From an uncultured Fodinibius sp. (lineage in GTDB: Bacteria; Bacteroidota; Rhodothermia; Balneolales; Balneolaceae): DNA of 64,000 nucleotides. The DNA lies in the NCBI GenBank assembly GCA_913056455.1, contig CAJXMJ010000002.1, positions 911,665 to 975,664 of the forward strand, written 5' to 3'. Each line of letters starts with the position of its first letter. The stretch's first letter is position 1. The notes beneath the pieces are model-generated. The model had not been told where the DNA came from and ran no database searches. It saw only the letters and a list, made by a program, of their open reading frames with translations. The position numbers and the translations under genes were made by a program. Shown here piece after piece: positions 1 to 64,000 of the stretch.

Positions 1-32
1 TGAAAAGAAACGAAGTTTTACAAGAGGCCTGG

Positions 33-338
33 TTATTCAAATTCTTTGATTTTATAAACTGTTTCTCCTTCTTTTTTCATGCCATATTCTTCACGGGCGA
101 TGCGTTCCAGCAGAAAAGGGTCAGTTTCAAGGTTTTCAATTTTCTGTTTAAGAACCTGTGTTTCCTTTTTTAGCTGTTCCTTCTTTTCTTTGAGCTCGGT
201 TTTGCGCTGGATGAGTTCGACGCGTGCCCAAATGCTATAGGTATCGATAAAGGTAAACCATACCACAATAATGCCTCCCAGGATAAGGGCCAGAAAAGAT
301 TTGCGCCACCGCAAGGGATTTAATAGTTGGTAATTCAT
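33..338 (-). CDS. FtsB/DivIC-like septum formation initiator
   Basis: A 101-residue single-pass membrane protein of the septum formation initiator (FtsB/DivIC) family, which links the late divisome at midcell. Visible: a short basic N-terminus, one membrane segment at about 13-31, a Lys/Glu-rich coiled coil at about 38-72, and the family-typical tail DPFLLERIAREEYGM at 73-87. The length matches the family. It starts at an ATG whose upstream region (339-417) is shared with the divergent phospholipase-D-like gene. Coiled-coil membrane proteins are easy to over-call, but the tail motif makes this assignment good. Whether it acts as FtsB or DivIC cannot be decided. Confidence 0.85.
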   Translation of the reverse strand: MNYQLLNPLRWRKSFLALILGGIIVVWFTFIDTYSIWARVELIQRKTELKEKKEQLKKETQVLKQKIENLETDPFLLERIAREEYGMKKEGETVYKIKEFE

Positions 339-417
339 CAGCTTGGTTGCTTTAGGCAGTAGTAATAGCGAACATTAGGGTCGAAAATACCACAATTTAC
401 AGATCAAACACAACCAA

Positions 418-2367
418 ATGAAGGGCAGGCTTTTTCTATTATATGGATTCTTACTTTTGTTGCCGTATTATCTGCAGGCAAAAGGGGGCGTTCAGGATAC
501 GAGTTCGACAGAATGGATAAAGGTATATTTTAATCAGCCTGCCGATCATTCGGTTGCATTGCCCGGGAATATGAGTAAAAGTAACGCCGATCTGATAGGT
601 ACGCTCGAATCGCTTATCGAAGAGGCGAACTGCAGTGTAGATTTAGCTATTTACGACCTGGAGCACCCGCGAATTGGTAGAGCACTGGCGGAAGCGGCGA
701 AGCGGGATGTAAGGGTAAGAGTGGTGACCGATAATTATAACCGAACTGATGCCGGGAAAATTGATTCTGCCATGTGGGCCATGCTCCGGGGAGCTGGTAT
801 AATTTCTATTGATGATGACGGTGATGTATATGAGCCTGACGGTAATATCGCTGACAACGATTTGGTTAATGCAGGGGCCGATATGCATCACAAGTTTGCA
901 GTTATTGATGGTTTAAGTTCCACCCCTAATGATGACAAGGTTTGGACGGGATCGACCAACCTGACTTATACCGGAGCTTATAATACTAACAACACCATCA
1001 TTATTAAGGACAGTGAGATTGCTTCGGCTTATCTTCATGAGTTTGAGCAGATGTGGGGAGATGATGACGAAACACCGAATCCGGCAGCATCAAGGTATCA
1101 TAAAGATAAATCGTATGTGGGTGAGAACGTGTATTTTGTGGGTGATACGAAGGTGGAGGTCTATTTTTCGCCTATCAACAGGTCGGGTAGTAAACCCAGC
1201 GTTATGAATCGATTGGTAGAGGTGATTCGTGCAGAAGCTCAGCATGATTTGGGATTTCAGGCGTTTGCGATTACGCCGAGTATTCCGCTCAGCAGAACGA
1301 TTTGGCAGATGTCGGCCACCGGGGATATCGAACTTAATGGAGTTATTGACCCGATGTTTTATTATCGGTATAAGAATAACGGTGATATTTGGGCAACGCC
1401 GGAAGCAAATGTACGTAACCGGATGATTTTACCGGCGAATGAAATGCGAAAGCTGCACCATAAGGTTATGCTGGTGGATGCCAAACATCCGGACCCATCT
1501 GACCAAGGAGTGACCATTGCCGGTTCATATAACTTCTCAAAAAATGCTGAAGTAAATAATGATGAGAATCTGCTGATTATTTATTCCGACCGCATTACCA
1601 ATCAGTTTTATCAGGATTTTCGTGGAGTGGTTCGGCGTGCACAGCGAGATGCTGATGTACCCGCCCCTATTATCGATCCAGATCGATGGTATTCAGTTGA
1701 GGAGGTTTCAGATGGCAGCCAATTTGCCATAGAGGTGCTTCCGGGTTTTGAGTATGGGGTAGAGTTCTTAGGGGTAAATGTGCCACGAATTTATGCGGGG
1801 CAGGACTCTTCAGACTATTACGCTAATGAAGCTGCGGAGTATCTTAGAAACCTGATATTAGTCGGTGAGGTAAAGTTGCAGGGCGCATCGGGAGATCGAC
1901 CGGATGCGGGCTATGGAGCATTCCAGGCATATGTGATGCTGAAAACGGAGAAGGAGCAAGTGATAGCCCTAAACAAGCACTTGCTACAACAGGGTTTTGG
2001 ACAGTACGAGCATTATTACGCGCAGCATCCCGACTCGGTGATTGCGTACAAGCAATATGCCGAAAAGGCCAGACAGCGAAAAGTAGGGATGTGGCAACAT
2101 TCGGAAAAAGTGGGAGAGAAGGTTCCGCGCGAGGAGGTGGGAGGAGTTGCTGAGCCGTCAGAAGCTTTTCCAATTAATATTAATACGGCTGGTGCTGCGT
2201 TATTAAGGTTGTTGCCCGGTATTGGACCGGCATATGCTCAGCGTATCATTGCGTATCGTGAGCGTAATGGATTGTTTTCCGATGTTGAACAGCTCAAAAA
2301 TATAAGGGGTATTGGGCCCAAGACGATGGAGAAGCTGCGTCCTAATGTAGTTGTGGAGCGGGAATAA
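418..2367 (+). CDS. Secreted PLD-family protein with SNase-like and ComEA-type HhH domains
   Basis: A 649-residue exported protein (signal peptide about 1-21). Two phospholipase-D HKD motifs are intact: H157-x-K159-x4-D164 followed by GSTN, and H347-x-K349-x4-D354 followed by GSYN, so one polypeptide can form the two-lobed PLD site. Residues about 430-570 resemble a staphylococcal-nuclease/thermonuclease fold (VEFLGVNVPRI), but positions that in SNase are Arg, Asp and Glu read Glu, Asn and Arg, so this domain is probably not catalytic. Residues about 583-645 are tandem helix-hairpin-helix motifs of ComEA type (LLPGIGPAYAQRI and IRGIGPKTMEKL), known to bind DNA non-specifically. The likely role is an envelope-associated phosphodiesterase or nuclease acting on DNA; a phospholipid substrate remains possible. 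The start lacks a Shine-Dalgarno. The downstream transporter is separated by about 100 bp, so it is likely monocistronic. Confidence 0.8.
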   Translation: MKGRLFLLYGFLLLLPYYLQAKGGVQDTSSTEWIKVYFNQPADHSVALPGNMSKSNADLIGTLESLIEEANCSVDLAIYDLEHPRIGRALAEAAKRDVRVRVVTDNYNRTDAGKIDSAMWAMLRGAGIISIDDDGDVYEPDGNIADNDLVNAGADMHHKFAVIDGLSSTPNDDKVWTGSTNLTYTGAYNTNNTIIIKDSEIASAYLHEFEQMWGDDDETPNPAASRYHKDKSYVGENVYFVGDTKVEVYFSPINRSGSKPSVMNRLVEVIRAEAQHDLGFQAFAITPSIPLSRTIWQMSATGDIELNGVIDPMFYYRYKNNGDIWATPEANVRNRMILPANEMRKLHHKVMLVDAKHPDPSDQGVTIAGSYNFSKNAEVNNDENLLIIYSDRITNQFYQDFRGVVRRAQRDADVPAPIIDPDRWYSVEEVSDGSQFAIEVLPGFEYGVEFLGVNVPRIYAGQDSSDYYANEAAEYLRNLILVGEVKLQGASGDRPDAGYGAFQAYVMLKTEKEQVIALNKHLLQQGFGQYEHYYAQHPDSVIAYKQYAEKARQRKVGMWQHSEKVGEKVPREEVGGVAEPSEAFPININTAGAALLRLLPGIGPAYAQRIIAYRERNGLFSDVEQLKNIRGIGPKTMEKLRPNVVVERE

Positions 2368-2465
2368 CTGAGAAATGCACAAATTTTTATTTTATTAATA
2401 GGCGGTTTTGGATGAGTAGACAACGTTTGTAATGATGGCAGATCGAGACTTTAATTTGATGAACT

Positions 2466-3392
2466 ATGAATGAATCTATTGATGCCTTACGCTTGAATTT
2501 AGGTGAGGAGGGATTGCTGGTGATGAACATATCGCTGGCTGTAATAATGTTCGGCGTGGCACTGGAGTTGTCAGTTAACGACTTTAAGCGTGTTGTTAAA
2601 GATCCAAAATCCACTATCGTAGGTATCCTGTCGCAGTTTTTCTTACTTCCGGCGATAACATTTCTGTTGGTGTTCTTTTTTGAACCTCATCCGAGTATGG
2701 CTTTGGGTATGTTTATGGTTGCGGCTTGTCCGGGTGGTAATGTTTCAAACTTCTTTTCGTTGCTGGCCAAAGGCAATGCAGCACTGTCGGTAAGTATGAC
2801 GGCTATTGTAACCACCTCGGCCATCATTATGACGCCCTTTAACTTTACCCTCTGGGCCAGTTTGTATGAGCCTACGAGTATAATTTTAAGAGATATACAT
2901 ATAAATTTATGGGAAGTTTTTAAGATAATTGGTTTAATTCTGGGGATACCTCTTATTTTGGGAATGAGCCTCCGCCATTATCAGGAAACCTTGGCCCAAA
3001 GAATATCAAGTTGGATTAAGGGCTTTGGAATCGTCTTTTTTGCGGGATTTGTGCTCGTAGCTTTTGGTATGAATTTCGAAAATTTCTTGAGTTACGTTCA
3101 TTTGGTCATCGGGCTCGTATTTTTTCACAATGCTTTTGCTCTCTCGGGCGGATATGCACTGGCATCCATATTTAATCTTCCCTACAAAGATCGAAAATCC
3201 ATTGCCATCGAAACCGGTATCCAAAATTCCGGATTGGGACTGCTGCTTATCTTCAACTTTTTCGAGGGCTTGGGTGGTATGGCACTTGTTGCTGCCTGGT
3301 GGGGAATTTGGCATATTGTCACCGGTTTGGGCATTGGATGGTATTGGTCAATAGGAAAATCAGCATTACAACAAGTATTTAGCAATGCGTAA
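2466..3392 (+). CDS. BASS-family (bile acid:sodium symporter-like) transporter
   Basis: A 308-residue inner-membrane protein with about nine or ten hydrophobic segments, matching the bile acid:sodium symporter fold. Family signatures are CPGGNVSNFFS at 88-98, in the first crossover region, and ETGIQNSGLGL near 248-258, in the second. Bacterial members move organic anions (bile salts, pantoate, keto acids) with sodium; the substrate here cannot be read from sequence. The 3' end overlaps the start of the acyltransferase gene by 8 bases, so the two are very likely co-translated. Confidence 0.85.
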   Translation: MNESIDALRLNLGEEGLLVMNISLAVIMFGVALELSVNDFKRVVKDPKSTIVGILSQFFLLPAITFLLVFFFEPHPSMALGMFMVAACPGGNVSNFFSLLAKGNAALSVSMTAIVTTSAIIMTPFNFTLWASLYEPTSIILRDIHINLWEVFKIIGLILGIPLILGMSLRHYQETLAQRISSWIKGFGIVFFAGFVLVAFGMNFENFLSYVHLVIGLVFFHNAFALSGGYALASIFNLPYKDRKSIAIETGIQNSGLGLLLIFNFFEGLGGMALVAAWWGIWHIVTGLGIGWYWSIGKSALQQVFSNA

Positions 3393-4656
3393 GAATTATC
3401 TGTGGTATCAATTTTGGCGGTACGGTATTATTCGTCCGGCATTGAGTCTTTTCTATTCGGACATGAATGTGATTGGGAGGGAGAATATACCGGAAAATAA
3501 ACCGGTTATGTTTATCGGAAATCATCAGAATTCTTTTTTGGATGCCTTGCATGTCGTTAACAATACAGAGCATTTTGTTCATTTTCTTACCCGCGCCGAG
3601 GCGTATGGAAATCCCCTGTTGGATCGCTTTTTCCATTCGCTGAATATGCTTCCGGTTTATCGCGCCAGAGATGGTTTCGGAACCATTAAACGCAATGAGC
3701 AAATTTTCGAAGAGTGTTATGAGCGTCTTGCCCAAAATGATGCCCTGCTGGTGTTTGCTGAGGCAAGCCACGTTATGGAGCGGCGAATTCGTCCGCTTAG
3801 TAAAGGATTTACCCGCATTGTTTTTGGCGCGGAGGAGAAATATAACTGGGATATGGATCTTCAGATCGTACCGGTAGGTATCAGCTATGGCAGTCACCGG
3901 AAGTCTAGGACTCCGGTTCGCATAGAGTTTGGAGAGGCGGTTCCAGCGTTGCAATACAGGCAAGAATATCAGAATGATGAGCGCGATGCGGCACAAAAGC
4001 TGAAGATGAATATTGCCTCCCGGTTACAAAATCTTACGTTGCATATTCCCAATAAAAAATATTACGCTTTATACCAGCTGATGCTGGATGAGTTGGAGCC
4101 TAATCGCCAAGAGCTGCTGGAACCTGAACTGGTGAATCGTCGTGCAAAAACGATTAGTAATCAACTCAATGGTGAGCTGATTGAGGAATCTGAAATTTTA
4201 TTGCAAAAAGTTGACCAACACGATATTACCGTTCAAGAGATTACAAATCCTGTTTCCATTGAGTTGAAGGATATTATGTTGAGTCCTCTTTATGCTTTTT
4301 CATTACTTAATAATACACCGCCTTATCAGCTTATTCGATGGTTGGTGAACAGCTATTTGGAGGATGAGGCATTTGAGGCTTCTGTGAAGTTTTTGGTGGG
4401 ATTAATGTTGCCGCTCTATTACCTGGTTATTGCGCTTATCTTATCTTCTGTAGGATTGAGCATGCCCTGGATCGGCGTCTACATTTTGGGAAGTCTGGTA
4501 ACAGCTCCCTTATTTGTGCGGGGCAAAGATTTGTTGGTATCCAAACTGTTTGACAAAAAGAAGCGCTCAACATTATTAGATAATGAGAGCTTTGCTGAGC
4601 AGTTAGACAAGTTTAAAAACTTGAGGTCCCAACTGTTTAATGAAAAGAAAGATTGA
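3385..4656 (+). CDS. PlsC-like lysophospholipid acyltransferase
   Basis: A 423-residue membrane-associated acyltransferase of the glycerol-3-phosphate/1-acyl-glycerol-3-phosphate family. The catalytic block is GNHQNSFLDA, with His47 and Asp53 separated by five residues instead of the four in E. coli PlsC; from memory this spacing recurs in Bacteroidota homologues. Further blocks are LPVYRARD (about 93-100), VFAEASH in the place of the usual FPEG, and IVPVGISYGS. Two hydrophobic segments near 335-385 anchor the C-terminal half, which is longer than in PlsC. It would transfer an acyl chain to a lysophospholipid or related lipid at the inner membrane. It overlaps the upstream transporter by 8 bases and ends 8 bases from the convergent yraN. 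Confidence 0.8.
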   Translation: MRKNYLWYQFWRYGIIRPALSLFYSDMNVIGRENIPENKPVMFIGNHQNSFLDALHVVNNTEHFVHFLTRAEAYGNPLLDRFFHSLNMLPVYRARDGFGTIKRNEQIFEECYERLAQNDALLVFAEASHVMERRIRPLSKGFTRIVFGAEEKYNWDMDLQIVPVGISYGSHRKSRTPVRIEFGEAVPALQYRQEYQNDERDAAQKLKMNIASRLQNLTLHIPNKKYYALYQLMLDELEPNRQELLEPELVNRRAKTISNQLNGELIEESEILLQKVDQHDITVQEITNPVSIELKDIMLSPLYAFSLLNNTPPYQLIRWLVNSYLEDEAFEASVKFLVGLMLPLYYLVIALILSSVGLSMPWIGVYILGSLVTAPLFVRGKDLLVSKLFDKKKRSTLLDNESFAEQLDKFKNLRSQLFNEKKD

Positions 4657-4664
4657 GGGAGGAG

Positions 4665-5042
4665 TTAACGCCCTTGTGTAAAAGCATTCTCAAAATGCTT
4701 AATGTCCGGAGCTTCGTTATTTTTCTGGAGGATTGAAATAATATCGAAACGTACTGGGACGCCATCCATTTTACGTTCATAGATCCAGGCTTCAGCTGCT
4801 TTGTAGACGTTCTGAATTTTTTCTTCATCTACAAACTCTTCGGGTTCACCAAAGGTGTTTGAAGAGCGTGTTTTTACTTCTGCAAAAACAATACAGGTTT
4901 CATTGTCATAGGCTACGATATCGACCTCAGCCCGTTCAAAATGGTAGTTCCGCTCCAGAATGGTATAGCCTTTCGATTCAAGATATGCTGTTGCCAGCTC
5001 TTCGCCCTCATCGCCAATTTCGCGTGTCGTTTTGTTACTCAT
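4665..5042 (-). CDS. yraN: YraN/UPF0102 family nuclease-fold protein
   Basis: A 125-residue protein of the UPF0102 family, which has a restriction-endonuclease-like PD-(D/E)XK fold. The likely catalytic constellation is visible: the N-terminal GDEGEELA helix (10-17), Asp41 in EVDIVAYD, and Glu55-x-Lys57 in FAEVKTRS. The biological role is not settled in the family; a DNA or RNA processing function is inferred from the fold. It overlaps the end of the upstream GbsR/MarR-type regulator by 8 bases and so is probably translationally coupled to it. Confidence 0.85.
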   Translation of the reverse strand: MSNKTTREIGDEGEELATAYLESKGYTILERNYHFERAEVDIVAYDNETCIVFAEVKTRSSNTFGEPEEFVDEEKIQNVYKAAEAWIYERKMDGVPVRFDIISILQKNNEAPDIKHFENAFTQGR

Positions 5043-5634
5043 GATGTTGAGGTGATGACGTAGAATCTGATTTTGTGCCTGTAATGGTGTGTTTCATTTC
5101 GGCCAGTTTAACCAGATGCTTCAGGAATTTTAAGTTTTTCTTGTTGATGTATGGCAACAGTGCTTCCGTAAATCGTTCGAACATCTCCAGGAACTCAGTA
5201 AACTTTTCGATTCTTTCCCGGAAATCTTGCTCTTCTTCAGAGAGAGTTTCTTGCTCTTCAAAAAGATCAAGCGTTTTGTTCAGGTTTTGTCGAATAGGCG
5301 CTACCTCCCGTTGCTGCCGCTCCCTGATAATCGTCGAAACAATAGTCCAGACGTCCTTCTCGGCAGTATAAAAATCCTTGCGGTTGCCCTTGAAATGTAC
5401 TTTGTGGATTAGTTGCCACTGCAGTAAGTTGCGCAAGTTCATGTTCGCATTGCCGCGAGAAATATCAAGCTGATCCATGATAGCGTCGGTATCCAGAGGA
5501 TCAGACTCAGCATACAAAAGGGCATGGATTTGAGCCATCGTTTTGTTGATGCCCCAGGCCGATGCCATCTCTCCCCAAAGCAAAATAAATTGCTCTAATG
5601 CTTCTTCATGTGTTTGGGAGCGAGATTCATTCAC
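5035..5634 (-). CDS. GbsR/MarR-family winged-helix regulator
   Basis: A 199-residue DNA-binding protein of the GbsR branch of MarR regulators. A winged helix lies at about 35-110 (AQIHALLYAESDPLDTDAIM then LDISRGNANMNLRNLLQW), followed by a helical, charged C-terminal half for dimerisation. The GbsR branch is best known for repressing osmoprotectant (choline/betaine) genes, but no such genes lie nearby, so the target is unknown. The start is GTG: no in-frame ATG precedes the conserved region. It lies 15 bp after the FmdB-like gene and overlaps yraN, giving a probable three-gene transcript. Confidence 0.8.
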   Translation of the reverse strand: MNESRSQTHEEALEQFILLWGEMASAWGINKTMAQIHALLYAESDPLDTDAIMDQLDISRGNANMNLRNLLQWQLIHKVHFKGNRKDFYTAEKDVWTIVSTIIRERQQREVAPIRQNLNKTLDLFEEQETLSEEEQDFRERIEKFTEFLEMFERFTEALLPYINKKNLKFLKHLVKLAEMKHTITGTKSDSTSSPQHHE

Positions 5635-5649
5635 ACGCTTGGGATTGGA

Positions 5650-5925
5650 TTAGTTGGCCTTTTCGGTTTTTGAGGCAGTTCCGTTCGAACTGCTTGAAGA
5701 TCCGTTGGCTTGTGCCTTTTCTTTGGCCCGCTTTTCCTTGCGGTCACTGTCTTTATAATCTGTAACATAAAAGCCATCGCCTTTATATACAACGCCGCCA
5801 CCGCCTGAAATGACGCGCTTCACTTTTTGTCCGGTTTCGGGACACTCGTCAAGGGCGTCATCTTTAATACTTTGCTTGATTTCAAATGTAGTTCCGTCTT
5901 CACGCTTGTATTTATATGTTGGCAT
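5650..5925 (-). CDS. FmdB-like putative regulatory protein, zinc knuckle degenerate
   Basis: A 91-residue protein with the FmdB/CxxC_CXXC_SSSS layout: MPTYKYKR start, a middle CPETG turn, a glycine stretch with GDGFYVTDY (50-58), then a low-complexity Lys/Ser tail. Family members normally carry two CxxC pairs that bind zinc. Here the first pair is replaced by a KREDG stretch and only Cys28 of the second remains, so zinc binding is unlikely. Function is unknown. It is the first gene of the likely FmdB-GbsR-yraN unit. The ATG start is supported by the family's conserved MPTY beginning. Confidence 0.75.
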   Translation of the reverse strand: MPTYKYKREDGTTFEIKQSIKDDALDECPETGQKVKRVISGGGGVVYKGDGFYVTDYKDSDRKEKRAKEKAQANGSSSSSNGTASKTEKAN

Positions 5926-6015
5926 AGTTAATAATTTTTTTATTTAGTTCTGATAGCAGTAAATAATAGCATAAAATGTGCCAAACTCGTTAGTCCGTAC
6001 AAATTTACAGTTATG

Positions 6016-7209
6016 CTATGTTAGTTCTTGCAGGCCCGTTTGTAATCGATTGATTGCTTCCTGCAGGTCTTCCATAGATGAAGCATAACTGAGTCTCATG
6101 CCGTTGGGTTCCCCGAATGCATCGCCGGGTACAGTTGCAAGTCCGTGTTCCTCGATCAGGTACATGCATAAATCGGTACTCGATTCAATGGATTCTCCAC
6201 TTGCAGATGTAGTACCGAGATAGTGAGAGATGTCGGGGAATACATAAAATGCACCGGGCGGTTTAAAGCATTTGAGTCCGTCTATTTTTGATAAGGCCTC
6301 AACAATATAGTCACGACGTTTTTTAAACGAACTGCGCATATTATGGACAGCATCAAGGCTACCACGATAAGCTGCTTCGCCCGCTTTTTGTGAAATGCTG
6401 GATGGGGCAGAGGTTTCCTGGCTTTGAATTTTAGCAACGGCATCGGCAAATGATTTGGGAGCAGCCAGGTACCCCAGCCGCCAGCCTGTCATTGCAAATC
6501 CCTTTGAAAACCCGTTAATAAGTACCGTACGTTCTTTAAGTTCCGGTGCGATATTGAGGATACTTACATGATCATCTTCAAATACGATATATTCATAAAT
6601 TTCGTCCGAGATAATATTTACCCGGGGATGATCAGCAAGCACATCTGCTAAAGCTTTAAGTTCATCGGCGCTGTAACACGTCCCCGTAGGATTAGAGGGC
6701 GAACAAAGCATCACCGCTTTGGTATTTTCGGTGATGGCACCTTCGAGCTGCTCCGGGGTCATACGGTAGTTATTTTCGAATGAGGTGCGTACGGTTACCG
6801 GAGTGCCGCCCGCTACATTGACCATTTGGGGATACGAAACCCAGTAAGGCGTGGGAATGATAACCTCATCACCTTCATCAACCATGGCCAGCATACTAAA
6901 GCCCAGAGCCTGCTTTGCTCCGTTGGTGCAAACGATTTGAGCGGGATCATAATCGAGCTGATTGTCGCGCTGCAGCTTGTCGGTAATACTTTGACGCAGC
7001 TCGGGGGTTCCGGTATTCATCGTGTAGCCGTGGAAGCCATCATTGATGGCCTTAATGGCAGCGTCGCAAATATGTTGCGGTGTTTTAAAGTCAGGTTCCC
7101 CGGCACTTAGGGAGACGACAGATTTGCCCTGACGTGTTAATTCTTTTGCTTTGGCAGAGATAGCCAATGTTTCGGAGGGAGAAACAGCTTGCGCTCGTTT
7201 TGATATCAT
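6016..7209 (-). CDS. aspC: Class I PLP-dependent aminotransferase (aspartate type)
   Basis: A 397-residue fold-type I aminotransferase, likely aspartate aminotransferase of the Ib subgroup, converting aspartate and 2-oxoglutarate to oxaloacetate and glutamate in the cytoplasm. Visible: SAGEPDF near the N-terminus, the NPTG substrate loop (about 173-176), DEIYEY, and the PLP lysine in GFSKGFAMTGWRLGY (Lys236 by this start). I chose the ATG at 7209 rather than a TTG four codons upstream, because MISKRA is the usual beginning and the upstream codons add nothing conserved. Related enzymes also act on other amino acids or prephenate, so substrate is inferred. It stands alone, with about 150 bp before coaD's end. 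Confidence 0.85.
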   Translation of the reverse strand: MISKRAQAVSPSETLAISAKAKELTRQGKSVVSLSAGEPDFKTPQHICDAAIKAINDGFHGYTMNTGTPELRQSITDKLQRDNQLDYDPAQIVCTNGAKQALGFSMLAMVDEGDEVIIPTPYWVSYPQMVNVAGGTPVTVRTSFENNYRMTPEQLEGAITENTKAVMLCSPSNPTGTCYSADELKALADVLADHPRVNIISDEIYEYIVFEDDHVSILNIAPELKERTVLINGFSKGFAMTGWRLGYLAAPKSFADAVAKIQSQETSAPSSISQKAGEAAYRGSLDAVHNMRSSFKKRRDYIVEALSKIDGLKCFKPPGAFYVFPDISHYLGTTSASGESIESSTDLCMYLIEEHGLATVPGDAFGEPNGMRLSYASSMEDLQEAINRLQTGLQELT

Positions 7210-7374
7210 AACGCTATCCAATCAGTTGCTTGAGGTCAGTTTCAGAAAGAACTGAAAATAGAAAAAAGAGCGCTCTATTTCTATGCGTTTATAAGATGGA
7301 CTTTGTGTAAAGGATACGGGAAGAAATTAATTGATGACTTCAATGCTTTAAAGTTAAGGTCAGATTGGTCTGAA

Positions 7375-7875
7375 TTACTTCTCTTTGTCCTTGAACTTTT
7401 CCCGCAGCGCCTCCGCCACGTGTTCGGGCACAAAGGAGGATAGGTCGCCATCCCAATACGCAATTTCTCTGACGAGCGAGGCAGATATAAAGGTAAGCTG
7501 TTCGTTGGGCATCAGAAAAACGGTATCTACTTCGGGGGCAAGGCGGCGGTTGGTTAGGGCCATGCGGAATTCATATTCAAAATCCGAGACCTGTCGGACG
7601 CCGCGCACCAGCGTTTGTGCATCCCGTTCTTTGGCAAAATCGACCAAGAGGCCGGTAAACTGTTGAATCTCAACGCGGTCAGCCCATGGTTTGTCTGTCA
7701 GACATTCCTCAATGAGGGCTTCGCGTTCATCCCCGGAAAAGACCGTTTCTTTCTTATTGTTTACGGCAATAGTAATGATAACTTCATCAAAAAGTTCGGT
7801 GGCGCGCTCAAGAATATCCAGATGTCCGTAAGTGATAGGATCGAATGATCCGGGATACAATGCCAGCGTTTCCAT
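7375..7875 (-). CDS. coaD: Phosphopantetheine adenylyltransferase
   Basis: A 166-residue nucleotidyltransferase catalysing the fourth step of coenzyme A synthesis: 4'-phosphopantetheine plus ATP gives dephospho-CoA. The N-terminal YPGSFDPITYGH (7-18) carries the T/HxGH nucleotide-binding motif, and the C-terminal part has the expected EYEFRMALTNRRLAP and SSFVPEHV stretches. Length is normal. It starts 11 bp after rsmD, and the pair rsmD-coaD is a widespread conserved operon. Confidence 0.95.
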   Translation of the reverse strand: METLALYPGSFDPITYGHLDILERATELFDEVIITIAVNNKKETVFSGDEREALIEECLTDKPWADRVEIQQFTGLLVDFAKERDAQTLVRGVRQVSDFEYEFRMALTNRRLAPEVDTVFLMPNEQLTFISASLVREIAYWDGDLSSFVPEHVAEALREKFKDKEK

Positions 7876-7886
7876 AAATAGTAGGT

Positions 7887-8441
7887 TTAGAATTCAATTC
7901 CAGGTTGATCAAGAAAAATACTTACGTGGGTGCGCCCATATTCTTTGTAATATGCGCAGTGTGGGTGATCAGTAAAATTATGCCGCTTATCATGCTCCAG
8001 GATGAGCCATCCGCCTTCGGCCAGCCAGCCGTCAGAAGTAATAGTTTCGATCATCTCGTGCATATAGGCGTAATCGTAGGGCGGATCAGAGAAAATGATA
8101 TCGTATGGAAGCGGCATACCTTCCAGAAATTTTTCTACCGGCGATGTCACTGTTCTAATTTGATCACTTACATCAAACTCGCGCCCCACACTTTCGATAT
8201 GTTTGATATTTCTACGATCACTGTCGACAAATAGTACTTTTGAGGCTCCTCGCGAGATAGCCTCAAAGCCCAAGTTGCCCGACCCGGCAAAAAGGTCTAA
8301 TATGTTGGCGTTACGGATATACTTTCGGGCATCAAGTATCGAGAAAAGCCCTTCTTTTGTACGAGCTGCTGTGGGACGTACGTTTAGGGTGTTTGGAATA
8401 TTTATCTGTCGGCCTTTTAGAGTGCCGGTTATGATACGCAT
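7887..8441 (-). CDS. rsmD: 16S rRNA (guanine966-N2)-methyltransferase
   Basis: A 184-residue SAM-dependent methyltransferase that modifies G966 of 16S rRNA during 30S assembly. Visible: the family beginning MRIITGTLKGR, the RPTAARTKEGLFSIL segment (22-36), the SAM loop DLFAGSGNLG (49-58), and the catalytic SDPPYD (118-123). It sits between the DUF3822-like gene and coaD on the same strand, an order typical of Bacteroidota-type genomes. Confidence 0.93.
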   Translation of the reverse strand: MRIITGTLKGRQINIPNTLNVRPTAARTKEGLFSILDARKYIRNANILDLFAGSGNLGFEAISRGASKVLFVDSDRRNIKHIESVGREFDVSDQIRTVTSPVEKFLEGMPLPYDIIFSDPPYDYAYMHEMIETITSDGWLAEGGWLILEHDKRHNFTDHPHCAYYKEYGRTHVSIFLDQPGIEF

Positions 8442-8531
8442 GTGCTGCTGTTTCTGTTTTTGAAAACCTTATTTAGATGCAAAGGTACAAAAAATAATAC
8501 TGACTGAGATAATTGGCCAATTACTTGGGTA

Positions 8532-9395
8532 TCAATCGTAATTGAGTGCTAACATAATCGCTGGAAAAGCCGATTCGAGGTTAAAGCCATAGGTTTCCTC
8601 ATCAGCTTCAATTTGAATTTTGTCCAGGGTATCCATTTTGGTGATGGTACCGGCGTCATCCCAAAAAGGCTCCAGAATCTCAATAACTTGAAAAGCGTTT
8701 TCACCATAGACGTAAATCTCTTCGTGTAGGCCGCCCATCCAGTTAAGCTGTTGCGTATGCTGCAACCACAAATAGGGAAGGTCTTGAGCTTCGTCGTAGG
8801 TTATATACGTAGCACCGCGTAGCTTGCCGAGTATAAATGAAGCGATGGAAATACAGTTTTGATAACAGCATACCGTCATAAACGATCCACCGGGATTTGC
8901 ATGTTGTACCCAACGAAGCCCTAGTTCAAAATCACTGATCAAATCAGTTGTAGAAGCATTTCCGGCTAGTTTTTGAAAACCTTCGAATGACTGGTTATTG
9001 CGCAGAAGAAGAAACTTATAATCTTGATTGCTCAATGTGTACCAGGTGGGCTGGATGTTTTTGCGGTCAACACCGCTCATCAAGATGTTGATATGCTTTT
9101 CGCGTTCGTCGGAATCGTCATAAACGATTTTGGGAACCGAAGTCCAGCATTCTTGAGTAGGCAGTGAAAGAATACGTAAATGCCGTATTCCGTATTCTTC
9201 CTTGAATTGATCAATGGTTTGTTTGATACCCCGAAAATGCTGCTCGGAATTTCCAAGCAGCGTTTCGGTAATATCGAAGTTAAAGTCATAACATCCTATA
9301 CGCGCCAGCTTTTGCGGACTTGATGGATCGTTGACAGCATAAAAGAGCTGGTCTTTAAAAAAGCAAAGTCCTAAGCAAGGATGTTGTTCCTCCAT
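8532..9395 (-). CDS. DUF3822-like protein
   Basis: A 287-residue soluble protein without signal peptide or membrane segment. It resembles the DUF3822 family in length, in its alternating beta/alpha character (for example GSFMTVCCYQNCISIASF at about 169-186) and in its position directly before rsmD-coaD, which is where this family usually sits in Bacteroidota-type genomes. The biochemical function is not known; the position suggests a link to ribosome maturation or envelope growth, but that is inference. The start ATG lies 6 bp after the stop of the pseudopilin-like gene, so the two are co-transcribed. Confidence 0.65.
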   Translation of the reverse strand: MEEQHPCLGLCFFKDQLFYAVNDPSSPQKLARIGCYDFNFDITETLLGNSEQHFRGIKQTIDQFKEEYGIRHLRILSLPTQECWTSVPKIVYDDSDEREKHINILMSGVDRKNIQPTWYTLSNQDYKFLLLRNNQSFEGFQKLAGNASTTDLISDFELGLRWVQHANPGGSFMTVCCYQNCISIASFILGKLRGATYITYDEAQDLPYLWLQHTQQLNWMGGLHEEIYVYGENAFQVIEILEPFWDDAGTITKMDTLDKIQIEADEETYGFNLESAFPAIMLALNYD

Positions 9396-9401
9396 CTTTC
9401 A

Positions 9402-9881
9402 TTATTCCCAACTGGCAGCGTTAAGTTCGGTCGTATTTTCAAGCGATCCGATGCGATCTTCCGTATCGGGATCTTCGAGCAGATAAATTTCGGGACGGAG
9501 GGTATCGTTGAGCGTATACTCAAACTTTTTGTGGGGTGGACGCGGTGAATAAATCAGCGAGTCTGGTTTATAGCTTTTATTTGGCTCTAAGGGCGCAAAA
9601 AGAGAGTCCCCATTAGCAACCATAAGCGAATCCGTTTTCAGGTAACTTACAAGCGTGTCAAGACCACCATCAGTGGGGGGGAAGGTATCTTTATCTTGTT
9701 CATATTGAACCAAGGCATCGCGGACAAGCCCCATCCGATGACGCACTTTCTCCGTCATCTGTTCGCGTTCAATAACTTCTTCGTAAGGATCAATAATTGA
9801 GTGGTACAGCCAATACCCTAATACAACAATGACTATTCCCAGTACAATACTTAATATTCTATTACGCTTTTCAATATCCAT
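9402..9881 (-). CDS. Single-pass membrane protein with pseudopilin-like region
   Basis: A 159-residue protein not recognised as a named family. Residues about 10-27 form one membrane segment after a short charged N-terminus, leaving the rest periplasmic. Residues about 48-85 (DALVQYEQDKDTFPPTDGG then LDTLVSYL) look like the amphipathic helix and loop of type II secretion pseudopilins (GspG), but the prepilin cleavage motif is absent and the membrane segment is preceded by only about nine residues. It could be a divergent, uncleaved pilin-like protein. It is the first gene before the DUF3822-like gene, rsmD and coaD, with 6 bp to the next start. Confidence 0.6.
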   Translation of the reverse strand: MDIEKRNRILSIVLGIVIVVLGYWLYHSIIDPYEEVIEREQMTEKVRHRMGLVRDALVQYEQDKDTFPPTDGGLDTLVSYLKTDSLMVANGDSLFAPLEPNKSYKPDSLIYSPRPPHKKFEYTLNDTLRPEIYLLEDPDTEDRIGSLENTTELNAASWE

Positions 9882-10016
9882 GTGCAGATACGTATATAAT
9901 TAAAGTGGTTTTTGAAAATATGACTTTGAAAATACATGCCGACTTGCTGATATGCAACTGCAAGTCTAAAATTGAAAATTTTCCCCAATATTAATTTTAA
10001 TACCTAATGCATGTTT

Positions 10017-10685
10017 TTATCCACTATTTGATGGTGTCAGGTGAAAAACCTTTTCTGTCAGAAAAGAAGATAGTCCTCGTCGCTTAAATTTCTGCAGCTC
10101 TTCAAGCTTTGATTGTTCGTGTATGCATTTAAGTTTAAACCAATGCCCAAACAGTTTTTTAAGCTCTTGTTCATCCACCGAAAAGGGAGGTCCACTCATC
10201 TCACTTTGATTATATTCAAAAGTCTGTATTAACAGTTGGGTATCAGAATTACTGAGTTCAATAGTCTTATTTGCATGCCGTGAGCGTTTTTCAGCAGGTA
10301 GAGCGATGATGGATGCCTTATCGTAGATGAGATCCTGTGAGGGGATTTGGTCAGCAGGAAGCTTAGCATAGTCCCCCTGCCACAACACCAGCGAGTCGGA
10401 ACGGTAGATTGAAAAACCGTGACTATAATCCTGAGCAAATGATTCATTGTGTTCCTGCATTACATACTGAAGAGCTTTTGGGGATACCTCTACGCCGGTA
10501 ACTGTATCACAGTGATCGGCAAGCCACAGCAGATCAAGGGATTTGCCACAGAGCGGGACAAGAACTTGTGCCTCAGCGTTCATTCCGAGATGGTTCCACA
10601 AGTTAGGAAGCGGCGGATAAACGGTGTCCATATGCCAACCGGTATTTCCTTTTTCCCATCGGCTTTGCCAGTAACTTATTTCCAC
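10017..10685 (-). CDS. tpm: Thiopurine S-methyltransferase family protein
   Basis: A 222-residue SAM-dependent methyltransferase of the TPMT family. Family landmarks: YWQSRWEKGNTGWHM at the N-terminus, VLVPLCGKSLDLLWLA with the SAM-binding CGKS, VTGVEVSPKAL, and DLIYDKASIIALP. Bacterial members methylate thiopurines or detoxify tellurite and selenite; the natural substrate here is unknown. The start is GTG, chosen because the conserved YWQSRW follows five residues later and an overlapping ATG is out of frame. It is divergent from the MgtC gene, with 65 bp between starts that must hold both promoters. Confidence 0.88.
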   Translation of the reverse strand: MEISYWQSRWEKGNTGWHMDTVYPPLPNLWNHLGMNAEAQVLVPLCGKSLDLLWLADHCDTVTGVEVSPKALQYVMQEHNESFAQDYSHGFSIYRSDSLVLWQGDYAKLPADQIPSQDLIYDKASIIALPAEKRSRHANKTIELSNSDTQLLIQTFEYNQSEMSGPPFSVDEQELKKLFGHWFKLKCIHEQSKLEELQKFKRRGLSSFLTEKVFHLTPSNSG

Positions 10686-10750
10686 ATTGAATGGTATTTT
10701 CGTTATTTTTTTCTCAATCTTATCCTTTTAGCAAAATAAAAAAGATTTTT

Positions 10751-11242
10751 ATGGAATTTGATTTCGTTTGGATCCCAATTGCAGAAGTTGTTTATGCAAT
10801 GTTTTTGGGTGGCCTGATGGGGTTAGAGCGGGAGTTGGCCCAGAAGCCGGCAGGATTGCGTACTCATATGCTTGTTGCCGGTGCGGCTTCGCTTTTGGTA
10901 GTACTCGGAGATTTTATGATCCAAAATTATAGCGGGAGTTCATTTGTAAAAACTATTCAGGCCGATCCCATTCGTATTATGGAAGCTATTATTACCGGGA
11001 TCAGTTTTCTTGGAGCAGGAACAATTATTTTTAGAAATCAGGACGAAACTGTAGAGGGCTTAACAACAGCAGCGTCGATCTTATTTGCTGCAGCTATTGG
11101 TATAGCAGTAGCGTTGCAGCAGTATATATTGGGGACAATTCTTACTATTATTGCTATCGTAATTTTGTTTGTATTGGGTTATGTTGAACGGTTTATTAAG
11201 CGTTTGGCTAATCGAGTGCCGGGCGATAAATCCAACGATTAA
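10751..11242 (+). CDS. MgtC/SapB family membrane protein
   Basis: A 163-residue inner-membrane protein of the MgtC/SapB family. The diagnostic N-terminal pattern is present: FLGGLMGLERELAQKPAGLRT without interruption across about residues 18-38, then four further hydrophobic segments and FLGAGTIIF. Family members are linked to magnesium stress and to control of ATP synthase; the exact role is unknown outside pathogens. I start at the ATG at 10751; a reading 20 codons longer adds a Phe/Ser-rich stretch not seen in the family. A MATE transporter follows after 20 bp, suggesting a two-gene transcript. Confidence 0.85.
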   Translation: MEFDFVWIPIAEVVYAMFLGGLMGLERELAQKPAGLRTHMLVAGAASLLVVLGDFMIQNYSGSSFVKTIQADPIRIMEAIITGISFLGAGTIIFRNQDETVEGLTTAASILFAAAIGIAVALQQYILGTILTIIAIVILFVLGYVERFIKRLANRVPGDKSND

Positions 11243-11262
11243 AAATCACATTTCTTAGGCGG

Positions 11263-12576
11263 TTGAACCGAAAAGTTCTCAATCTTGCGATTCCTAATAT
11301 TATCAGCAACCTCTCGGTACCCTTGCTGGGAGCTGTTGACACAGCACTGGTAGGTCATCTTGAGGAAGCCTATTATCTGGGAGCCATTGCTGTAGGAAGC
11401 ATGATTTTCAACTTTATTTTTTGGGGATTCGGGTTTTTGCGGATGGGCACAACCGGAATCACAGCACAGGCATTTGGGGAGAAAAATAAGACTGAGAGTG
11501 TAATGACGCTGGCCAGGGCGTTAACTGTGGCCATTGTGTTTGGCATTTTAATTGTACTGTTGCAGGCATGGATTGCCGACTTTAGCTTTTGGCTGGTAGA
11601 AGCATCTCCCGAAGTGGAGCGTTATACCCGCATTTATTTTGAGATACGAATTTTTACTGCTCCGGCAACGCTGTCGCTGTACGCTATTAATGGATGGTTT
11701 CTGGGGATGCAGAATGCCCGCTACCCAATGATTGTCACGATATTTTTGAACAGCCTTAATATTGGCCTTGATGTGCTGTTTGTCTACGGCATGGGCATGA
11801 CGGTAGATGGTGTTGCACTGGGGACGCTCATTGCTCGCTATGCCGGGATAGCGCTGGCAGTGATTCTGCTTATCTATAAATACCGAAGCTGGTTAAGCGG
11901 TTATGTGCATGACCTTTTGCTTGAGCTGGAAGCCATCAAAAACTTCTTTTCGGTGAATCGTGATATTTTTATCCGTACGCTCTGCCTCATTTTTACCTTT
12001 TCTTTTTTTACGGCAAAGTCTGCTGAGTTTGGAAATGTAGTGTTGGCCGCCAATTCGATACTCTTGCAGCTCTGGATGATGGTGTCCTACGGTATTGATG
12101 GATTTGCTTATGCCGCTGAAAGTCTGATTGGTCGCTATACCGGGTCCAATCAGCAAAAGCGGGTGAAGCTGGCTGTAAAATACTGTTTTATTTGGGGGAC
12201 AGGTATTGGTGTGGCGGCATCACTGACATATGCGATTTTTGATGTACAAATACTGCAGATTTTTACCAATCAGCAGGATGTGATCGATACAGCCATGGTT
12301 TATTTTCTTTGGACGATTGCGGGGCCTACGGTGAGCAGTTTTTCATATATCTGGGATGGCATTTTTATAGGAGCTACGGCGACAGGACCGATGCGTGATT
12401 CTATGATCATAGCTACGCTGGTAGTATTTCTGCCTGCATATGCTATTGGCGTACATTATTTTGGAAATCACGCTCTTTGGTTGGGAATGACGCTCTTTAT
12501 GTTGGCTCGCGGTGCCACGCTCACCTTTTTTGCCCCCAAGCACATTCTTAAAATAAATTTATTCTCGAAAGCGTAA
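11263..12576 (+). CDS. MATE-family efflux transporter (DinF-like)
   Basis: A 437-residue multidrug and toxin extrusion transporter with about twelve membrane segments arranged as two halves. The N-terminal LAIPNIISNLSVPLLGAVDT and LVGHL match the DinF branch, and GTTGITAQAFGEKN is the conserved loop of the first half. It exports cationic drugs or other toxic molecules using sodium or proton gradient; substrate unknown. The start is TTG at 11263: the conserved region begins within ten codons and no ATG is available before residue 47. It follows the MgtC gene closely. Confidence 0.85.
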   Translation: MNRKVLNLAIPNIISNLSVPLLGAVDTALVGHLEEAYYLGAIAVGSMIFNFIFWGFGFLRMGTTGITAQAFGEKNKTESVMTLARALTVAIVFGILIVLLQAWIADFSFWLVEASPEVERYTRIYFEIRIFTAPATLSLYAINGWFLGMQNARYPMIVTIFLNSLNIGLDVLFVYGMGMTVDGVALGTLIARYAGIALAVILLIYKYRSWLSGYVHDLLLELEAIKNFFSVNRDIFIRTLCLIFTFSFFTAKSAEFGNVVLAANSILLQLWMMVSYGIDGFAYAAESLIGRYTGSNQQKRVKLAVKYCFIWGTGIGVAASLTYAIFDVQILQIFTNQQDVIDTAMVYFLWTIAGPTVSSFSYIWDGIFIGATATGPMRDSMIIATLVVFLPAYAIGVHYFGNHALWLGMTLFMLARGATLTFFAPKHILKINLFSKA

Positions 12577-12624
12577 TTAGCTAATAGGTTTTAAGTTGTT
12601 TATAAACAAAAGTAGTCGAAGATT

Positions 12625-13137
12625 ATGAAAACGGTACTATTGATGCGCCATGCAAAATCGTCACATGGAGCTGGGAAGCACAAGGACTTTGATCGCCCGC
12701 TAGCCAAGCAGGGAGGTATTGATGCTTCGCAGATGGGATTATTTATCAGGAAAACAGAAGTCTATCCCGGTCATATTGAAGGATCTACTGCTAAGCGGGC
12801 TAAAGAAACGGTGGACCTTCTTGTTAAGGCTGCTGATTTAAAGGCTGATATCGTCAGTTGGAATGAAGATCTGTATTACGGCGGGGCCCGAGATTATTTT
12901 TCGGTGGTACATAAGGCGTCTGAGGAGACAGATCGGATCATGATTGTGGGACATAATCCACTCCTCGAAGAAATGGCCTCTCTTTTATGTAATGGTGAAG
13001 GAGAATATGTGGTGCGAATTCCTTCGGGCGGGTTGGTTTGCATTGAACATCCTGCAGTAGAATGGAAGCAGATAAAACCTGGTACGGCTCGTTTTCGATG
13101 GATGATGATACCCAAGCTGTTACAAAAAATGGATTAA
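12625..13137 (+). CDS. SixA-type histidine phosphatase family protein
   Basis: A 170-residue member of the histidine phosphatase superfamily, SixA-like branch. The catalytic RHG-type motif is LMRHAKSS with Arg8-His9; DFDRPLAKQG follows, and the second catalytic His lies in IMIVGHNPLLEE. SixA removes phosphate from phosphohistidine on phosphorelay or PTS proteins; several Bacteroidota genomes carry such a stand-alone copy. Two hybrid kinases occur elsewhere in the window, but no linkage is shown. It ends only 3 bp from the convergent SulP gene. Confidence 0.85.
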   Translation: MKTVLLMRHAKSSHGAGKHKDFDRPLAKQGGIDASQMGLFIRKTEVYPGHIEGSTAKRAKETVDLLVKAADLKADIVSWNEDLYYGGARDYFSVVHKASEETDRIMIVGHNPLLEEMASLLCNGEGEYVVRIPSGGLVCIEHPAVEWKQIKPGTARFRWMMIPKLLQKMD

Positions 13138-13140
13138 CTT

Positions 13141-14874
13141 TTAGCCAGTCACATCTTCATAATCAGCCAGACGAGAACTTTCGTCCTCCTCATCAATGAG
13201 TTCGAGTATGTGGGAAACGGCTTCGTGAGGATCGCGATAAAAATGATCTTTGCCCACAAATTCACGTAATCCTGATTTGTCGATTACATCACGTATCGGC
13301 CCTTTAAGTCCGGTAATGTAAAGTTCAATATCCCAATTTTTAAGGGTGCCCACCATCGTTTTTATTTGTTCAACAGCTGTAGTATCGAGGGTATTTATGG
13401 TACTGCCATCAATAATGACATAGCGTGTTGACTTATTTCGCTGCCGGCTTTTCTTGATGATATAATCCCGGAAAAAGTCAGCGTTAACGAAAGAAAATGA
13501 GGCGTCTACACGAAGAATCATTAGCCTATTAATGGGTTTGGCCTCGGGATTGCGTTCTAAATCTTTAAACAAGCGCGTACCTGGAATAATCCCAAGCTCT
13601 GCTACGTTGGGTCGGCTGTATTTGTATAGCATGTGAATCATGGAGGCGACAACGCCAAGTAGAATACCTTCTTGTATGCCTATTAAAAGAGTACATGCAG
13701 CCGTAAAAATTGCAATGAATCCCTCGCTTCGCTTGGTTTTATAGAGAAATTTAAATTCGCCAATATCAATGAGGTTGAGGGCCGAAACAATAATAATGGC
13801 CGCTAGTATTGGCATGGGCAGGAAGTAGAAAATAGGAGTCAAAAACAGAAGCGTGGCGATGATAACGACAGAGGTTATAATATTGGCCAGTGGTGTTTGG
13901 ACGTTAGCCTGCTCTGATGCCGCTGATCTCGAAAAACTGCCAGAAACGGGAATGGATTTAAAAAAGCTGCCAAAGAAGTTAGAGGCGCCAATGGCTACCA
14001 GCTCGTGGTTGGCATCGATAATATAATTGTGGCGTTTGGCAAATGTTTGCCCCAGCGAAGCTACGCTCATAAACTGGACGAGCGCCAAGGTAAGAGCCGT
14101 AGGCAAAAGCTCCCGCATATTATTAAAATTTATTGCTGGCAGAGAAAGTGCGGGCAATCCTGTTGGAATATCACCCACTAATTGGATTCCGAGCTGATTA
14201 GCTCCTAATATCCACGATAAAAGAATACTGAGGGTTAAGATAACCACCGAAATGGGGAATATGGGTTTCACATATCGAACAATTGCCATTATAACGATAG
14301 CGATGAGCCCCCAGGAAAATGTTTGCCAGTGTATCTGATCAAACTCCCAGGTTAGTTCTTCAATAAGAACAAAAATGTACTGGGTTTGGGAAAGCTCGAT
14401 TCCCAATAAATTATTGACTTGGCTAAATGCAATAATGATGGGAGCTGCAAGTGTAAAGCCGGCAATAACCGGGCGTGAGAAAATATTAAGGACCGATCCA
14501 AGTCGCATCGATCCCATCAACAGCTGCATGCCACCAGCCATCATGGTGAGTAAGATTGTGAGCGTGATATAGCGATCAGTGTTCGGTTCTGCAAGCAGGC
14601 TAACCCCCGCAGCTACAATCAGCATGTCGATGGCTACGGGACCGATAGAAAGGTTTTTGGAGGTACCCAATAGTGGATATATAAGCAATGGAATAACACC
14701 GGCATATAATCCGTAGATGGGTGGGACGCCTGCGATAACGGCATAAGCCATCCCCTGGGGGATAAACATGACACCCGTCGTAAGGCCGGCTGTAAGATCG
14801 CCACCAAACTTTTGGCTGTCATAGTTGGGCAGCCACTCGGCAATTCTAAATGTTTTTCGTAGCCATTCTTCCAT
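13141..14874 (-). CDS. SulP-family anion transporter with STAS domain
   Basis: A 577-residue SulP/SLC26 transporter. The N-terminal region has the family signature (GLTTGVMFIPQGMAYAVIAG, about 29-48) and ten or more membrane segments; the cytoplasmic C-terminal STAS domain spans about 435-560, including YVIIDGSTINTLDTTAV. Bacterial SulP proteins carry sulfate, bicarbonate, nitrate or dicarboxylates with sodium or protons, and the substrate is not readable here. It follows the SLC13 gene by 100 bp on the same strand, giving two anion carriers side by side. Confidence 0.9.
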   Translation of the reverse strand: MEEWLRKTFRIAEWLPNYDSQKFGGDLTAGLTTGVMFIPQGMAYAVIAGVPPIYGLYAGVIPLLIYPLLGTSKNLSIGPVAIDMLIVAAGVSLLAEPNTDRYITLTILLTMMAGGMQLLMGSMRLGSVLNIFSRPVIAGFTLAAPIIIAFSQVNNLLGIELSQTQYIFVLIEELTWEFDQIHWQTFSWGLIAIVIMAIVRYVKPIFPISVVILTLSILLSWILGANQLGIQLVGDIPTGLPALSLPAINFNNMRELLPTALTLALVQFMSVASLGQTFAKRHNYIIDANHELVAIGASNFFGSFFKSIPVSGSFSRSAASEQANVQTPLANIITSVVIIATLLFLTPIFYFLPMPILAAIIIVSALNLIDIGEFKFLYKTKRSEGFIAIFTAACTLLIGIQEGILLGVVASMIHMLYKYSRPNVAELGIIPGTRLFKDLERNPEAKPINRLMILRVDASFSFVNADFFRDYIIKKSRQRNKSTRYVIIDGSTINTLDTTAVEQIKTMVGTLKNWDIELYITGLKGPIRDVIDKSGLREFVGKDHFYRDPHEAVSHILELIDEEDESSRLADYEDVTG

Positions 14875-14974
14875 TTATAAATAAGATCCCAATAAGGTGA
14901 ATTGAACCCGGAAAATAATAGTTATAAAATTTCCTTGTCTATTGATAATTAGATTATAGCTCGTAATATAGATT

Positions 14975-16753
14975 TTATAAAGGCCAGATAATAGGAATAA
15001 AGATGGTAGCAAGAATCCAGAAAAGGAAATTTAGAGGAAGGCCTACCTTTGTAAAGTCGGTAAATTTATATTGTCCTGCCCCATAAATAAGGGTATTGGC
15101 ATGATGTCCGAACGGAGTGATAAACGTCAGGCAAGCGGCATAGCTAACTGCTAAAACCATGGGTTGAGCATTGACCCCAATCTGATTAGCTATTTGAATG
15201 GCAATGGGGGCTAGTAATGCTACAGATGCATTGGTCGAAATTACTGCTGTTATTGACATGGTGAGCAGATAAAGTCCCGATAAGACCGCTATTGGTCCGA
15301 AATCATACAATACGGAGATTACGGATTCTGCAATAAGGGCTGCCGCTCCTGTTTTGTCCATGGCCGTTCCCAACGGAAGTACGCCCACAAGAAGCATAAT
15401 CACTTTCCAGTTGATGGCATTATATGCTTCTTCTGTAGTAATGCAGCCGGTCAGAATCATCAAGATGACCCCGGCTGGCGCACTGACTACAATAGGAGCA
15501 AGGTTAAAGGCCGCAGTTCCCACAACGCCCGCTAATATGGCCAAAGCGATATAGGTTTTGTCCGTGCGGGGTCGCATGATATCTACTTCGGATGATATGA
15601 CAAATGAGGGGTCGTTGCTGATATCTTGCAGGCGATCACTACTCAGGCTGAGCAGAAGTGTATCGCCACCGGAAATATGAACTTCTTTCAAGTCTTCCTG
15701 TTTAAGCTCTCCGTGATGGCGAATGGCTAACGGGATAGCCCCAAATCGTTCGTAGAAGTCAATATCCTTGAGTTTGCGCCCCTCAAGTGTTGATTCGGGA
15801 GCCACGGCGGCTTCGACCAGGGCATCACGTCCGTGTTTAAGGTCTACGTCCACCCATTCTGAGCTGGGTACTAGTGAAAGGTCTTCGCGCCTGAGAAGCT
15901 TGTCAATTTCTGAGGCTCTGCCCCTTACCCGAAGAATGTCACCGGCTTCAATCTTCGTTTTTGTACGTGTAGCAGAGGAGTCGCTGGCTGTTTTAAAAAT
16001 GCGAAGAATATCTAAATCAAGCTCCTCAGTGAGGTTTTCTTCATCTAAAAATTCGCCGACCAAATGAGATTCTGGTTCAACGAGTAAGTCAGTCAGGTAG
16101 CCCTGGATTTGAAAGTCTGTTGTCAGCTCATCGTCTTTCCGACGAGCAGGAATAAGATTATATCCCGCCAGGTACATGTAGAGAAATCCCCCGGTAAGTA
16201 AAATGAGCCCCATCGGCGCAAAATCAAACATTGTGAAGGCTTGGCCACCTCGTTCCTGGACTATGGAGCTGACAAGCAGATTTGTAGAGGTACCGATAAG
16301 CGTGTTGATTCCGCCCATTATGCCTGCAAAGGCCAAGGGCATTAACAACTTAGAAGCACTGACGCCTATTCTTGCTGCTATATCAATCACCACCGGGATA
16401 AATATCATTATTACGGCGGTGTTGTTCATAAATGAGGAGGCAAAACTGACAAACAGCAGCATGATAAAAAGCCACAGCCAGTAATTTTTCTCCATCTTAT
16501 CACAAAAAAAGTTGCCGGCTTTATTTAAAAGCCCGGTTCTTCGCACTCCTTCGCTGATAACAAACATTGCTGCGATGGTAATGGTGGCCGGGTTACTGAC
16601 TCCAGCAAAACCTTCTTGTGGGGTAAGGATCCCTGATGCTAAAAGACAAACCACCAGAATGATAGAAGCAACATCAAAGGAGACATAATCGGTTGCAAAT
16701 AAGAATAGGGCAACCCCCAGAAGAGCAAAAATAAAGAGTATTTCGAATGACAT
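14975..16753 (-). CDS. SLC13-family permease with two TrkA-C (RCK_C) domains
   Basis: A 592-residue divalent anion:sodium symporter family permease. Membrane segments flank a cytosolic insert (about 205-385) with two RCK_C/TrkA-C-like domains, for example AGDILRVRGRASEIDKLL and SGGDTLLLSLSSDRLQDI. Conserved permease motifs are SFASSFMNNTAVIMIFIPVV, GGINTLIGTSTNLLVSS and the second-half STNASVALLAPIAI. Members with this layout move sulfate or dicarboxylates. The insert probably senses a ligand or nucleotide; that is inference. It lies 36 bp after the S46-like gene and before SulP, so all three may share a transcript. Confidence 0.88.
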   Translation of the reverse strand: MSFEILFIFALLGVALFLFATDYVSFDVASIILVVCLLASGILTPQEGFAGVSNPATITIAAMFVISEGVRRTGLLNKAGNFFCDKMEKNYWLWLFIMLLFVSFASSFMNNTAVIMIFIPVVIDIAARIGVSASKLLMPLAFAGIMGGINTLIGTSTNLLVSSIVQERGGQAFTMFDFAPMGLILLTGGFLYMYLAGYNLIPARRKDDELTTDFQIQGYLTDLLVEPESHLVGEFLDEENLTEELDLDILRIFKTASDSSATRTKTKIEAGDILRVRGRASEIDKLLRREDLSLVPSSEWVDVDLKHGRDALVEAAVAPESTLEGRKLKDIDFYERFGAIPLAIRHHGELKQEDLKEVHISGGDTLLLSLSSDRLQDISNDPSFVISSEVDIMRPRTDKTYIALAILAGVVGTAAFNLAPIVVSAPAGVILMILTGCITTEEAYNAINWKVIMLLVGVLPLGTAMDKTGAAALIAESVISVLYDFGPIAVLSGLYLLTMSITAVISTNASVALLAPIAIQIANQIGVNAQPMVLAVSYAACLTFITPFGHHANTLIYGAGQYKFTDFTKVGLPLNFLFWILATIFIPIIWPL

Positions 16754-16789
16754 TTACGAAAGTCTTTTATTTGCGGTCTGTTTTCGGGA

Positions 16790-18937
16790 TCATTTTTCTC
16801 TTAAAATCTGCATTTCTCTTAACAAGCTTGAGTCGTTATACATTTCCGTAATTCGAGAGATAATATGTCGAATATCGAGGTTGACTGTATGGGATAATTC
16901 GGGCATATAAAGAAGATCATTGACCATGCTTGAAGAGTTTCTTTTTACGATGATGCCAATCAGTTTCCCATTGTTATTTAGGACCGGGCTCCCTAAGCTT
17001 CCTCCCGTCATATCATTGGTTGTAACAAAACTTTTTATTCCGAGATTACCATCAGTTGATATCGCTGTAGATTTGTTGGGCCCTTTTTCTTGTAGGTTTT
17101 TAACCCGGCCCATACTTAGGCGAAGCGTCCCGTTCGCATCGGGATCGGTAATCGAATCGTTGCGAAACTCAAGCAATCCTTGTACATAAAGTTCTTGCGC
17201 CGGTTGCAAGTAGGGTAGATGCTGAGAATAGTTCTGGCGACTGAATTGGTAACTGTTCAGTAGTTCTTCATAAAGTGTTATTAATTCATCTTTGGGATGA
17301 TTTCGGATACTGTCTGCCGGAAGACTTAGAAACTGCTCGGCGCGCTGAAGATCAAAAATGATTGATCCTGATTGCTGTTTTTGCAGGTAGGCTTGAATAC
17401 TTTGTTTTAGTTTCGCGTCCCGGGTATCGTCGAAAAGTTCTATGAGATGAAAGGGGACTTTTCCCTCAGGCAAAGAAGCCAACGTATAAAGCATATCCTC
17501 GAGTATCATAGTTTGGGCTTCGATATTTATTTCATCCAGAATATTTTGATGCCGTTGTAAAAGCGCTCGCTTCTTGGCGCTGTTGACTTTGGCATTTGTT
17601 GTATCGCGAATATGCTGATAGTACGATTGGTACAGTCCGGCTATTTGCAGGAGCTTACTGTTATTAATGGTATTGATTAAGGCAAAGAGAAGATCGCCGG
17701 TTTGGGAGGCTATGCTATAAGATTGATCAAGCTGACTTAGCACACGACGGTACTTAAGGTTGCGAAGGGAATCTTTTTTAATCCACTTCTTAAATACTTC
17801 TTCCTCTGCTTGTTTTTTGGTAATGATGTTGTGTTTATCAATCCCCTGTTGTAATGCTTGGTAATAAGTAAGATTGTGATTAAGTGAGGAGCGAATCGGG
17901 GCGTTTTCGATGGCTTTTGTTGAATCCTGCCCGGCTGCGTATTTGTTTGCATTGAGAATAGTTTTATAGGTATCAATAAGTACTGGATTTCGAATTTCCT
18001 CATAGAATTTGACTGCGAAGCTGCTTTCATAACGCTGCGTTTTACAGGGGAAACCAAGGCTTAGCGTAACGTCTTGAGGGTTGGGTTCGTTATCAGCTAT
18101 TTCGATATGTTTCTGAGGTCTGAAAGGAACATTGGTTTTGTTATATGGTTTGCTTTGTCCATTCGGGCTTACATATCCTCTCAAAAAGGCGTAACTGGCT
18201 ATGTTTTCGATGTTGGGATTTGGTGGAGCATGGACCAGTCGGACATCTCGAATTAATTTATAAACTAACATAAATTGTCGGTTACCGCCCCAGGTATCGT
18301 TGATTTTCACCACCAAGTTATTGCTGTGGGATTGCCGTTCAGCAATCATTTCCTCTTTGATCTGCTGAATTTGCTTTTTCTGCCGGCGATAGGTTAGGGA
18401 GTCAGGGAGCTGTCGGTTGATCTGGTCAGTTACCTCTTTCTGTTCAATAGTGATAAGCAGGTTATAGTCTTCGAGCGGTATTTCTTGTTCTCGAGATTCC
18501 GCAGAAAACCCATTGTGAAGATAGTTTTGGTTAATATTGCTGTTTTGTGCAATACCCTTGATGGCGGTACTGTAATTGGTGAGAATAAGCCCATTTGGGG
18601 ATACAAATGACCCGGTTCCTGCTTGATTGTCACCGATTTTTATCTTTGCTACGGCTTGGTTAAGGGAGGGGTTGTCAGAGCTATACAATTCTTTTTGTGA
18701 AAGGTTAATACCTTGTGATTGAACTTTTTTGTAGAGTGATCCGTGGATTTGCGGGAGCAGCCACAACCCGGAAAGGTCCGAGGTTCTATCGGCAGAAACT
18801 GTTGAACGCTCGCTTGCAGTATTGGTGGAATCAGATTGTTGGACATTTGCAGGAGAGGAACATCCTCCTCCAAAAAGAAGGAGTAGCAGGATTACTGAGA
18901 ATGAGCTTCGTAATATGTTGAGAGCGGCTTGCTGCAT
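16790..18937 (-). CDS. S46-family peptidase homologue (lipoprotein) lacking the catalytic triad
   Basis: A 715-residue predicted lipoprotein (LLFGGGC, lipid Cys26) related throughout to the dipeptidyl-peptidase 7/11 family (S46). Family blocks are clear: TGSFVSPNGLILTN (108-121), LIRDVRLVHAPP (228-239), LGFPCKTQRYESS (294-306) and GGSLGSPVLN (645-654). In active enzymes the first block continues HHC, with the catalytic His; here it reads YST. The second block should be followed by a GGDxDNWxWPRHTGDF-type stretch with the catalytic Asp; here about 20 residues are missing. The nucleophile in GGNSGSP is Leu648. It is therefore probably not a peptidase but a periplasmic peptide-binding or scaffolding relative. 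Downstream SLC13 begins 36 bp away. Start ATG is supported by the signal peptide. Confidence 0.75.
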   Translation of the reverse strand: MQQAALNILRSSFSVILLLLLFGGGCSSPANVQQSDSTNTASERSTVSADRTSDLSGLWLLPQIHGSLYKKVQSQGINLSQKELYSSDNPSLNQAVAKIKIGDNQAGTGSFVSPNGLILTNYSTAIKGIAQNSNINQNYLHNGFSAESREQEIPLEDYNLLITIEQKEVTDQINRQLPDSLTYRRQKKQIQQIKEEMIAERQSHSNNLVVKINDTWGGNRQFMLVYKLIRDVRLVHAPPNPNIENIASYAFLRGYVSPNGQSKPYNKTNVPFRPQKHIEIADNEPNPQDVTLSLGFPCKTQRYESSFAVKFYEEIRNPVLIDTYKTILNANKYAAGQDSTKAIENAPIRSSLNHNLTYYQALQQGIDKHNIITKKQAEEEVFKKWIKKDSLRNLKYRRVLSQLDQSYSIASQTGDLLFALINTINNSKLLQIAGLYQSYYQHIRDTTNAKVNSAKKRALLQRHQNILDEINIEAQTMILEDMLYTLASLPEGKVPFHLIELFDDTRDAKLKQSIQAYLQKQQSGSIIFDLQRAEQFLSLPADSIRNHPKDELITLYEELLNSYQFSRQNYSQHLPYLQPAQELYVQGLLEFRNDSITDPDANGTLRLSMGRVKNLQEKGPNKSTAISTDGNLGIKSFVTTNDMTGGSLGSPVLNNNGKLIGIIVKRNSSSMVNDLLYMPELSHTVNLDIRHIISRITEMYNDSSLLREMQILREK

Positions 18938-19054
18938 GAAAGCGTGTGTTGAATAAAATTTTGTGGATGAAGAATTACGAAGGTGCGAAGATTTTTTCTT
19001 ACATTAAAGCGGTTTGAATGTTATTGGTATTAAAATTGACTAAGATTTTGGATT

Positions 19055-19405
19055 ATGAATTACAAGCACAAGTTTTTTTATCTCTGTAAAACGCCACTTA
19101 GCGCTGAAGGTCCCGAGGATGTTGAAGTTATTGACCGGGCTGAAAGCAGTGATGAATTCCCTGAGCTATTTAAAGAGTATGAGGAACTGCGATCTCATGC
19201 GTTTAATGAAGATAAGCTTTACAGCATTATCCGTGCTGATGACGTGTATGAGATTTTGCGTACGGGCACGGAGCAAGAGGCCAAGGATATGGCTTTTGAC
19301 AAGGCTCAGAAGGAGATTATTACGAACTTGCAGCATAGGGTGATGCAGGAAGATGATAAAGAGGCAAAAGCCATTCTTAAAGAAGTGCATGATGTTGAAT
19401 CGTAG
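19055..19405 (+). CDS. Small acidic helical hypothetical protein
   Basis: A 116-residue soluble protein that I do not recognise. It has no signal peptide or membrane segment, begins MNYKHKFFYLCKT, and is otherwise strongly acidic with mostly helical sequence in its second half (EQEAKDMAFDKAQKEIITNL). Codon choice looks like its neighbours. The pseudouridine synthase gene starts 39 bp downstream on the same strand, so the two may be co-transcribed. It could be a small Bacteroidota-type conserved hypothetical; no function is proposed. Confidence 0.6.
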   Translation: MNYKHKFFYLCKTPLSAEGPEDVEVIDRAESSDEFPELFKEYEELRSHAFNEDKLYSIIRADDVYEILRTGTEQEAKDMAFDKAQKEIITNLQHRVMQEDDKEAKAILKEVHDVES

Positions 19406-19444
19406 TTGATTTGATATTATCTGCAGTTTCGGACCCGGTTTGTA

Positions 19445-20149
19445 ATGGCTAAAAAAAGACCTTTCTACATTGTTAAGCAGGACAAAGATATTTTTGTCGT
19501 CGACAAGCCGGCCGGATTGCTCGCGGTTCCTATCCCCGATAGTAACGTCAAGAACTTATTCGATCTTGTAGCCGATCACCTTGCCAAGCACGGGGTTCGA
19601 GTGGGTGTGGTGCATCGTATTGATCGATATACCAGTGGGCTGATGGTGTTTGCCAAAAATGAAAGAGCCTATGATGACTTGGTTGAAAAGTTTCGCAACC
19701 ATGAGCCCGAGCGGACTTACTTGGCGATTGTACGGGGGGTCGTTGAACAGGACGAGGGAGTCTTGGAGCACCATCTGAAATTGATTAAGGAAGGATTTCG
19801 TAATATTGTTGTTGATCCCAATGAGGAAGGGGCTACGCCGGCGCGACTATCATATAAGGTCAAGGAGCGATTTCTGGAGAATACATTGGTAGAAGTACAA
19901 CTTGATACGGGGTTGAAAAACCAGATTCGCGTGCAGTTTGAAAATATTGGTCATCAGCTGGTGGGTGATCAGCATTATGCCCCTGAGGAAGAGGGAGAGC
20001 CGCTTATTAATAGACAGGCGCTGCATGCATGGCGATTGGCATTTAAACATCCCCGACACGGGAAAAGGGTAAACTTTGAGGCTAAGATTCCTGCCGATAT
20101 GATGCGCCTGATTGATCGATTTCGATGGAAAAAGGAGGCCGAGACTTGA
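19445..20149 (+). CDS. RluA-family RNA pseudouridine synthase
   Basis: A 234-residue pseudouridine synthase of the RluA family. The catalytic motif HRIDRYTSGLMVFAKN carries the nucleophilic Asp60; KPAGLLAVP precedes it and the C-terminal LDTGLKNQIRVQF and HAWRL blocks follow. There is no S4 domain, so this is the short RluA/RluC-like form. It isomerises uridines in rRNA or tRNA; the target site is not determinable from the sequence. Confidence 0.9.
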   Translation: MAKKRPFYIVKQDKDIFVVDKPAGLLAVPIPDSNVKNLFDLVADHLAKHGVRVGVVHRIDRYTSGLMVFAKNERAYDDLVEKFRNHEPERTYLAIVRGVVEQDEGVLEHHLKLIKEGFRNIVVDPNEEGATPARLSYKVKERFLENTLVEVQLDTGLKNQIRVQFENIGHQLVGDQHYAPEEEGEPLINRQALHAWRLAFKHPRHGKRVNFEAKIPADMMRLIDRFRWKKEAET

Positions 20150-20241
20150 TGAAGCTTATTAGCTGATATGGAACAGCTGCTATAGTTTTGGCCTAATAAA
20201 TACCTCATTGTCAAAAGTTAACTTCATTAAATACTATTATC

Positions 20242-21291
20242 ATGGTTATGAGAGTTGGTGTTTCGGGATTTTTCAAGTTGATATTATTGACGGGACTTTT
20301 TGTCATTGCCGGGATGTCGGTACAGGCCCAGGATCAATCATCATCTGATTTTGAGAAGTTCCGGGATCAGTTTAAAAAAGAATATTTTTCTGTGGGGGGA
20401 TTGCTCCAAACGGTAGGTGATTATCAGTTTGAGCGTATAGCCGGCGAAAATGGGTTTTCGGTAGGCAATGCACGGTTAAAGGTGTATGGTGAATTCGACA
20501 ATAAGTTTGGTTATCAGTTGCAGACAAACTTTGTGAGTAGTAATGCCCTTCTTGATGCCAATATGTATTATAATCTGACACCCAATTTTTCGATCAAGGC
20601 GGGATTGTTTAAGACTCCTTTCAGTTATGAGTATTTAACCGGGGCTGCTGCAACTGATTTTGTAAATCGATCGTCGGCGGTTAACCAGCTTGCTCCCAAA
20701 CGTCAGGTAGGATTTCAGCTGCAGGGAGATGTTGTGGATGGCAAACTGAAATATAGTGCCGGAATGTTTAATGGCAATGGTTTTGGGAGTAATCAAAATG
20801 ATGATGACCGATTCTTGTATACTGCGCGTATTGAGGCAAATTCCGGGGTAGGGTCTGGGCTACAGGATGGTTTTATGATGGGACTGAACGCTACCTATGA
20901 GCAAAGTGAAAGTGCTACAACAGGAGCGGGACTGCTATCACAGGTTGCAGGGGAACAGTTATTGGTTGGCGCCGATACGCGTATCAGCTATAACAAAATG
21001 ATGTTGGCCGGAGAATTTATTTATTCAACGATTAATGCTGACGCAGGTGCAGAATATAACCCCTTTGGTTACTATGTAACGGGCGGTTACTTTATAACTC
21101 CGGAAGCGCAGATTCTTGCCCGCTGGGATTATTTTGATGGAGATTTTATCGGTGTCAGTTCAGAGTCTGTTGTGGGCGGCTTTAATATTTTTCCATCGGA
21201 TTTTTCCGAAGTGCAACTCAACTATATTTATCCCCTCGATCTTGATGCTGAATTTTCTCAGATATTAGTAAACCTTCAGATTGCATTATAG
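20242..21291 (+). CDS. Outer-membrane porin (OprO/P-like), paralogue 1
   Basis: A 349-residue outer-membrane beta barrel with a signal peptide ending at VQAQ (about 29). Alternating amphipathic strands, aromatic-rich turns and a final strand ending in IAL fit a 16-stranded phosphate-selective-porin-like protein. The segments YQLQTNF, AGLFKTPFSYEYLTGA and FNGNGFGSNQNDD recur with small changes in the second porin at 61797, so the two are paralogues. Substrate is unknown. Two closely spaced ATGs (20242 and 20248) could both serve as start. Confidence 0.8.
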   Translation: MVMRVGVSGFFKLILLTGLFVIAGMSVQAQDQSSSDFEKFRDQFKKEYFSVGGLLQTVGDYQFERIAGENGFSVGNARLKVYGEFDNKFGYQLQTNFVSSNALLDANMYYNLTPNFSIKAGLFKTPFSYEYLTGAAATDFVNRSSAVNQLAPKRQVGFQLQGDVVDGKLKYSAGMFNGNGFGSNQNDDDRFLYTARIEANSGVGSGLQDGFMMGLNATYEQSESATTGAGLLSQVAGEQLLVGADTRISYNKMMLAGEFIYSTINADAGAEYNPFGYYVTGGYFITPEAQILARWDYFDGDFIGVSSESVVGGFNIFPSDFSEVQLNYIYPLDLDAEFSQILVNLQIAL

Positions 21292-21425
21292 GTATTTCCT
21301 ACTTTGCTATTCCTAATCTATCAGGGAATATCTATATTGGTTATAAGTACCTTTTATTGGTTTCTTGGAATGATTACCCCCATATTCCTGTATTGATAAT
21401 GTGATAAAATCAAAAACAGAGAAAC

Positions 21426-21536
21426 ATGTTCTTACAGGATTTAAAAGAGTTTTTTTGCGAACTCTTAAAAGAGTATTTCAAGAGCAAAAATAAACATTAT
21501 TACTGCAGCGTAAACTGTAACTGTAGAAATAATTAG
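21426..21536 (+). CDS. Possible 36-residue Cys-rich amphipathic peptide
   Basis: A short open frame from ATG to TAG between the porin and dps. The product begins with an amphipathic helix in which xLKExF-type units repeat (MFLQDLKEFF then LLKEYFKSK) and ends with a cluster HYYCSVNCNCRNN holding three Cys; a fourth Cys is in the helix. The direct repeat TTAAAAGAGT at 21441 and 21465 is explained by the repeated Leu-Lys-Glu codons. It ends 27 bp before the dps ATG. A metal- or membrane-related small protein is conceivable. Chance ORFs of this length are common, so existence is uncertain. Confidence 0.3.
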   Translation: MFLQDLKEFFCELLKEYFKSKNKHYYCSVNCNCRNN

Positions 21537-21563
21537 AATAAAAAAGTATTAAGGTGTTCAAGT

Positions 21564-22061
21564 ATGAGTACCATGACAAAGGGAGATAAAGCAATGGAAA
21601 TTAATATCGGAATAAGTGAAGAAAACCGTAAAGAAATTGCCGATGCACTTTCCAAGGTGTTGGCCGATTCATACATGTTGTATTTGAAAACGCATAATTA
21701 TCATTGGAATGTAACCGGTGAGCTGTTCCATTCGCTCCATGAACAATTCGAAGAGCAGTACACCGAGCTGGCAGATGCGATTGATGAAATTGCCGAACGC
21801 ATTCGGGCGCTTGGATATAGGGCACCCGGAACATTTAAGGAGTTTAATGAATTAACCTCTATTGGTGAACAGCAGGATGAGCCGGAAGCAATGGAGATGG
21901 TTCGGCGTTTAGCTGTCGGTAATGAACAGGTGCTTAGAACTGCGCGAGAGGCACTCGAACCGGCAAACAACGCTGAAGATGAGGCCACGATCGATCTCTT
22001 AACAGAGCGCTTGCACGTGCACTCGAAAACAGCCTGGATGCTTCGCAGCCATCTGGAATAA
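21564..22061 (+). CDS. dps: Dps-family ferritin-like DNA-protection protein, paralogue 1
   Basis: A 165-residue Dps dodecameric ferritin, which oxidises iron with peroxide, stores it and can shield DNA. The inter-subunit ferroxidase ligands are all present with E. coli spacing: His47, His59, Glu63 (Asp in E. coli), Asp74 and Glu78, within the signature HNYHWNVTG and HSLHEQFEEQY. The N-terminus is short and not Lys-rich, so direct DNA binding is doubtful. Starts at 21564, 21573 or 21594 are all in frame ATG. A coiled-coil protein gene follows after 35 bp. A second Dps lies at 57271. Confidence 0.92.
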   Translation: MSTMTKGDKAMEINIGISEENRKEIADALSKVLADSYMLYLKTHNYHWNVTGELFHSLHEQFEEQYTELADAIDEIAERIRALGYRAPGTFKEFNELTSIGEQQDEPEAMEMVRRLAVGNEQVLRTAREALEPANNAEDEATIDLLTERLHVHSKTAWMLRSHLE

Positions 22062-22096
22062 ATTAGATTAACTCCTAACTCAAAAACAATATTATT

Positions 22097-22387
22097 ATGG
22101 CATCACGAGAAGAGTACATAGATAAATTAGAGAAGCAGCTCAGAGAATGGAATACTCAGATTGATGAGCTTCAAAAGCGTGTTAATGAGGAGTCTCAGGA
22201 TCTGAAAGCCAAACTCGACGAGCGAATGGATGAGTTGAGAGAAAAACGTTCTCGTCTGCGTTCAAAATTGGACAAGATCAAAGACTCAGGCGATGATGTT
22301 TTTGAAGATATAAAAGCGGATAGTGAAAAACTTTGGAAAGATGTTAAGAAAGGTTTTTCGGAGATTCGCGAGATCGTAAAAGAATAA
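22097..22387 (+). CDS. Small coiled-coil protein downstream of dps
   Basis: A 96-residue highly charged protein, almost entirely predicted coiled coil (residues about 5-65) with a short tail containing SEKLWKDVKKGFSEIREIV. No signal peptide or membrane segment is visible. It resembles the apolipoprotein-like or stress-related small coiled-coil proteins often found near dps in this group; function unknown. It is 35 bp after dps, and a strong hairpin terminator begins 20 bp after its stop, so dps and this gene form one transcript. Confidence 0.7.
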   Translation: MASREEYIDKLEKQLREWNTQIDELQKRVNEESQDLKAKLDERMDELREKRSRLRSKLDKIKDSGDDVFEDIKADSEKLWKDVKKGFSEIREIVKE

Positions 22388-22406
22388 TTATTAAGTGATT
22401 AATATG

Positions 22407-22440
22407 AAGGGTAGCCCGTTAGGGCTGCCCTTCTTTTTTT
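22407..22440 (+). terminator. Rho-independent terminator after dps-coiled-coil unit
   Basis: An eleven-pair stem (AAGGGTAGCCC with GGGCTGCCCTT, one G-T pair) around a GTTA loop, followed by a run of seven T after one C. It ends the dps transcript before mscS. Confidence 0.9.
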
Positions 22441-22470
22441 GAATAAATACTAATGTTAAGGGAATAGGGT

Positions 22471-23292
22471 ATGGAAAATATTAATTCAATTGTTGAAAGT
22501 ATTGTACCGATATTAGTTCAATACGGGCTTAAGGTATTGGCCGCTGTTTTTGTGCTAATTGTTGGATGGAGTGTAGCCGGTTGGTTAAGTAAGAAAGTTC
22601 GCAGGCAGTGCGAGAAATCTGAAACAATTGATGCTACCCTGACTCCGTTGCTGGCCAAGATTACCAAAATAGTTGGGCTTACTGTTGTAGTGATTTTTGT
22701 GTTGAATATGGTAGGTATCCAAACGGCCAGCTTGGTAGCTGTTCTTGGGGCAGCCGGTTTAGCTGTTGGTTTGGCTTGGCAAGGTACGCTTGCGGATGTT
22801 GCAGCAGGAGTGATGCTATTGGTAATGCGTCCTTTTAATGTGGGAGACTCTGTTGATATTGCCGGTGTTTCGGGCACAGTGAAAGAAATTGGGCTTGTTA
22901 CGACCAAGATGAATACGTTTGATAATGTGGCCATGATACTACCCAACTCGAATGTATGGGGGACCAATATTAAAAATATGTCTGAGAATGATATCCGACG
23001 GTTGGATATGGTTATCGGTTTTGGCTATGATGACAATATCGACCATGCTATGGAAACGATTAAGGATGTTTTAGATGGAGAGGATCGTATTTTGGATGAT
23101 CCGGCGCCACAGATTGCTGTTTCGGAGCTTGGAGGAAGTTCGGTAAATCTTATTGTAAGGCCATGGACCACAAAAGAGGATTACTGGTCGCTGAAATTTG
23201 ATTTAACCAAGCGAATAAAAGAGCGATTTGACGAAGAGGGTATTAACTTCCCCTATCCTTCTCACGATGTATATATCCATAATGAGAATTAG
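22471..23292 (+). CDS. mscS: MscS-family small-conductance mechanosensitive channel
   Basis: A 273-residue channel of the MscS family, which opens under membrane tension to release solutes on osmotic downshock. Three membrane segments occupy about 13-110; the pore-lining third helix holds LAVGLAWQGTLADVAAGVML with the family's Gly/Ala packing pattern. The cytoplasmic beta domain follows (VGDSVDIAGVSGTVKEIGLV) and the C-terminal alpha/beta domain ends near FPYPSHDVYIH. Length matches E. coli MscS. It is flanked by terminators, so is monocistronic. Confidence 0.93.
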   Translation: MENINSIVESIVPILVQYGLKVLAAVFVLIVGWSVAGWLSKKVRRQCEKSETIDATLTPLLAKITKIVGLTVVVIFVLNMVGIQTASLVAVLGAAGLAVGLAWQGTLADVAAGVMLLVMRPFNVGDSVDIAGVSGTVKEIGLVTTKMNTFDNVAMILPNSNVWGTNIKNMSENDIRRLDMVIGFGYDDNIDHAMETIKDVLDGEDRILDDPAPQIAVSELGGSSVNLIVRPWTTKEDYWSLKFDLTKRIKERFDEEGINFPYPSHDVYIHNEN

Positions 23293-23323
23293 TTTCTGTC
23301 TTTAGAATTGAGGCGATAACTAC

Positions 23324-23354
23324 AAGGCCGACCCATTTGGGGCGGCCTTTTTTG
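23324..23354 (+). terminator. Rho-independent terminator after mscS
   Basis: A stem AAGGCCG/CGGCCTT extended by CCC/GGG beyond one mismatch, with loop ATTT, followed by a T-rich tract. It lies 31 bp after the mscS stop. Confidence 0.85.
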
Positions 23355-23489
23355 TTTACGGATGTTTTGATATCTCAGATGGATTGTAATAAGTTCCACA
23401 GAAATATTATCTTAGTTACTTACACTCTTGAGGAGCTAAGAGTTTAGAAGCAAAATTTCGAATCGCCAAGCGTTAGAATAGAGGTACCT

Positions 23490-25727
23490 GTGAACACTAC
23501 TATGGAAGAGAACAAGGAAACATCCCAACATGTGTATGAGGATGAATACGTAATTTTAACTTTTAATAATGAGCTTTTCCTTAAAGGGGACGATCAAGAA
23601 GATCGCGAGAAGCTTTGTGAGGTAAGTCCTGATGATCTTGAGGATAAACTTACGGAGCTAAAGAAGGCCTTTTCGGAGCTTCAATCGAAGGTGGAAGAAA
23701 CGCTTGCCGGCGATGTGACACTTGAGGATCTGACTTCACTTGAAGATGAGATTAATAGCAGTAAAGCCATAGGAGACTACGACGAATTGAAAGAGCAGGT
23801 CGAAAAGAAAAAGTCGGAGCTTGCTGAAGGCGAAGCTGATGACGCATCAGGAGAGGAGGAAAACGGAGAAGAAGTTTCTGAGACAGCAGAAGAGGAAGAA
23901 TATCCTGTGCCAGAGGCTTCGGAGACTAAAATGGAAGAAGCCGAAACTGAGAAAGAGCAGGACGATGGGGATACTGCTGAGAGTGAGGAGGAAGAACAGC
24001 AAGAAGTGGTGGCCGAAGATGAGGCTGATGAAGAGTCTTCAGAGGAAGAAAGTCCACTGGATTATTACAAGGAAATCGTAAGCAAGGCGCAAGAGTTAGC
24101 CAAGCAGAATGATTGGTCATATGTATCGGTAGAGCTCGATAATTTAAGTCACCGATGGGCCGAAGGTCCAGATGCGGATGATGAGCAGATGAAAAAGCTT
24201 TACAAAAAGTTCAATGATATTGTTGATGATTTCGAAGAGCGTAAAGAGCAGCATTATGAGGAGCTTGAAAAGAAAAAGAAGGAGAATCTCGAAACCAAGA
24301 AAGAGCTTCTAAAAGAATTTGAGGGTATTGTATCTAATGAGACCTGGACAGCCACTCGTCGGGTAAATCAGATGAAAGGACAATGGAACAGTACGGGTCC
24401 GTTGCCCAATGGAAAAGGAGAGGAGCTTGATAAGCGATTTGAAGAGCTGCTCGATACCTTTAACGATCATAAGGTAGATCGCTTGGTCCAGAAGCGTCAG
24501 AAAGAGGAAGATAACCTGATGCTCAAGTTGACGGTTCTTGAGAAGATGGAAAATGTCGCTGAGTCGATGACGCACGAGACCGAAAACTGGGATGATATTG
24601 AGGAGCAATTTGAAGATCTGACCAAGCAATGGAAGAAAATTGGCCGGGTTCCAAAAGAAAAATCAAACGAGGTGTGGGATCGGTATAAAAACGCACAGGA
24701 TGAATATTATGATCGTAAGTATAAATATGATCCCGACCACCAGAGCAAGGTAGACAAGTTCACTCATAAGAAGGAAAAGATTATTGAAGAAGCAGAAGCG
24801 TTGCTGGAAGAGGATGATCTGGCAACAGCTGCTCGAAAAATTAATAAGCTTCACCGGCGGTGGAAGAAGGTAGGTAACCTGCCACAGCGTGCCGAGGACA
24901 AATTATGGTCGCGATTTAAGTCTGCTACAGATGCTTTTAATGAGCGTAAGGCGAATAATCAGGATAAAATTCGTGAGCAGGAAGAAGAGCACTACCAACA
25001 GAAGCTGGAGCTTATTGATAAAGCCAATGAAGTGAAGCATACCGATGATTTTGAGAAAGGTCATTCACAGATGCAGAGTTTCATGGACCGGTGGAAGAAA
25101 ATTGGTCCGGTGCCGCGTGATAAGTCAGAAAAGATATGGAAGCAGTTTAAAGGGGCGATGGATGAATTTTATGATCGCCGTCGTGAGCACTTCAAGGAGG
25201 TTAAAGAGGAGCGTAAAGAGAATCTGGAAAAGAAGAAAGAAATCCTTGAAAAGCTACGCGAGCTGGGTAAACATGACGATCCTATCAAGGCGGTAGATAT
25301 TGCCAAGGATTTGCAGGAGGAGTTTAAAAATGCAGGCTATGTGCCCATTAAACACAAGAACAAGATGTGGAAGGAGTACCGGGAGGCTTGCGATGTGATT
25401 TATGATCGCATGCGTGCGGCTAAATCAGGTGATAAATTTGATCAAGAATTGGCTAAGGCAGATTTGGATCCCGAGGACAGAAATGAAATCCAAAAACTGC
25501 GCAAAGAGTATAACAAGATTAAAAAAGAAGCCAAGCAGTTAGAAAAAGAAGTTCTGCAGTACAAAGAGAAAAAAACCTATTTTAAACCTTCCAGCGGTGG
25601 AAATAGTTTGCTCGATGAGGTCGAAAACAGGATTGAGGAAGTAGAGCAAAAGTTGGAGAGCAAGCAGGAAAAGATGGAATCAATTACGGAAAAGATGGAT
25701 CAAATTCGAGAAGAATCAGGGGGTTAA
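23490..25727 (+). CDS. Large DUF349-repeat protein
   Basis: A 745-residue, extremely charged cytoplasmic protein. After an acidic Glu/Asp-rich region (about 110-195), several DUF349 units follow from about 195 to 660; each has the pattern W+x2GxVPxxxxxxLWxxF with a Tyr/Phe-Asp/Glu-Arg pair, for example WKKIGRVPKEKSNEVWDRYK and WKKVGNLPQRAEDKLWSRFK. The C-terminus is a coiled coil (about 660-745). DUF349 proteins are common in Bacteroidota and Actinobacteria; function is not established. The start is GTG at 23490 or ATG at 23502; both give the same protein minus four residues. It follows the mscS terminator. Confidence 0.85.
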   Translation: MNTTMEENKETSQHVYEDEYVILTFNNELFLKGDDQEDREKLCEVSPDDLEDKLTELKKAFSELQSKVEETLAGDVTLEDLTSLEDEINSSKAIGDYDELKEQVEKKKSELAEGEADDASGEEENGEEVSETAEEEEYPVPEASETKMEEAETEKEQDDGDTAESEEEEQQEVVAEDEADEESSEEESPLDYYKEIVSKAQELAKQNDWSYVSVELDNLSHRWAEGPDADDEQMKKLYKKFNDIVDDFEERKEQHYEELEKKKKENLETKKELLKEFEGIVSNETWTATRRVNQMKGQWNSTGPLPNGKGEELDKRFEELLDTFNDHKVDRLVQKRQKEEDNLMLKLTVLEKMENVAESMTHETENWDDIEEQFEDLTKQWKKIGRVPKEKSNEVWDRYKNAQDEYYDRKYKYDPDHQSKVDKFTHKKEKIIEEAEALLEEDDLATAARKINKLHRRWKKVGNLPQRAEDKLWSRFKSATDAFNERKANNQDKIREQEEEHYQQKLELIDKANEVKHTDDFEKGHSQMQSFMDRWKKIGPVPRDKSEKIWKQFKGAMDEFYDRRREHFKEVKEERKENLEKKKEILEKLRELGKHDDPIKAVDIAKDLQEEFKNAGYVPIKHKNKMWKEYREACDVIYDRMRAAKSGDKFDQELAKADLDPEDRNEIQKLRKEYNKIKKEAKQLEKEVLQYKEKKTYFKPSSGGNSLLDEVENRIEEVEQKLESKQEKMESITEKMDQIREESGG

Positions 25728-25881
25728 ATACCTTGTTTCTTTTTTGGTTCATTCTGCCGGCCGTACTGTAATAAAAACTAGCATGTATGCCGCTGTGGTG
25801 GGAACGAATAGTAAATGATGTTACAACAAATAAAATTGATAATCTACAGCGGTTAAATATTTCATATAATGATACGGGTTC

Positions 25882-26748
25882 ATGGGCGATACTAAGAAAG
25901 AGATAGCCGTAACTTTTTGGGGCGTTCGTGGTTCTACTCCCTGTGCCAATAAAGAAAATATGGAGTATGGGGGGAATACTACCTGCTTGGAAATTAACGT
26001 GCCGGGGACCGATGAAATATTAATTCTGGATAGCGGGACGGGTATACGTAATTTGGGAAATAATATTATAGATCGCCCGGGCCAAATTCAGGGACGTATT
26101 TTTATTACGCATCCCCATTGGGATCATATTCAGGGCTTCCCCTTTTTTAAACCTATCTATGGATCCAAAAATCATTTTAGCATTCATATGCCCGACCAGG
26201 GTGAGGAGGGAGGCTGTAAAGATATTTTGGATGGGCATCTTACCAAAACCTTTTTTCCTGTAACACTGGATATGATTGATGCCAATCTCGAGTATGTAAC
26301 TCAGCCACAGGAGCGTATAGATTATAATCACTATGAAATTGAGTTTATGCTGGCCAACCACCCCGTTCGAACGGCCGTTTATAAAATACATATTGACGAT
26401 AAACAGATCGTTTTTTGTCCGGATAATGAGCTGGGGGCCTTGGAAGATCAGGAATCTACCTTTCAAGATCGTATGAAAGAGTTTGTGCAAGGGGTAGACT
26501 TGCTTATTCATGACGGACAGTACAATCGCAAATCCTATAAGGAGAAAAGGGGATGGGGGCATTCGGCTTGGGAACACGTAGTTGACTTTGCAAAAGCAAC
26601 GGATGTGCAACGTCTTTTTATTACTCACCATGATCCCGATTCCGACGATGAAAAGCTTTTGGCACTCGACGAATACCTGCAAGTAGAATACGGGGAGTTA
26701 TTTATAGAGGTGGGATTGGCCAAAGAAGGTAAGGAAGTACTGGTTTAG
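25882..26748 (+). CDS. MBL-fold metallohydrolase (phosphodiesterase-like)
   Basis: A 288-residue metallo-beta-lactamase-fold hydrolase. The metal-binding motif is THPHWDHIQG with His77, His79, Asp81 and His82; the other ligands fall in LANHPV, LLIHDGQY and FITHHDPDSDD. The opening VTFWGVRGSTPCA and the GGNTTCLEI element match the branch related to PhnP/ElaC-like phosphodiesterases, also described near signalling kinases. Substrate is unknown, likely a phosphodiester or a related ester. It ends with a terminator shared with the convergent outer-membrane protein gene. Confidence 0.85.
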   Translation: MGDTKKEIAVTFWGVRGSTPCANKENMEYGGNTTCLEINVPGTDEILILDSGTGIRNLGNNIIDRPGQIQGRIFITHPHWDHIQGFPFFKPIYGSKNHFSIHMPDQGEEGGCKDILDGHLTKTFFPVTLDMIDANLEYVTQPQERIDYNHYEIEFMLANHPVRTAVYKIHIDDKQIVFCPDNELGALEDQESTFQDRMKEFVQGVDLLIHDGQYNRKSYKEKRGWGHSAWEHVVDFAKATDVQRLFITHHDPDSDDEKLLALDEYLQVEYGELFIEVGLAKEGKEVLV

Positions 26749-26757
26749 CCCATTAAA

Positions 26758-26791
26758 AAGAGGGATGCCTGAATACACAAGCATCCCTTTT
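26758..26791. terminator. Bidirectional terminator between MBL and OMP genes
   Basis: A perfect eight-pair stem AGGGATGC/GCATCCCT with extra A-T pairs outward, flanked by an A run on one side and a T run on the other. It sits between two convergent genes and can serve both. Confidence 0.85.
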
Positions 26792-26816
26792 GTAGTAAAT
26801 AATTATTTACTCCTAT

Positions 26817-27290
26817 CTAAAGATAAAATCGAACACCCAGCGTACCATCAATATCAAAATCAGTTGATGGCGCGACATTGAGAATGGGTGCTGCCTCCAG
26901 AAATAGACCTATCGGGGCATCCTCAAAAAGATAGTTAATGCCTACCGGTATTCTGGCTCCGATATAGGAGTCGTTTTCGCCAAGCACCAGTCGCCCGCCG
27001 ATCCCATAGTATAAAGGCAAGCTTCCCTCATCAACTTCGCTGAATATGTTGTAATTGTGCCAGAGATAGTCGGCCTGTAGGGTGATGGCATCATATCGTC
27101 CAAACGACCAGGCTACGCCTACATCAATAGCATTACCGTTGCCTGTCCATGATTTGGCAGTCAGGCCCGTAGGTTCCCCCACCATAAACCCGATACCAAG
27201 GTCTTTGTCGGCGTCCTGCGCATGACTAATAGTATTCAATGATAGTGTTACAAAAACTGCTAATAGTGTAACGGATAGTATCTTTTTCAT
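26817..27290 (-). CDS. Small outer-membrane beta-barrel protein
   Basis: A 157-residue exported protein with signal peptide MKKILSVTLLAVFVTLSLN up to SHAQ. The mature part shows alternating polar/hydrophobic strands with Gly and aromatic girdles and ends in GTLGVRFYL, a terminal aromatic/Leu strand typical of outer-membrane barrels; about eight strands fit. I start at the ATG giving MKKIL; an upstream GTG would add 14 residues ahead of the signal peptide. Function is unknown; it resembles small Bacteroidota porin-like or BT1926-like barrels only in general character. Confidence 0.7.
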   Translation of the reverse strand: MKKILSVTLLAVFVTLSLNTISHAQDADKDLGIGFMVGEPTGLTAKSWTGNGNAIDVGVAWSFGRYDAITLQADYLWHNYNIFSEVDEGSLPLYYGIGGRLVLGENDSYIGARIPVGINYLFEDAPIGLFLEAAPILNVAPSTDFDIDGTLGVRFYL

Positions 27291-27708
27291 ATATGAATTA
27301 ATTATTTGAGATTTATTCAAAATACGATCCACCTTACTTAAAAGGAAAATGGGAGAGATAGTTCCGAGAAAAGATTATCGAGCGATTTATATACGCACAA
27401 TGCTGTTATATAAATTAGCAGAAAGTGTTGAAATGTGCCTTTTAAAGCATATCAGGCTGTTTATGAGAGTAATCCTAACCGAAGACTTAACATTATGCTA
27501 ATTTTAAGATTTGTATACTCATATTCGCAAGACAAGAGTATAATAAGTCGCTCAAGTTTTTTATATTAGCGAGCGATTGGGGGCGGCAAGGTTAAGTTAT
27601 ATTGTCTTCTGTTCTCAACGGTCTGTTATTTTATGTTTTGCTCAAAATCACGTGCTCACCAAAGGCACAACTCTAATCACTAATCAAAACGAACATATCT
27701 ATCTGATT
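27291..27708. other. Non-coding region between divergent outer-membrane genes
   Basis: About 420 AT-rich bases between the small barrel gene and the Oar-like receptor gene, which point away from each other, so promoters for both must lie here. It holds a seven-base inverted repeat TATACTC/GAGTATA (27514-27520 and 27536-27542). An open frame upstream of the receptor signal peptide reaches into it (from 27577) but is not protein-like. No RNA gene is seen. Confidence 0.5.
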
Positions 27709-30700
27709 ATGAAACGTTACTTAATTTTACTGGCAGCAATCTTTTTGCTACCGGCTATTATGTTCGCTCAAGGTACTACCTCGGGTTCCATCGAAGGAAC
27801 AGTTGTAGATACTCAGGGTGAACCACTACCGGGCGCAAATGTTGTAGCTATACATCAACCTACTGGTACCCGATATGGTACCGCAACTCGACCCAATGGT
27901 CGTTATTCATTTAAGAGCGTTCGCGTTGGCGGCCCTTATCAAATACAAGTTACATTTGTAGGGTTTAATGCCAATAAGAAAGAAATTTCTGAAGTTCAGC
28001 TTGGTGAAACAGTTGAGGTTAATTTTACCCTGGAAGAAGGTGAAATGACCTTGGATGAAATTTCGGTAGTTGCACAAGCTGATGAAACCTTTAACCGTGA
28101 CAGAACAGGTGCAGGTACGAATATTAGTAGTGAAGAAATTAGCCAAACGCCTACGCTCTCACGTTCTCTCGGAGACTTTACCCGACTAACGCCCCAAGCA
28201 ACCGGCGGTGGAAGTTTCGGCGGAGATAACGACCGTTATAACAACTTGCTTGTTGACGGTGCTACTCTGAATGATGTGTTCGGATTGGGTGAAGGAACGC
28301 CCGGTAGTCAGGCAGGTGTTAGCTCCCCTATTAGTATTGATGCTATCCAAGAGTTTAACGTTGATATTGCTCCCTTTGAAGTTACCAATAACAACTTTAC
28401 CGGTGGGCAAATTAATGCCATTACAAAGAGTGGTACTAATGAATATACTGGTGGAGCTTATTATCAGCTTCGTAATGAGAGTTTTGTTGGAAATTATGTA
28501 ACCGAAGATGGGCAAACTTCTGAAGACGTTACATCATTTGATGAGAAATATCTGGGTGTTAACCTAGGTGGTCCTATTATTAAAGATAAACTGTTTTTCT
28601 TTGTAAATGCTGAATTCAAAAGAGAAACAGCTCCTATTACAGGCGGTATCTTAGGTAGTGGACAGGATAATAGTTTTGATATTCCTGGCTCTACATTTGA
28701 TGAGATCAAGAATATAGCCCAAAATCAGTATGGATATAATCCTGGAGATTTTGGGAATAACATAGATCAGACGCAGGATAACAATAAAATTCTTGCCAAG
28801 ATTGATTGGAACATTAACCAAGATCACAAGCTGACGTTCCGCTACAATCACGTAGATGCAACGGATGAAGAGGGAATTGGCCGTGGTTCTTCTTCATACA
28901 GCTTTTCTAATCGCCAGTACAATTTCAATAGTGCACAAAACTCTTTTGTTGCTGAGTTGAATAGCAGTTTTGGCAATAATATGTCTAACACATTCCGAGC
29001 AGTGTATACACGTATTCGTGACTCCCGGGATGTAGTAGCTCAGCCTTTCCCAGAAGTAAGTATTAGTTTGCCACTGCAAAATAATACGGGTGACTTTGGA
29101 AGCATCAGTATGGGAATTGACCGTTTTTCACAAGCAAATGCGTTGGATCAGGACCTGATCGAAATTACTGATAATTTCACCTACATTCGGGGAGATCACG
29201 AATTTACGATCGGTACCAGCAACCAGATTTTCAAGTTCCGAAATCTCTTTGTTCAGGATGATTTTGGTTCTTATACATTTTGGAGTGTTGATGGTTTTAG
29301 AGATGGAAATCCTGTAGAATATAACTATAGTTATTTATTGCCAGAGGGTAATCGAGCAGCGGAATTTAATGCTATTCAGTTAGGTGGTTATGTTCAGGAT
29401 AAGTGGACTGTACAACCTAACTTGAAGCTGACATTTGGTTTGCGCGTTGATGTTCCCATTATGCCAGATGATCCAACCTATAATCCTGATGTGCCGGACG
29501 CATTTCCTGGATTTAGTACAGATCGAGTGGCCAGCGGAAATATTCTCTGGTCACCTCGCTTTGGCTTTAACTGGGCTCCTGAAACGGGCGAATACACTAC
29601 GCAAATTCGTGGTGGGGCGGGTATCTTTTCCGGAACGCCACCATTCGTATGGATTTCCAACCAGTACAGCAATACCGGTGCCGACTACGGACGTGTAGAT
29701 GCATTTCAAGGTCCTTGGGCTGGTGGACTGGGAGATGGGTTCTTTAGTCCCGATCCCGATGATCAGCCAACACCTGGTGGAAATAATGGTTTAAGTCCTG
29801 TTAATACTACAGAGGTTAACCTCATTGAAGAAGATTTTAAATATCCGCAAGCAGCGAAGTTTAATCTTGCTGTAGATCAGGATCTGCCTTACGGTGTTAC
29901 AGCTACTTTAGAAGGTATATACTCGAAGTCTATTAATGCTGTGGTTTATCGTAATATTAATGTTGAACAACAGGATATAACTCCTTACGGACGTCCCATT
30001 TATGGGGAAATTGACTATAACCCAAGTTTCAATAACGCTTCTGGTGACCCAGTTCGTGTTGACCCACGTTTCACGAATGCTTTGGTATTGGATAACACCA
30101 ACAAGGGTTATAACTATAGCATTACTGCTGAGTTGAAGAAACAGTTTGACTGGGGCTTGCGGGCAAATGTCTCGTATACCTATAATCGCGCTGAAAGTGT
30201 GAATAACGGAACGTCAAGTCGTGCTATCTCCAACTGGCAGTACAACGAAAACAAGGACGTGAATAATCCTCGAATCGGTACCGCCGATTTTGAGCGACGC
30301 CATCGTATCTTGGCAAATGTTGGTTATACTTTCTCATGGGCCGAACGCATGCGTACGACTATCTCGGTTATCTTTGATGGCCGATCTGGAACACCGTTTA
30401 GCTGGATATACAGCGGTGATGCCAATGGAGATAGTCAGTTTGCTAACGACTTAATGTATGTGCCGGAGTCTGCTGACGAAGTTGTTATTACAGATAATGG
30501 AAGTGGTGATTGGAATGATTTGAATGACTGGATTGCCAGTGAATCGTCACTGAATGAGTATCGCGGAGAAGTCGTACCACGTGGAACGGCACGCGAACCA
30601 TGGACGAACTTCCTTGATTTCCGAATCAATCAGGAAATTGAGACTTTCAGTGGTCAAAAGCTTGAAATAACAGCGAGTATGTTTAACGTGCTTAACTTCT

Positions 30701-30945
30701 TAAACGAAGATTGGGGACTTCGTGAAGGTGTAAGCTTTAACAATTACTCGGCTGTTAACATTGAAGGATATGTTGACCAAGACTTTATCAATGGAAGAGG
30801 ATCTCAGTATAATCTTTCCAGTGACGATATTGGGAAACCAATTATCAACTTCAGCCCAGATAATGTGACAGATGATGAGATCTATAATACGTTTAATTTA
30901 AGTTCTCGTTGGCAGATGCAGATAGGTCTTCGTTATTCATTCTAA
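27709..30945 (+). CDS. Oar-like TonB-dependent receptor with carboxypeptidase-regulatory domain
   Basis: A 1078-residue outer-membrane receptor. Signal peptide MKRYLILLAAIFLLPAIMFA, then a carboxypeptidase-regulatory-like (Ig-type) domain about 25-115 (SIEGTVVDTQGEPLPGANV), a plug domain about 120-240 containing YNNLLVDGATLND and INAITKSGTNEYTGGAYYQL, then a long barrel ending MQIGLRYSF with a terminal Phe. The plug wording places it with the Oar family known from Myxococcus and Bacteroidota. Whether it needs TonB, and its ligand, are unknown; no TonB box stands out. A frame extending 44 codons upstream would place residues before the signal peptide, so I reject it. No SusD partner is next to it. 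A terminator follows. Confidence 0.88.
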   Translation: MKRYLILLAAIFLLPAIMFAQGTTSGSIEGTVVDTQGEPLPGANVVAIHQPTGTRYGTATRPNGRYSFKSVRVGGPYQIQVTFVGFNANKKEISEVQLGETVEVNFTLEEGEMTLDEISVVAQADETFNRDRTGAGTNISSEEISQTPTLSRSLGDFTRLTPQATGGGSFGGDNDRYNNLLVDGATLNDVFGLGEGTPGSQAGVSSPISIDAIQEFNVDIAPFEVTNNNFTGGQINAITKSGTNEYTGGAYYQLRNESFVGNYVTEDGQTSEDVTSFDEKYLGVNLGGPIIKDKLFFFVNAEFKRETAPITGGILGSGQDNSFDIPGSTFDEIKNIAQNQYGYNPGDFGNNIDQTQDNNKILAKIDWNINQDHKLTFRYNHVDATDEEGIGRGSSSYSFSNRQYNFNSAQNSFVAELNSSFGNNMSNTFRAVYTRIRDSRDVVAQPFPEVSISLPLQNNTGDFGSISMGIDRFSQANALDQDLIEITDNFTYIRGDHEFTIGTSNQIFKFRNLFVQDDFGSYTFWSVDGFRDGNPVEYNYSYLLPEGNRAAEFNAIQLGGYVQDKWTVQPNLKLTFGLRVDVPIMPDDPTYNPDVPDAFPGFSTDRVASGNILWSPRFGFNWAPETGEYTTQIRGGAGIFSGTPPFVWISNQYSNTGADYGRVDAFQGPWAGGLGDGFFSPDPDDQPTPGGNNGLSPVNTTEVNLIEEDFKYPQAAKFNLAVDQDLPYGVTATLEGIYSKSINAVVYRNINVEQQDITPYGRPIYGEIDYNPSFNNASGDPVRVDPRFTNALVLDNTNKGYNYSITAELKKQFDWGLRANVSYTYNRAESVNNGTSSRAISNWQYNENKDVNNPRIGTADFERRHRILANVGYTFSWAERMRTTISVIFDGRSGTPFSWIYSGDANGDSQFANDLMYVPESADEVVITDNGSGDWNDLNDWIASESSLNEYRGEVVPRGTAREPWTNFLDFRINQEIETFSGQKLEITASMFNVLNFLNEDWGLREGVSFNNYSAVNIEGYVDQDFINGRGSQYNLSSDDIGKPIINFSPDNVTDDEIYNTFNLSSRWQMQIGLRYSF

Positions 30946-30972
30946 CGAATTGCCTATAGATCAATTAGTTTC

Positions 30973-31004
30973 AAGGGCTCCGAGTAATCGGAGCCCTTTT
31001 TTAT
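30973..31004 (+). terminator. Rho-independent terminator after the Oar-like receptor
   Basis: An eleven-pair perfect stem AAGGGCTCCGA/TCGGAGCCCTT with loop GTAA followed by T-rich sequence, 27 bp after the receptor stop. Confidence 0.92.
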
Positions 31005-31106
31005 TTAAACAATTTCATAAACCAGGGCTGTAAAGCCTTTTATATTACGTTATCTTTATGTGCATATTGAATACATAAGAATTCAAAAACATCAATCTAT
31101 CCTGTC

Positions 31107-32363
31107 ATGCCGTTTATGAAACGAAGAGTATTTACGATTTTATTTTTGATAGTATGTGTTGGGTTTATCGGATGTAATAGCCAACAGCAATCCGATCCCA
31201 CAAAAAAGACATTATTGGTTTCCTTTGACGGTTTTAAATACAATTATTTACAGAAGACCGATACCCCTCATTTTGATTCTCTTGTTGCTGGGGGCGTTCA
31301 GGCCGAGGGATTGATTCCCGTTTTCCCAAGTAAAACGTTCCCGAATCACTACTCTATAGCAACTGGGTTATATCCTGAAAACAGTGGCTTTGTAAATAAT
31401 ACCATGTACGATCCTAAGTGGGATGAGTGGTATCGCATTCGCGATCGTGAGGCCGTGGAAGATGGCAAATGGTACGGGGGCGAGCCGATCTGGAATACAC
31501 TGGAAAAGCAGGGCATTAAGACCGGAACTATGTTCTGGGTGGGTTCCGAGGCTGATATCCAGGGTATGCGTCCAACTCACTGGAAAACGTATGACGATGA
31601 TATGCCCGGTAAAGCACGGATCGATACGGTGATAAAGTGGATGACGGATTCTGGTGAACAGACCGTGGATTTTGCTACGCTTTATTATAGCGATGTGGAT
31701 ACAAAGGGACATCGCTATGGAACGGACTCAGATTCGGTAAGGCATGCCATTGAACGGGCCGATCGGCTTATGGGATATCTGAAAAAACAAATGAAAGGAG
31801 AGAGTCTTTGGGATAAAACCAATATTATTGTTCTTTCTGATCACGGTATGGTGAATCAGTCGGCCGATAAGTTAATTCGATTGGATAACATTATTGATCT
31901 GGATGATACTAAACGCGTAATCTGGGGGCCAGCAACCATGATTCAGCCCAAGAAGGGCAAAAAAGAAGATGTGTACCAGGCATTAAAATCTGCCGAAGAA
32001 AACTATCGTGTCTATGAAAAGAAAGAGCTGCCCGAACGCTATCACCTGAAAAATCACCGACGCGTGGAGGATATTGTTATGATAGCTGATTTGGGGTATA
32101 CCATTCTGGATGAGGATTATCAGGATGATTTTATAGCATCACTGCCTCGTGCAACCCATGGATATGATAATAACCAAAAGGCAATGCAGGCGTTCTTTAT
32201 TGCTCATGGACCTGCGTTTAAAAAGGGAGCAAAGGTTGATCCGTTTCAGAATATTCATGTTTACGAGCTTATTAACCATCTGATGGAGACGAAACCCGCA
32301 TCCAACGATGGGTCGCTTGATAGTGTAAAGGTGCTACTTAATGAAATACCAACGGATAGATAA
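31107..32363 (+). CDS. Type I phosphodiesterase/nucleotide pyrophosphatase lipoprotein
   Basis: A 418-residue predicted lipoprotein (GFIGC, lipid Cys23) of the ectonucleotide pyrophosphatase/phosphodiesterase branch of the alkaline phosphatase superfamily. The two-zinc site is visible: Asp41 in VSFDGFK, nucleophile Thr77 in PSKTFPNHYS, YYSDVDTKGHRYG, LSDHGM, and THGYDN. Bacterial members cleave nucleotide pyrophosphates or phosphodiesters in the periplasm, probably for phosphate or nucleoside scavenging. A second ATG at 31116 is equally possible as start. It stands alone between non-coding stretches. Confidence 0.88.
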   Translation: MPFMKRRVFTILFLIVCVGFIGCNSQQQSDPTKKTLLVSFDGFKYNYLQKTDTPHFDSLVAGGVQAEGLIPVFPSKTFPNHYSIATGLYPENSGFVNNTMYDPKWDEWYRIRDREAVEDGKWYGGEPIWNTLEKQGIKTGTMFWVGSEADIQGMRPTHWKTYDDDMPGKARIDTVIKWMTDSGEQTVDFATLYYSDVDTKGHRYGTDSDSVRHAIERADRLMGYLKKQMKGESLWDKTNIIVLSDHGMVNQSADKLIRLDNIIDLDDTKRVIWGPATMIQPKKGKKEDVYQALKSAEENYRVYEKKELPERYHLKNHRRVEDIVMIADLGYTILDEDYQDDFIASLPRATHGYDNNQKAMQAFFIAHGPAFKKGAKVDPFQNIHVYELINHLMETKPASNDGSLDSVKVLLNEIPTDR

Positions 32364-32522
32364 CTCTGATAGGTTTATTAGTCCTTATTAGGATTTTCAC
32401 ACTGGAAGGCTAAAATTAAGAGTCCATCTAAATTAGTCTTTGTGCATATAAAACGTTGCATCTATCCGCTGAAGCCGTGATATTTAGTCCAATTTGTAAA
32501 CATCAAAGAATTTTTTAACCCA

Positions 32523-32861
32523 ATGGCATACGTAGTAACAGAACCATGCATCAACTGTAAATATACCAACTGTGCGGCGGTTTGTCCGGTTGATGCTTTT
32601 CGGGAAGGGCCAAATTTTCTTACCATTGATCCCATCGAATGTATTGATTGCGATGCTTGTGTAGCAGAATGTCCTGTCGAAGCCATTTATCCCGATGATG
32701 AAGTGCCCATGGAGTGGGAGCACTATATTGATCTTAACGAGCGACTGGCTGAAGAATGGGCTGATCACGTCATTAATCAGACCAAAGAGGATTTACCCGA
32801 TGCCGATGAGTGGGCAGAGGTTGAAGATAAGCTGGAGCATCTTGAGGAAACCTGGGATTAA
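32523..32861 (+). CDS. fdxA: FdxA-type ferredoxin (two cluster, 7Fe or 8Fe)
   Basis: A 112-residue acidic ferredoxin. Eight cysteines fall in CxxCx4CxxxCP (Cys9, 12, 17, 21) and CxxCxxCxxxCP (Cys40, 43, 46, 50), and the typical ECIDCDACVAECP is present; the long acidic C-terminal extension, DxWAExEDKLEHLEE-like, is the FdxA hallmark. Such ferredoxins carry one 3Fe-4S and one 4Fe-4S cluster and transfer electrons at low potential. The partner enzyme is not adjacent. Confidence 0.92.
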   Translation: MAYVVTEPCINCKYTNCAAVCPVDAFREGPNFLTIDPIECIDCDACVAECPVEAIYPDDEVPMEWEHYIDLNERLAEEWADHVINQTKEDLPDADEWAEVEDKLEHLEETWD

Positions 32862-32929
32862 TACTGTTGTTAGTTATTTGTAGATGGAGCATTATTAAAA
32901 AGAGGGCTTTGTAGACGCACATGTACAGT

Positions 32930-33011
32930 GTCATTCTGAACTTATTCCAGAATATGAAAACTTTATATTTTCGGAAAATGAACCCAGAGCCTGAAATAAA
33001 CTCAGGATGAC
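32930..33011. repeat. Small interspersed element with imperfect inverted ends (copy 1)
   Basis: An 82-bp non-coding element between fdxA and folP. Its left end begins GTCATTCTGAACTTATTCCA and the reverse complement of its right end reads GTCATCCTGAGTTTATTTCA, 16 of 20 identical. A related element occurs at 39155-39233. Sequences of this kind are frequent in Bacteroidota intergenic regions from memory; no coding capacity is seen. Confidence 0.7.
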
Positions 33012-33071
33012 ATTTTGGGTTTTACACAGTCTTGAACCCACAACGCATATCTTTTAACAAACAGTAAAAAA

Positions 33072-33911
33072 GTGCCTCACCAAATTAAGACAAGAGATAA
33101 AACGCTCGATCTTACTACTCCCAAAATAATGGGCATTCTCAACGCTACGCCCGATTCTTTTTCCGACGGGGGCAATTTTAATGAAGTGGAAGCAGCGTTG
33201 GGTCGCATTGGGCTTATGATTTCCCAGGGGGCTCATATTATAGATATAGGCGGTGAATCAACCCGGCCGGGTTCCGAGCCCGTCACCGAGCAGGAAGAAC
33301 TTGATCGCGTGTTGCCGATCCTTGAACAAGCCCTATCACAATTTCCTAATACTTTTTTTTCGATTGATACTACTAAATATCGGGTGGCCGAGGAGGCCCT
33401 TAAACTCGGGACTCATTTTGTCAATGATGTGAGTGGACTCCAAAAAGAGCCCCGTTTTGTGGATTTATGTATCCAGCATAATGCAGCATATGTGATGATG
33501 CATTCGCAAGATGATCCTAAAACGATGCAAAAAGATCCCAGTTACGATAAAGTGGTTGCTGATATCAAACAGTTTTTAAAAGTGAAAATTGATGAGGCTA
33601 AAGAAAAGGGGTTAACAAATATTATTATTGATCCCGGTATCGGTTTTGGAAAGACCCTGGAACATAATTTAAAGTTAATTGCCCATCTCGATGAATTTCA
33701 GGATTTGGGGTGCCCTGTATTAGTGGGGGCTTCCCGAAAATCAATGATAGGTGACATACTCAATGATCGATCGGTTGATGATCGCCTTACAGGCACTATA
33801 GCTGTCCATTATCATGCGATGATGAACGGGGCTAACATTATTCGAGTACATGACGTCAAAGAAGCTCACGATTCCCTTCAGGTATTTAATGCTATTTCAT
33901 CAGTGGAATAG
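33072..33911 (+). CDS. folP: Dihydropteroate synthase
   Basis: A 279-residue TIM-barrel enzyme of folate synthesis joining p-aminobenzoate to the pterin pyrophosphate. Both signatures are present: IMGILNATPDSFSDGGNF (19-36) and DIGGESTRPGSEPV; the DPGIGFGKTLEHN and LVGASRKSMIG stretches are also canonical. The start is GTG, because the conserved IMGILN region follows 18 codons later and no ATG is available upstream. It precedes cdaA by 138 bp on the same strand, the usual neighbour in this group. Confidence 0.94.
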   Translation: MPHQIKTRDKTLDLTTPKIMGILNATPDSFSDGGNFNEVEAALGRIGLMISQGAHIIDIGGESTRPGSEPVTEQEELDRVLPILEQALSQFPNTFFSIDTTKYRVAEEALKLGTHFVNDVSGLQKEPRFVDLCIQHNAAYVMMHSQDDPKTMQKDPSYDKVVADIKQFLKVKIDEAKEKGLTNIIIDPGIGFGKTLEHNLKLIAHLDEFQDLGCPVLVGASRKSMIGDILNDRSVDDRLTGTIAVHYHAMMNGANIIRVHDVKEAHDSLQVFNAISSVE

Positions 33912-34049
33912 GCAACGTTGTTTCAGAGTTAGCGAATATTTGCAAAGTAGGTTTTTGTTGGATTGAAGCTGAAAAACATCCCCATACAAAACTTCGCCAA
34001 ATAATACTTATATTCCGCTAAACAATATCCAGAAAACCGAGGTGCACCG

Positions 34050-34868
34050 TTGATCCCCATTGGCTTCCTTGAATTTGGCATTCGGGACTTCGTCGAAGTC
34101 CTGATTATTACCATGGTGCTGTTCTACCTGTACCGGTGGATTCGTGGTACATTTGCTATTCAAGCTGCTGTTGGGCTCGTCTTTATCATCATCGTGAATG
34201 CGGCTGTAAGTGCCCTTGGGCTAACCACCATCAATTTTATACTTCGTGGTATTTTGGATGTGGGGATTTTGGCGGTATTTATCATTTTCCAGCCCGAGAT
34301 ACGCAAGCTGCTCTATAGCTTGGGACAGAATACGAATCTCGACCGCTTTTTCGTGCGTTCCAACCCCAATACGATTATCGATGAAGTAGTCGATGCCGCC
34401 CGTGATATGTCCCATACCAAAACGGGTGCCCTGATTGTGTTTGCGCGAACTTCAACGCTACAGGACTTGGTCGATGTTGGAGTAAAACTGGATGCAAAAG
34501 TAAACAGCGAACTGCTGAAAACTATTTTTAATAAACACACTCCGCTGCATGATGGAGCTGTAGTGATTCGGAACAACCGGATCGTTGCTGCAAGTTGTTA
34601 TCTTCCTATCTCACAGAATCAAAATATCTCGTCCGTATTTGGAACACGTCATCGGGCTGCAGTAGGTATTACGGAAACCAATAATGTTTTTGTGGTGGTT
34701 GTATCCGAAGAAACGGGACGGATCTCTATTGCAAAAAACGGTTCGCTTACCAGCGGCTTGACCATTCAGAAACTTCGCAGCGAAATGCAAGAAGCGCTTG
34801 GCGAGCAAGATATTGACGAAGAGGACGTTGCTTTTTCTTCTGCGCAAAGTGAGCTGAAGCTTAGCTAA
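34050..34868 (+). CDS. cdaA: Membrane diadenylate cyclase
   Basis: A 272-residue c-di-AMP synthase of the CdaA type. Three hydrophobic segments lie within about 12-85, then the DisA_N catalytic domain with DGA (168-170) in HTPLHDGAVVI and RHR (200-202) in GTRHRAAVG. It makes c-di-AMP from two ATP; in other bacteria the signal controls potassium and osmolyte transport and cell-wall balance. The start is TTG at 34050; the membrane N-terminus MIPIGFLEFGIRDFVE follows directly and a nearby GTG is out of frame. The mechanosensitive, MgtC and SulP genes in the window are potential but unproven targets. Confidence 0.93.
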   Translation: MIPIGFLEFGIRDFVEVLIITMVLFYLYRWIRGTFAIQAAVGLVFIIIVNAAVSALGLTTINFILRGILDVGILAVFIIFQPEIRKLLYSLGQNTNLDRFFVRSNPNTIIDEVVDAARDMSHTKTGALIVFARTSTLQDLVDVGVKLDAKVNSELLKTIFNKHTPLHDGAVVIRNNRIVAASCYLPISQNQNISSVFGTRHRAAVGITETNNVFVVVVSEETGRISIAKNGSLTSGLTIQKLRSEMQEALGEQDIDEEDVAFSSAQSELKLS

Positions 34869-34942
34869 TAGCTTCTGTTGCTATAACAATTCCGCATATC
34901 TTACGTACGATGGTTTCCAATTTTTAATAAAGCTATTCCTAT

Positions 34943-35818
34943 ATGAAATTTTCTGTTTCAATAATGATTACGGTGCTGTTATTGCTGGGAGCACTGTCTG
35001 TAGAAGCCCAAAATAACGAATATAAGTTAGATCAGGATTATGGTATCGCTGCGGACGGAACTGTCTTTTTGGAAAGCGACGATGCCGAAGTTAATATCAT
35101 TGCCAGTGATCGTTTTGACGTCAATGTTAATGTGTATCATCGTATTGATGTCGATGGAATTGAGTGGGGATCTGACGGTGATTTCAAGATGAATGTAAGA
35201 CAACGGGATGGTGATCTTTACATTGAGGAAGCCGAGCGTAACAACAATAGCCTTCGTATAGGACATGTTGACAGGGAGTATCGAATTACTGTTAGGATCC
35301 CGCGAGGAGTATCCATAGATGTAAAAGGAGATGATGGAGCTTATGAAATATCTGATGTCGGGGGAGGAATTAGTATGGTTGCAGATGATTCTGATATCAA
35401 CATAGAAAATGCTACCGGAGAGAGCTTTTCTTTTAAAATTGATGATGGGGTCATCCGAATGGATAAAGGACAGGGAAAGCTCACAGCTACGCTTGATGAT
35501 GGAGAGCTCCGAGTAGAAAACGGGAATTTTAATGAGATTGATGTCCGTGGAGATGATGCCGACCTCTATTTCGCCACAGTATTATCAGATGCCGGCCAAT
35601 ATTATTTTGGTATCGACGACGGTGATCTTGAGCTGGATATTTTAGATGGAGGCGGAAGCATTGATATTGCTCATGATGATACAAATATCAATACTATTGG
35701 TACGTTCTCTAAAATAAGGGATGAGGACGAACGAACCGTTTATAAAGTGAAGGGTGGGAATGCCAGTGTTGAGATTGAAAGTGAAGATGGAAAAATTGTA
35801 TTACGTTACAGTGAGTAG
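34943..35818 (+). CDS. Secreted DUF4097-like beta-solenoid protein
   Basis: A 291-residue exported protein with signal peptide ending SVEAQ. The mature part is a run of short beta strands rich in Asp and Gly with recurring DDGxL/DDxDI-type turns (GDDGAYEISDVGGGISMVAD, LDDGELRVENG, IDDGDLELDILDG), typical of DUF4097 proteins that fold as a one-sided beta solenoid. The aspartates could bind calcium. Function is unknown; such proteins are often anchored in the periplasm. It follows cdaA by 74 bp, and co-transcription is possible. Confidence 0.7.
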   Translation: MKFSVSIMITVLLLLGALSVEAQNNEYKLDQDYGIAADGTVFLESDDAEVNIIASDRFDVNVNVYHRIDVDGIEWGSDGDFKMNVRQRDGDLYIEEAERNNNSLRIGHVDREYRITVRIPRGVSIDVKGDDGAYEISDVGGGISMVADDSDINIENATGESFSFKIDDGVIRMDKGQGKLTATLDDGELRVENGNFNEIDVRGDDADLYFATVLSDAGQYYFGIDDGDLELDILDGGGSIDIAHDDTNINTIGTFSKIRDEDERTVYKVKGGNASVEIESEDGKIVLRYSE

Positions 35819-35848
35819 CGGTTTGAGGTCAATTGGAGTTGCATGGTT

Positions 35849-36946
35849 CTACTTTTGCATCTCCCTAAAATATAGATCCAGCAGCTTTTGAGCAGCTTTG
35901 AAAGAACTCATCTCCCCGTTTAATACTTGTTGTTCAATGTGCTTCTGTTTCTTTTTTACAGCGGGATGGTCATAAAAATGCTCAGTCAGACGATTGGTAA
36001 TGGTGTCGTACATCCAGTGCTTGGCCTGGCGGTTCCGGTTGTTTTCGAAATAACCGTTCTTTTTTGTCAATTGTATATACTCTTGTATGATTTCCCAGAT
36101 ATCGGGAATACCTTTATCTGTTAGGGCTGAACAAGTAGTAACTTTAGGATCCCAGCCTGATTTTGTTTCGGGATAGAGATGCAGTGCATTTTTGTATTCC
36201 CGAACAGCCTGACTGACTGCCTTTTCACCGGCTTCGTCAACTTTGTTGATTGCAATGGTATCGGCCATCTCCATGATACCACGCTTGATTCCCTGCAGTT
36301 CATCGCCGGCACCGGGCAACATCAGCAGCAGGAAGAAATCAACCATTGAATGTACGGCTGTTTCTGATTGTCCGACGCCCACGGTTTCAATAAAGATGGT
36401 ATCGTAGCCGGTGGCTTCACAAAGATAAATAGTTTCGCGTGTTTTGCGGGCAACGCCACCCAGCGAACCACCCGTAGGAGATGGGCGAATAAAAGCCTGA
36501 TCATTGTTGGCAAGTGTTTCCATACGTGTTTTGTCCCCAAGAATACTTCCCTTGGTACGTGTGCTGCTGGGATCGATGGCTAATACCGCCAATTTATTTC
36601 CCTGATTAATAATGTGGTTACCCAGCGACTCGATAAAGGTACTTTTTCCTACACCAGGAACACCGGTAATGCCTATTCGTATGGAGTTACCGGTCTCAGG
36701 TAAACATTGCTCGATAATATCCTGTGCCAGCTCTCGGTGCTCTGTCTTGGTGCTTTCGATGAGCGTTATAGCACGGCTTAGAACGGTTCGGCTGCCTGAC
36801 TTTATACCATTGACATACTCTTCCAGTGAAAGCGATGAGCCTTTGTTTTTGAAGCGCTCCAATCCTTTAGTATTGATTGCGCTGCTTTGTTCAACGCCCT
36901 CACTTACTGAAAGGGAGGAGTCGTTATTTTGTTTTTTGTCAGGCAA
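35849..36946 (-). CDS. meaB: Methylmalonyl-CoA mutase-associated GTPase MeaB
   Basis: A 365-residue G3E-family GTPase that guards methylmalonyl-CoA mutase during cofactor loading and repair. The P-loop is GVPGVGKST (95-103), with the DPSSTRTKGSILGDKTRM switch region, ETVGVGQSE and NKVDEA base-recognition. It is the third gene of the mutase operon (mutA, mutB, meaB), 60 bp after mutB. The start is read as TTG at 36946, because no ATG precedes the conserved core before residue 140 and a stop lies five codons upstream. Confidence 0.93.
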   Translation of the reverse strand: MPDKKQNNDSSLSVSEGVEQSSAINTKGLERFKNKGSSLSLEEYVNGIKSGSRTVLSRAITLIESTKTEHRELAQDIIEQCLPETGNSIRIGITGVPGVGKSTFIESLGNHIINQGNKLAVLAIDPSSTRTKGSILGDKTRMETLANNDQAFIRPSPTGGSLGGVARKTRETIYLCEATGYDTIFIETVGVGQSETAVHSMVDFFLLLMLPGAGDELQGIKRGIMEMADTIAINKVDEAGEKAVSQAVREYKNALHLYPETKSGWDPKVTTCSALTDKGIPDIWEIIQEYIQLTKKNGYFENNRNRQAKHWMYDTITNRLTEHFYDHPAVKKKQKHIEQQVLNGEMSSFKAAQKLLDLYFREMQK

Positions 36947-37006
36947 ATTAGAAAACGGTTAAAATCCTGCAGGTTTTGGAAACCGACAAGATCTAATGAA
37001 AATGAA

Positions 37007-39139
37007 TTATTTCTGGCTGTCAATGAGTATTTCTAAAATCTGTTGGGCGGCCAGAGAAATAACGGTGCCCGGCCCAAAGATACCGACGACCCCTTTGTCA
37101 TATAAATACTCATAATCCTGTTCCGGCACTACACCGCCGACAATTACCATAATATCATCGCGGCCCAGTTTTTCAAGCTCATCAAGAACTTGAGGTACCA
37201 GCGTTTTATGGCCACCGGCCAGACTTGACACGCCCAGGATATGGACATCATTTTCGACAGCTTGTCGCGCAGCTTCTTCGGGGGTCTGGAATAACGGACC
37301 GATATCTACGTCGAAGCCGAGATCGGCGAAGCTGGTGGAGATTACTTTAGCACCCCGATCATGACCGTCCTGCCCCATTTTGGCTACCATAATACGGGGT
37401 CTTCGTCCGGCAAGCTCGGCAAATTCATCCGCCAGCTGTTGGGCCTTTTTAAAGTTTTCGTCTTTATCTATTTCTGAAGAATACACACCTGATACTGATC
37501 TAACGGTTGCAGTATAACGCCCGAACGCTTTCTCCATAGCATCAGAGATCTCACCCAGTGTCGCTCGCTTACGAGCTGCTTTGACTGCCACGTCAAGCAG
37601 ATTGCCGTCTCCCGATTCTGCTACTTTTGTAATGGCATCAAGCGCTGATTGTACTTCCTCTTCGTTGCGTTCTGCCCGCAGTTTTTTAAGCCGGTCTAAC
37701 TGAGCTTTTCGGACTTTTTCATTATCAACTTCAAGAATATCAATCGGTTCTTCTTTGTCAAGCTGATATTTGTTGACTCCTACAATGGTTTCCTTGCCGG
37801 AGTCGATGCGCGCCTGCTTTTTAGCAGCGGCTTCTTCAATCCGCATTTTGGGGACTCCTGTTTCAATTGCTTTAGCCATACCGCCCAGATCTTCTACTTC
37901 TTCAATCAATTCCCAAGCGCGGCGAGCAATGCGATCCGTAAGGTATTCTACATAGTACGAGCCTGCCCAAGGGTCAACGGCTTTGGTAATGCCCGTCTCT
38001 TCCTGCAGGTAGGTCTGTGTATTTCGGGCAATGCGTGAGGAAAAGTCTGAAGGAAGGGCAATTGCTTCGTCGAGTGCATTTGTGTGCATCGATTGGGTGT
38101 GGCCGAGTGCGGCTGCCATAGCTTCAATAGTGGTTCGTGCCACGTTGTTATAGGGATCTTGTTTGGTCAGGCTCCAGCCCGATGTTTGGCTGTGTGTGCG
38201 CAGGGACATCGACTTGGGATTTTTAGGATCAAATTGCTTAACCAACTTGGCCCAGAGCATACGACCGGCGCGCATTTTGGCGATCTCCATAAAGTGATTC
38301 ATCCCAATAGCCCAGAAAAATGAAATGCGCGGAGCAAAATCATCAACATCAAGGCCGGCTTCTATACCGGTCCGCAAGTATTCAAGTCCGTCAGCCAAGG
38401 TATAAGCCAGCTCAATATCACAGGTAGCACCGGCCTCCTGCATGTGATAACCCGATACCGATATGGAGTTAAACTTCGGCATATATTGTGATGTATATTC
38501 AAAGATATCACCTACAATGCGCATTGATGGTTTGGGGGGATAGATATAGGTGTTGCGCACCATAAATTCTTTGAGAATATCATTTTGGATAGTACCTGCA
38601 AGCTTATCTTTGGATACGCCCTGCTCCTCGGCTGTGACAATATAAAATGCCATAATGGGAATGACAGCCCCGTTCATTGTCATGGATACCGACATTTCAT
38701 CCAGCGGAATCTGGTCGAAAAGCACTTTCATATCAAGGATAGAGTCGATAGCTACCCCTGCTTTGCCGACATCACCGGATACCCGTGGATGATCGGAGTC
38801 ATAGCCCCGGTGGGTAGCTAAGTCAAAGGCGACAGAAAGTCCCTTTTGTCCCTGGGCTAGTGCCTTGCGATAAAACTCATTGGATTCCTCGGCGGTTGAA
38901 AATCCTGCATATTGACGTATAGTCCATGGGCGAAAGCAGTACATGGTGGAATAGGGGCCTCGCAGGTACGGAGGAATGCCGGCGGCATAATCGAGATGCT
39001 CAAGGTTCTCAATATCCGACTGTTCAAACTGTGGTTTTACCGGAATTTGTTCAGCAGTATTCCATGGTTCTTCGCTTTTTGCTTTGTGATCAGCAGAAAT
39101 CGAAGAATTAAATGCTATATCAGAAAAATCAGGTCTCAT
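37007..39139 (-). CDS. mutB: Methylmalonyl-CoA mutase large (catalytic) subunit
   Basis: A 710-residue B12-dependent mutase subunit converting (R)-methylmalonyl-CoA to succinyl-CoA, the last step of propionyl-CoA use. The catalytic barrel includes the [20 protein letters not shown] substrate region and [18 protein letters not shown]. The C-terminal B12-binding domain has the DxHxxG base-off motif in GQDGHDRG, lower ligand His593, then SLAGGHKTL and [11 protein letters not shown]. It lies between mutA and meaB. The 105 bp before it hold a small inverted-end repeat. Confidence 0.96.
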
Positions 39140-39154
39140 ATTACTTGCTTTTGT

Positions 39155-39233
39155 GTCATCCTGAACTTTTTTCAGGGTCTATTAATTTTCGTAAAATTGA
39201 TTGCAGTAGATGCCGAAACAAGTTCGGCATGAC
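39155..39233. repeat. Small interspersed element with imperfect inverted ends (copy 2)
   Basis: A 79-bp element filling most of the mutA-mutB gap. Left end GTCATCCTGAACTTTTTTCA; reverse complement of the right end GTCATGCCGAACTTGTTTCG, 16 of 20 identical; the left end matches copy 1 at 17 of 20. As RNA from the operon the ends can pair, giving a long imperfect hairpin between the two coding regions. Confidence 0.75.
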
Positions 39234-39244
39234 ACCTTGGTTAT

Positions 39245-41272
39245 TTAATTCTTAATTACATTAAGCTTTTTTTGAAATCGTGTTAAGGTGTTAAGTACAT
39301 TGCATTTCGAGTAAATAAATTCATCAACACCGGCCTCTTTGTAAGTTTCTACATCCTCTTCGGGGTAACCGGCAAGTACTAAGATCGGGGGATTATCCAG
39401 ATTCGAAACGGCATCTGCTATAGCCGGAACGAGATCTTTGTATTCCTTATCTGAACTGCAAATTACAGCAATATCCGGTTGCTGATCTTTAATGGCATCA
39501 ATGGCTTCTTCAACATTTGCATAGCCAATGGGATCTTCAATATCATAACCGGCACAGCCGAAAAAGTTGGCTGAAAAGGTTGCACGCCCCTTACGCCATT
39601 TCTTGTTTCCTAATGGGAGGTTTAAAACCTTGGGCGTATTTTGATGTTTTTCGGTTGCCAGACGCAGTTCTTCAAATGCCTGGGGACCTCGATACGGAGC
39701 CACCGTTCGGTATTGTTGTCTTTGAAAATCAAAGAGTCTTTCAGTTACATCGGCCATAGTGGCTCCCTGTGAGAAAGCGTCAGATAGATATTTTACGAGG
39801 CTTTGAGCATTACTTTCAATGCTAATTTCATCTGATTCACGAAGGGCTACCGTTTGATTGGTTTCCCCAATATCATCGCTCATGTTTTCATTTGCATTCG
39901 TGTACTGGTTTGTCCCTACAAACGTGCGTCCTCGTTTGGCAATGGTCTGGTTGCGCTGTTCCTGCGATTTCTGGATAGCTGATTGAACCGTTCCATTTTC
40001 AATAGCTTTGAAAAGACCGCCTTCTGATTCTACATCCTGAAAAATACTCCAAGCTTTTTCAGCGATTTCTTCTGTTAAATTTTCGAGATAATATGATCCC
40101 GCGGCCGGGTCTTCGACCTTATTGAAATAGGCCTCTTCACTAAGAATAAGCTGTTGGTTGCGGGCAATACGCTGCGAAAATGCATTAGGCTGACGAAAGT
40201 GTTCATCAAATGGCAACACCGTTAAAGAATCACAGCCCGCAATAGCGCCAGACATGCTTTCGGTGGATGTACGTAGCATATTCGTGTATGGATCGTAGAG
40301 CGTTTTATTCCACCGTGAAGTTTCCCCGTGCAAATAAGCAGCGTTTTTTTTCGAATCTATTCCATAAGCTTCAATAAGATTTTTCCAAAGCAGTCGGGCA
40401 GCGCGGAATTTGGCAATTTCCAGAAAGTAGTTAGATCCTATTGAAAAGCTAAAGAATAGTGACGGTACGGCATTTGCAATATCAAGGTTATTGTCGGTTA
40501 GTATCGCCAAATATTCTGAGGCGGAAGCCATCGCATATCCTAGTTCCTGCACGATAGTGGCTCCGCTATTATGATAAAATCGTCCGTCGACACCTATCGG
40601 TCGAACTGAAGGCAGGTTTTTAGCCGTGAATTGCCCAAGGTCACTGATGTCCCGTTCAATATGTTCTTTGTTTTTTGAATAGTGTCCATGCTTAAGCAGA
40701 TAGATAAAAGGATCATAGCTAAAGGTTGCCTGAACTTTTTTCGAATCAATATTTTGCCTTTGAATTTCATCCCAAAGCATTGCCAGTAGGGCGGGGGAAG
40801 CCAAGCCTGTATCAAAGTGGAGAGGAGTGCTTTCCAAGGAAACTCCTTCTAACAGTGATGAAAAGTCAGATTGGCTTTGAATGGGTAATCCATGGATATC
40901 ACCATCCAGCATTCCTTCGGTACGACGGACAGTCAGCTGAAATTGTAAGGCATCCGCACCCCGATCGAGCGCGTTTCGGGCCGCTTCATTAGCCTTGGGG
41001 ATACTATGCTCGAAAATAGGTTCGCGCATTTCCCAACTGTTGGCCTCAGTATCTTCATATGATTTTGGAATTGGTGCTGTGCGGTCGAGGTCGGACAAAT
41101 TCTCACGCCGGTAAAAGGGTAATGGTTCGACACCTTCCCCGGTTTTCCAACGGAGCTTTTTTTTATAGTCAGCTCCTTTTAAATCCTGTTTTATAACTTC
41201 TTCCCATTCCTCAGTGGAGATAGGAGGAAATTCTTCAAAAAGAGAATCTTTTTTATAATCAGCGTTACTCAT
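39245..41272 (-). CDS. mutA: Methylmalonyl-CoA mutase small subunit
   Basis: A 675-residue non-catalytic partner of MutB, related along its whole length. The C-terminal B12-like domain lacks the DxHxxG ligand motif (FGCAGYDIEDPIGYAN occupies the place), as expected for the small subunit. Conserved barrel parts include GADALQFQL and SIGSNYFLEIAKFRAARLLW. It is the first gene of the operon; the 172 bp between its start and the divergent acyl-CoA dehydrogenase must carry promoters for both directions. Confidence 0.92.
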   Translation of the reverse strand: MSNADYKKDSLFEEFPPISTEEWEEVIKQDLKGADYKKKLRWKTGEGVEPLPFYRRENLSDLDRTAPIPKSYEDTEANSWEMREPIFEHSIPKANEAARNALDRGADALQFQLTVRRTEGMLDGDIHGLPIQSQSDFSSLLEGVSLESTPLHFDTGLASPALLAMLWDEIQRQNIDSKKVQATFSYDPFIYLLKHGHYSKNKEHIERDISDLGQFTAKNLPSVRPIGVDGRFYHNSGATIVQELGYAMASASEYLAILTDNNLDIANAVPSLFFSFSIGSNYFLEIAKFRAARLLWKNLIEAYGIDSKKNAAYLHGETSRWNKTLYDPYTNMLRTSTESMSGAIAGCDSLTVLPFDEHFRQPNAFSQRIARNQQLILSEEAYFNKVEDPAAGSYYLENLTEEIAEKAWSIFQDVESEGGLFKAIENGTVQSAIQKSQEQRNQTIAKRGRTFVGTNQYTNANENMSDDIGETNQTVALRESDEISIESNAQSLVKYLSDAFSQGATMADVTERLFDFQRQQYRTVAPYRGPQAFEELRLATEKHQNTPKVLNLPLGNKKWRKGRATFSANFFGCAGYDIEDPIGYANVEEAIDAIKDQQPDIAVICSSDKEYKDLVPAIADAVSNLDNPPILVLAGYPEEDVETYKEAGVDEFIYSKCNVLNTLTRFQKKLNVIKN

Positions 41273-41444
41273 AGTAGGAATTTCATCTTAGTTATCATTC
41301 CTGAAAATAATGAGCTTGCCGTTACTTTACTAACATTGTATTTGAGTATAAGATTTGGGATTACTTTTAGGCCGATATTTTGATTTTGAATCACTATATT
41401 AAGAGCGAAATTTAGAACCAAATTGAATACTAAAAGGCTATTCC

Positions 41445-42608
41445 ATGGATAATGTAACCCAACAAATGCCCGCATTGACTACGCTAACCGAAGATGAAAA
41501 GATGTTGCAGGAGGCGGCTCGGGATTTTGCAGAAAGCGCAATAAAGCCCAAAGTACATGAGATGGATGAAAAGGCTAAGCTTGATCCCGACCTTGTTCAG
41601 CAGTTTTTTGATATGGGATTGATGGGTATTGAAATTCCCGAGAGTTACAGCGGGGGCGGCGGATCATTTTTTATGTCTATTGTGGCGATTGAGCAAATAT
41701 CCCGCGTGGATGCTTCAGCCGGAGTGTTTATGGATGTACAAAATACGCTGGTGAACAATGCTTTTCTGAATTTTGGTAGTGATGATATTAAGGAGCGCTA
41801 TCTTCCTCAGCTGGCAACTGAAAAGGTGGGTGCTTACTGTCTGTCGGAAGCCGGCTCGGGCAGTGATGCTTTTGCGCTGAAAACGTCAGCTAAAGAAGAG
41901 GGTGACCATTATGTATTGAATGGCTCCAAAATGTGGATCACAAATGCCAATGAAGCTGATATCTTTTTAGTATTTGCAACAGTAGATCGAGATGCGGGAT
42001 ATAAGGGCATTACGGCATTTATTGTTGAACGTGATTTTGAGGGCTTTTCGGTATCCAAAAAAGAAAATAAGATGGGAATTCGAGCGAGCTCTACTTGTGA
42101 AATTCTGCTGGAAGACTGCAAGGTGCCCAAAGAAAATGTATTGGGTGAAGTAGGAAAAGGCTACAAGGTTGCCATGGAAACACTAAACGAAGGCCGGATC
42201 GGTATTGGAGCACAGATGATAGGTATTGCCCAGGGAGCACTTGATGCTACGTTGGAGTATACCCAAGAGCGCGAGCAGTTCGGACAAGCCATTTCAGATT
42301 TTCAGGGTGTTCAGTTCCAGCTGGCAAAGATGGCCACAGATATTGAGACTGCACGATTACTGGTATATAATGCTGCACGGATGAAAGAAAATGACGACAA
42401 TTTTCTGAAAGAGGCGGCCATGGCTAAGTATCATGCCTCCGAAGTTGCGGAAAATGTAACTTCTCAGGCAGTTGATCTATTTGGTGGATATGGCTACGTA
42501 AAAGAGTATCCTGTTGAAAAGTATTACCGTGATGCAAAGATCGGTAAGATTTATGAGGGGACTTCCAATATGCAGCTTAATACTATTGCTAAACTGCTAT
42601 TGAAGTAA
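41445..42608 (+). CDS. Acyl-CoA dehydrogenase
   Basis: A 387-residue FAD enzyme introducing a trans-2 double bond into acyl-CoA. FAD/substrate signatures: YCLSEAGSGSDAFALKTSA, WITNANEADIFLVFA, REQFGQAISDFQGVQFQLA, and the C-terminal EGTSNMQL block with the catalytic Glu371. The short/branched-chain type is favoured by the overall pattern. Being divergent from the methylmalonyl-CoA mutase genes suggests a role in branched-chain or odd-chain degradation, yielding propionyl-CoA; this is inference. A strong terminator follows. Confidence 0.93.
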   Translation: MDNVTQQMPALTTLTEDEKMLQEAARDFAESAIKPKVHEMDEKAKLDPDLVQQFFDMGLMGIEIPESYSGGGGSFFMSIVAIEQISRVDASAGVFMDVQNTLVNNAFLNFGSDDIKERYLPQLATEKVGAYCLSEAGSGSDAFALKTSAKEEGDHYVLNGSKMWITNANEADIFLVFATVDRDAGYKGITAFIVERDFEGFSVSKKENKMGIRASSTCEILLEDCKVPKENVLGEVGKGYKVAMETLNEGRIGIGAQMIGIAQGALDATLEYTQEREQFGQAISDFQGVQFQLAKMATDIETARLLVYNAARMKENDDNFLKEAAMAKYHASEVAENVTSQAVDLFGGYGYVKEYPVEKYYRDAKIGKIYEGTSNMQLNTIAKLLLK

Positions 42609-42635
42609 CCATGATATTTGTGTAGAACTGTCAGA

Positions 42636-42671
42636 CCTTGGGAAGCCAATTGCTTCCTAAGGTTTTTTTAT
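42636..42671 (+). terminator. Rho-independent terminator after acyl-CoA dehydrogenase
   Basis: A twelve-pair stem (ACCTTGGGAAGC with GCTTCCTAAGGT, one G-T pair) around loop CAATT, followed by a T run. Confidence 0.92.
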
Positions 42672-42855
42672 GATCAGGGGTAAACCCGATTTATTTTAAT
42701 GTTAAACTACTTTTTACCTAAATTCTTTTAAGAAAAATTGGATTTGTCGGAATGATTGGGATTTGTATTGTTGTTGATAAGAAGTATTAAAAGCAAGGTT
42801 GGCACATAAATCGCCTATAATCATCTATTAACCCAGGACTAAGTAACTTTTTAAT

Positions 42856-44121
42856 ATGGAATCACCAGATATTGATGCACTAAAAAAATGGTGCAAAGAT
42901 GAAGAATCATTCAAAGAGGTTAAATCATTTGTAGAAAGTATTGTCGAAGAAGGTAATGAGTTAGAGAAACGATTAAAACTTCTTGAATCGGCAATACGCA
43001 GCGACTACGATTCCATATTAATTACTGAGTTAACCCTTGAAAAGCCCGGACCCAGGATTGTATATGTTAATGATGGTTTTTGTGAGATGACGGGGTATTC
43101 CAAGGAAGAAGTTATTGGTAAAACCCCACGGATTCTGCAGGGCCCTAAAACCGACCGAGAAGTGTTGGATAAATTGAAAAGCAGATTGAAAGAGGGACAA
43201 TCCTTCTTTGGTCAAGCAATTAACTATCGAAAAGATGGTTCAGAGTTTGTCAACCAGTGGGATATTCATCCGCTTACTGACAAAGAAGGTAATGTAACAC
43301 ACTGGGTTTCCTATCAGCATGATATAACAGAGCGCAAACGTGCCGAAGAGCAACTTGTTGATCAAAAAGTTGAATTTGATGGATTGCGAGAGGAATCGAA
43401 GCGTACGGTTGTAGATGTTGATGTACAGGGTAACATCGTGATGGCAAACAAGGCATTTCGCGAACTTGTTGGATATGGGAAGGATGAGCTAAAACAGATT
43501 AAAATTTGGGATCTCTTTCCTGATAAATATATGAGCTCAATTAAAGGGCGTTTCGATAAAGAAGATGAGGATGCCTATTTCAACAACGAAGAATTTAAAG
43601 GTATTATCAATCATAAAAATGGATTTCCGATCCAGGTTAAGGGTAGAACGTCCATTTTAGACCTCAAAGATCAAAAGCTCATTCGTGCGGAGATCGAAAA
43701 TATTTCGCTTAAAAAGCGTATTATGGATACGCTTAAAAAACGGAATAAAGACTTCGGTCGGGTTGTACGCAGGGCCTCGGAATTTTCCTACAAAGTAGAA
43801 CAAAAAGATGATCAGCCAGTCTTTAAAACGGTTTCCGAAGAGTTTTCGGAGATAACGGGCCTTTCAGCTGATGCTGTTATCGGAAAGGCTGATGCCGATA
43901 ACTTTATTCACAAAGACGATCTCGATAAATTTAAGTCGCACCTGCAGAAGATTTTCGAGGGCAAAGACTCCACCTGCGAATATCGCATCAAAAATAAACA
44001 GGGAGAATTTGTTGAGGTCTTGGATTATGGCGAGCCCGAATGGGATGAAGACCAGAAAAATGTAGTGACCGTTTGTTGTGCAGTATCGGTTGATCCGGCC
44101 TATGAGAAGACAAAAGTATAA
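42856..44121 (+). CDS. Triple-PAS sensor protein without output domain
   Basis: A 421-residue soluble protein of three PAS domains at about 45-160, 165-290 and 300-415, preceded by a helical lead. The first PAS has GKTPRILQGPKTDRE, close to the LOV consensus GxNCRFLQ, but the flavin-bonding Cys position is not Cys, so blue-light chemistry is unlikely. No kinase, GGDEF, EAL or HTH follows, so it must pass a signal through a partner. Potential partners are the membrane hybrid kinase 600 bp downstream, after sufE. No membrane segment is visible. An ATG start is supported by a long non-coding upstream gap that ends the previous terminator. Confidence 0.82.
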   Translation: MESPDIDALKKWCKDEESFKEVKSFVESIVEEGNELEKRLKLLESAIRSDYDSILITELTLEKPGPRIVYVNDGFCEMTGYSKEEVIGKTPRILQGPKTDREVLDKLKSRLKEGQSFFGQAINYRKDGSEFVNQWDIHPLTDKEGNVTHWVSYQHDITERKRAEEQLVDQKVEFDGLREESKRTVVDVDVQGNIVMANKAFRELVGYGKDELKQIKIWDLFPDKYMSSIKGRFDKEDEDAYFNNEEFKGIINHKNGFPIQVKGRTSILDLKDQKLIRAEIENISLKKRIMDTLKKRNKDFGRVVRRASEFSYKVEQKDDQPVFKTVSEEFSEITGLSADAVIGKADADNFIHKDDLDKFKSHLQKIFEGKDSTCEYRIKNKQGEFVEVLDYGEPEWDEDQKNVVTVCCAVSVDPAYEKTKV

Positions 44122-44184
44122 CCTTATATTCTATGAAGTTATTTGTATTTTAATGGTGTTGCAGATAACTATAAACATTGAATA

Positions 44185-44628
44185 ATGGCTGATATTCACG
44201 AAGTACAGCGGCAAATTATTAACGAGTTTAAAGCCCTAAGCGACTGGACCGAACGTTATAAGCATATCATAAAACAGGGCCAAGAATTAGACCCGTTGGA
44301 TGAGGAGCATAAGGTTGAGGAAAACTTGGTGCGTGGATGTCAATCCCAGGTATGGCTGCATACTCGTCTTGAGGATGACAAGGTTATTTTTGAAGCTGAT
44401 AGCGATGCGGCCATTACGAAAGGTCTTGTGGCGCTGATGGTTCGTTTTTATTCCGGTCAGACACCTGAAACCATTATAGATACTGATCCCACTTTTATTA
44501 AAAAGATCGGTATGGAGCAGCATTTGTCCCCCACTCGATCAAATGGCTTGGCCTCGATGGTTAAGCAGATGAAGATATATGCCATGGCTTATAAGACCAA
44601 GATGCAAAAAGAGCAGGCAAAGGCTTAA
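44185..44628 (+). CDS. sufE: SufE-family sulfur acceptor protein
   Basis: A 147-residue SufE. It accepts sulfane sulfur from the cysteine desulfurase SufS for iron-sulfur cluster building. The persulfide-carrying Cys52 lies in the motif VRGCQSQVW and the flanking LVALMVRFYSG and DPTFIKKIGMEQHLSPTRSN match the family. The desulfurase and SUF scaffold genes are not in this window, so this copy is outside the suf cluster. Confidence 0.93.
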   Translation: MADIHEVQRQIINEFKALSDWTERYKHIIKQGQELDPLDEEHKVEENLVRGCQSQVWLHTRLEDDKVIFEADSDAAITKGLVALMVRFYSGQTPETIIDTDPTFIKKIGMEQHLSPTRSNGLASMVKQMKIYAMAYKTKMQKEQAKA

Positions 44629-44734
44629 GCCCTATCTTTTATTAGTTTCTTTTAATATCATTCGATAGCTATATTCGTTTTATTATTGTTAAGTGTGCGT
44701 CTATTGGATTATCTATAAATAGCTATTACACCGA

Positions 44735-46573
44735 ATGTCTTCATTATCAAGTATTAAAAAGATAGCCTTTGCCAGAGATCTGGTACAAGACAAAATTGAG
44801 CAGATTAACAGGACCGGCATTATTGTAATGCATCATGTGTCGTTTTCGCTCGCGGCAGTAGCCATCCTGTTTTTGATTGCCTTTCGTCTGAACGAGTCTA
44901 TTTCGTTGTCGTGGTTTTTTATGAGCATTAGCGTGGCTTTTATGCTTATTCCTGTTTTGGCACGCAAAGGATTTGAGAATACGGCCAAGTTTCTGCTGTT
45001 AGCTTATATAAATGTCTGTATCCTTATTCTGAGCTCGGTATTTGGCAAAGAAATGTTAATTCAGGCTTTTTATCTCCCGGCCTGTGGATTGGCTATTCTG
45101 CTATTCGACAAGGACCATCAGCAACTGCGTAATATTGGGATAGGTATGGCCGTAGCATGCTATGTTGTGCTTGATTATGTGATTTTTGATCAGATTTATT
45201 TAACTGCTGATGAAGGTATTATTATAAAATGGAGTATTCTGGCCGCGGCATTTATAACGACATGGCTTACATTTAACAAGTTTTCTGAATCAAAGGAACT
45301 GGCTGAGGAGGAAACACAAAAACTGCTTAACAAAACACAGTCCCTTAATAAGGAACTGTTAGAAAAGAAGAAGCAGTTAGAAGAAAATGTAGAAGAGCTT
45401 GAAAAGGCGAAGCAAAAGGTAGAGGAGGGGTCAAAGGCCAAGTCTGAGTTTTTATCGACGATGAGCCACGAAATTCGTACTCCTATGAACGCAATTATTG
45501 GAATGACGAATTTATTAGTGAAGGATAATCCGCGTGAAGATCAGCTTGAGCAGCTTGAGATCCTTGATTTCTCTGCTAAAACCTTGCTTTCGCTTATTAA
45601 TGACGTGCTTGATTTCTCAAAAATTGAATCAGGAAAAATTGAGTTTGAGAACGTTGCGTTTAATTTGGAGAATCTATTAAACGGCGTTTTGGAAAGCTTC
45701 CGATTTACGGCTGAAAAGAAAGATGTCCCGTTATACCTGGATTTTGATGAAGATTTACCCAAAACTATTGCCGGTGATCCTAACCGACTGACTCAAATTT
45801 TAAATAATCTTGTTAGCAATGCAGTAAAGTTTACTGAAGAAGGCAGTGTCGGAATTATTGTGGATCTCGAAGAACGTAGTGATGATCAGCTGAAAATTCT
45901 GTTTACTATAACCGATACCGGTATTGGAATATCAGAAGATAAACAGGAGGAAATTTTCAAAAGCTTTACTCAAGAGCGTAATGAAACCTCCCGGGTTTTT
46001 GGTGGAACAGGACTGGGCTTAACGATCAGTAAAAAATTAATCGACCTCCAAGGGGGTTCAATTGATTTGGACAGTGAGAAAGGGAAGGGAAGTACGTTTT
46101 ATGTAGAGCTACCCTTTAAAACTGAAGAACATGCTGATGAACAGCGAGCCACCTTACGTAAGAATGACGAGGAGTCGCCGGATTCCTTACGGGGCACAAA
46201 AGTAATGTTGGTAGAAGATAATGCCATTAATCAAAAGGTGATGATGCGATTCCTGGAAAAATGGAATATAGAAGTAATCATTGCCGAGAATGGGAGTGAG
46301 GCAGTTAAAAAGATGAAGGAAACAAAGTCTGTCAATTTAGTATTGATGGATCTTCAAATGCCGGAAATGGATGGGTATGAGGCTACACGGCAAATTCGAG
46401 AGCTGGAAGATAAGTATAAATCTGATGTACCGATCATTGCCCTTACGGCAGCAGCCTTAAAGGAGGTTAAGGAAAATGTTTTTGCTTCTGGTATGAATGA
46501 TTTCCTAACGAAGCCCTTTAACCCCCCTGAACTTCAGAAAAAGCTGGAGTTCTATATTTTAGATAAAACGTAA
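44735..46573 (+). CDS. Membrane hybrid histidine kinase with receiver domain
   Basis: A 612-residue kinase. Six hydrophobic segments occupy about 33-180, then a coiled coil (185-235), the HisKA domain with the phosphorylated His245 in [12 protein letters not shown], a HATPase domain (about 330-465; [14 protein letters not shown] and [10 protein letters not shown]), and a C-terminal receiver (about 485-610) with LVEDN and phospho-acceptor Asp539 in [11 protein letters not shown]. The membrane part shows no known ligand domain. The receiver has no output, so a phosphotransfer partner is expected elsewhere. It ends one base from the convergent dodecin gene. Confidence 0.93.
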
Positions 46574-46574
46574 G

Positions 46575-46784
46575 CTATCCTTTTAGCGTAAAGCCGACTT
46601 TAATAACAACCTGCCACTGTGAGACAGTGCCATCTTCGATAGAACCTCTTGTTTCAATAACTTCAAACCAGCGCATGTCGTCTACGGTGTTTGAAGCCTT
46701 TTCTATTGCATTTTCAATAGCTGCCTCAAGGGATTTATCAGAGGTGCCTGTTAGTTCAATTTTTTTGTAGGTATGGTTTTCCAT
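46575..46784 (-). CDS. Dodecin-family flavin-binding protein
   Basis: A 69-residue small protein forming a hollow dodecamer that sequesters flavins or CoA. The family pattern is clear: YKKIELTGTSDKSLEAAIEN, the Trp36-type core in DDMRWFEVIETRG, and QWQVVIKVGF at the end. Length is normal. It faces the hybrid kinase and is followed on its strand by nothing shared. Confidence 0.93.
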   Translation of the reverse strand: MENHTYKKIELTGTSDKSLEAAIENAIEKASNTVDDMRWFEVIETRGSIEDGTVSQWQVVIKVGFTLKG

Positions 46785-46841
46785 GGGAATACTCTTTTGT
46801 GGCGGTTGATTACTTACAATATAATGGGAACCGTAAGCAAT

Positions 46842-46873
46842 AAAAAAAGCGCTGCCTTGATAACAGCGCTTTT
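46842..46873 (-). terminator. Terminator of the cold-shock gene
   Basis: A ten-pair perfect stem AAAAGCGCTG/CAGCGCTTTT around a nine-base loop; on the minus strand it ends in a T run and follows the cold-shock stop by 27 bp. The same stem could also end transcription in the other direction. Confidence 0.85.
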
Positions 46874-46899
46874 AAAATAATGATATCTAAATAATCATA

Positions 46900-47109
46900 T
46901 TACAAGGGAATCACCTCTTGTGCTTGTAATCCTTTTTCGCCTTCTGCAACAGTGAATTCTACTTCTTGGCCTTCTTCTAATTTTTTATAGCCTTCCATTT
47001 CGATTTCACTGAAATGAACGAAAATATCTTCGCCTTCTTCTCTGGTTATGAATCCGTAACCTTTGCCATTATGGAACCATTTAACAGTTCCTACTTCACG
47101 TTCTGCCAT
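46900..47109 (-). CDS. Cold-shock domain protein
   Basis: A 69-residue single OB-fold nucleic-acid chaperone of the CspA family. RNP1 is KGYGFI (16-21) in [16 protein letters not shown] and RNP2 is DIFVHFSEI (28-36). Acidic C-terminal half is common in the phylum. Its upstream region is about 190 bp of non-coding sequence before the divergent nuclease gene, long enough for a structured leader as in E. coli cspA, though no specific motif is claimed. RBS upstream is weak. Confidence 0.94.
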
Positions 47110-47301
47110 GATAAATCTCCGAAAATTTTTACTTCTTGTGCTACTTAAATGTTTGATAACGCCTTGCTAACGCAATAAATAGCGCTTAAGAGCCTAAGTA
47201 TAGTATATTTTTTGGGGATTCCCTACTATATGTAAAATTTTGTGTCTTAATTTTTAATATTTTTTTAAATAAGCTTTGAACCGCCGAATGCAAGATCAAA
47301 A

Positions 47302-48177
47302 ATGACAGGGCAACAACGGTTATTTGAACATTACAATCCCATCGAAAGGAGGGTGGGAGAATCGTTTTTCGAGAAGCTTTCCACCGAGCCGGGGATATAC
47401 AAAATGTATGGACGATCAGAGGAGTTGTTATATGTGGGAAAGGCAAAAAATCTAAGGAATCGACTGTTTACTTACCGTCGCGCTAAGATGGGCACCGCCT
47501 CACGCAAAACGATTCGCTTAATACGGATGACGCGTGACATTGAAACACAGGTTTGTAGTTCAGAAAAGGAGGCACTGTTACTGGAAAACGAGCTTATCCG
47601 CAAACATCAGCCCAAATTTAATCACGCCAAAAAGCACCCGGAAACGTATTATTTTATTGGGATAAATCAAGAAGACCAATGTCTTGGATTTAATCTTGTG
47701 ATGCAACGGCCGGAAGCTGATTATACGTTTGGAGCTTTTAAAGGACATCGGCTCGTACGCAAATCAATGGGTGGCATAATTCGAATACTCTACATTTTAG
47801 AACATGAAACCTCGTCTGCATTTCGGTTGCCCAGCCCATTGACTCAGAAATTAACGCCTATGCAGTATAATTTGCCTATTGATCGAGAAGGGGAATTAAT
47901 GAGTACTCTATGGATACCCCTATTGGAGTTTCTAAAAGGTCAGAACACCTGTTTTATCGATCAGGTTATCCAGATATCCAAAGATCGTGGATTGTTGGAG
48001 TCATTTCTGGGATCTATGATTTTGGATGATATGGATTCTATAAAATGGTTTTATGAGCGGTGTTCATCGAGAAATTATCAAATGAGTAAGCAGCTGGAAT
48101 TAGAGTCACACCTGATACCACAGGAAAAGCTGGATGATTACCTGATTGAGTGGGTTTTTGGCAGAGCAAATGATTAA
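47302..48177 (+). CDS. Cho/UvrC-like GIY-YIG nuclease
   Basis: A 291-residue protein with an N-terminal GIY-YIG domain (about 28-108): GIYKMYGRSE with GIY 31-33, YVG at 44-46, the catalytic Arg52 region NLRNRL, and the metal Glu in LLLENELIRKHQPKFN. The rest is not an HhH or UvrC endonuclease-H domain that I can identify. Cho of E. coli, a repair incision enzyme, has a comparable length, so a Cho-like role in 3' incision is plausible; it also could be a phage- or mobile-type GIY-YIG. It overlaps the convergent M20 peptidase gene by 4 bases. Confidence 0.75.
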   Translation: MTGQQRLFEHYNPIERRVGESFFEKLSTEPGIYKMYGRSEELLYVGKAKNLRNRLFTYRRAKMGTASRKTIRLIRMTRDIETQVCSSEKEALLLENELIRKHQPKFNHAKKHPETYYFIGINQEDQCLGFNLVMQRPEADYTFGAFKGHRLVRKSMGGIIRILYILEHETSSAFRLPSPLTQKLTPMQYNLPIDREGELMSTLWIPLLEFLKGQNTCFIDQVIQISKDRGLLESFLGSMILDDMDSIKWFYERCSSRNYQMSKQLELESHLIPQEKLDDYLIEWVFGRAND

Positions 48178-49334
48178 TCGAATATGGGAGGCTCTAAGAG
48201 TAAGAGAGCAAATAGGGCAAGCCGGTCTAATGTTTCTTCTAAGAAGATCTTTTCGTGATAGGCGTGAGCACCTTCCCCAACAGCCCCCAGACCGTCAATA
48301 GTGGGAGAATATAAATTTGAAAAATTACCATCAGAGGCTCCGCCAGACATTCCCTCTTGCAATTCGAGATCGAGTTCTTTTCCAAGCTTTTTAGTAATAT
48401 TCCAGAGCTTTTGGTTGGCTTCTTTTTTTTCCAGCGGCGGGCGATTAATATCCCCGGATACTGTTAGCTCAACACCCTCAATTTCAGGTTGAAGATTGTA
48501 GATTTTTTCTTTTATCCGTTTCCCATCTTTTTGTGTTGGTATTCGTACATCGACAACAGCTTTACTTTTTGCTGCTATAACATTAGATCGTTCACCTCCT
48601 TCTATAGTTCCAACATTGACGGTAACACCATTGGCCGGGTCGTTTAAACGAAAGAGTTGTTGTACGATATGAGAGAGACCTAAGATGGCACTTACTCCTT
48701 CTTCGGGAGCTAATCCTGCGTGGGACGGTTTCCCATTAATTGATATTTCAAAATCGCCTACACCTTTACGCCTGGTTTTAATTTTGCCCTCTTTACCCAG
48801 TGAAGGTTCAAGTACAAATGTTCGTTCTGCTAACTTAGCTTGCTCAACGATGCGATCTTGGGACTCATGACTGCCAATTTCTTCATCCGAATTAATAAGG
48901 AATATGGGCTGTACTTTTGGAGTTTTATCAAGATAGTGAATGGCCTGTATCCCAAAAACCATCATGGCAATTCCTGTTTTCATATCATAGACTCCCGGGC
49001 CAGCCACTACATTATCCTCAATATTGAAGGGCATCTCGTCAAGGGTTCCTACATCCCAAACGGTATCACTATGGCCGAGGATCAGTTGTGTGGGCTTGGA
49101 AGGATCGAAATCCTCAGGCTTGCAAAGCAACTGTCCGGCAGTGTCATTCCCCTCAAAATGTGTAACCGAATAATTTAGGTTTTTGAACTGTTCTGATAAG
49201 AGTTCCCAAACCACAGAAAATGTTTCTGGCTGATCGGAGGGGGTTTCAATTTCAACCAGCGATTGAAGAAGAGATAGAAAATCTGCTTTATGCTCGCTAA
49301 TGTAGTTACGTATCGGTCGCACTCGGTCGGTCAT
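48174..49334 (-). CDS. M20-family metallopeptidase (carboxypeptidase G2-like)
   Basis: A 386-residue zinc peptidase or amidase of the M20 family. Metal and catalytic positions are seen: GHSDTVWDVG (His, Asp), VYDMKTG (Asp), INSDEEIGSHE (catalytic and metal Glu), FVLEPS (metal Glu). The lid dimerisation domain begins near GVGDFEISINGKPSHAG. The closest pattern is carboxypeptidase G2, which removes C-terminal glutamate from folate-type substrates; related enzymes act on many small peptides, so substrate is open. It precedes the flavin reductase gene's end by 6 bp on the same strand. Confidence 0.85.
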   Translation of the reverse strand: MTDRVRPIRNYISEHKADFLSLLQSLVEIETPSDQPETFSVVWELLSEQFKNLNYSVTHFEGNDTAGQLLCKPEDFDPSKPTQLILGHSDTVWDVGTLDEMPFNIEDNVVAGPGVYDMKTGIAMMVFGIQAIHYLDKTPKVQPIFLINSDEEIGSHESQDRIVEQAKLAERTFVLEPSLGKEGKIKTRRKGVGDFEISINGKPSHAGLAPEEGVSAILGLSHIVQQLFRLNDPANGVTVNVGTIEGGERSNVIAAKSKAVVDVRIPTQKDGKRIKEKIYNLQPEIEGVELTVSGDINRPPLEKKEANQKLWNITKKLGKELDLELQEGMSGGASDGNFSNLYSPTIDGLGAVGEGAHAYHEKIFLEETLDRLALFALLLLEPPIFD

Positions 49335-49340
49335 GTTTTT

Positions 49341-49955
49341 TTAGCGTTTGAACTCTTTTGGAAATGGGAAAACGTTACTTTCTTTAATGACGCTGAATCG
49401 GTTGGGATGCAAATAAGCCAATAAAGGATTGTCGTAAATTAATTGCCCTTCGCCAACACCATCACCAACTTTTCTACTCATCTTTTTATTGATCCTTGCA
49501 GCAACAATTTCACCGACAATCAGTTCCCATTCTCCGAACTTGCCCAGACACTCCGTTAGCTTACATTCTAACTGAAAATAAGAGTCCCTTACAAAATATC
49601 CGTCAATTTCTTGTGCAGGAGTGGTGGGTATCTGATCGAGAATAGGTTTGGAATCGTCATCTTCGCGTTGGGTAGCGGCTAAACTCGAGACCGTAAGTTG
49701 ACTTGGCTTGGGATAGCTTACCGTAAATACTTTTTCGCGCTGTATATTTCGGTATGTACTTTTCCGAGGTGTTCCAATAAATCCAAAGTGATTGCTAAAA
49801 CCCATGGGCATAGCCATGTGTTTGGGGGCAAAATTGTAATTCCCGTCTTCTTCTTTACTGCCAATAATGAGCAGGGAATATACGGTATACGTTCGATCCC
49901 AAACATCCTGCTCAACATCAAGTTCAATCATTTCATTACTGTTTTCTTCGCTCAT
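49341..49955 (-). CDS. Flavin reductase-like FMN-binding protein
   Basis: A 204-residue split-barrel FMN-binding protein of the flavin reductase family. The opening is an YTVYSLLIIGSKEEDG-type strand, followed by APKHMAMPMG and GFSNHFGFIGTPRKSTYRNI; the C-terminal half has SYFQLECKLTECLGKFGEWE and IVGEIVAARI. Members reduce flavin with NAD(P)H for a partner or act as small oxidoreductases. The next gene on the strand is the M20 peptidase, 6 bp away; upstream lies the STAS gene, 8 bp away. A tight transcript HATPase-GNAT, STAS, flavin reductase, peptidase is likely. Confidence 0.8.
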   Translation of the reverse strand: MSEENSNEMIELDVEQDVWDRTYTVYSLLIIGSKEEDGNYNFAPKHMAMPMGFSNHFGFIGTPRKSTYRNIQREKVFTVSYPKPSQLTVSSLAATQREDDDSKPILDQIPTTPAQEIDGYFVRDSYFQLECKLTECLGKFGEWELIVGEIVAARINKKMSRKVGDGVGEGQLIYDNPLLAYLHPNRFSVIKESNVFPFPKEFKR

Positions 49956-49963
49956 AGTAATAC

Positions 49964-50260
49964 CTAATCTGTATTTATAACATTGGGTTGCCAGCTATTG
50001 TCAAGTTCCAGAATCTCAAGTAATTCGAAAAATACTTCCGGGGGGTTTATTAAATGTAGTTCTTTTCCCTCTTGTTGCCATTGGTGCAAAAAAATAATGC
50101 CTTCGCTGTCGATGATCTTGCACTCGGTGAGATCAATTTTAAGAAGATTTGTTTTTTTATTGATATGATTTAGAATCATGTTTTTAATCCACAAATTAAA
50201 ACCACCTTGCATCTTAATGTTCAGCGTGGATCCGTCTTTATGTATGTTTGGAATACTCAT
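49964..50260 (-). CDS. STAS-domain anti-anti-sigma-like protein
   Basis: A 98-residue STAS protein of the SpoIIAA/RsbV type. The core strand and phosphorylation region reads IDLTECKIIDSEGIIFLHQW, with Ser52 in the DS position corresponding to the serine phosphorylated by a partner kinase. Such proteins switch a kinase between targets. Its start overlaps the end of the HATPase-GNAT gene by 23 bases, so the two are surely a functional pair. It has no catalytic activity of its own. Confidence 0.85.
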   Translation of the reverse strand: MSIPNIHKDGSTLNIKMQGGFNLWIKNMILNHINKKTNLLKIDLTECKIIDSEGIIFLHQWQQEGKELHLINPPEVFFELLEILELDNSWQPNVINTD

Positions 50261-51707
50261 CGGTGATAAAAGATTTTATTTGTAGACCAAATTCTGAGTG
50301 AACATCAACAAGATCAAAGTTAAAGGGGATACAAATTTTTTGTAGTCGCAGGTAATCCGATTCATTATGAAAATAAGGAGCCAGCCCACAGTAAATAAAA
50401 CCTAAGCCGTCAAGTTTACCCAGCTGTGCCGGGGTGGCCGAATTTTCGAGTGGTAAGTCTAAGTAGATAGCGTTGGGATTTTCCTGCTTGATTAGACTAT
50501 TTAACATTTCTTGTAGTACCGAACGGAAATCAGGACCGTATTTTTTTACAATAATGAGTGCTGTCGAATCTGCATAGTTAATTGCCAGCTCGGCATCCGA
50601 TTTTTCAGCCATCTCGTAATATTCAGGCTGCTTGGGAGTAATGGGAATGTCAAGCAAATTATATGTTTCCAGCAGGATATCGTGATATTTTTTGGGAAGA
50701 AAGATTTCTTTTGAGGTTGTTTGCTTGAGTGGTAATACGTCAATCACCACAGAAACAGGCTGCGGATAATCTTCATCAAATCCTTTAAATACGACATTTT
50801 TTGTTTCTAGGAGCATTAACCCCGTTGATATAAATCCGAACTTTTGATTTACCCGTTGACTTACCGGATGGATTGTCACTGCTTTGCCAAAAAGTGCATC
50901 GAAATGATGTTCACGTGCCACTTTTATAAGGTGTTCCATCATGCCACTCATGATCCCCTGCTTGCGGTAGGCGGGCGAAACAACCGCTTCCCCTACTTCA
51001 GCAATATTAGAGTCGCTTTTCTTTAAAATTGCAAAGTATCCTAATGCTTCTCCTTCATCACTGCGAGTGATAACCCCAAGTTTTTCTTTGCCCGTTAGTG
51101 TCTGTTCTATTTTTTTGGGAAAATAGAGTTCCTCTTTTGTATAGGAGTATTCGTATGTACGATAGACAAGCTTGGCAATGTCCTCGGCATCGCTTGGAAT
51201 AATTTGCCTGATACTGTATGGTACTTTAGACGCTTGACCTTCAGGTTCTCTTGGTTTTTCGGATCTGGATAACTCCAGAAGTTTGTCAATTTTATGAACA
51301 TCTATGGACTTTTGTAATCTGAACTCTTTGCCTTCTTTACCACGATTGATGAATAGGAAATCGTCCGTGAATCGACGAATAATTCGCAGTCCGGCCCCTT
51401 CAAAAACCCCGTTCTCTATAGCCTCTTGGGCATTATATCGGTGTTTGTCCGGATCAAAAGGTTCTCCAATCTCGCTGGCTATGAGTTCAATGTTTGAGAG
51501 GGTTTGGCGGAACGTAAGATCAAAAAAACCTTGACTCTTATCAGGATAGGCAAATAAAATGATATCAGTAATAAGTTCGCTGACGGCAATAGTAAACTTA
51601 GTGGCTTCCTGTTCAGGCAAACCACAATTGAGGCACCAACTATAGGTAAAGTCGCAAATCGGACTTATAGCTTGTTCATCAGTTGATATATGAAATTGTA
51701 TATCCAT
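50238..51707 (-). CDS. HATPase (RsbW-like) fused to GNAT acetyltransferase domains
   Basis: A 489-residue fusion. Residues about 1-145 are an RsbW/SpoIIAB-like GHKL ATPase: N-box TIAVSELITDIILFAYP, with Asp48 where Asn is usual, and EGAGLRII (103-110) as the G-rich lid. Residues about 163-305 are a GNAT N-acetyltransferase; motif A is SPAYRKQGIMSGMMEHL (244-260). Residues about 310-489 look like a second, degenerate acetyltransferase-like or unknown domain. The overlapping STAS gene suggests partner switching that controls an acetyltransferase. The target and the activity of the ATPase half are unknown. Start ATG at 51707. Confidence 0.82.
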   Translation of the reverse strand: MDIQFHISTDEQAISPICDFTYSWCLNCGLPEQEATKFTIAVSELITDIILFAYPDKSQGFFDLTFRQTLSNIELIASEIGEPFDPDKHRYNAQEAIENGVFEGAGLRIIRRFTDDFLFINRGKEGKEFRLQKSIDVHKIDKLLELSRSEKPREPEGQASKVPYSIRQIIPSDAEDIAKLVYRTYEYSYTKEELYFPKKIEQTLTGKEKLGVITRSDEGEALGYFAILKKSDSNIAEVGEAVVSPAYRKQGIMSGMMEHLIKVAREHHFDALFGKAVTIHPVSQRVNQKFGFISTGLMLLETKNVVFKGFDEDYPQPVSVVIDVLPLKQTTSKEIFLPKKYHDILLETYNLLDIPITPKQPEYYEMAEKSDAELAINYADSTALIIVKKYGPDFRSVLQEMLNSLIKQENPNAIYLDLPLENSATPAQLGKLDGLGFIYCGLAPYFHNESDYLRLQKICIPFNFDLVDVHSEFGLQIKSFITDEYSKHT

Positions 51708-51733
51708 TGATGTGCGCTTTTATGAATCTTTAT

Positions 51734-52390
51734 TTAATGTAGCATTTCTCCCGCTATTATGCCTCTGATAATAAGATAAATGCCAAAAGTTGCTGCCAAA
51801 TAGGGTATAAATTTGTTAATGCGCTGACGCCATTCAAGGCTCACAAAACCGGGTGCCAGCGACATCACCATCATAGCAGGTATGGTACCAATCCCAAAGA
51901 GCATCATAAACAGGCTGCCCTGCACGATCGAACCAGTTGTGACTGATCCCGCCAATCCCACATAGACAAACCCGCAGGGCAAAAGTCCATTTAAAATTCC
52001 AATAAAAAATAATGTGAGGGTACCGCCCTTTTTAAATTGAGAGAGCATAAGTTGTTCAAGGCGATTGAATAATATGTTAATACCAATCTTTGCTTTCCAT
52101 TTTTGTAAGAATGAAAACTGAAATAGTGCACCGACAAGTATTAAAGCACCCAGTAGTATTGATACTGATTGTTGAATTCCGGCAAGAGCTATGGAATGAC
52201 CGATAATGCCAAAAATGCCCCCCAGAAAGGTATAAGTAAGAACTCTGCCTATATTATAGAGCAGTCGTCCCCAGACAAGTGAGAAGGTGGATTTATTTTT
52301 CCCGGGCAGGGCTAACGCAATAGGACCACACATACCAATACAATGGAAGCTACCGAAAAAACCAATTGCGAGAGCAGACCAAATTTCCAT
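51734..52390 (-). CDS. TauE/SafE-like membrane protein (COG2836 type)
   Basis: A 218-residue inner-membrane protein with about six or seven hydrophobic segments. Two Cys motifs stand out: FHCIGMCGPIALA near the N-terminus and LNGLLPCGFVYVGLAG in the middle, the pattern of the COG2836/DsbD_2-like branch that annotators call sulfite exporter TauE/SafE. In other Bacteroidota this gene sits by cbb3 oxidase assembly genes and is thought to act in copper or thiol handling; no such genes are here. It is separated by 26 bp from the HATPase gene on the same strand. Confidence 0.82.
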   Translation of the reverse strand: MEIWSALAIGFFGSFHCIGMCGPIALALPGKNKSTFSLVWGRLLYNIGRVLTYTFLGGIFGIIGHSIALAGIQQSVSILLGALILVGALFQFSFLQKWKAKIGINILFNRLEQLMLSQFKKGGTLTLFFIGILNGLLPCGFVYVGLAGSVTTGSIVQGSLFMMLFGIGTIPAMMVMSLAPGFVSLEWRQRINKFIPYLAATFGIYLIIRGIIAGEMLH

Positions 52391-52700
52391 AAAGCTTATT
52401 TCAAGTAATTGATTAGATATGAAGCCATTACCAGATTCGTAATATGTTAATTATTTTATTCCACGAATATTAATTATAGTCGTGTGTTTTTTACTTTATA
52501 TTTTAGCTGTTGTTTGATGTTTTAATGATTTATTTTTGGACAGCTTTTAATATTACAGTTTACTTAAAGGGGATCTGTAACAATCATTTTATAGTAGATT
52601 TTTCTTAGAAACAATGTTGATTAATCTGCGCTCAAAGAAGTGGTGAGCTCACGAATTTTTAACAGGGGTCTTAGAGACTACTAAATCCGATCTTTTATAT
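52391..52700. other. Non-coding region between TauE/SafE-like and Rrf2 genes
   Basis: About 310 very AT-rich bases between divergent genes. It contains the ten-base palindrome GTGAGCTCAC at 52643-52652, about 50 bp before the Rrf2 start, and GTCT-TAG-AGAC at 52668-52678, closer still. Either could be an operator, but sites of this size are expected by chance. No RNA gene or conserved small ORF is seen. Confidence 0.4.
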
Positions 52701-53153
52701 ATGTTATTATCAAATGCTTGTGTTTATGGGTTAAGAGCTTCAGTTTATTTGGCTGCGGTTTCGGACGACTCTTATGTATCTATAAAAAAAATTAGTGATG
52801 ATCTCGATATCTCGCATCACTTTTTAACGAAAGTTTTGCAACAGCTTACTAATGCAAACCTGATGGAGTCAATGAAAGGACCTAAGGGAGGGGTTCGATT
52901 GATACACTCTACTGAAGATGTTACGCTGCTTGAGATTGTTGCTGCCATCGACGGAATGGATATTTTGACCGAATGTGCATTAGGCTTGCCGGGCTGTGGA
53001 ACAGCGAAGCCTTGTCCGATCCACGATAAATGGGCTGATACGCGTGATGAAATTCGTAAAATGTTATCCGATACATCACTGCAAGATCTGGTAAATGAGG
53101 GCAAGTCCGGTAATTTACGTATTACGGCGGATGGTAATTTTAAATGGGTGTAA
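52701..53153 (+). CDS. Rrf2-family iron-sulfur-type regulator
   Basis: A 150-residue regulator. The wHTH lies at about 1-80, with a recognition-helix region ISHHFLTKVLQQLTNANLM and wing GPKGGVRL. The three Cys needed for an Fe-S cluster in IscR/NsrR relatives are present with family spacing: Cys92, Cys99 and Cys105 in ECALGLPGCGTAKPC. It probably senses NO, redox state or Fe-S supply. Its own gene is preceded by an AT-rich gap. Target genes may be the neighbours, including the lipoate ligase (an Fe-S/lipoyl context), but this is inference. A hairpin overlaps its stop. Confidence 0.9.
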   Translation: MLLSNACVYGLRASVYLAAVSDDSYVSIKKISDDLDISHHFLTKVLQQLTNANLMESMKGPKGGVRLIHSTEDVTLLEIVAAIDGMDILTECALGLPGCGTAKPCPIHDKWADTRDEIRKMLSDTSLQDLVNEGKSGNLRITADGNFKWV

Positions 53154-53176
53154 TGATAACTTAGGAGTCATTACAC
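53148..53176 (+). terminator. Hairpin overlapping the Rrf2 stop codon
   Basis: A perfect nine-pair stem GTGTAATGA/TCATTACAC with an eleven-base loop beginning over the stop codon. The downstream T tract is weak (TTCTATTTG), so it may be a terminator or an RNA-processing hairpin. Confidence 0.45.
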
Positions 53177-53268
53177 TTCTATTTGTTCGCACATCTTCAT
53201 ATTCCATTCAAAGTAGCGGCCTACCATTGGATATGAAATTGAATTAGACATTTCTACCATTTGAGTAC

Positions 53269-54270
53269 ATGATTTTTATTGATAACGAAGGTATTACAGA
53301 TCCGCATATAAATTTAGCGCTTGAAGAATATGCGCTCCGTAATTTTGATTACGATCACGATTACCTGCTTTTCTATATAAACGAACCCTCTATTATCATT
53401 GGGCGGAACCAAAATACGCTTGAAGAAATCAACCACGAATATGTAGAGGAAAAAGGAATCCACGTGGTGCGGCGAATATCGGGTGGTGGAGCTGTATATC
53501 ACGATACCGGGAACCTGAATTTCAGTTTTATTACCGATTACGATAAGAAGAGTCTTAATAACTTTGAAAAGTTTACAGCCCCGATTGTGCGTGTCCTAAA
53601 CACCATGGGAGTTGATGCCGAGCTTAGCGGGCGTAATGATCTTCAGGTTAATGACCGCAAGATATCGGGGAATGCGCAGTTTTCGAGCGTAGATCGTATG
53701 TTTAGCCACGGAACGCTCCTTTTTGACAGTAATCTGGATGAGGTGACAAATGCGCTGGATGTCAAGATGAGTAAAATTGAATCGAAGGGGCATAAATCAG
53801 TTCGTAGTCGCGTGGCAAATATTAGTGAGTTTATGGAAGGCTCAATGGAAACAGCTACGTTCCGACAAAAGTTGTTAGAGGGATTGTATGAGGATCGTGA
53901 TGAGTTTGACACGTATCATCTAACGGAAGCCGAATGGAAAGAAGTGCATAATCTCAAGAATGAGAAGTACGGACAGTGGGACTGGAATTTCGGAAAGTCA
54001 CCCGACTTCAATATACAGCGAACACGGCGATTCGATGCCGGAGAAATTGATCTGCGACTGGATGTTGCAGACGGTCACATCGATAATATTAAGATTTACG
54101 GTGACTTCTTTGGCAGCGAACCGGTGAAGCAGCTCGAAAATTATTTAGAGGGTGCGCGGTATGATCGAACAGAAATTGAAAATCGGATTGAGCCTATAAA
54201 TATAGAGCAATATTTTGGGGCAGTACCCAAACACGAATTTATTGAGCTGGTATATGGAGCGGATGAATAA
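53269..54270 (+). CDS. lplA: Lipoate-protein ligase
   Basis: A 333-residue ligase attaching lipoate to 2-oxoacid dehydrogenase and glycine-cleavage proteins using ATP. Signatures: the N-terminal NLALEEYAL, the substrate loop RRISGGGAVYHDTGNLNFSF (69-88), and the catalytic Lys131 in DRKISGNAQF. The C-terminal accessory domain is present, so length is that of LplA/LplJ. It starts about 100 bp after the Rrf2 gene; the CoA transferase begins 17 bp after its stop, so the two are probably linked. Confidence 0.93.
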   Translation: MIFIDNEGITDPHINLALEEYALRNFDYDHDYLLFYINEPSIIIGRNQNTLEEINHEYVEEKGIHVVRRISGGGAVYHDTGNLNFSFITDYDKKSLNNFEKFTAPIVRVLNTMGVDAELSGRNDLQVNDRKISGNAQFSSVDRMFSHGTLLFDSNLDEVTNALDVKMSKIESKGHKSVRSRVANISEFMEGSMETATFRQKLLEGLYEDRDEFDTYHLTEAEWKEVHNLKNEKYGQWDWNFGKSPDFNIQRTRRFDAGEIDLRLDVADGHIDNIKIYGDFFGSEPVKQLENYLEGARYDRTEIENRIEPINIEQYFGAVPKHEFIELVYGADE

Positions 54271-54287
54271 CTAAAGTCAGATAGCCA

Positions 54288-55361
54288 ATGGAATCTGTTT
54301 TTGAAGAGTTAACCGTGGTCGAACTCGCGGGGGTGCTTGCCGGTCCCGCCGTTGGAAATTTCTTCTCCGAGCTTGGAGCAAAAGTTATCAAGGTTGAGAA
54401 TAAACGAAGTGGCGGTGATGTGACCCGCCAATGGCGTCAGCCGGGTGAGTCATCCGAAGGGCCGTCGGCTTATTTTTCATCCGTCAACTGGAATAAGAAT
54501 TCTCTGCTCTTAGATCTGGGTGATACGGAGGATAAACACAAAGTTAATGAGCTCATCGAAGAAGCAGATATTGTTATCACCAATTTTAAAAAAGGGGACG
54601 ATAAAAAGTTTGGGCTGACCTTTGATGATTTAAAAGCAATAAATCCTACAATAATACAAGGACATATTTCCGGTTTTGGAAGGGAAAGTGACCGCCTTGC
54701 CTATGATTTGATTTTACAGGCCGAAACGGGATTTATGTCGATGAATGGACAGCCCGATAGCCCACCCACAAAGTTACCGCTGGCCCTCATAGATGTGCTG
54801 GCGGCGCACCAGCTGAAAGAGGGCATTTTGTGTGCAATGCTCAAGCAAAAGGAAACCCCGGGGCAAGCTTTTCGGGTAGACGTAAGTCTTTATGACAGTG
54901 CCATTTCCTCCCTTATTAACCAAGCTACAAACTGGCTGATGAATGGCAATGTACCCCAACGAATAGGGTCGCTGCATCCCAATATTGCACCGTATGGCGA
55001 AATATTTACCACTGCTGATGACCGTCTGATAACGTTGGCCATCGGCAGTGACAGGCAGTTTCGGGACTTATGTAAGATTCTGGGGGCTGATGAATTATCC
55101 AATCAGTCTGAGTATCGACATAACGAAGCAAGAGTTGAAAACCGAAAAGCATTATCAGACATTTTGGGTGAGCATATCGGCAAGTTTGAGGCTGATCTGT
55201 TTTTAGAGCAATGCCAAGATAACTTTGTGCCTGCAGCAGAGATTAAGAACCTGCAACAGGTTTTTGAATCTGAAAAATCCCGGCAGCTATTATTAAAAGA
55301 AGAGAAAGAGGGACGGCAGACCATCCGACCAAAAACGACCGTATTTAGCATCCAGCCGTAA
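54288..55361 (+). CDS. CaiB/BaiF family (family III) CoA transferase
   Basis: A 357-residue CoA transferase or racemase of family III. The N-terminal ELAGVLAGPAVGNFFSELGA and IKVEN stretches, the AYDLILQAETGFMSMNG core (138-154) and LPLALIDVLAAHQ are typical. Members exchange CoA between carboxylates such as carnitine, bile acids or succinate, or racemise 2-methylacyl-CoA. The substrate is not evident. It follows the lipoate ligase by 17 bp. Confidence 0.88.
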   Translation: MESVFEELTVVELAGVLAGPAVGNFFSELGAKVIKVENKRSGGDVTRQWRQPGESSEGPSAYFSSVNWNKNSLLLDLGDTEDKHKVNELIEEADIVITNFKKGDDKKFGLTFDDLKAINPTIIQGHISGFGRESDRLAYDLILQAETGFMSMNGQPDSPPTKLPLALIDVLAAHQLKEGILCAMLKQKETPGQAFRVDVSLYDSAISSLINQATNWLMNGNVPQRIGSLHPNIAPYGEIFTTADDRLITLAIGSDRQFRDLCKILGADELSNQSEYRHNEARVENRKALSDILGEHIGKFEADLFLEQCQDNFVPAAEIKNLQQVFESEKSRQLLLKEEKEGRQTIRPKTTVFSIQP

Positions 55362-55470
55362 GATAGGTTTAGATAAAAAACATATTGGGAGGGTTGGTTA
55401 TATATTTAGGATAATATACTCTTTTTATTTGTTATATTTCGGTTACTACTTAATTCATTAGTAGCGAATT

Positions 55471-56094
55471 ATGAAGACCTCAACCGATTTAACGTCTCTT
55501 ACCTCTGCTCTGGAAGAAAATATGGATCTGTCGGACTTGGGAATAACCAAACATTTTAAACCCGGCGATACCATTGTAACAGAGGATGCCCCCGTACGAT
55601 CCATACCGATAGTTACCTCCGGGAGCATAAAGGTAATGCAATCTGATGATACCTATAGGGAGATGGTTTTATATTACTTGCGGCCCGGAGAAACCTGTAT
55701 TATGTCGTTTTTGGCTGGATTATATCATGATACCAGTAAGGTGAAGGCCGTTGCAGAGGAGGAGTCAGAAGTTCTATTTATTCCCGTCAATAAAATTCAC
55801 GAGCTAATTCGAGAACATCCCCAATGGCTAAACTATATTTTTCAGATCTATCATAAACGGTTTGAGGAATTATTGGAGGTTGTGGATGCAGTGGCATTTA
55901 AAAAGATGGATGAGCGTCTTCTGCAGTTTTTACAGAAACGATGCGAGGTGATGGAAACCGATACGTTGACAATGACGCATGATCAGCTGGCACAAGAGCT
56001 GGGAACGGCGCGTGAGGTCATCTCTCGATTGCTGAAAAAGATGGAGGCTGAAGGATTTGTCGAACTGGGAAGAAATAAGATTACACTTATGTGA
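55471..56094 (+). CDS. Crp/Fnr-family transcriptional regulator
   Basis: A 207-residue regulator with a cyclic-nucleotide-binding-type barrel (about 20-135) and a C-terminal winged HTH (about 155-205; MTHDQLAQELGTAREVISRL). The barrel lacks the strict cAMP-binding GEL-RAA signature and the N-terminus has no Cys cluster for an Fe-S sensor; its ligand is unknown. It stands before a redox/stress gene set (DUF2892, thioredoxin, OsmC, Dps, DUF302), which it may control. A CTACT/AGTAG inverted repeat lies just upstream of the start (55446-55464). Confidence 0.9.
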   Translation: MKTSTDLTSLTSALEENMDLSDLGITKHFKPGDTIVTEDAPVRSIPIVTSGSIKVMQSDDTYREMVLYYLRPGETCIMSFLAGLYHDTSKVKAVAEEESEVLFIPVNKIHELIREHPQWLNYIFQIYHKRFEELLEVVDAVAFKKMDERLLQFLQKRCEVMETDTLTMTHDQLAQELGTAREVISRLLKKMEAEGFVELGRNKITLM

Positions 56095-56164
56095 TAAAAG
56101 TCACTGACATTGGATGAACAGTCAACTATAATAGCGTTCAATTTGAAAATCGAGATATTTAACA

Positions 56165-56428
56165 ATGAATGAGTCGACGAAATACACCTTGCTAAATAAC
56201 TGGCATCCAATGCGCTGGGTTGCTCTGGGCGTGGGAGTACTATTTGTCGGTATGGGTGCTTGGCATGCAGATATTCTATCGGTTTTGCTGGGTGGATTTT
56301 TCCTGTACCAGGCAGTAACGAATACCGGATGTCTGTGTGGAAATTGTGCAGTACCCGCACGGGCAACGACGAAATCCGGAAGTGGTAATATTGAAGAGGT
56401 GGAATTCACCGAAATTAACGAGGACTGA
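56165..56428 (+). CDS. DUF2892-type small membrane protein
   Basis: An 87-residue protein with two hydrophobic segments (about 20-35 and 38-54) after a NNWHPMRW lead typical of DUF2892. The following GCLCGNC carries three Cys that face one side of the membrane and may bind metal or sulfur; the tail is polar. DUF2892 domains are often fused to or next to rhodanese and sulfur-transfer proteins (YgaP type). It ends one base before the thioredoxin start. Confidence 0.8.
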   Translation: MNESTKYTLLNNWHPMRWVALGVGVLFVGMGAWHADILSVLLGGFFLYQAVTNTGCLCGNCAVPARATTKSGSGNIEEVEFTEINED

Positions 56429-56429
56429 T

Positions 56430-56756
56430 ATGGCTAAGACGAAAAAAAAGAAAACGACATTTAACGAAGTTATTAACGGAGAAAAGCCAGTGCTGGTCGA
56501 TTTTTATGCCGATTGGTGTGGACCTTGTAAAATGATGAACCCTATATTGAAAGATTTAAAAAAGAGTATGGGGGATGCCATCAATATTATCAAAGTGGAT
56601 GCCGAAAAGAATGCTGATGCAGCAATTAAGTATAACGTCCGTGGGGTGCCAACACTGATCCTTTTTAAAGGTGGTCAGATACTTTGGCAGCAATCCGGGG
56701 TAGTACAAGCCAAACAACTGGAACAGATTATTAATCAAAAATTAGGACAGAAATGA
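56430..56756 (+). CDS. trxA: Thioredoxin
   Basis: A 108-residue thioredoxin with the active site WCGPC (Cys30 and Cys33), preceding Asp-Phe and the cis-proline in RGVPTLILF. It reduces disulfides in the cytoplasm. A lysine-rich lead MAKTKKKKT is unusual but has no signal character. I start at the ATG directly after the DUF2892 stop; a longer reading would overlap that gene out of frame. The OsmC gene overlaps its stop by 4 bases (ATGA), so the two are translationally coupled. Confidence 0.92.
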   Translation: MAKTKKKKTTFNEVINGEKPVLVDFYADWCGPCKMMNPILKDLKKSMGDAINIIKVDAEKNADAAIKYNVRGVPTLILFKGGQILWQQSGVVQAKQLEQIINQKLGQK

Positions 56757-57202
56757 GCGACAAAAAACACGAGTACCACGTAGATTTAGATTGGAAAGAG
56801 GGGCGTATCGGGTCCCTAAGTTCTCCTGAACTTGAGGATAAAATTGAGGTGGCGACACCACCGCAATTCGACGGTGGCGTGGAGGGTACTTGGTCACCCG
56901 AACACCTTTTTGTTTCGTCGGTAAGCAGTTGTTTTATGACTACATTTGTAGCTATTGCCGAGTATTCAAAGCTTAATTTTGAAAACCTTAGTGTGAATGC
57001 CACTGGCAAGCTTAGCAAAGAAGATGGAAAATTTGTGGTGTCAGAAATAACAATGAATCCTGAGCTTACAATAGCTGACGAAAAGTTTGCTGACAAGGCT
57101 AAGCGTATTATGGAAAAGGCTGAAGAGGCTTGCCTGATCACCCGATCAATCAAGACCACAATTCACTTTGAACCTAAAGTGACTATTGCAGCCCTTAAGT
57201 AA
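56753..57202 (+). CDS. OsmC-family peroxiredoxin-like protein
   Basis: A 149-residue OsmC/Ohr-type hydroperoxide reductase. The two redox cysteines are Cys60 in SVSSCFMTTF and Cys127 in EEACLITRSI, with the family's GGVEGTWSPEHLF opening. OsmC proteins reduce organic peroxides using a thiol donor; the coupled thioredoxin upstream is a plausible reductant. Confidence 0.92.
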   Translation: MSDKKHEYHVDLDWKEGRIGSLSSPELEDKIEVATPPQFDGGVEGTWSPEHLFVSSVSSCFMTTFVAIAEYSKLNFENLSVNATGKLSKEDGKFVVSEITMNPELTIADEKFADKAKRIMEKAEEACLITRSIKTTIHFEPKVTIAALK

Positions 57203-57270
57203 TTTTTGAGCAAATTGTTTCAAAATCAGAAAACATAAATACATTCTATTTAATCTAAGAACACATACTT

Positions 57271-57750
57271 ATGAGTGATTTAAATCAAATCGGCTTGGAT
57301 AAAGCCAAATCAAAAGAGTTGGCAGACAAACTGAATGAGCTTCTGGCAAACTATTCAGTATTCTACCAAAATACGCGCGGATATCATTGGAATATTAAAG
57401 GTGATGACTTTTTTGAGCTTCACGTGAAGTTTGAAGAATTGTATGATGATTTACTGGTAAAAATCGATGAGGTGGCCGAGCGAATTTTAACGCTCAACTA
57501 TTCTCCAAATCATCGATACTCCGGTTATATTGAGAAGTCTGCAATTGAAGAAAGTAACCATGTATCAGATGGCAAAACAGCGGTTCGTGAGATTTTAGAT
57601 GCATTTAAAACAATCATCACGCTGCAACGAGACATATTGGAGCTGTCTGATGATGTGGGTGATGAGGGAACCAATGCCTTGATGAGTGATTACATCCGCG
57701 AGCAGGAGAAAGAAGTTTGGATGTATTCCTCATATGTTGATGAGAATTAA
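57271..57750 (+). CDS. dps: Dps-family ferritin-like protein, paralogue 2
   Basis: A 159-residue Dps-like ferritin. It keeps the same ferroxidase set as the copy at 21564: His39, His51, Glu55, Asp66 and Glu70, within NTRGYHWNIKG and FELHVKFEEL. Sequence identity to paralogue 1 looks low, and the C-terminal part differs, so the copies probably have different roles. It belongs to the Crp-headed stress cluster, 68 bp after the OsmC gene, and a hairpin follows it. Confidence 0.9.
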   Translation: MSDLNQIGLDKAKSKELADKLNELLANYSVFYQNTRGYHWNIKGDDFFELHVKFEELYDDLLVKIDEVAERILTLNYSPNHRYSGYIEKSAIEESNHVSDGKTAVREILDAFKTIITLQRDILELSDDVGDEGTNALMSDYIREQEKEVWMYSSYVDEN

Positions 57751-57772
57751 TGGATGGAACGCAGTTTTTAGT

Positions 57773-57804
57773 AAAGGCCTTTATGTTAATTCATGAAGGC
57801 CTTT
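57773..57804 (+). terminator. Hairpin after the second dps
   Basis: A stem AAAGGCCTT/AAGGCCTTT extended by further pairs around a six-base loop, about 22 bp after the dps stop. The downstream tract is A/T mixed rather than pure T, so termination is likely but not certain. Confidence 0.6.
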
Positions 57805-57863
57805 ATTATTGGTAAGTTATTTCTGTGAAAGGTAATTAGTAAACTATTAAGCCCAATTAGCTT

Positions 57864-58250
57864 ATGTCATATTACTACAGTAAAACATTAGATGATTCTT
57901 TTGAGGATGCAATCGAAAAAACAACGGAAGCCCTCAAAGAGGAAGGGTTTGGCGTTCTTACTGAAATTGATATTAAGGCAACCCTGAAAAAGAAGCTGGA
58001 TGTTGATTTTAAGAAGTATCAGATTTTAGGGGCCTGCAATCCTCCGTTGGCTCATAAAGCGCTATCATCCGAGGATCACATTGGATTAATGCTGCCCTGC
58101 AATGTCATTGTACAGGAGCATGAAAACGGAGAGGTTGAAGTTTCTGCCGTGGATCCCATTGCTTCTATGCAGGCCGTCGAGAACGACGAACTCGGGGGAA
58201 TAGCCCAAGAGGTTCGTGACTTGCTAAAAAAGGTGATAGATAATTTGTGA
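57864..58250 (+). CDS. DUF302-domain protein
   Basis: A 128-residue DUF302 protein. The family core is SFEDAIEKTTEALKEEGFGV near the start, then YQILGACNPPLAHKALSSED and IGLMLPCNVIVQE, with the Cys of GACNP and of LPCNV conserved. DUF302 proteins form small dimers of unknown function, often next to sulfur or metal stress genes. It is the last gene of the Crp-headed set, after a probable terminator, and faces the KAS III-like gene 13 bp away. Confidence 0.88.
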   Translation: MSYYYSKTLDDSFEDAIEKTTEALKEEGFGVLTEIDIKATLKKKLDVDFKKYQILGACNPPLAHKALSSEDHIGLMLPCNVIVQEHENGEVEVSAVDPIASMQAVENDELGGIAQEVRDLLKKVIDNL

Positions 58251-58263
58251 TCCAGCCGGTTGG

Positions 58264-59346
58264 CTAAGGTGTTTCATAAACCACTGAGTTGATATTCATG
58301 CCTGCCCCAACGGATGATAGAACGATCACATCGCCGGAATGTATGTGATGGTCGTCCATCTTTCCGCCCAAAATCAGATCAAGTAAGGTAGGCACAGTAG
58401 CAACGGAGGTGTTACCAAGCCACGAGATAGTCATGGGCATAAGGTCATCGGGCACATCCTCTTTGCCGTATAATTTGCCAAGTCGTTGTATAATGGCTTC
58501 ATCCATTTTAGCATTAGCCTGGTGGATGAGCACTTTATGGACATCCTCGAAATCGAGGTCGGCTTTATCCAGGCTCGACTTTACAAGGTCGGGCACATTG
58601 GTTAGCGCATACTGATACAGTTTACGCCCGTTCATATGCATGTAAAGTGGGGCATCCGCCATTTTTGGATCAAAAGGCGGTTCCATCCGTAAAAAGTAGG
58701 CTTCTTCTTTGGCATCTGTACGTGCAGCATGACTTAAAATGCCAATTTCTTTATCTGTTTTTTTTGATTCCAAGACGGTAGCTCCGGCCCCATCGGCGTA
58801 AATCATGCTGTCCCGGTCATTGGGATCGCAAATGCGCGAAAGTGTTTCAGTGCCAATCACCAGGCAGCTGGAGGCGTCTCCGCTTTGCAGGTAATAATTT
58901 GACTGTATTATACCTTGCGTCCAGCCCGGACATCCGAAAGGAAGATCATAGGCCACACAATTCGGGCTTTCGATTTCCAACTTTTGTTTGACCCGCGAAG
59001 CAAGACTGGGGACCATGTCGGTTACGGGATTGTCAGCACGAACATCCCCAAAGTTATGTGCCACGATGATATAGTCAAGTTCTTCAGGATCAAGTTCTGC
59101 ATCTTGAAGTGCATTTCCACCAGCTTCAGCAGCCATATCAGAAGCAAGTATATCATCTGCTGCATACCGTCGTTCTTTAATACCAGTAATTTCCTCAAAC
59201 TTCTGGATAATCTCCTCGTTTGTTTTGTCAAAGGGAGAGCCATCAGCATTTAAAAAAGTACGATTCAAGAAGTCATTGTTGGTAACTTTTTTCGGCGGAA
59301 TATATGATCCCGTGCCGGTTATTATTGAGCGATAGGAATGAGTCAT
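58264..59346 (-). CDS. Ketoacyl-ACP synthase III-like enzyme
   Basis: A 360-residue thiolase-fold condensing enzyme with the KAS III triad: Cys139 in AYDLPFGCPGWTQG, His275 in VLIHQANAKM, and Asn312 in SWLGNTSVATVP. In canonical FabH the Cys neighbourhood is AACSGF-like; DLPFGCPGW marks a distinct subfamily seen in Bacteroidota, likely with another acyl-CoA or acyl-ACP substrate, so I do not name it fabH. I use the ATG giving MTHSYRSIITGTGSYIPP; a TTG three codons upstream is less likely. It is divergent from the acetyl-CoA hydrolase/transferase gene, 283 bp apart. Confidence 0.85.
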   Translation of the reverse strand: MTHSYRSIITGTGSYIPPKKVTNNDFLNRTFLNADGSPFDKTNEEIIQKFEEITGIKERRYAADDILASDMAAEAGGNALQDAELDPEELDYIIVAHNFGDVRADNPVTDMVPSLASRVKQKLEIESPNCVAYDLPFGCPGWTQGIIQSNYYLQSGDASSCLVIGTETLSRICDPNDRDSMIYADGAGATVLESKKTDKEIGILSHAARTDAKEEAYFLRMEPPFDPKMADAPLYMHMNGRKLYQYALTNVPDLVKSSLDKADLDFEDVHKVLIHQANAKMDEAIIQRLGKLYGKEDVPDDLMPMTISWLGNTSVATVPTLLDLILGGKMDDHHIHSGDVIVLSSVGAGMNINSVVYETP

Positions 59347-59629
59347 AATTATCAATTCCAGTAGTAAAGTATTGAAAATGTCCTATTATTTAATGCTGTA
59401 TTGTGGTTATATTTTTGGCGAACTGCAAAAAGAAAAGTCAGCATATATAAAATTCGTATTTAAAGATCTTTTTTTCTGCAGTCTTCATATTCCATACATA
59501 TTAAAGTGATTATTTCGAGCTGATTTTAAGAGTTTTTACCTTGTGGTACGCGTTGATACCCTTGTATATAAAAGAGATTTGAAATCACTTTATTGATAAC
59601 AATTTAACTACTTTAAGAACCCCATTTTT

Positions 59630-60913
59630 ATGTCCTATAAAGATAAGTACACCACTGCAGAAGAAGCCGTAAAGCTAATTAATTCGGGAGACCGCGTCTT
59701 TATCCATAGTGTGGCAGCAGCGCCCCAGCCACTTATTGATGCTATGACGAATCGTGCTCCCGAGCTTGAGAATGTTGAAATTGTTCACTTGCATACCGAA
59801 GGAGACGCACCGTATGTAAAGCCGGAATACAGCGATACTTTTCATACCGACGCCTTTTTTGTGGGTGCCAATGTTCGAAAGGCTGTGAACGAGGGAAGCG
59901 CCGATTATTTGCCAATTTTTCTCAGTGAGGTTCCGGGTTTGTTCCGACAGAATATTATGCCGATTGATATTGCACTTGTTCAGGTTTCACCACCGGATAA
60001 GCACGGCTACTGCTCCTTGGGTGTTTCTGTGGATGCTACTCGTGCTGCTTTGCAAGAGGCAAAACGAGCCATTGCTTTGGTCAATCCTAACATGCCGCGT
60101 ACACACGGAGACGGTATTTTTCATGCCAGCCGATTTAATGCGTTGGTTGAGGGAGAAGGGTCATTGCACGAATTAAATATCCCTGAGCCCAATGAGGTGG
60201 AAAGAAAAATAGGTCAAAATTGTGCTGATCTCGTCGATAATGGTGCTACGTTACAGATGGGCATTGGCGCTATTCCCAATGCGGTATTAGAAGCGCTTGA
60301 CGGACATAAAGATTTGGGAATCCATACGGAGATGTTTTCTGACGGTGTTATGGATCTCGTTGAAAAAGGGGTCATCAATGGAAAAGAGAAGGCAACACAC
60401 CCCGAAAAAATTGTTGCAAGTTTTGTGATGGGAAGCCGCGAGCTCTATGATTTCATGGATGATAATCCCATGATAGCCATGCTGGATGTGGAGTACGTAA
60501 ATGATACTGCGGTAATCCGGAGAAATCCCAAAGTGACGGCTATAAACAGTGCGGTAGAAGTTGATATTACCGGCCAGGTTTGTGCTGATTCTATTGGTAC
60601 TTATCACTATTCAGGTGTTGGAGGACAGATGGATTTTATCCGTGGGGCATCACTCAGCGAAGGCGGTAAGCCAATTATTGCGCTTCCATCAACGACCAGA
60701 AAAGGACAAAGTAAAATTGTGCCTTATCTAAAGAAGGGGGCCGGCGTGGTAACGACGCGTGCCCACGTACATTATGTTGTAACGGAGTATGGCGTAGCCA
60801 ACCTCTATGGCAAAAATATGCGTGATCGTGCCAAAGCACTTATTGATATTGCACATCCCGATCATCGCGAAGAACTGAATAAAGCCGTACGGGAACGGTT
60901 TAAGCACGTTTGA
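59630..60913 (+). CDS. Acetyl-CoA hydrolase/transferase (family I CoA transferase)
   Basis: A 427-residue CoA transferase of the acetyl-CoA hydrolase/4-hydroxybutyrate CoA-transferase branch. The catalytic Glu234 lies in LGIHTEMFSDGVMDL, and QVSPPDKHGYCSLGVSVD, LQMGIGAIPNAVLEAL and GVGGQMDFIRGASLS are typical. It moves CoA between acetyl-CoA and another carboxylate such as 4-hydroxybutyrate, propionate or succinate. Substrate is unknown. With the divergent KAS III-like gene it may form an acyl-metabolism pair. A GC-rich hairpin follows. Confidence 0.9.
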   Translation: MSYKDKYTTAEEAVKLINSGDRVFIHSVAAAPQPLIDAMTNRAPELENVEIVHLHTEGDAPYVKPEYSDTFHTDAFFVGANVRKAVNEGSADYLPIFLSEVPGLFRQNIMPIDIALVQVSPPDKHGYCSLGVSVDATRAALQEAKRAIALVNPNMPRTHGDGIFHASRFNALVEGEGSLHELNIPEPNEVERKIGQNCADLVDNGATLQMGIGAIPNAVLEALDGHKDLGIHTEMFSDGVMDLVEKGVINGKEKATHPEKIVASFVMGSRELYDFMDDNPMIAMLDVEYVNDTAVIRRNPKVTAINSAVEVDITGQVCADSIGTYHYSGVGGQMDFIRGASLSEGGKPIIALPSTTRKGQSKIVPYLKKGAGVVTTRAHVHYVVTEYGVANLYGKNMRDRAKALIDIAHPDHREELNKAVRERFKHV

Positions 60914-61265
60914 TAAAAGCTTGAACAAAAACTTCCTGTAATTATTTTTCTATGGCCCCACCAGTATTTGGGTGGGGCATTATAATGCAAAGAAAAAGAT
61001 AGTTTCTGGGACCCGATTTAACGGAGCTATTATTATCCCGATAATCCGGGATGTTCATATCTAAAAGCTTTTGAGCTTGTACTTCATTTTTGGGTATTGA
61101 ATATTTGAGAATGCACTCATTGCAGCTAATCGTTGAGAGAAAATCATTCACGCCTCATATATTTTTTTCAACTCCTTTTATCAGAAGATGATATTAAATA
61201 AGAATTTGTGTCTTTGAATTTGTACCATATGTGGTAATCCGAAATAAGTAGCCCTGGCACACATT
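60914..61265. other. Non-coding region with hairpins
   Basis: About 350 bases between CoA transferase and the winged-helix gene. It holds an eight-pair GC-rich hairpin at 60955-60978 (GCCCCACC/GGTGGGGC), a possible terminator with a weak T tract, and a six-pair ATCCCG/CGGGAT hairpin at 61035-61052. A minus-strand frame at 60942-61151 has no protein-like features. No RNA gene is recognised. Confidence 0.45.
60955..60978 (+). terminator. Possible terminator after CoA transferase
   Basis: Stem GCCCCACC/GGTGGGGC with an eight-base loop, 42 bp after the stop. The bases following are AT-rich but not a T run. Confidence 0.4.
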
Positions 61266-61778
61266 ATGAAAGAACATAAAGGGATGCGTCCGCAGGATGT
61301 GGTTATTCTCCTGAAAATTATTGCGATGGGAGATCAGAAGTGGTATCTGAAAGATCTGGCTGCTCAGCTTAATATTAGTAACTCAGAAGTGAGTGAGTCT
61401 TTGCACAGATCGGTAATTGGGGGACTGATAGAAAGCGACAAAAAATCAGTTGAAAAACAGAAATTGCTGGAGTTTTTGGTATATGGGGTGAGGCATGTAT
61501 TTCCTGCTATTGAGGGAAGGTTAGCCCGGGGGATGCCTACTGCTTTTTCGGCTTCTGTATTAAGTGGAGAGTTTGTGGTTGAGAATCCGTATATATGGCC
61601 AACTCAAGGATATCGAACAAAAGGCATTTCTATTGCGCCACTGTATCATACGGTGCCTCAAGCCTGTAAGAATGATGCGTTACTCTATGACTTGTTAGCA
61701 TTAACTGATGCCCTTAGAATGGGGGCTAAAAGTGATGTTTTGATCAAGCTTTTATCCCAGCGAATGGGCATCAGTTAA
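61266..61778 (+). CDS. Winged-helix protein of unknown function
   Basis: A 170-residue protein. Residues about 10-60 form a plausible winged helix (MRPQDVVILLKIIAMG then LAAQLNISNSEVSESLHR with a MarR/Rrf2-like wing), so DNA binding is likely. The rest (about 60-170) has no family I recognise; it includes HVFPAIEGRLARGMPTAF and WPTQGYRTKGISIAPLYHT. Proteins of this build occur near toxin or phage-type genes in other genomes, but no toxin lies beside it here. It runs toward the second porin, with 18 bp between the two stops. Confidence 0.6.
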   Translation: MKEHKGMRPQDVVILLKIIAMGDQKWYLKDLAAQLNISNSEVSESLHRSVIGGLIESDKKSVEKQKLLEFLVYGVRHVFPAIEGRLARGMPTAFSASVLSGEFVVENPYIWPTQGYRTKGISIAPLYHTVPQACKNDALLYDLLALTDALRMGAKSDVLIKLLSQRMGIS

Positions 61779-61796
61779 GCTAATTGTGACTATAGA

Positions 61797-62828
61797 TTAA
61801 AATCCTACCTGAAGGATGGCAAAGAAGTTTGATTGATCAAAACCATCATTGGTTGGGAATGAATAGGTGAATTTCAGCTTGGTGAATTTGTTAGGACTGT
61901 GGTTGAACCCAACGAGAATCTGTTCGGTATCCTGCGCTAAATTGTCCCCTTCAAAAGCATCCCATCGGGCCAAGAGGCGACTGTTCTCCGTAACAAAATA
62001 TCCGGCTGTAACATAATAACCGTATGGGTTACTGTCGGCTCCCAACTCTGGGTTTCTCCATGCGTTAATAAACTCACCGTCGAGTAATAGCTTCCCTTGC
62101 GTGGTACTGGCATAGGTGGTCAAGAGGGTTTGATGTCCCACATATCCGGTTGAGAGATTTCCACTTCCCGGTGTATCTTTAGTTTCATTAGCCAAACTTA
62201 CACCCAGTTTTGTTTGGCTGGCTCCATCACCAAAATAGCTTTCAACACGGCCTATGTACAGAAATTTGTTGTCATCGTTACTGTTGCCGTTATAACCATT
62301 GCCATTAAAAACACCGCCGGTAAAACGGAATGTTTTTCCAGAAGTATAGGTATCTATCTGCAGCCCTAACTGTCGTTTGAGACCCAGCCGATTGACAACG
62401 GTAGAACGTCCTGCAAACAAGACCGATCCTGCTCCTGTCAAGTATTCATGAGAAAAGGGAGACTTAAAAAGTCCTGCTTTTACTATAACTTTTGAAGATG
62501 GTCGATAATAAGCATTAGCATCTAACACCGATGGACTTTTAAGCATAGTGGCCTGCAGTTTATAGCCGAACTTACCATTGAATGTCCCGCCCATCTTAAA
62601 TCTTCCTTTTGATGCGTGGAAACCATTGCCGGCATTTCTTTCCAGTTGAAAGTCGGCTTGTCCCTGAAGCAAAATTCCAAAAGAAAAGTAGTCGTTTTTT
62701 AAATGCTCTTGAAGGTTTTCGACTTGCTGTTCAAAATTTACTGATTCCTGTGCAAAAGTGTTCGTACTCATAGACAGAAAAATAACTGCGGTGAGTATAG
62801 AAGTAATTAGATTGATACTATATTTCAT
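61797..62828 (-). CDS. Outer-membrane porin (OprO/P-like), paralogue 2
   Basis: A 343-residue outer-membrane beta barrel, paralogous to 20242-21291: AGLFKSPFSHEYLTGA, FNGNGYNGNSNDDNKFLY and GKFGYKLQATM match it closely, and the signal peptide ends TFAQ. I start at the ATG at 62828, which has GGGATT eight bases upstream, rather than a TTG four codons earlier. A 16-bp palindrome lies about 95-110 bp upstream (62922-62937). The hybrid kinase gene ends just upstream on the same strand; the substrate is unknown. Confidence 0.82.
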   Translation of the reverse strand: MKYSINLITSILTAVIFLSMSTNTFAQESVNFEQQVENLQEHLKNDYFSFGILLQGQADFQLERNAGNGFHASKGRFKMGGTFNGKFGYKLQATMLKSPSVLDANAYYRPSSKVIVKAGLFKSPFSHEYLTGAGSVLFAGRSTVVNRLGLKRQLGLQIDTYTSGKTFRFTGGVFNGNGYNGNSNDDNKFLYIGRVESYFGDGASQTKLGVSLANETKDTPGSGNLSTGYVGHQTLLTTYASTTQGKLLLDGEFINAWRNPELGADSNPYGYYVTAGYFVTENSRLLARWDAFEGDNLAQDTEQILVGFNHSPNKFTKLKFTYSFPTNDGFDQSNFFAILQVGF

Positions 62829-62921
62829 ACTGAATCCCAATTAGGTTTATAGATTATACCGTTAGGATCAGTTATCGTAGAACTGGAAATTTTCTTAAGT
62901 AAAAATGAGGGGGCTACAGGT

Positions 62922-62937
62922 GATTTGATATCAAATC
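62922..62937. promoter_or_regulatory. Perfect 16-bp palindrome upstream of porin 2
   Basis: GATTTGATATCAAATC is a perfect palindrome located between the hybrid kinase stop and the porin start. Its TTTGATATCAAA core fits a dimeric regulator site. One such 16-mer is expected by chance in about 65 kb, so position is the main reason to list it. Confidence 0.35.
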
Positions 62938-62987
62938 TATAGGGAAGGCTGGGGCAATAAATATATTAACCGCTGAAAAGATAGTTG

Positions 62988-64000
62988 TCAGTGGGAGTTT
63001 TGTTTAAAACAGGAGGAAATAGTGCTTACCAATATATCATAACTGCCATAATTTTTCCTGACGATACCATTTGCGTGAGAAAGAAGCGTACTGCGTTCTG
63101 CATCGCTTAGTTTCTTTCCGGTATATACTATTTTGGGAATTGAAGAAAATCGCTCATTATTATTTACTTGCTTTAAAAAATCTAAGCTATCTGTGTCACG
63201 GATAATATAATCGCTAACAATACAATCAATATGGTGATCTTCAAGAGCCTGGTGCGCTTTTTCTATGGTATTTACCGCTATACAGTTGGCAAAAGTGTAG
63301 GTTAGATATTCTTTGACAGCTAAATTATGAACTTCACTGTCATCAATTACAAGGATTGTTTTATTTCTATGATTCAGTTGTTTGTTATTGTTAAAACCGA
63401 ATTGGCCAGTGCCCGTTTCTGCTGTTGATATACTCTCTGATAGTTTATCGTATGCTGGCAGATAAAGGGTAAACACAGATCCTTTTCCAACCTCACTTTT
63501 AACTTGGAGCGCACCCCCTATTTTTTTAGTTAATTTCTGAGAAATATCTAATCCAAGTCCTGTACCTTCTTTTGAGTTTTTTGTGCGTTTATAGCGACCA
63601 AAAATGGTATCTAATTGGTCTTTGGGGATTCCAATTCCGGTGTCCTCAACTCTAAATGCTACAGCATTGTCACTATCAATTTGCATGGTGGCAAGTTCTT
63701 GATTTGTAGCCGAGGAAATCTCAAGAGTTACATTACCTTCATTCGTGAATTTGAAGGCGTTTGAAAGTAAATTCTTTAAAATACGTTTAACATATGTTTG
63801 ATTGGTCGAGATATAAGATTGCTGCAGAGAAGAGGTTTCGTAATTAAAATCAATCCCATTCCGTTGTGCAATAGGTTTAAATACTAAGTAGAGTTTTTGT
63901 GCAAACGAGTCCAGGTCTAACGAGTCAGATAAGATATCTTTTGATGTTTCATCGTTATTACTCGGATCAAAGAATTCATTTATATAGTTAAGAAGATGTT
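62988..64000 (-). CDS. Hybrid histidine kinase with receiver (partial, 5' end outside window)
   Basis: A partial gene, open in frame to the last base of the window. The visible C-terminal 337 residues hold the end of the HisKA region (LLNYINEFFDPSN), a HATPase domain (KNLLSNAFKFTNEG, VEDTGIGIPKDQ, GTGLGLDISQKL) and a receiver (ILVIDDSEVHN, then CIVSDYIIRDTDS with phospho-Asp). An internal Met at 63686 is not the start, since the N-box lies upstream of it. The receiver has no output domain after it. The histidine and any sensor part lie beyond position 64000. Confidence 0.9.
   Translation of the reverse strand, partial: HLLNYINEFFDPSNNDETSKDILSDSLDLDSFAQKLYLVFKPIAQRNGIDFNYETSSLQQSYISTNQTYVKRILKNLLSNAFKFTNEGNVTLEISSATNQELATMQIDSDNAVAFRVEDTGIGIPKDQLDTIFGRYKRTKNSKEGTGLGLDISQKLTKKIGGALQVKSEVGKGSVFTLYLPAYDKLSESISTAETGTGQFGFNNNKQLNHRNKTILVIDDSEVHNLAVKEYLTYTFANCIAVNTIEKAHQALEDHHIDCIVSDYIIRDTDSLDFLKQVNNNERFSSIPKIVYTGKKLSDAERSTLLSHANGIVRKNYGSYDILVSTISSCFKQNSH

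Follow-up and report, generated by a model that had tools for sequence, protein, structure and literature searches.

The 64,000-nucleotide stretch of DNA that we analyzed (the window) comes from a salt-loving bacterium of the genus Fodinibius and carries a gene of the S46 peptidase family whose product, judged by its residues, is a real non-peptidase. Other residues occupy all three positions of the catalytic triad, and the gene has nonetheless stayed under constraint. We propose, with a probability of about 0.5, that the catalytic His was lost in a shared ancestor and that the product was kept as a non-hydrolytic envelope protein acting through its cap or surface. The gene, its cap and the codons at the decisive positions, the latter placed by alignment with coordinates computed from residue number, are as follows:

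16790..18937, minus strand: S46-family non-peptidase of 715 aa with an ATG start, probable lipoprotein (GGGC, Cys26), identified by PF10459 and PDB homologues
17141..18118, minus strand: alpha-helical cap domain, residues 274–599, with an approximate boundary set by alignment
18569..18571, minus strand: codon of Ser123, at the catalytic His position (His84 of SmDPP7, His85 of PgDPP11)
18194..18196, minus strand: codon of Ser248, at the catalytic Asp position (Asp222 of SmDPP7, Asp227 of PgDPP11)
17876..17878, minus strand: codon of His354 in the helical cap, at the position of Asn328, which anchors the substrate N-terminus (role from the accessible part of PMC8041751)
16994..16996, minus strand: codon of Leu648, at the catalytic Ser position (Ser655)
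16943..16945, minus strand: codon of Lys665, at the position of Asp672, which anchors the substrate N-terminus (role from the same source)

The protein matches Pfam PF10459 (Peptidase_S46) at 354.8 bits against a cut-off of 22, in two stretches that cover positions 4–573 and 623–698 of the 698 in the profile. Solved DPP11 and DAP BII chains were matched with E-values down to 2.7e-47 by the single protein (11 distinct sequences), and a profile of seven Fodinibius sequences reached 3.2e-98 against PDB chains, again with 11 distinct sequences. The score against the NCBIfam equivalog for the dipeptidyl-peptidase Dpp7 was 241.2 bits, below the curated cut-off of 1200 bits. By alignment only, the cap is inserted in the double barrel at residues about 274–599; a structure predicted from five sequences had a mean pLDDT of 34.5, too poor for use. 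Near the N-terminus, Cys26 follows a hydrophobic stretch ending in GGG, a lipobox that we read by eye, and its column holds an aligned Cys in 14 of 15 aligned proteins. A strict lipobox pattern left the GGGC of the window protein unflagged; it flagged 5/7 of the full-length intact orthologues described below and 6/14 of the inactive ones, the window protein not being among these six. The window protein is probably lipid-anchored, and the same counts, set against each other, lend no support to the idea that the anchor was acquired with inactivation.

In PgDPP11, according to the accessible part of PMC6753110, the triad is His85-Asp227-Ser655 and the N-terminus of the substrate is recognised by Asn218, Trp219, Asn333 and Asp672. 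In the numbering of SmDPP7, the triad is His84, Asp222 and Ser655 and the anchors are Asn213, Trp214, Asn328 and Asp672 (PMC8041751, in the part available). When the window protein was aligned to PgDPP11 (4xzy) and residues were counted along the printed alignment, Ser123 fell on His85, Ser248 on Asp227 and Leu648 on Ser655, which bears out the initial annotation in describing an S46-family relative without a working triad. The same annotation held that the region of the catalytic Asp was deleted, and this was half right: ∼12 residues just ahead of the Asp position are deleted, the Asn213/Trp214 pair included, but the protein still has a residue at that position, Ser248. In G003, the closest orthologue at 70% identity, the same deletion is seen, yet the catalytic position holds an Asp. 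The other two anchors are also gone from the window protein, with Asn328 replaced by His354 and Asp672 by Lys665, and a segment ahead of the catalytic Ser position is missing as well. Since the TNYS and GGSLGSP motifs align free of gaps and the states seen here recur, in the same or a related form, in close orthologues, an alignment accident or a frameshift is ruled out. Among S, T, C, H, D, E and K, we found no residue that the inactive groups have fixed and the intact group lacks, and with no fitting residue newly fixed, we rejected an active site rebuilt elsewhere in the protein as well. From these replacements, we infer that the window protein cannot cut by the S46 mechanism.

To place this protein among its relatives, we used a profile of 15 aligned proteins. 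A scan of genome contigs with the single protein returned no relative, and a scan with an alignment returned four loci. Across 244 genomes of the class, full-length members of the orthogroup scored at or above 745 bits, cut members 260–533 bits and the next S46 protein 222 bits; the 15 rows of the profile score high by construction, and six g19/g20 members outside the profile scored 755–796 bits. The gene is present in 7 of 12 Fodinibius genomes, and family-wide, any S46 match at all was found in 31 of 92 genomes and 7 of 21 genera. The relatives include Aliifodinibius salipaludis (G003), Fodinibius halophilus (G004) and an uncultured Aliifodinibius (G009); in NCBI taxonomy the two named species stand as F. 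salipaludis and F. halophilus in the genus Fodinibius of the family Balneolaceae.

Among these positional orthologues the active site is found in graded states. In the seven intact full-length orthologues (five from g19, one from g20 and that of G047, of another family), His, Asp, Ser and the four anchors are all present, and in three cut g19 orthologues every visible residue is intact. These seven have Gly at position 673, the DPP7-type residue by a rule taken from the accessible part of PMC8048996. In the seven Fodinibius copies, the His is replaced every time (Ser, Ser, Arg, Gln, Arg, Asn, Tyr), the Ser in five and the Asp in two, and in the seven copies from three sister genera (g6, g10 and g13) all three triad residues are replaced in every copy. 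The Fodinibius copy of G010 stands at one end of the series: Asn213, Trp214, Asp222, Asn328, Ser655 and Asp672 are kept, leaving the His as the only loss among triad and anchors, though its pocket has Thr at 218, Leu at 671 and Ser at 673. The catalytic machinery appears to have been lost stepwise. Close orthologues with a full triad, which the initial annotation held would speak against an inactive relative, were found in part: the intact ones occur only in other genera, at 34–38% identity. A second intact S46 lineage (about 726–755 aa, 18–21% identical to the window protein) occurs in other genera and families of the order (L019, L026, L042 and others).

We built quick trees, without bootstraps, to follow the change of state. 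The tree from all columns groups the 14 inactive copies as a clade (support 100, starred), with g6, g10 and g13 unresolved among Fodinibius; another such tree places them inside it. With the active-site columns removed, Fodinibius forms one clade (97, starred) and the 14 inactive rows form one clade (94, below the starred level), and one change of state suffices. A tree of six neighbour genes groups Fodinibius and g6/g10/g13 as separate clades with g19 alongside, the three-way fork staying open. The trees and the residue states together support a single inactive clade in which the His was probably the first to go, while leaving room for separate losses of the catalytic His in different lineages.

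The chromosomal setting of the gene is conserved beyond Fodinibius. Three neighbours in the window are needed for the comparison:

14975..16753, minus strand: DASS/CitMHS-type transporter with TrkA_C domains, directly downstream, kept in 5/5 congeners without the S46 gene
13141..14874, minus strand: SulP-type anion permease with a STAS domain, downstream, kept in 5/5 congeners without the S46 gene
19055..19405, plus strand: 116-aa protein of unknown function, the divergent neighbour, adjoining the S46 gene in 19/19 neighbourhoods

All 14 inactive copies lie at the same chromosomal place as the intact orthologues (19/19 neighbourhoods; for the intact G115 and G096, the check covered the adjoining 116-aa gene, by coordinates), and a SixA-like gene lies near the other end of the S46 gene in 18 of the 19. 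The DASS and SulP genes stand between the S46 gene and the SixA-like gene in Fodinibius only (7/7), and none of the seven inactive copies in g6, g10 and g13 has a DASS gene beside it. The initial annotation had placed the gene in line with transporter genes. The co-directional DASS/CitMHS-type and SulP-type genes are indeed there, but the link is a weak one: all five Fodinibius genomes without the S46 gene retain both transporters at that place, so the transporters are independent of the S46 gene. For the same reason, together with the missing DASS gene in g6, g10 and g13, we rejected an operon with the transporters as a necessary link.

Some further features of this place were seen along the way. 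In G008, a Fodinibius genome without the S46 gene, short remnants of both ends of that gene lie between the DASS and 116-aa genes (L170, 11700–12260). The DASS protein at the syntenic place in G003 (A. salipaludis; L067, 9624–11438) is 29–31% identical to those of six other Fodinibius, five of which are 64–83% identical to that of the window; by this divergence, it looks like the G003 transporter was replaced in place. The 116-aa protein belongs to no Pfam family, has a best NCBIfam match far below cut-off and is present in 120 of 128 genomes of the order.

We then asked which parts of the protein are being held by selection. From the accessible part of PMC8041751 we took 24 active-site positions, and at 21 of them the seven intact orthologues show no variation. 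The mean retention of these 21 is 0.476 in Fodinibius copies, compared with 0.709 for the 177 other invariant positions (permutation p 0.0026), and 0.109 in the g6/g10/g13 copies, compared with 0.449 (0 of 20 000 permutations), with deleted positions scored as lost and neighbouring positions not independent in both counts. The cleft is eroding faster than the rest of the protein. The gene as a whole is nevertheless constrained: all 14 inactive copies are still open reading frames (648–756 aa) at 26–70% identity to the window protein, which, with the missing His in 7/7 Fodinibius copies, upholds the earlier description of a conserved, exported but inactive S46 relative. In a simulation of neutral substitution, a frame stayed free of stops in only 1 of 2000 runs at 0.1 substitutions per site and in 0 of 2000 at 0.3.

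The ratio omega between the window gene and its closest orthologue in G003 is 0.152 (bootstrap 0.113–0.196), a value that this pair alone supports (G000–G003, dS 1.26), since dS in the other four S46 pairs is above 1.5 or not computable. By part, omega is 0.82 for the signal and linker, 0.137 for the N-barrel, 0.105 for the cap (dS 1.70) and 0.160 for the C-barrel, the cap being lowest among the parts compared. In the same pair, six neighbour genes gave 0.025–0.055, the SixA-like gene 0.143, close to the S46 value, and the DASS gene 0.271, its dS being saturated. Across four inactive pairs, the dN of the S46 gene is 3.5–4.2 times the mean of four neighbour genes (116-aa, MATE, MscS and DUF349), and in the single intact pair the same ratio is 2.9. 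Fifteen residues are shared by all seven Fodinibius copies and missing from the intact group; 14 of them belong to the cap and one to the C-barrel, and S, T, C, H, D, E and K are not among the 15. In the cap, the reciprocal count gave 26 residues that the intact group has fixed and Fodinibius lacks, against 18 in the opposite direction. Since the cap differs in both directions, its new residues mark a diverged domain and are no proof of a new function, and we lowered our view of them as a clean sign of one.

In the mechanism that we propose, the common ancestor of Fodinibius and three sister genera had a single-copy DPP7-like S46 gene whose catalytic His would have disappeared, most simply in one event, and whose product would have been kept at the envelope, non-hydrolytic and probably lipid-anchored. 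The lineage of the window would also have lost the Ser and the Asp, the anchors for the N-terminus and two stretches next to the active site, while selection would still hold the fold, the export signal and, most of all, the alpha-helical cap. The most likely mode of action would be a non-catalytic one, in which the cap and outer surface hold or support an envelope partner, as a scaffold or accessory, and no longer peptide N-termini; it is in this sense that we infer the location, mode of action and partner of the window protein. An essential role is argued against by the absence of the gene from 5 of 12 Fodinibius genomes and by the remnants that are all G008 has of it, from which its function must be dispensable. 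DPPIV_N matches over cut-off occur in 12/12 Fodinibius genomes, and such other dipeptidyl peptidases may have made S46 catalysis expendable.

The same distribution would suit a gene on its way out, only weakly useful and decaying since its catalysis became redundant with the other dipeptidyl peptidases. The gene is absent or in remnants in congeners, it evolves faster than most of its neighbours, and the DPPIV_N matches are universal in the genus. We still consider this reading rather unlikely, as a frame evolving neutrally would have gathered stops, whereas 14/14 inactive copies have remained open over a wide range of identities and omega is 0.15. It is also unlikely that the protein is a peptide-binding pseudo-peptidase whose cleft still captures peptides uncut, as a trap or as a feeder for uptake. 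Inactivation as such would permit this: PeDPP11 carrying a Ser-to-Ala change was crystallised together with two dipeptides and with a tetrapeptide (PMC5460201, in its accessible part), and in the G010 copy the His is the one residue missing from triad and anchors. The window protein, however, has lost all four anchors and the segment before the Ser, its active-site positions erode faster than the rest, and even G010 has an altered pocket. Peptide binding, which the initial annotation had named as one of two probable roles, is thus unsupported for the window protein in the manner of S46 enzymes, and would be more credible for G010.

Two further readings are, in our judgment, very improbable. 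That the protein is the inactive partner of an active S46 subunit, in a heterodimer or as a regulator, draws on the fact that S46 enzymes are dimers (PMC8041751, in the part available) and on the inactive S46 genes that lie directly upstream of intact ones in two other families of the class. A PF10459 search of the window genome (G000, 95.87% complete) found no second S46 gene that could supply such a partner, and none of the other six Fodinibius genomes with the gene has a second place for an S46 gene. The earlier suggestion of a helper of another enzyme is therefore disfavoured where that enzyme is an S46 peptidase, though the protein could assist some other enzyme. Just as improbable is an enzyme that still works with a different catalytic set. 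The fold is kept, to go by the sequence, and His 277 and His 573 are invariant in the seven Fodinibius copies and G047; however, the G047 protein in which both His also occur is an intact one, and no nucleophile or acid-base residue has been newly fixed. Our preferred reading remains the non-hydrolytic envelope protein acting through its cap or surface.

Apart from Fodinibius and its sister genera, we looked at S46 genes elsewhere in the class. A control set of 84 S46 ORFs in 70 loci outside the orthogroup was made up of the 30 best phylum-match loci and 40 class matches, and is therefore not random; in it, 70 ORFs have all six tested residues, 8 are cut with the visible ones intact and 6 are degenerate. 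In 15 larger regions, chosen for degenerate or related places, 16 of 26 S46 ORFs are intact and 10 degenerate. Family f12 has a degenerate S46 copy directly upstream of an intact one on the same strand in 5 of 10 chosen regions (one cut by a contig end):

L155, 7839–12401
L156, 3712–8258
L158, 7266–11631
L169, 6876–11331
L159, 5548–9145

In family f13, an almost cap-less double-barrel copy (368–429 aa from stop to stop) lies upstream of an intact S46 gene in 5 of 5 chosen regions:

L162, 6370–9850
L163, 6391–9855
L164, 6295–9610
L165, 6165–9529
L166, 6551–9872

These tandem copies are like those of Fodinibius in being S46 homologues with replaced triad residues. They differ in lying directly upstream of an intact S46 gene, whereas the Fodinibius copies stand alone, and the f13 copies have 38 of about 329 cap positions, whereas the Fodinibius copies keep the cap. 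From this differing place and shape, the inactive copies of f12 and f13 would be independent of the Balneolaceae branch. Non-peptidases of the S46 family might then have arisen at least three times in the class, as a single-copy, cap-driven branch in Balneolaceae and as two tandem types elsewhere, one of them a bare double barrel, with the Fodinibius stages running from G010, which may still hold peptides, to the window protein, with its cleft ruined and its cap in a new binding role; we put this wider picture forward tentatively, as a possibility that we somewhat doubt. The tandem pairs raise the testable question whether hetero-complexes form in a family for which only dimers of a single kind have been described. 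Fodinibius would offer a natural series, within one genus, from an exported peptidase to a non-enzyme whose gene is still under selection, and the data suggest that a set of genes in Balneolaceae and two other families is misnamed as 'dipeptidyl peptidase' or 'Peptidase S46'.

In the open-access literature, as covered by titles and the starts of abstracts of the papers listed, we found no paper on naturally inactive S46 proteins. In Biochimie, Nemoto et al. reportedly distinguished from DPP7 and DPP11 a 'third group' of Bacteroides S46 members, a comparison that goes by the title of that work. CspC and CspA of Clostridioides difficile, as portrayed in the accessible parts of the sources, are likewise relatives of proteases that lack a working triad and have kept a function. 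They are subtilisin-like, however, and act with a related protease or with each other, of which there is no sign here. The nearest comparison is with the S46 enzymes DPP7, DPP11 and DAP BII themselves: the window protein is homologous to them along its length and would share their double barrel with an inserted alpha-helical cap, but it differs in having neither the triad nor the N-terminus anchors, in the short deletion before the Asp position and in the missing segment before the Ser position.
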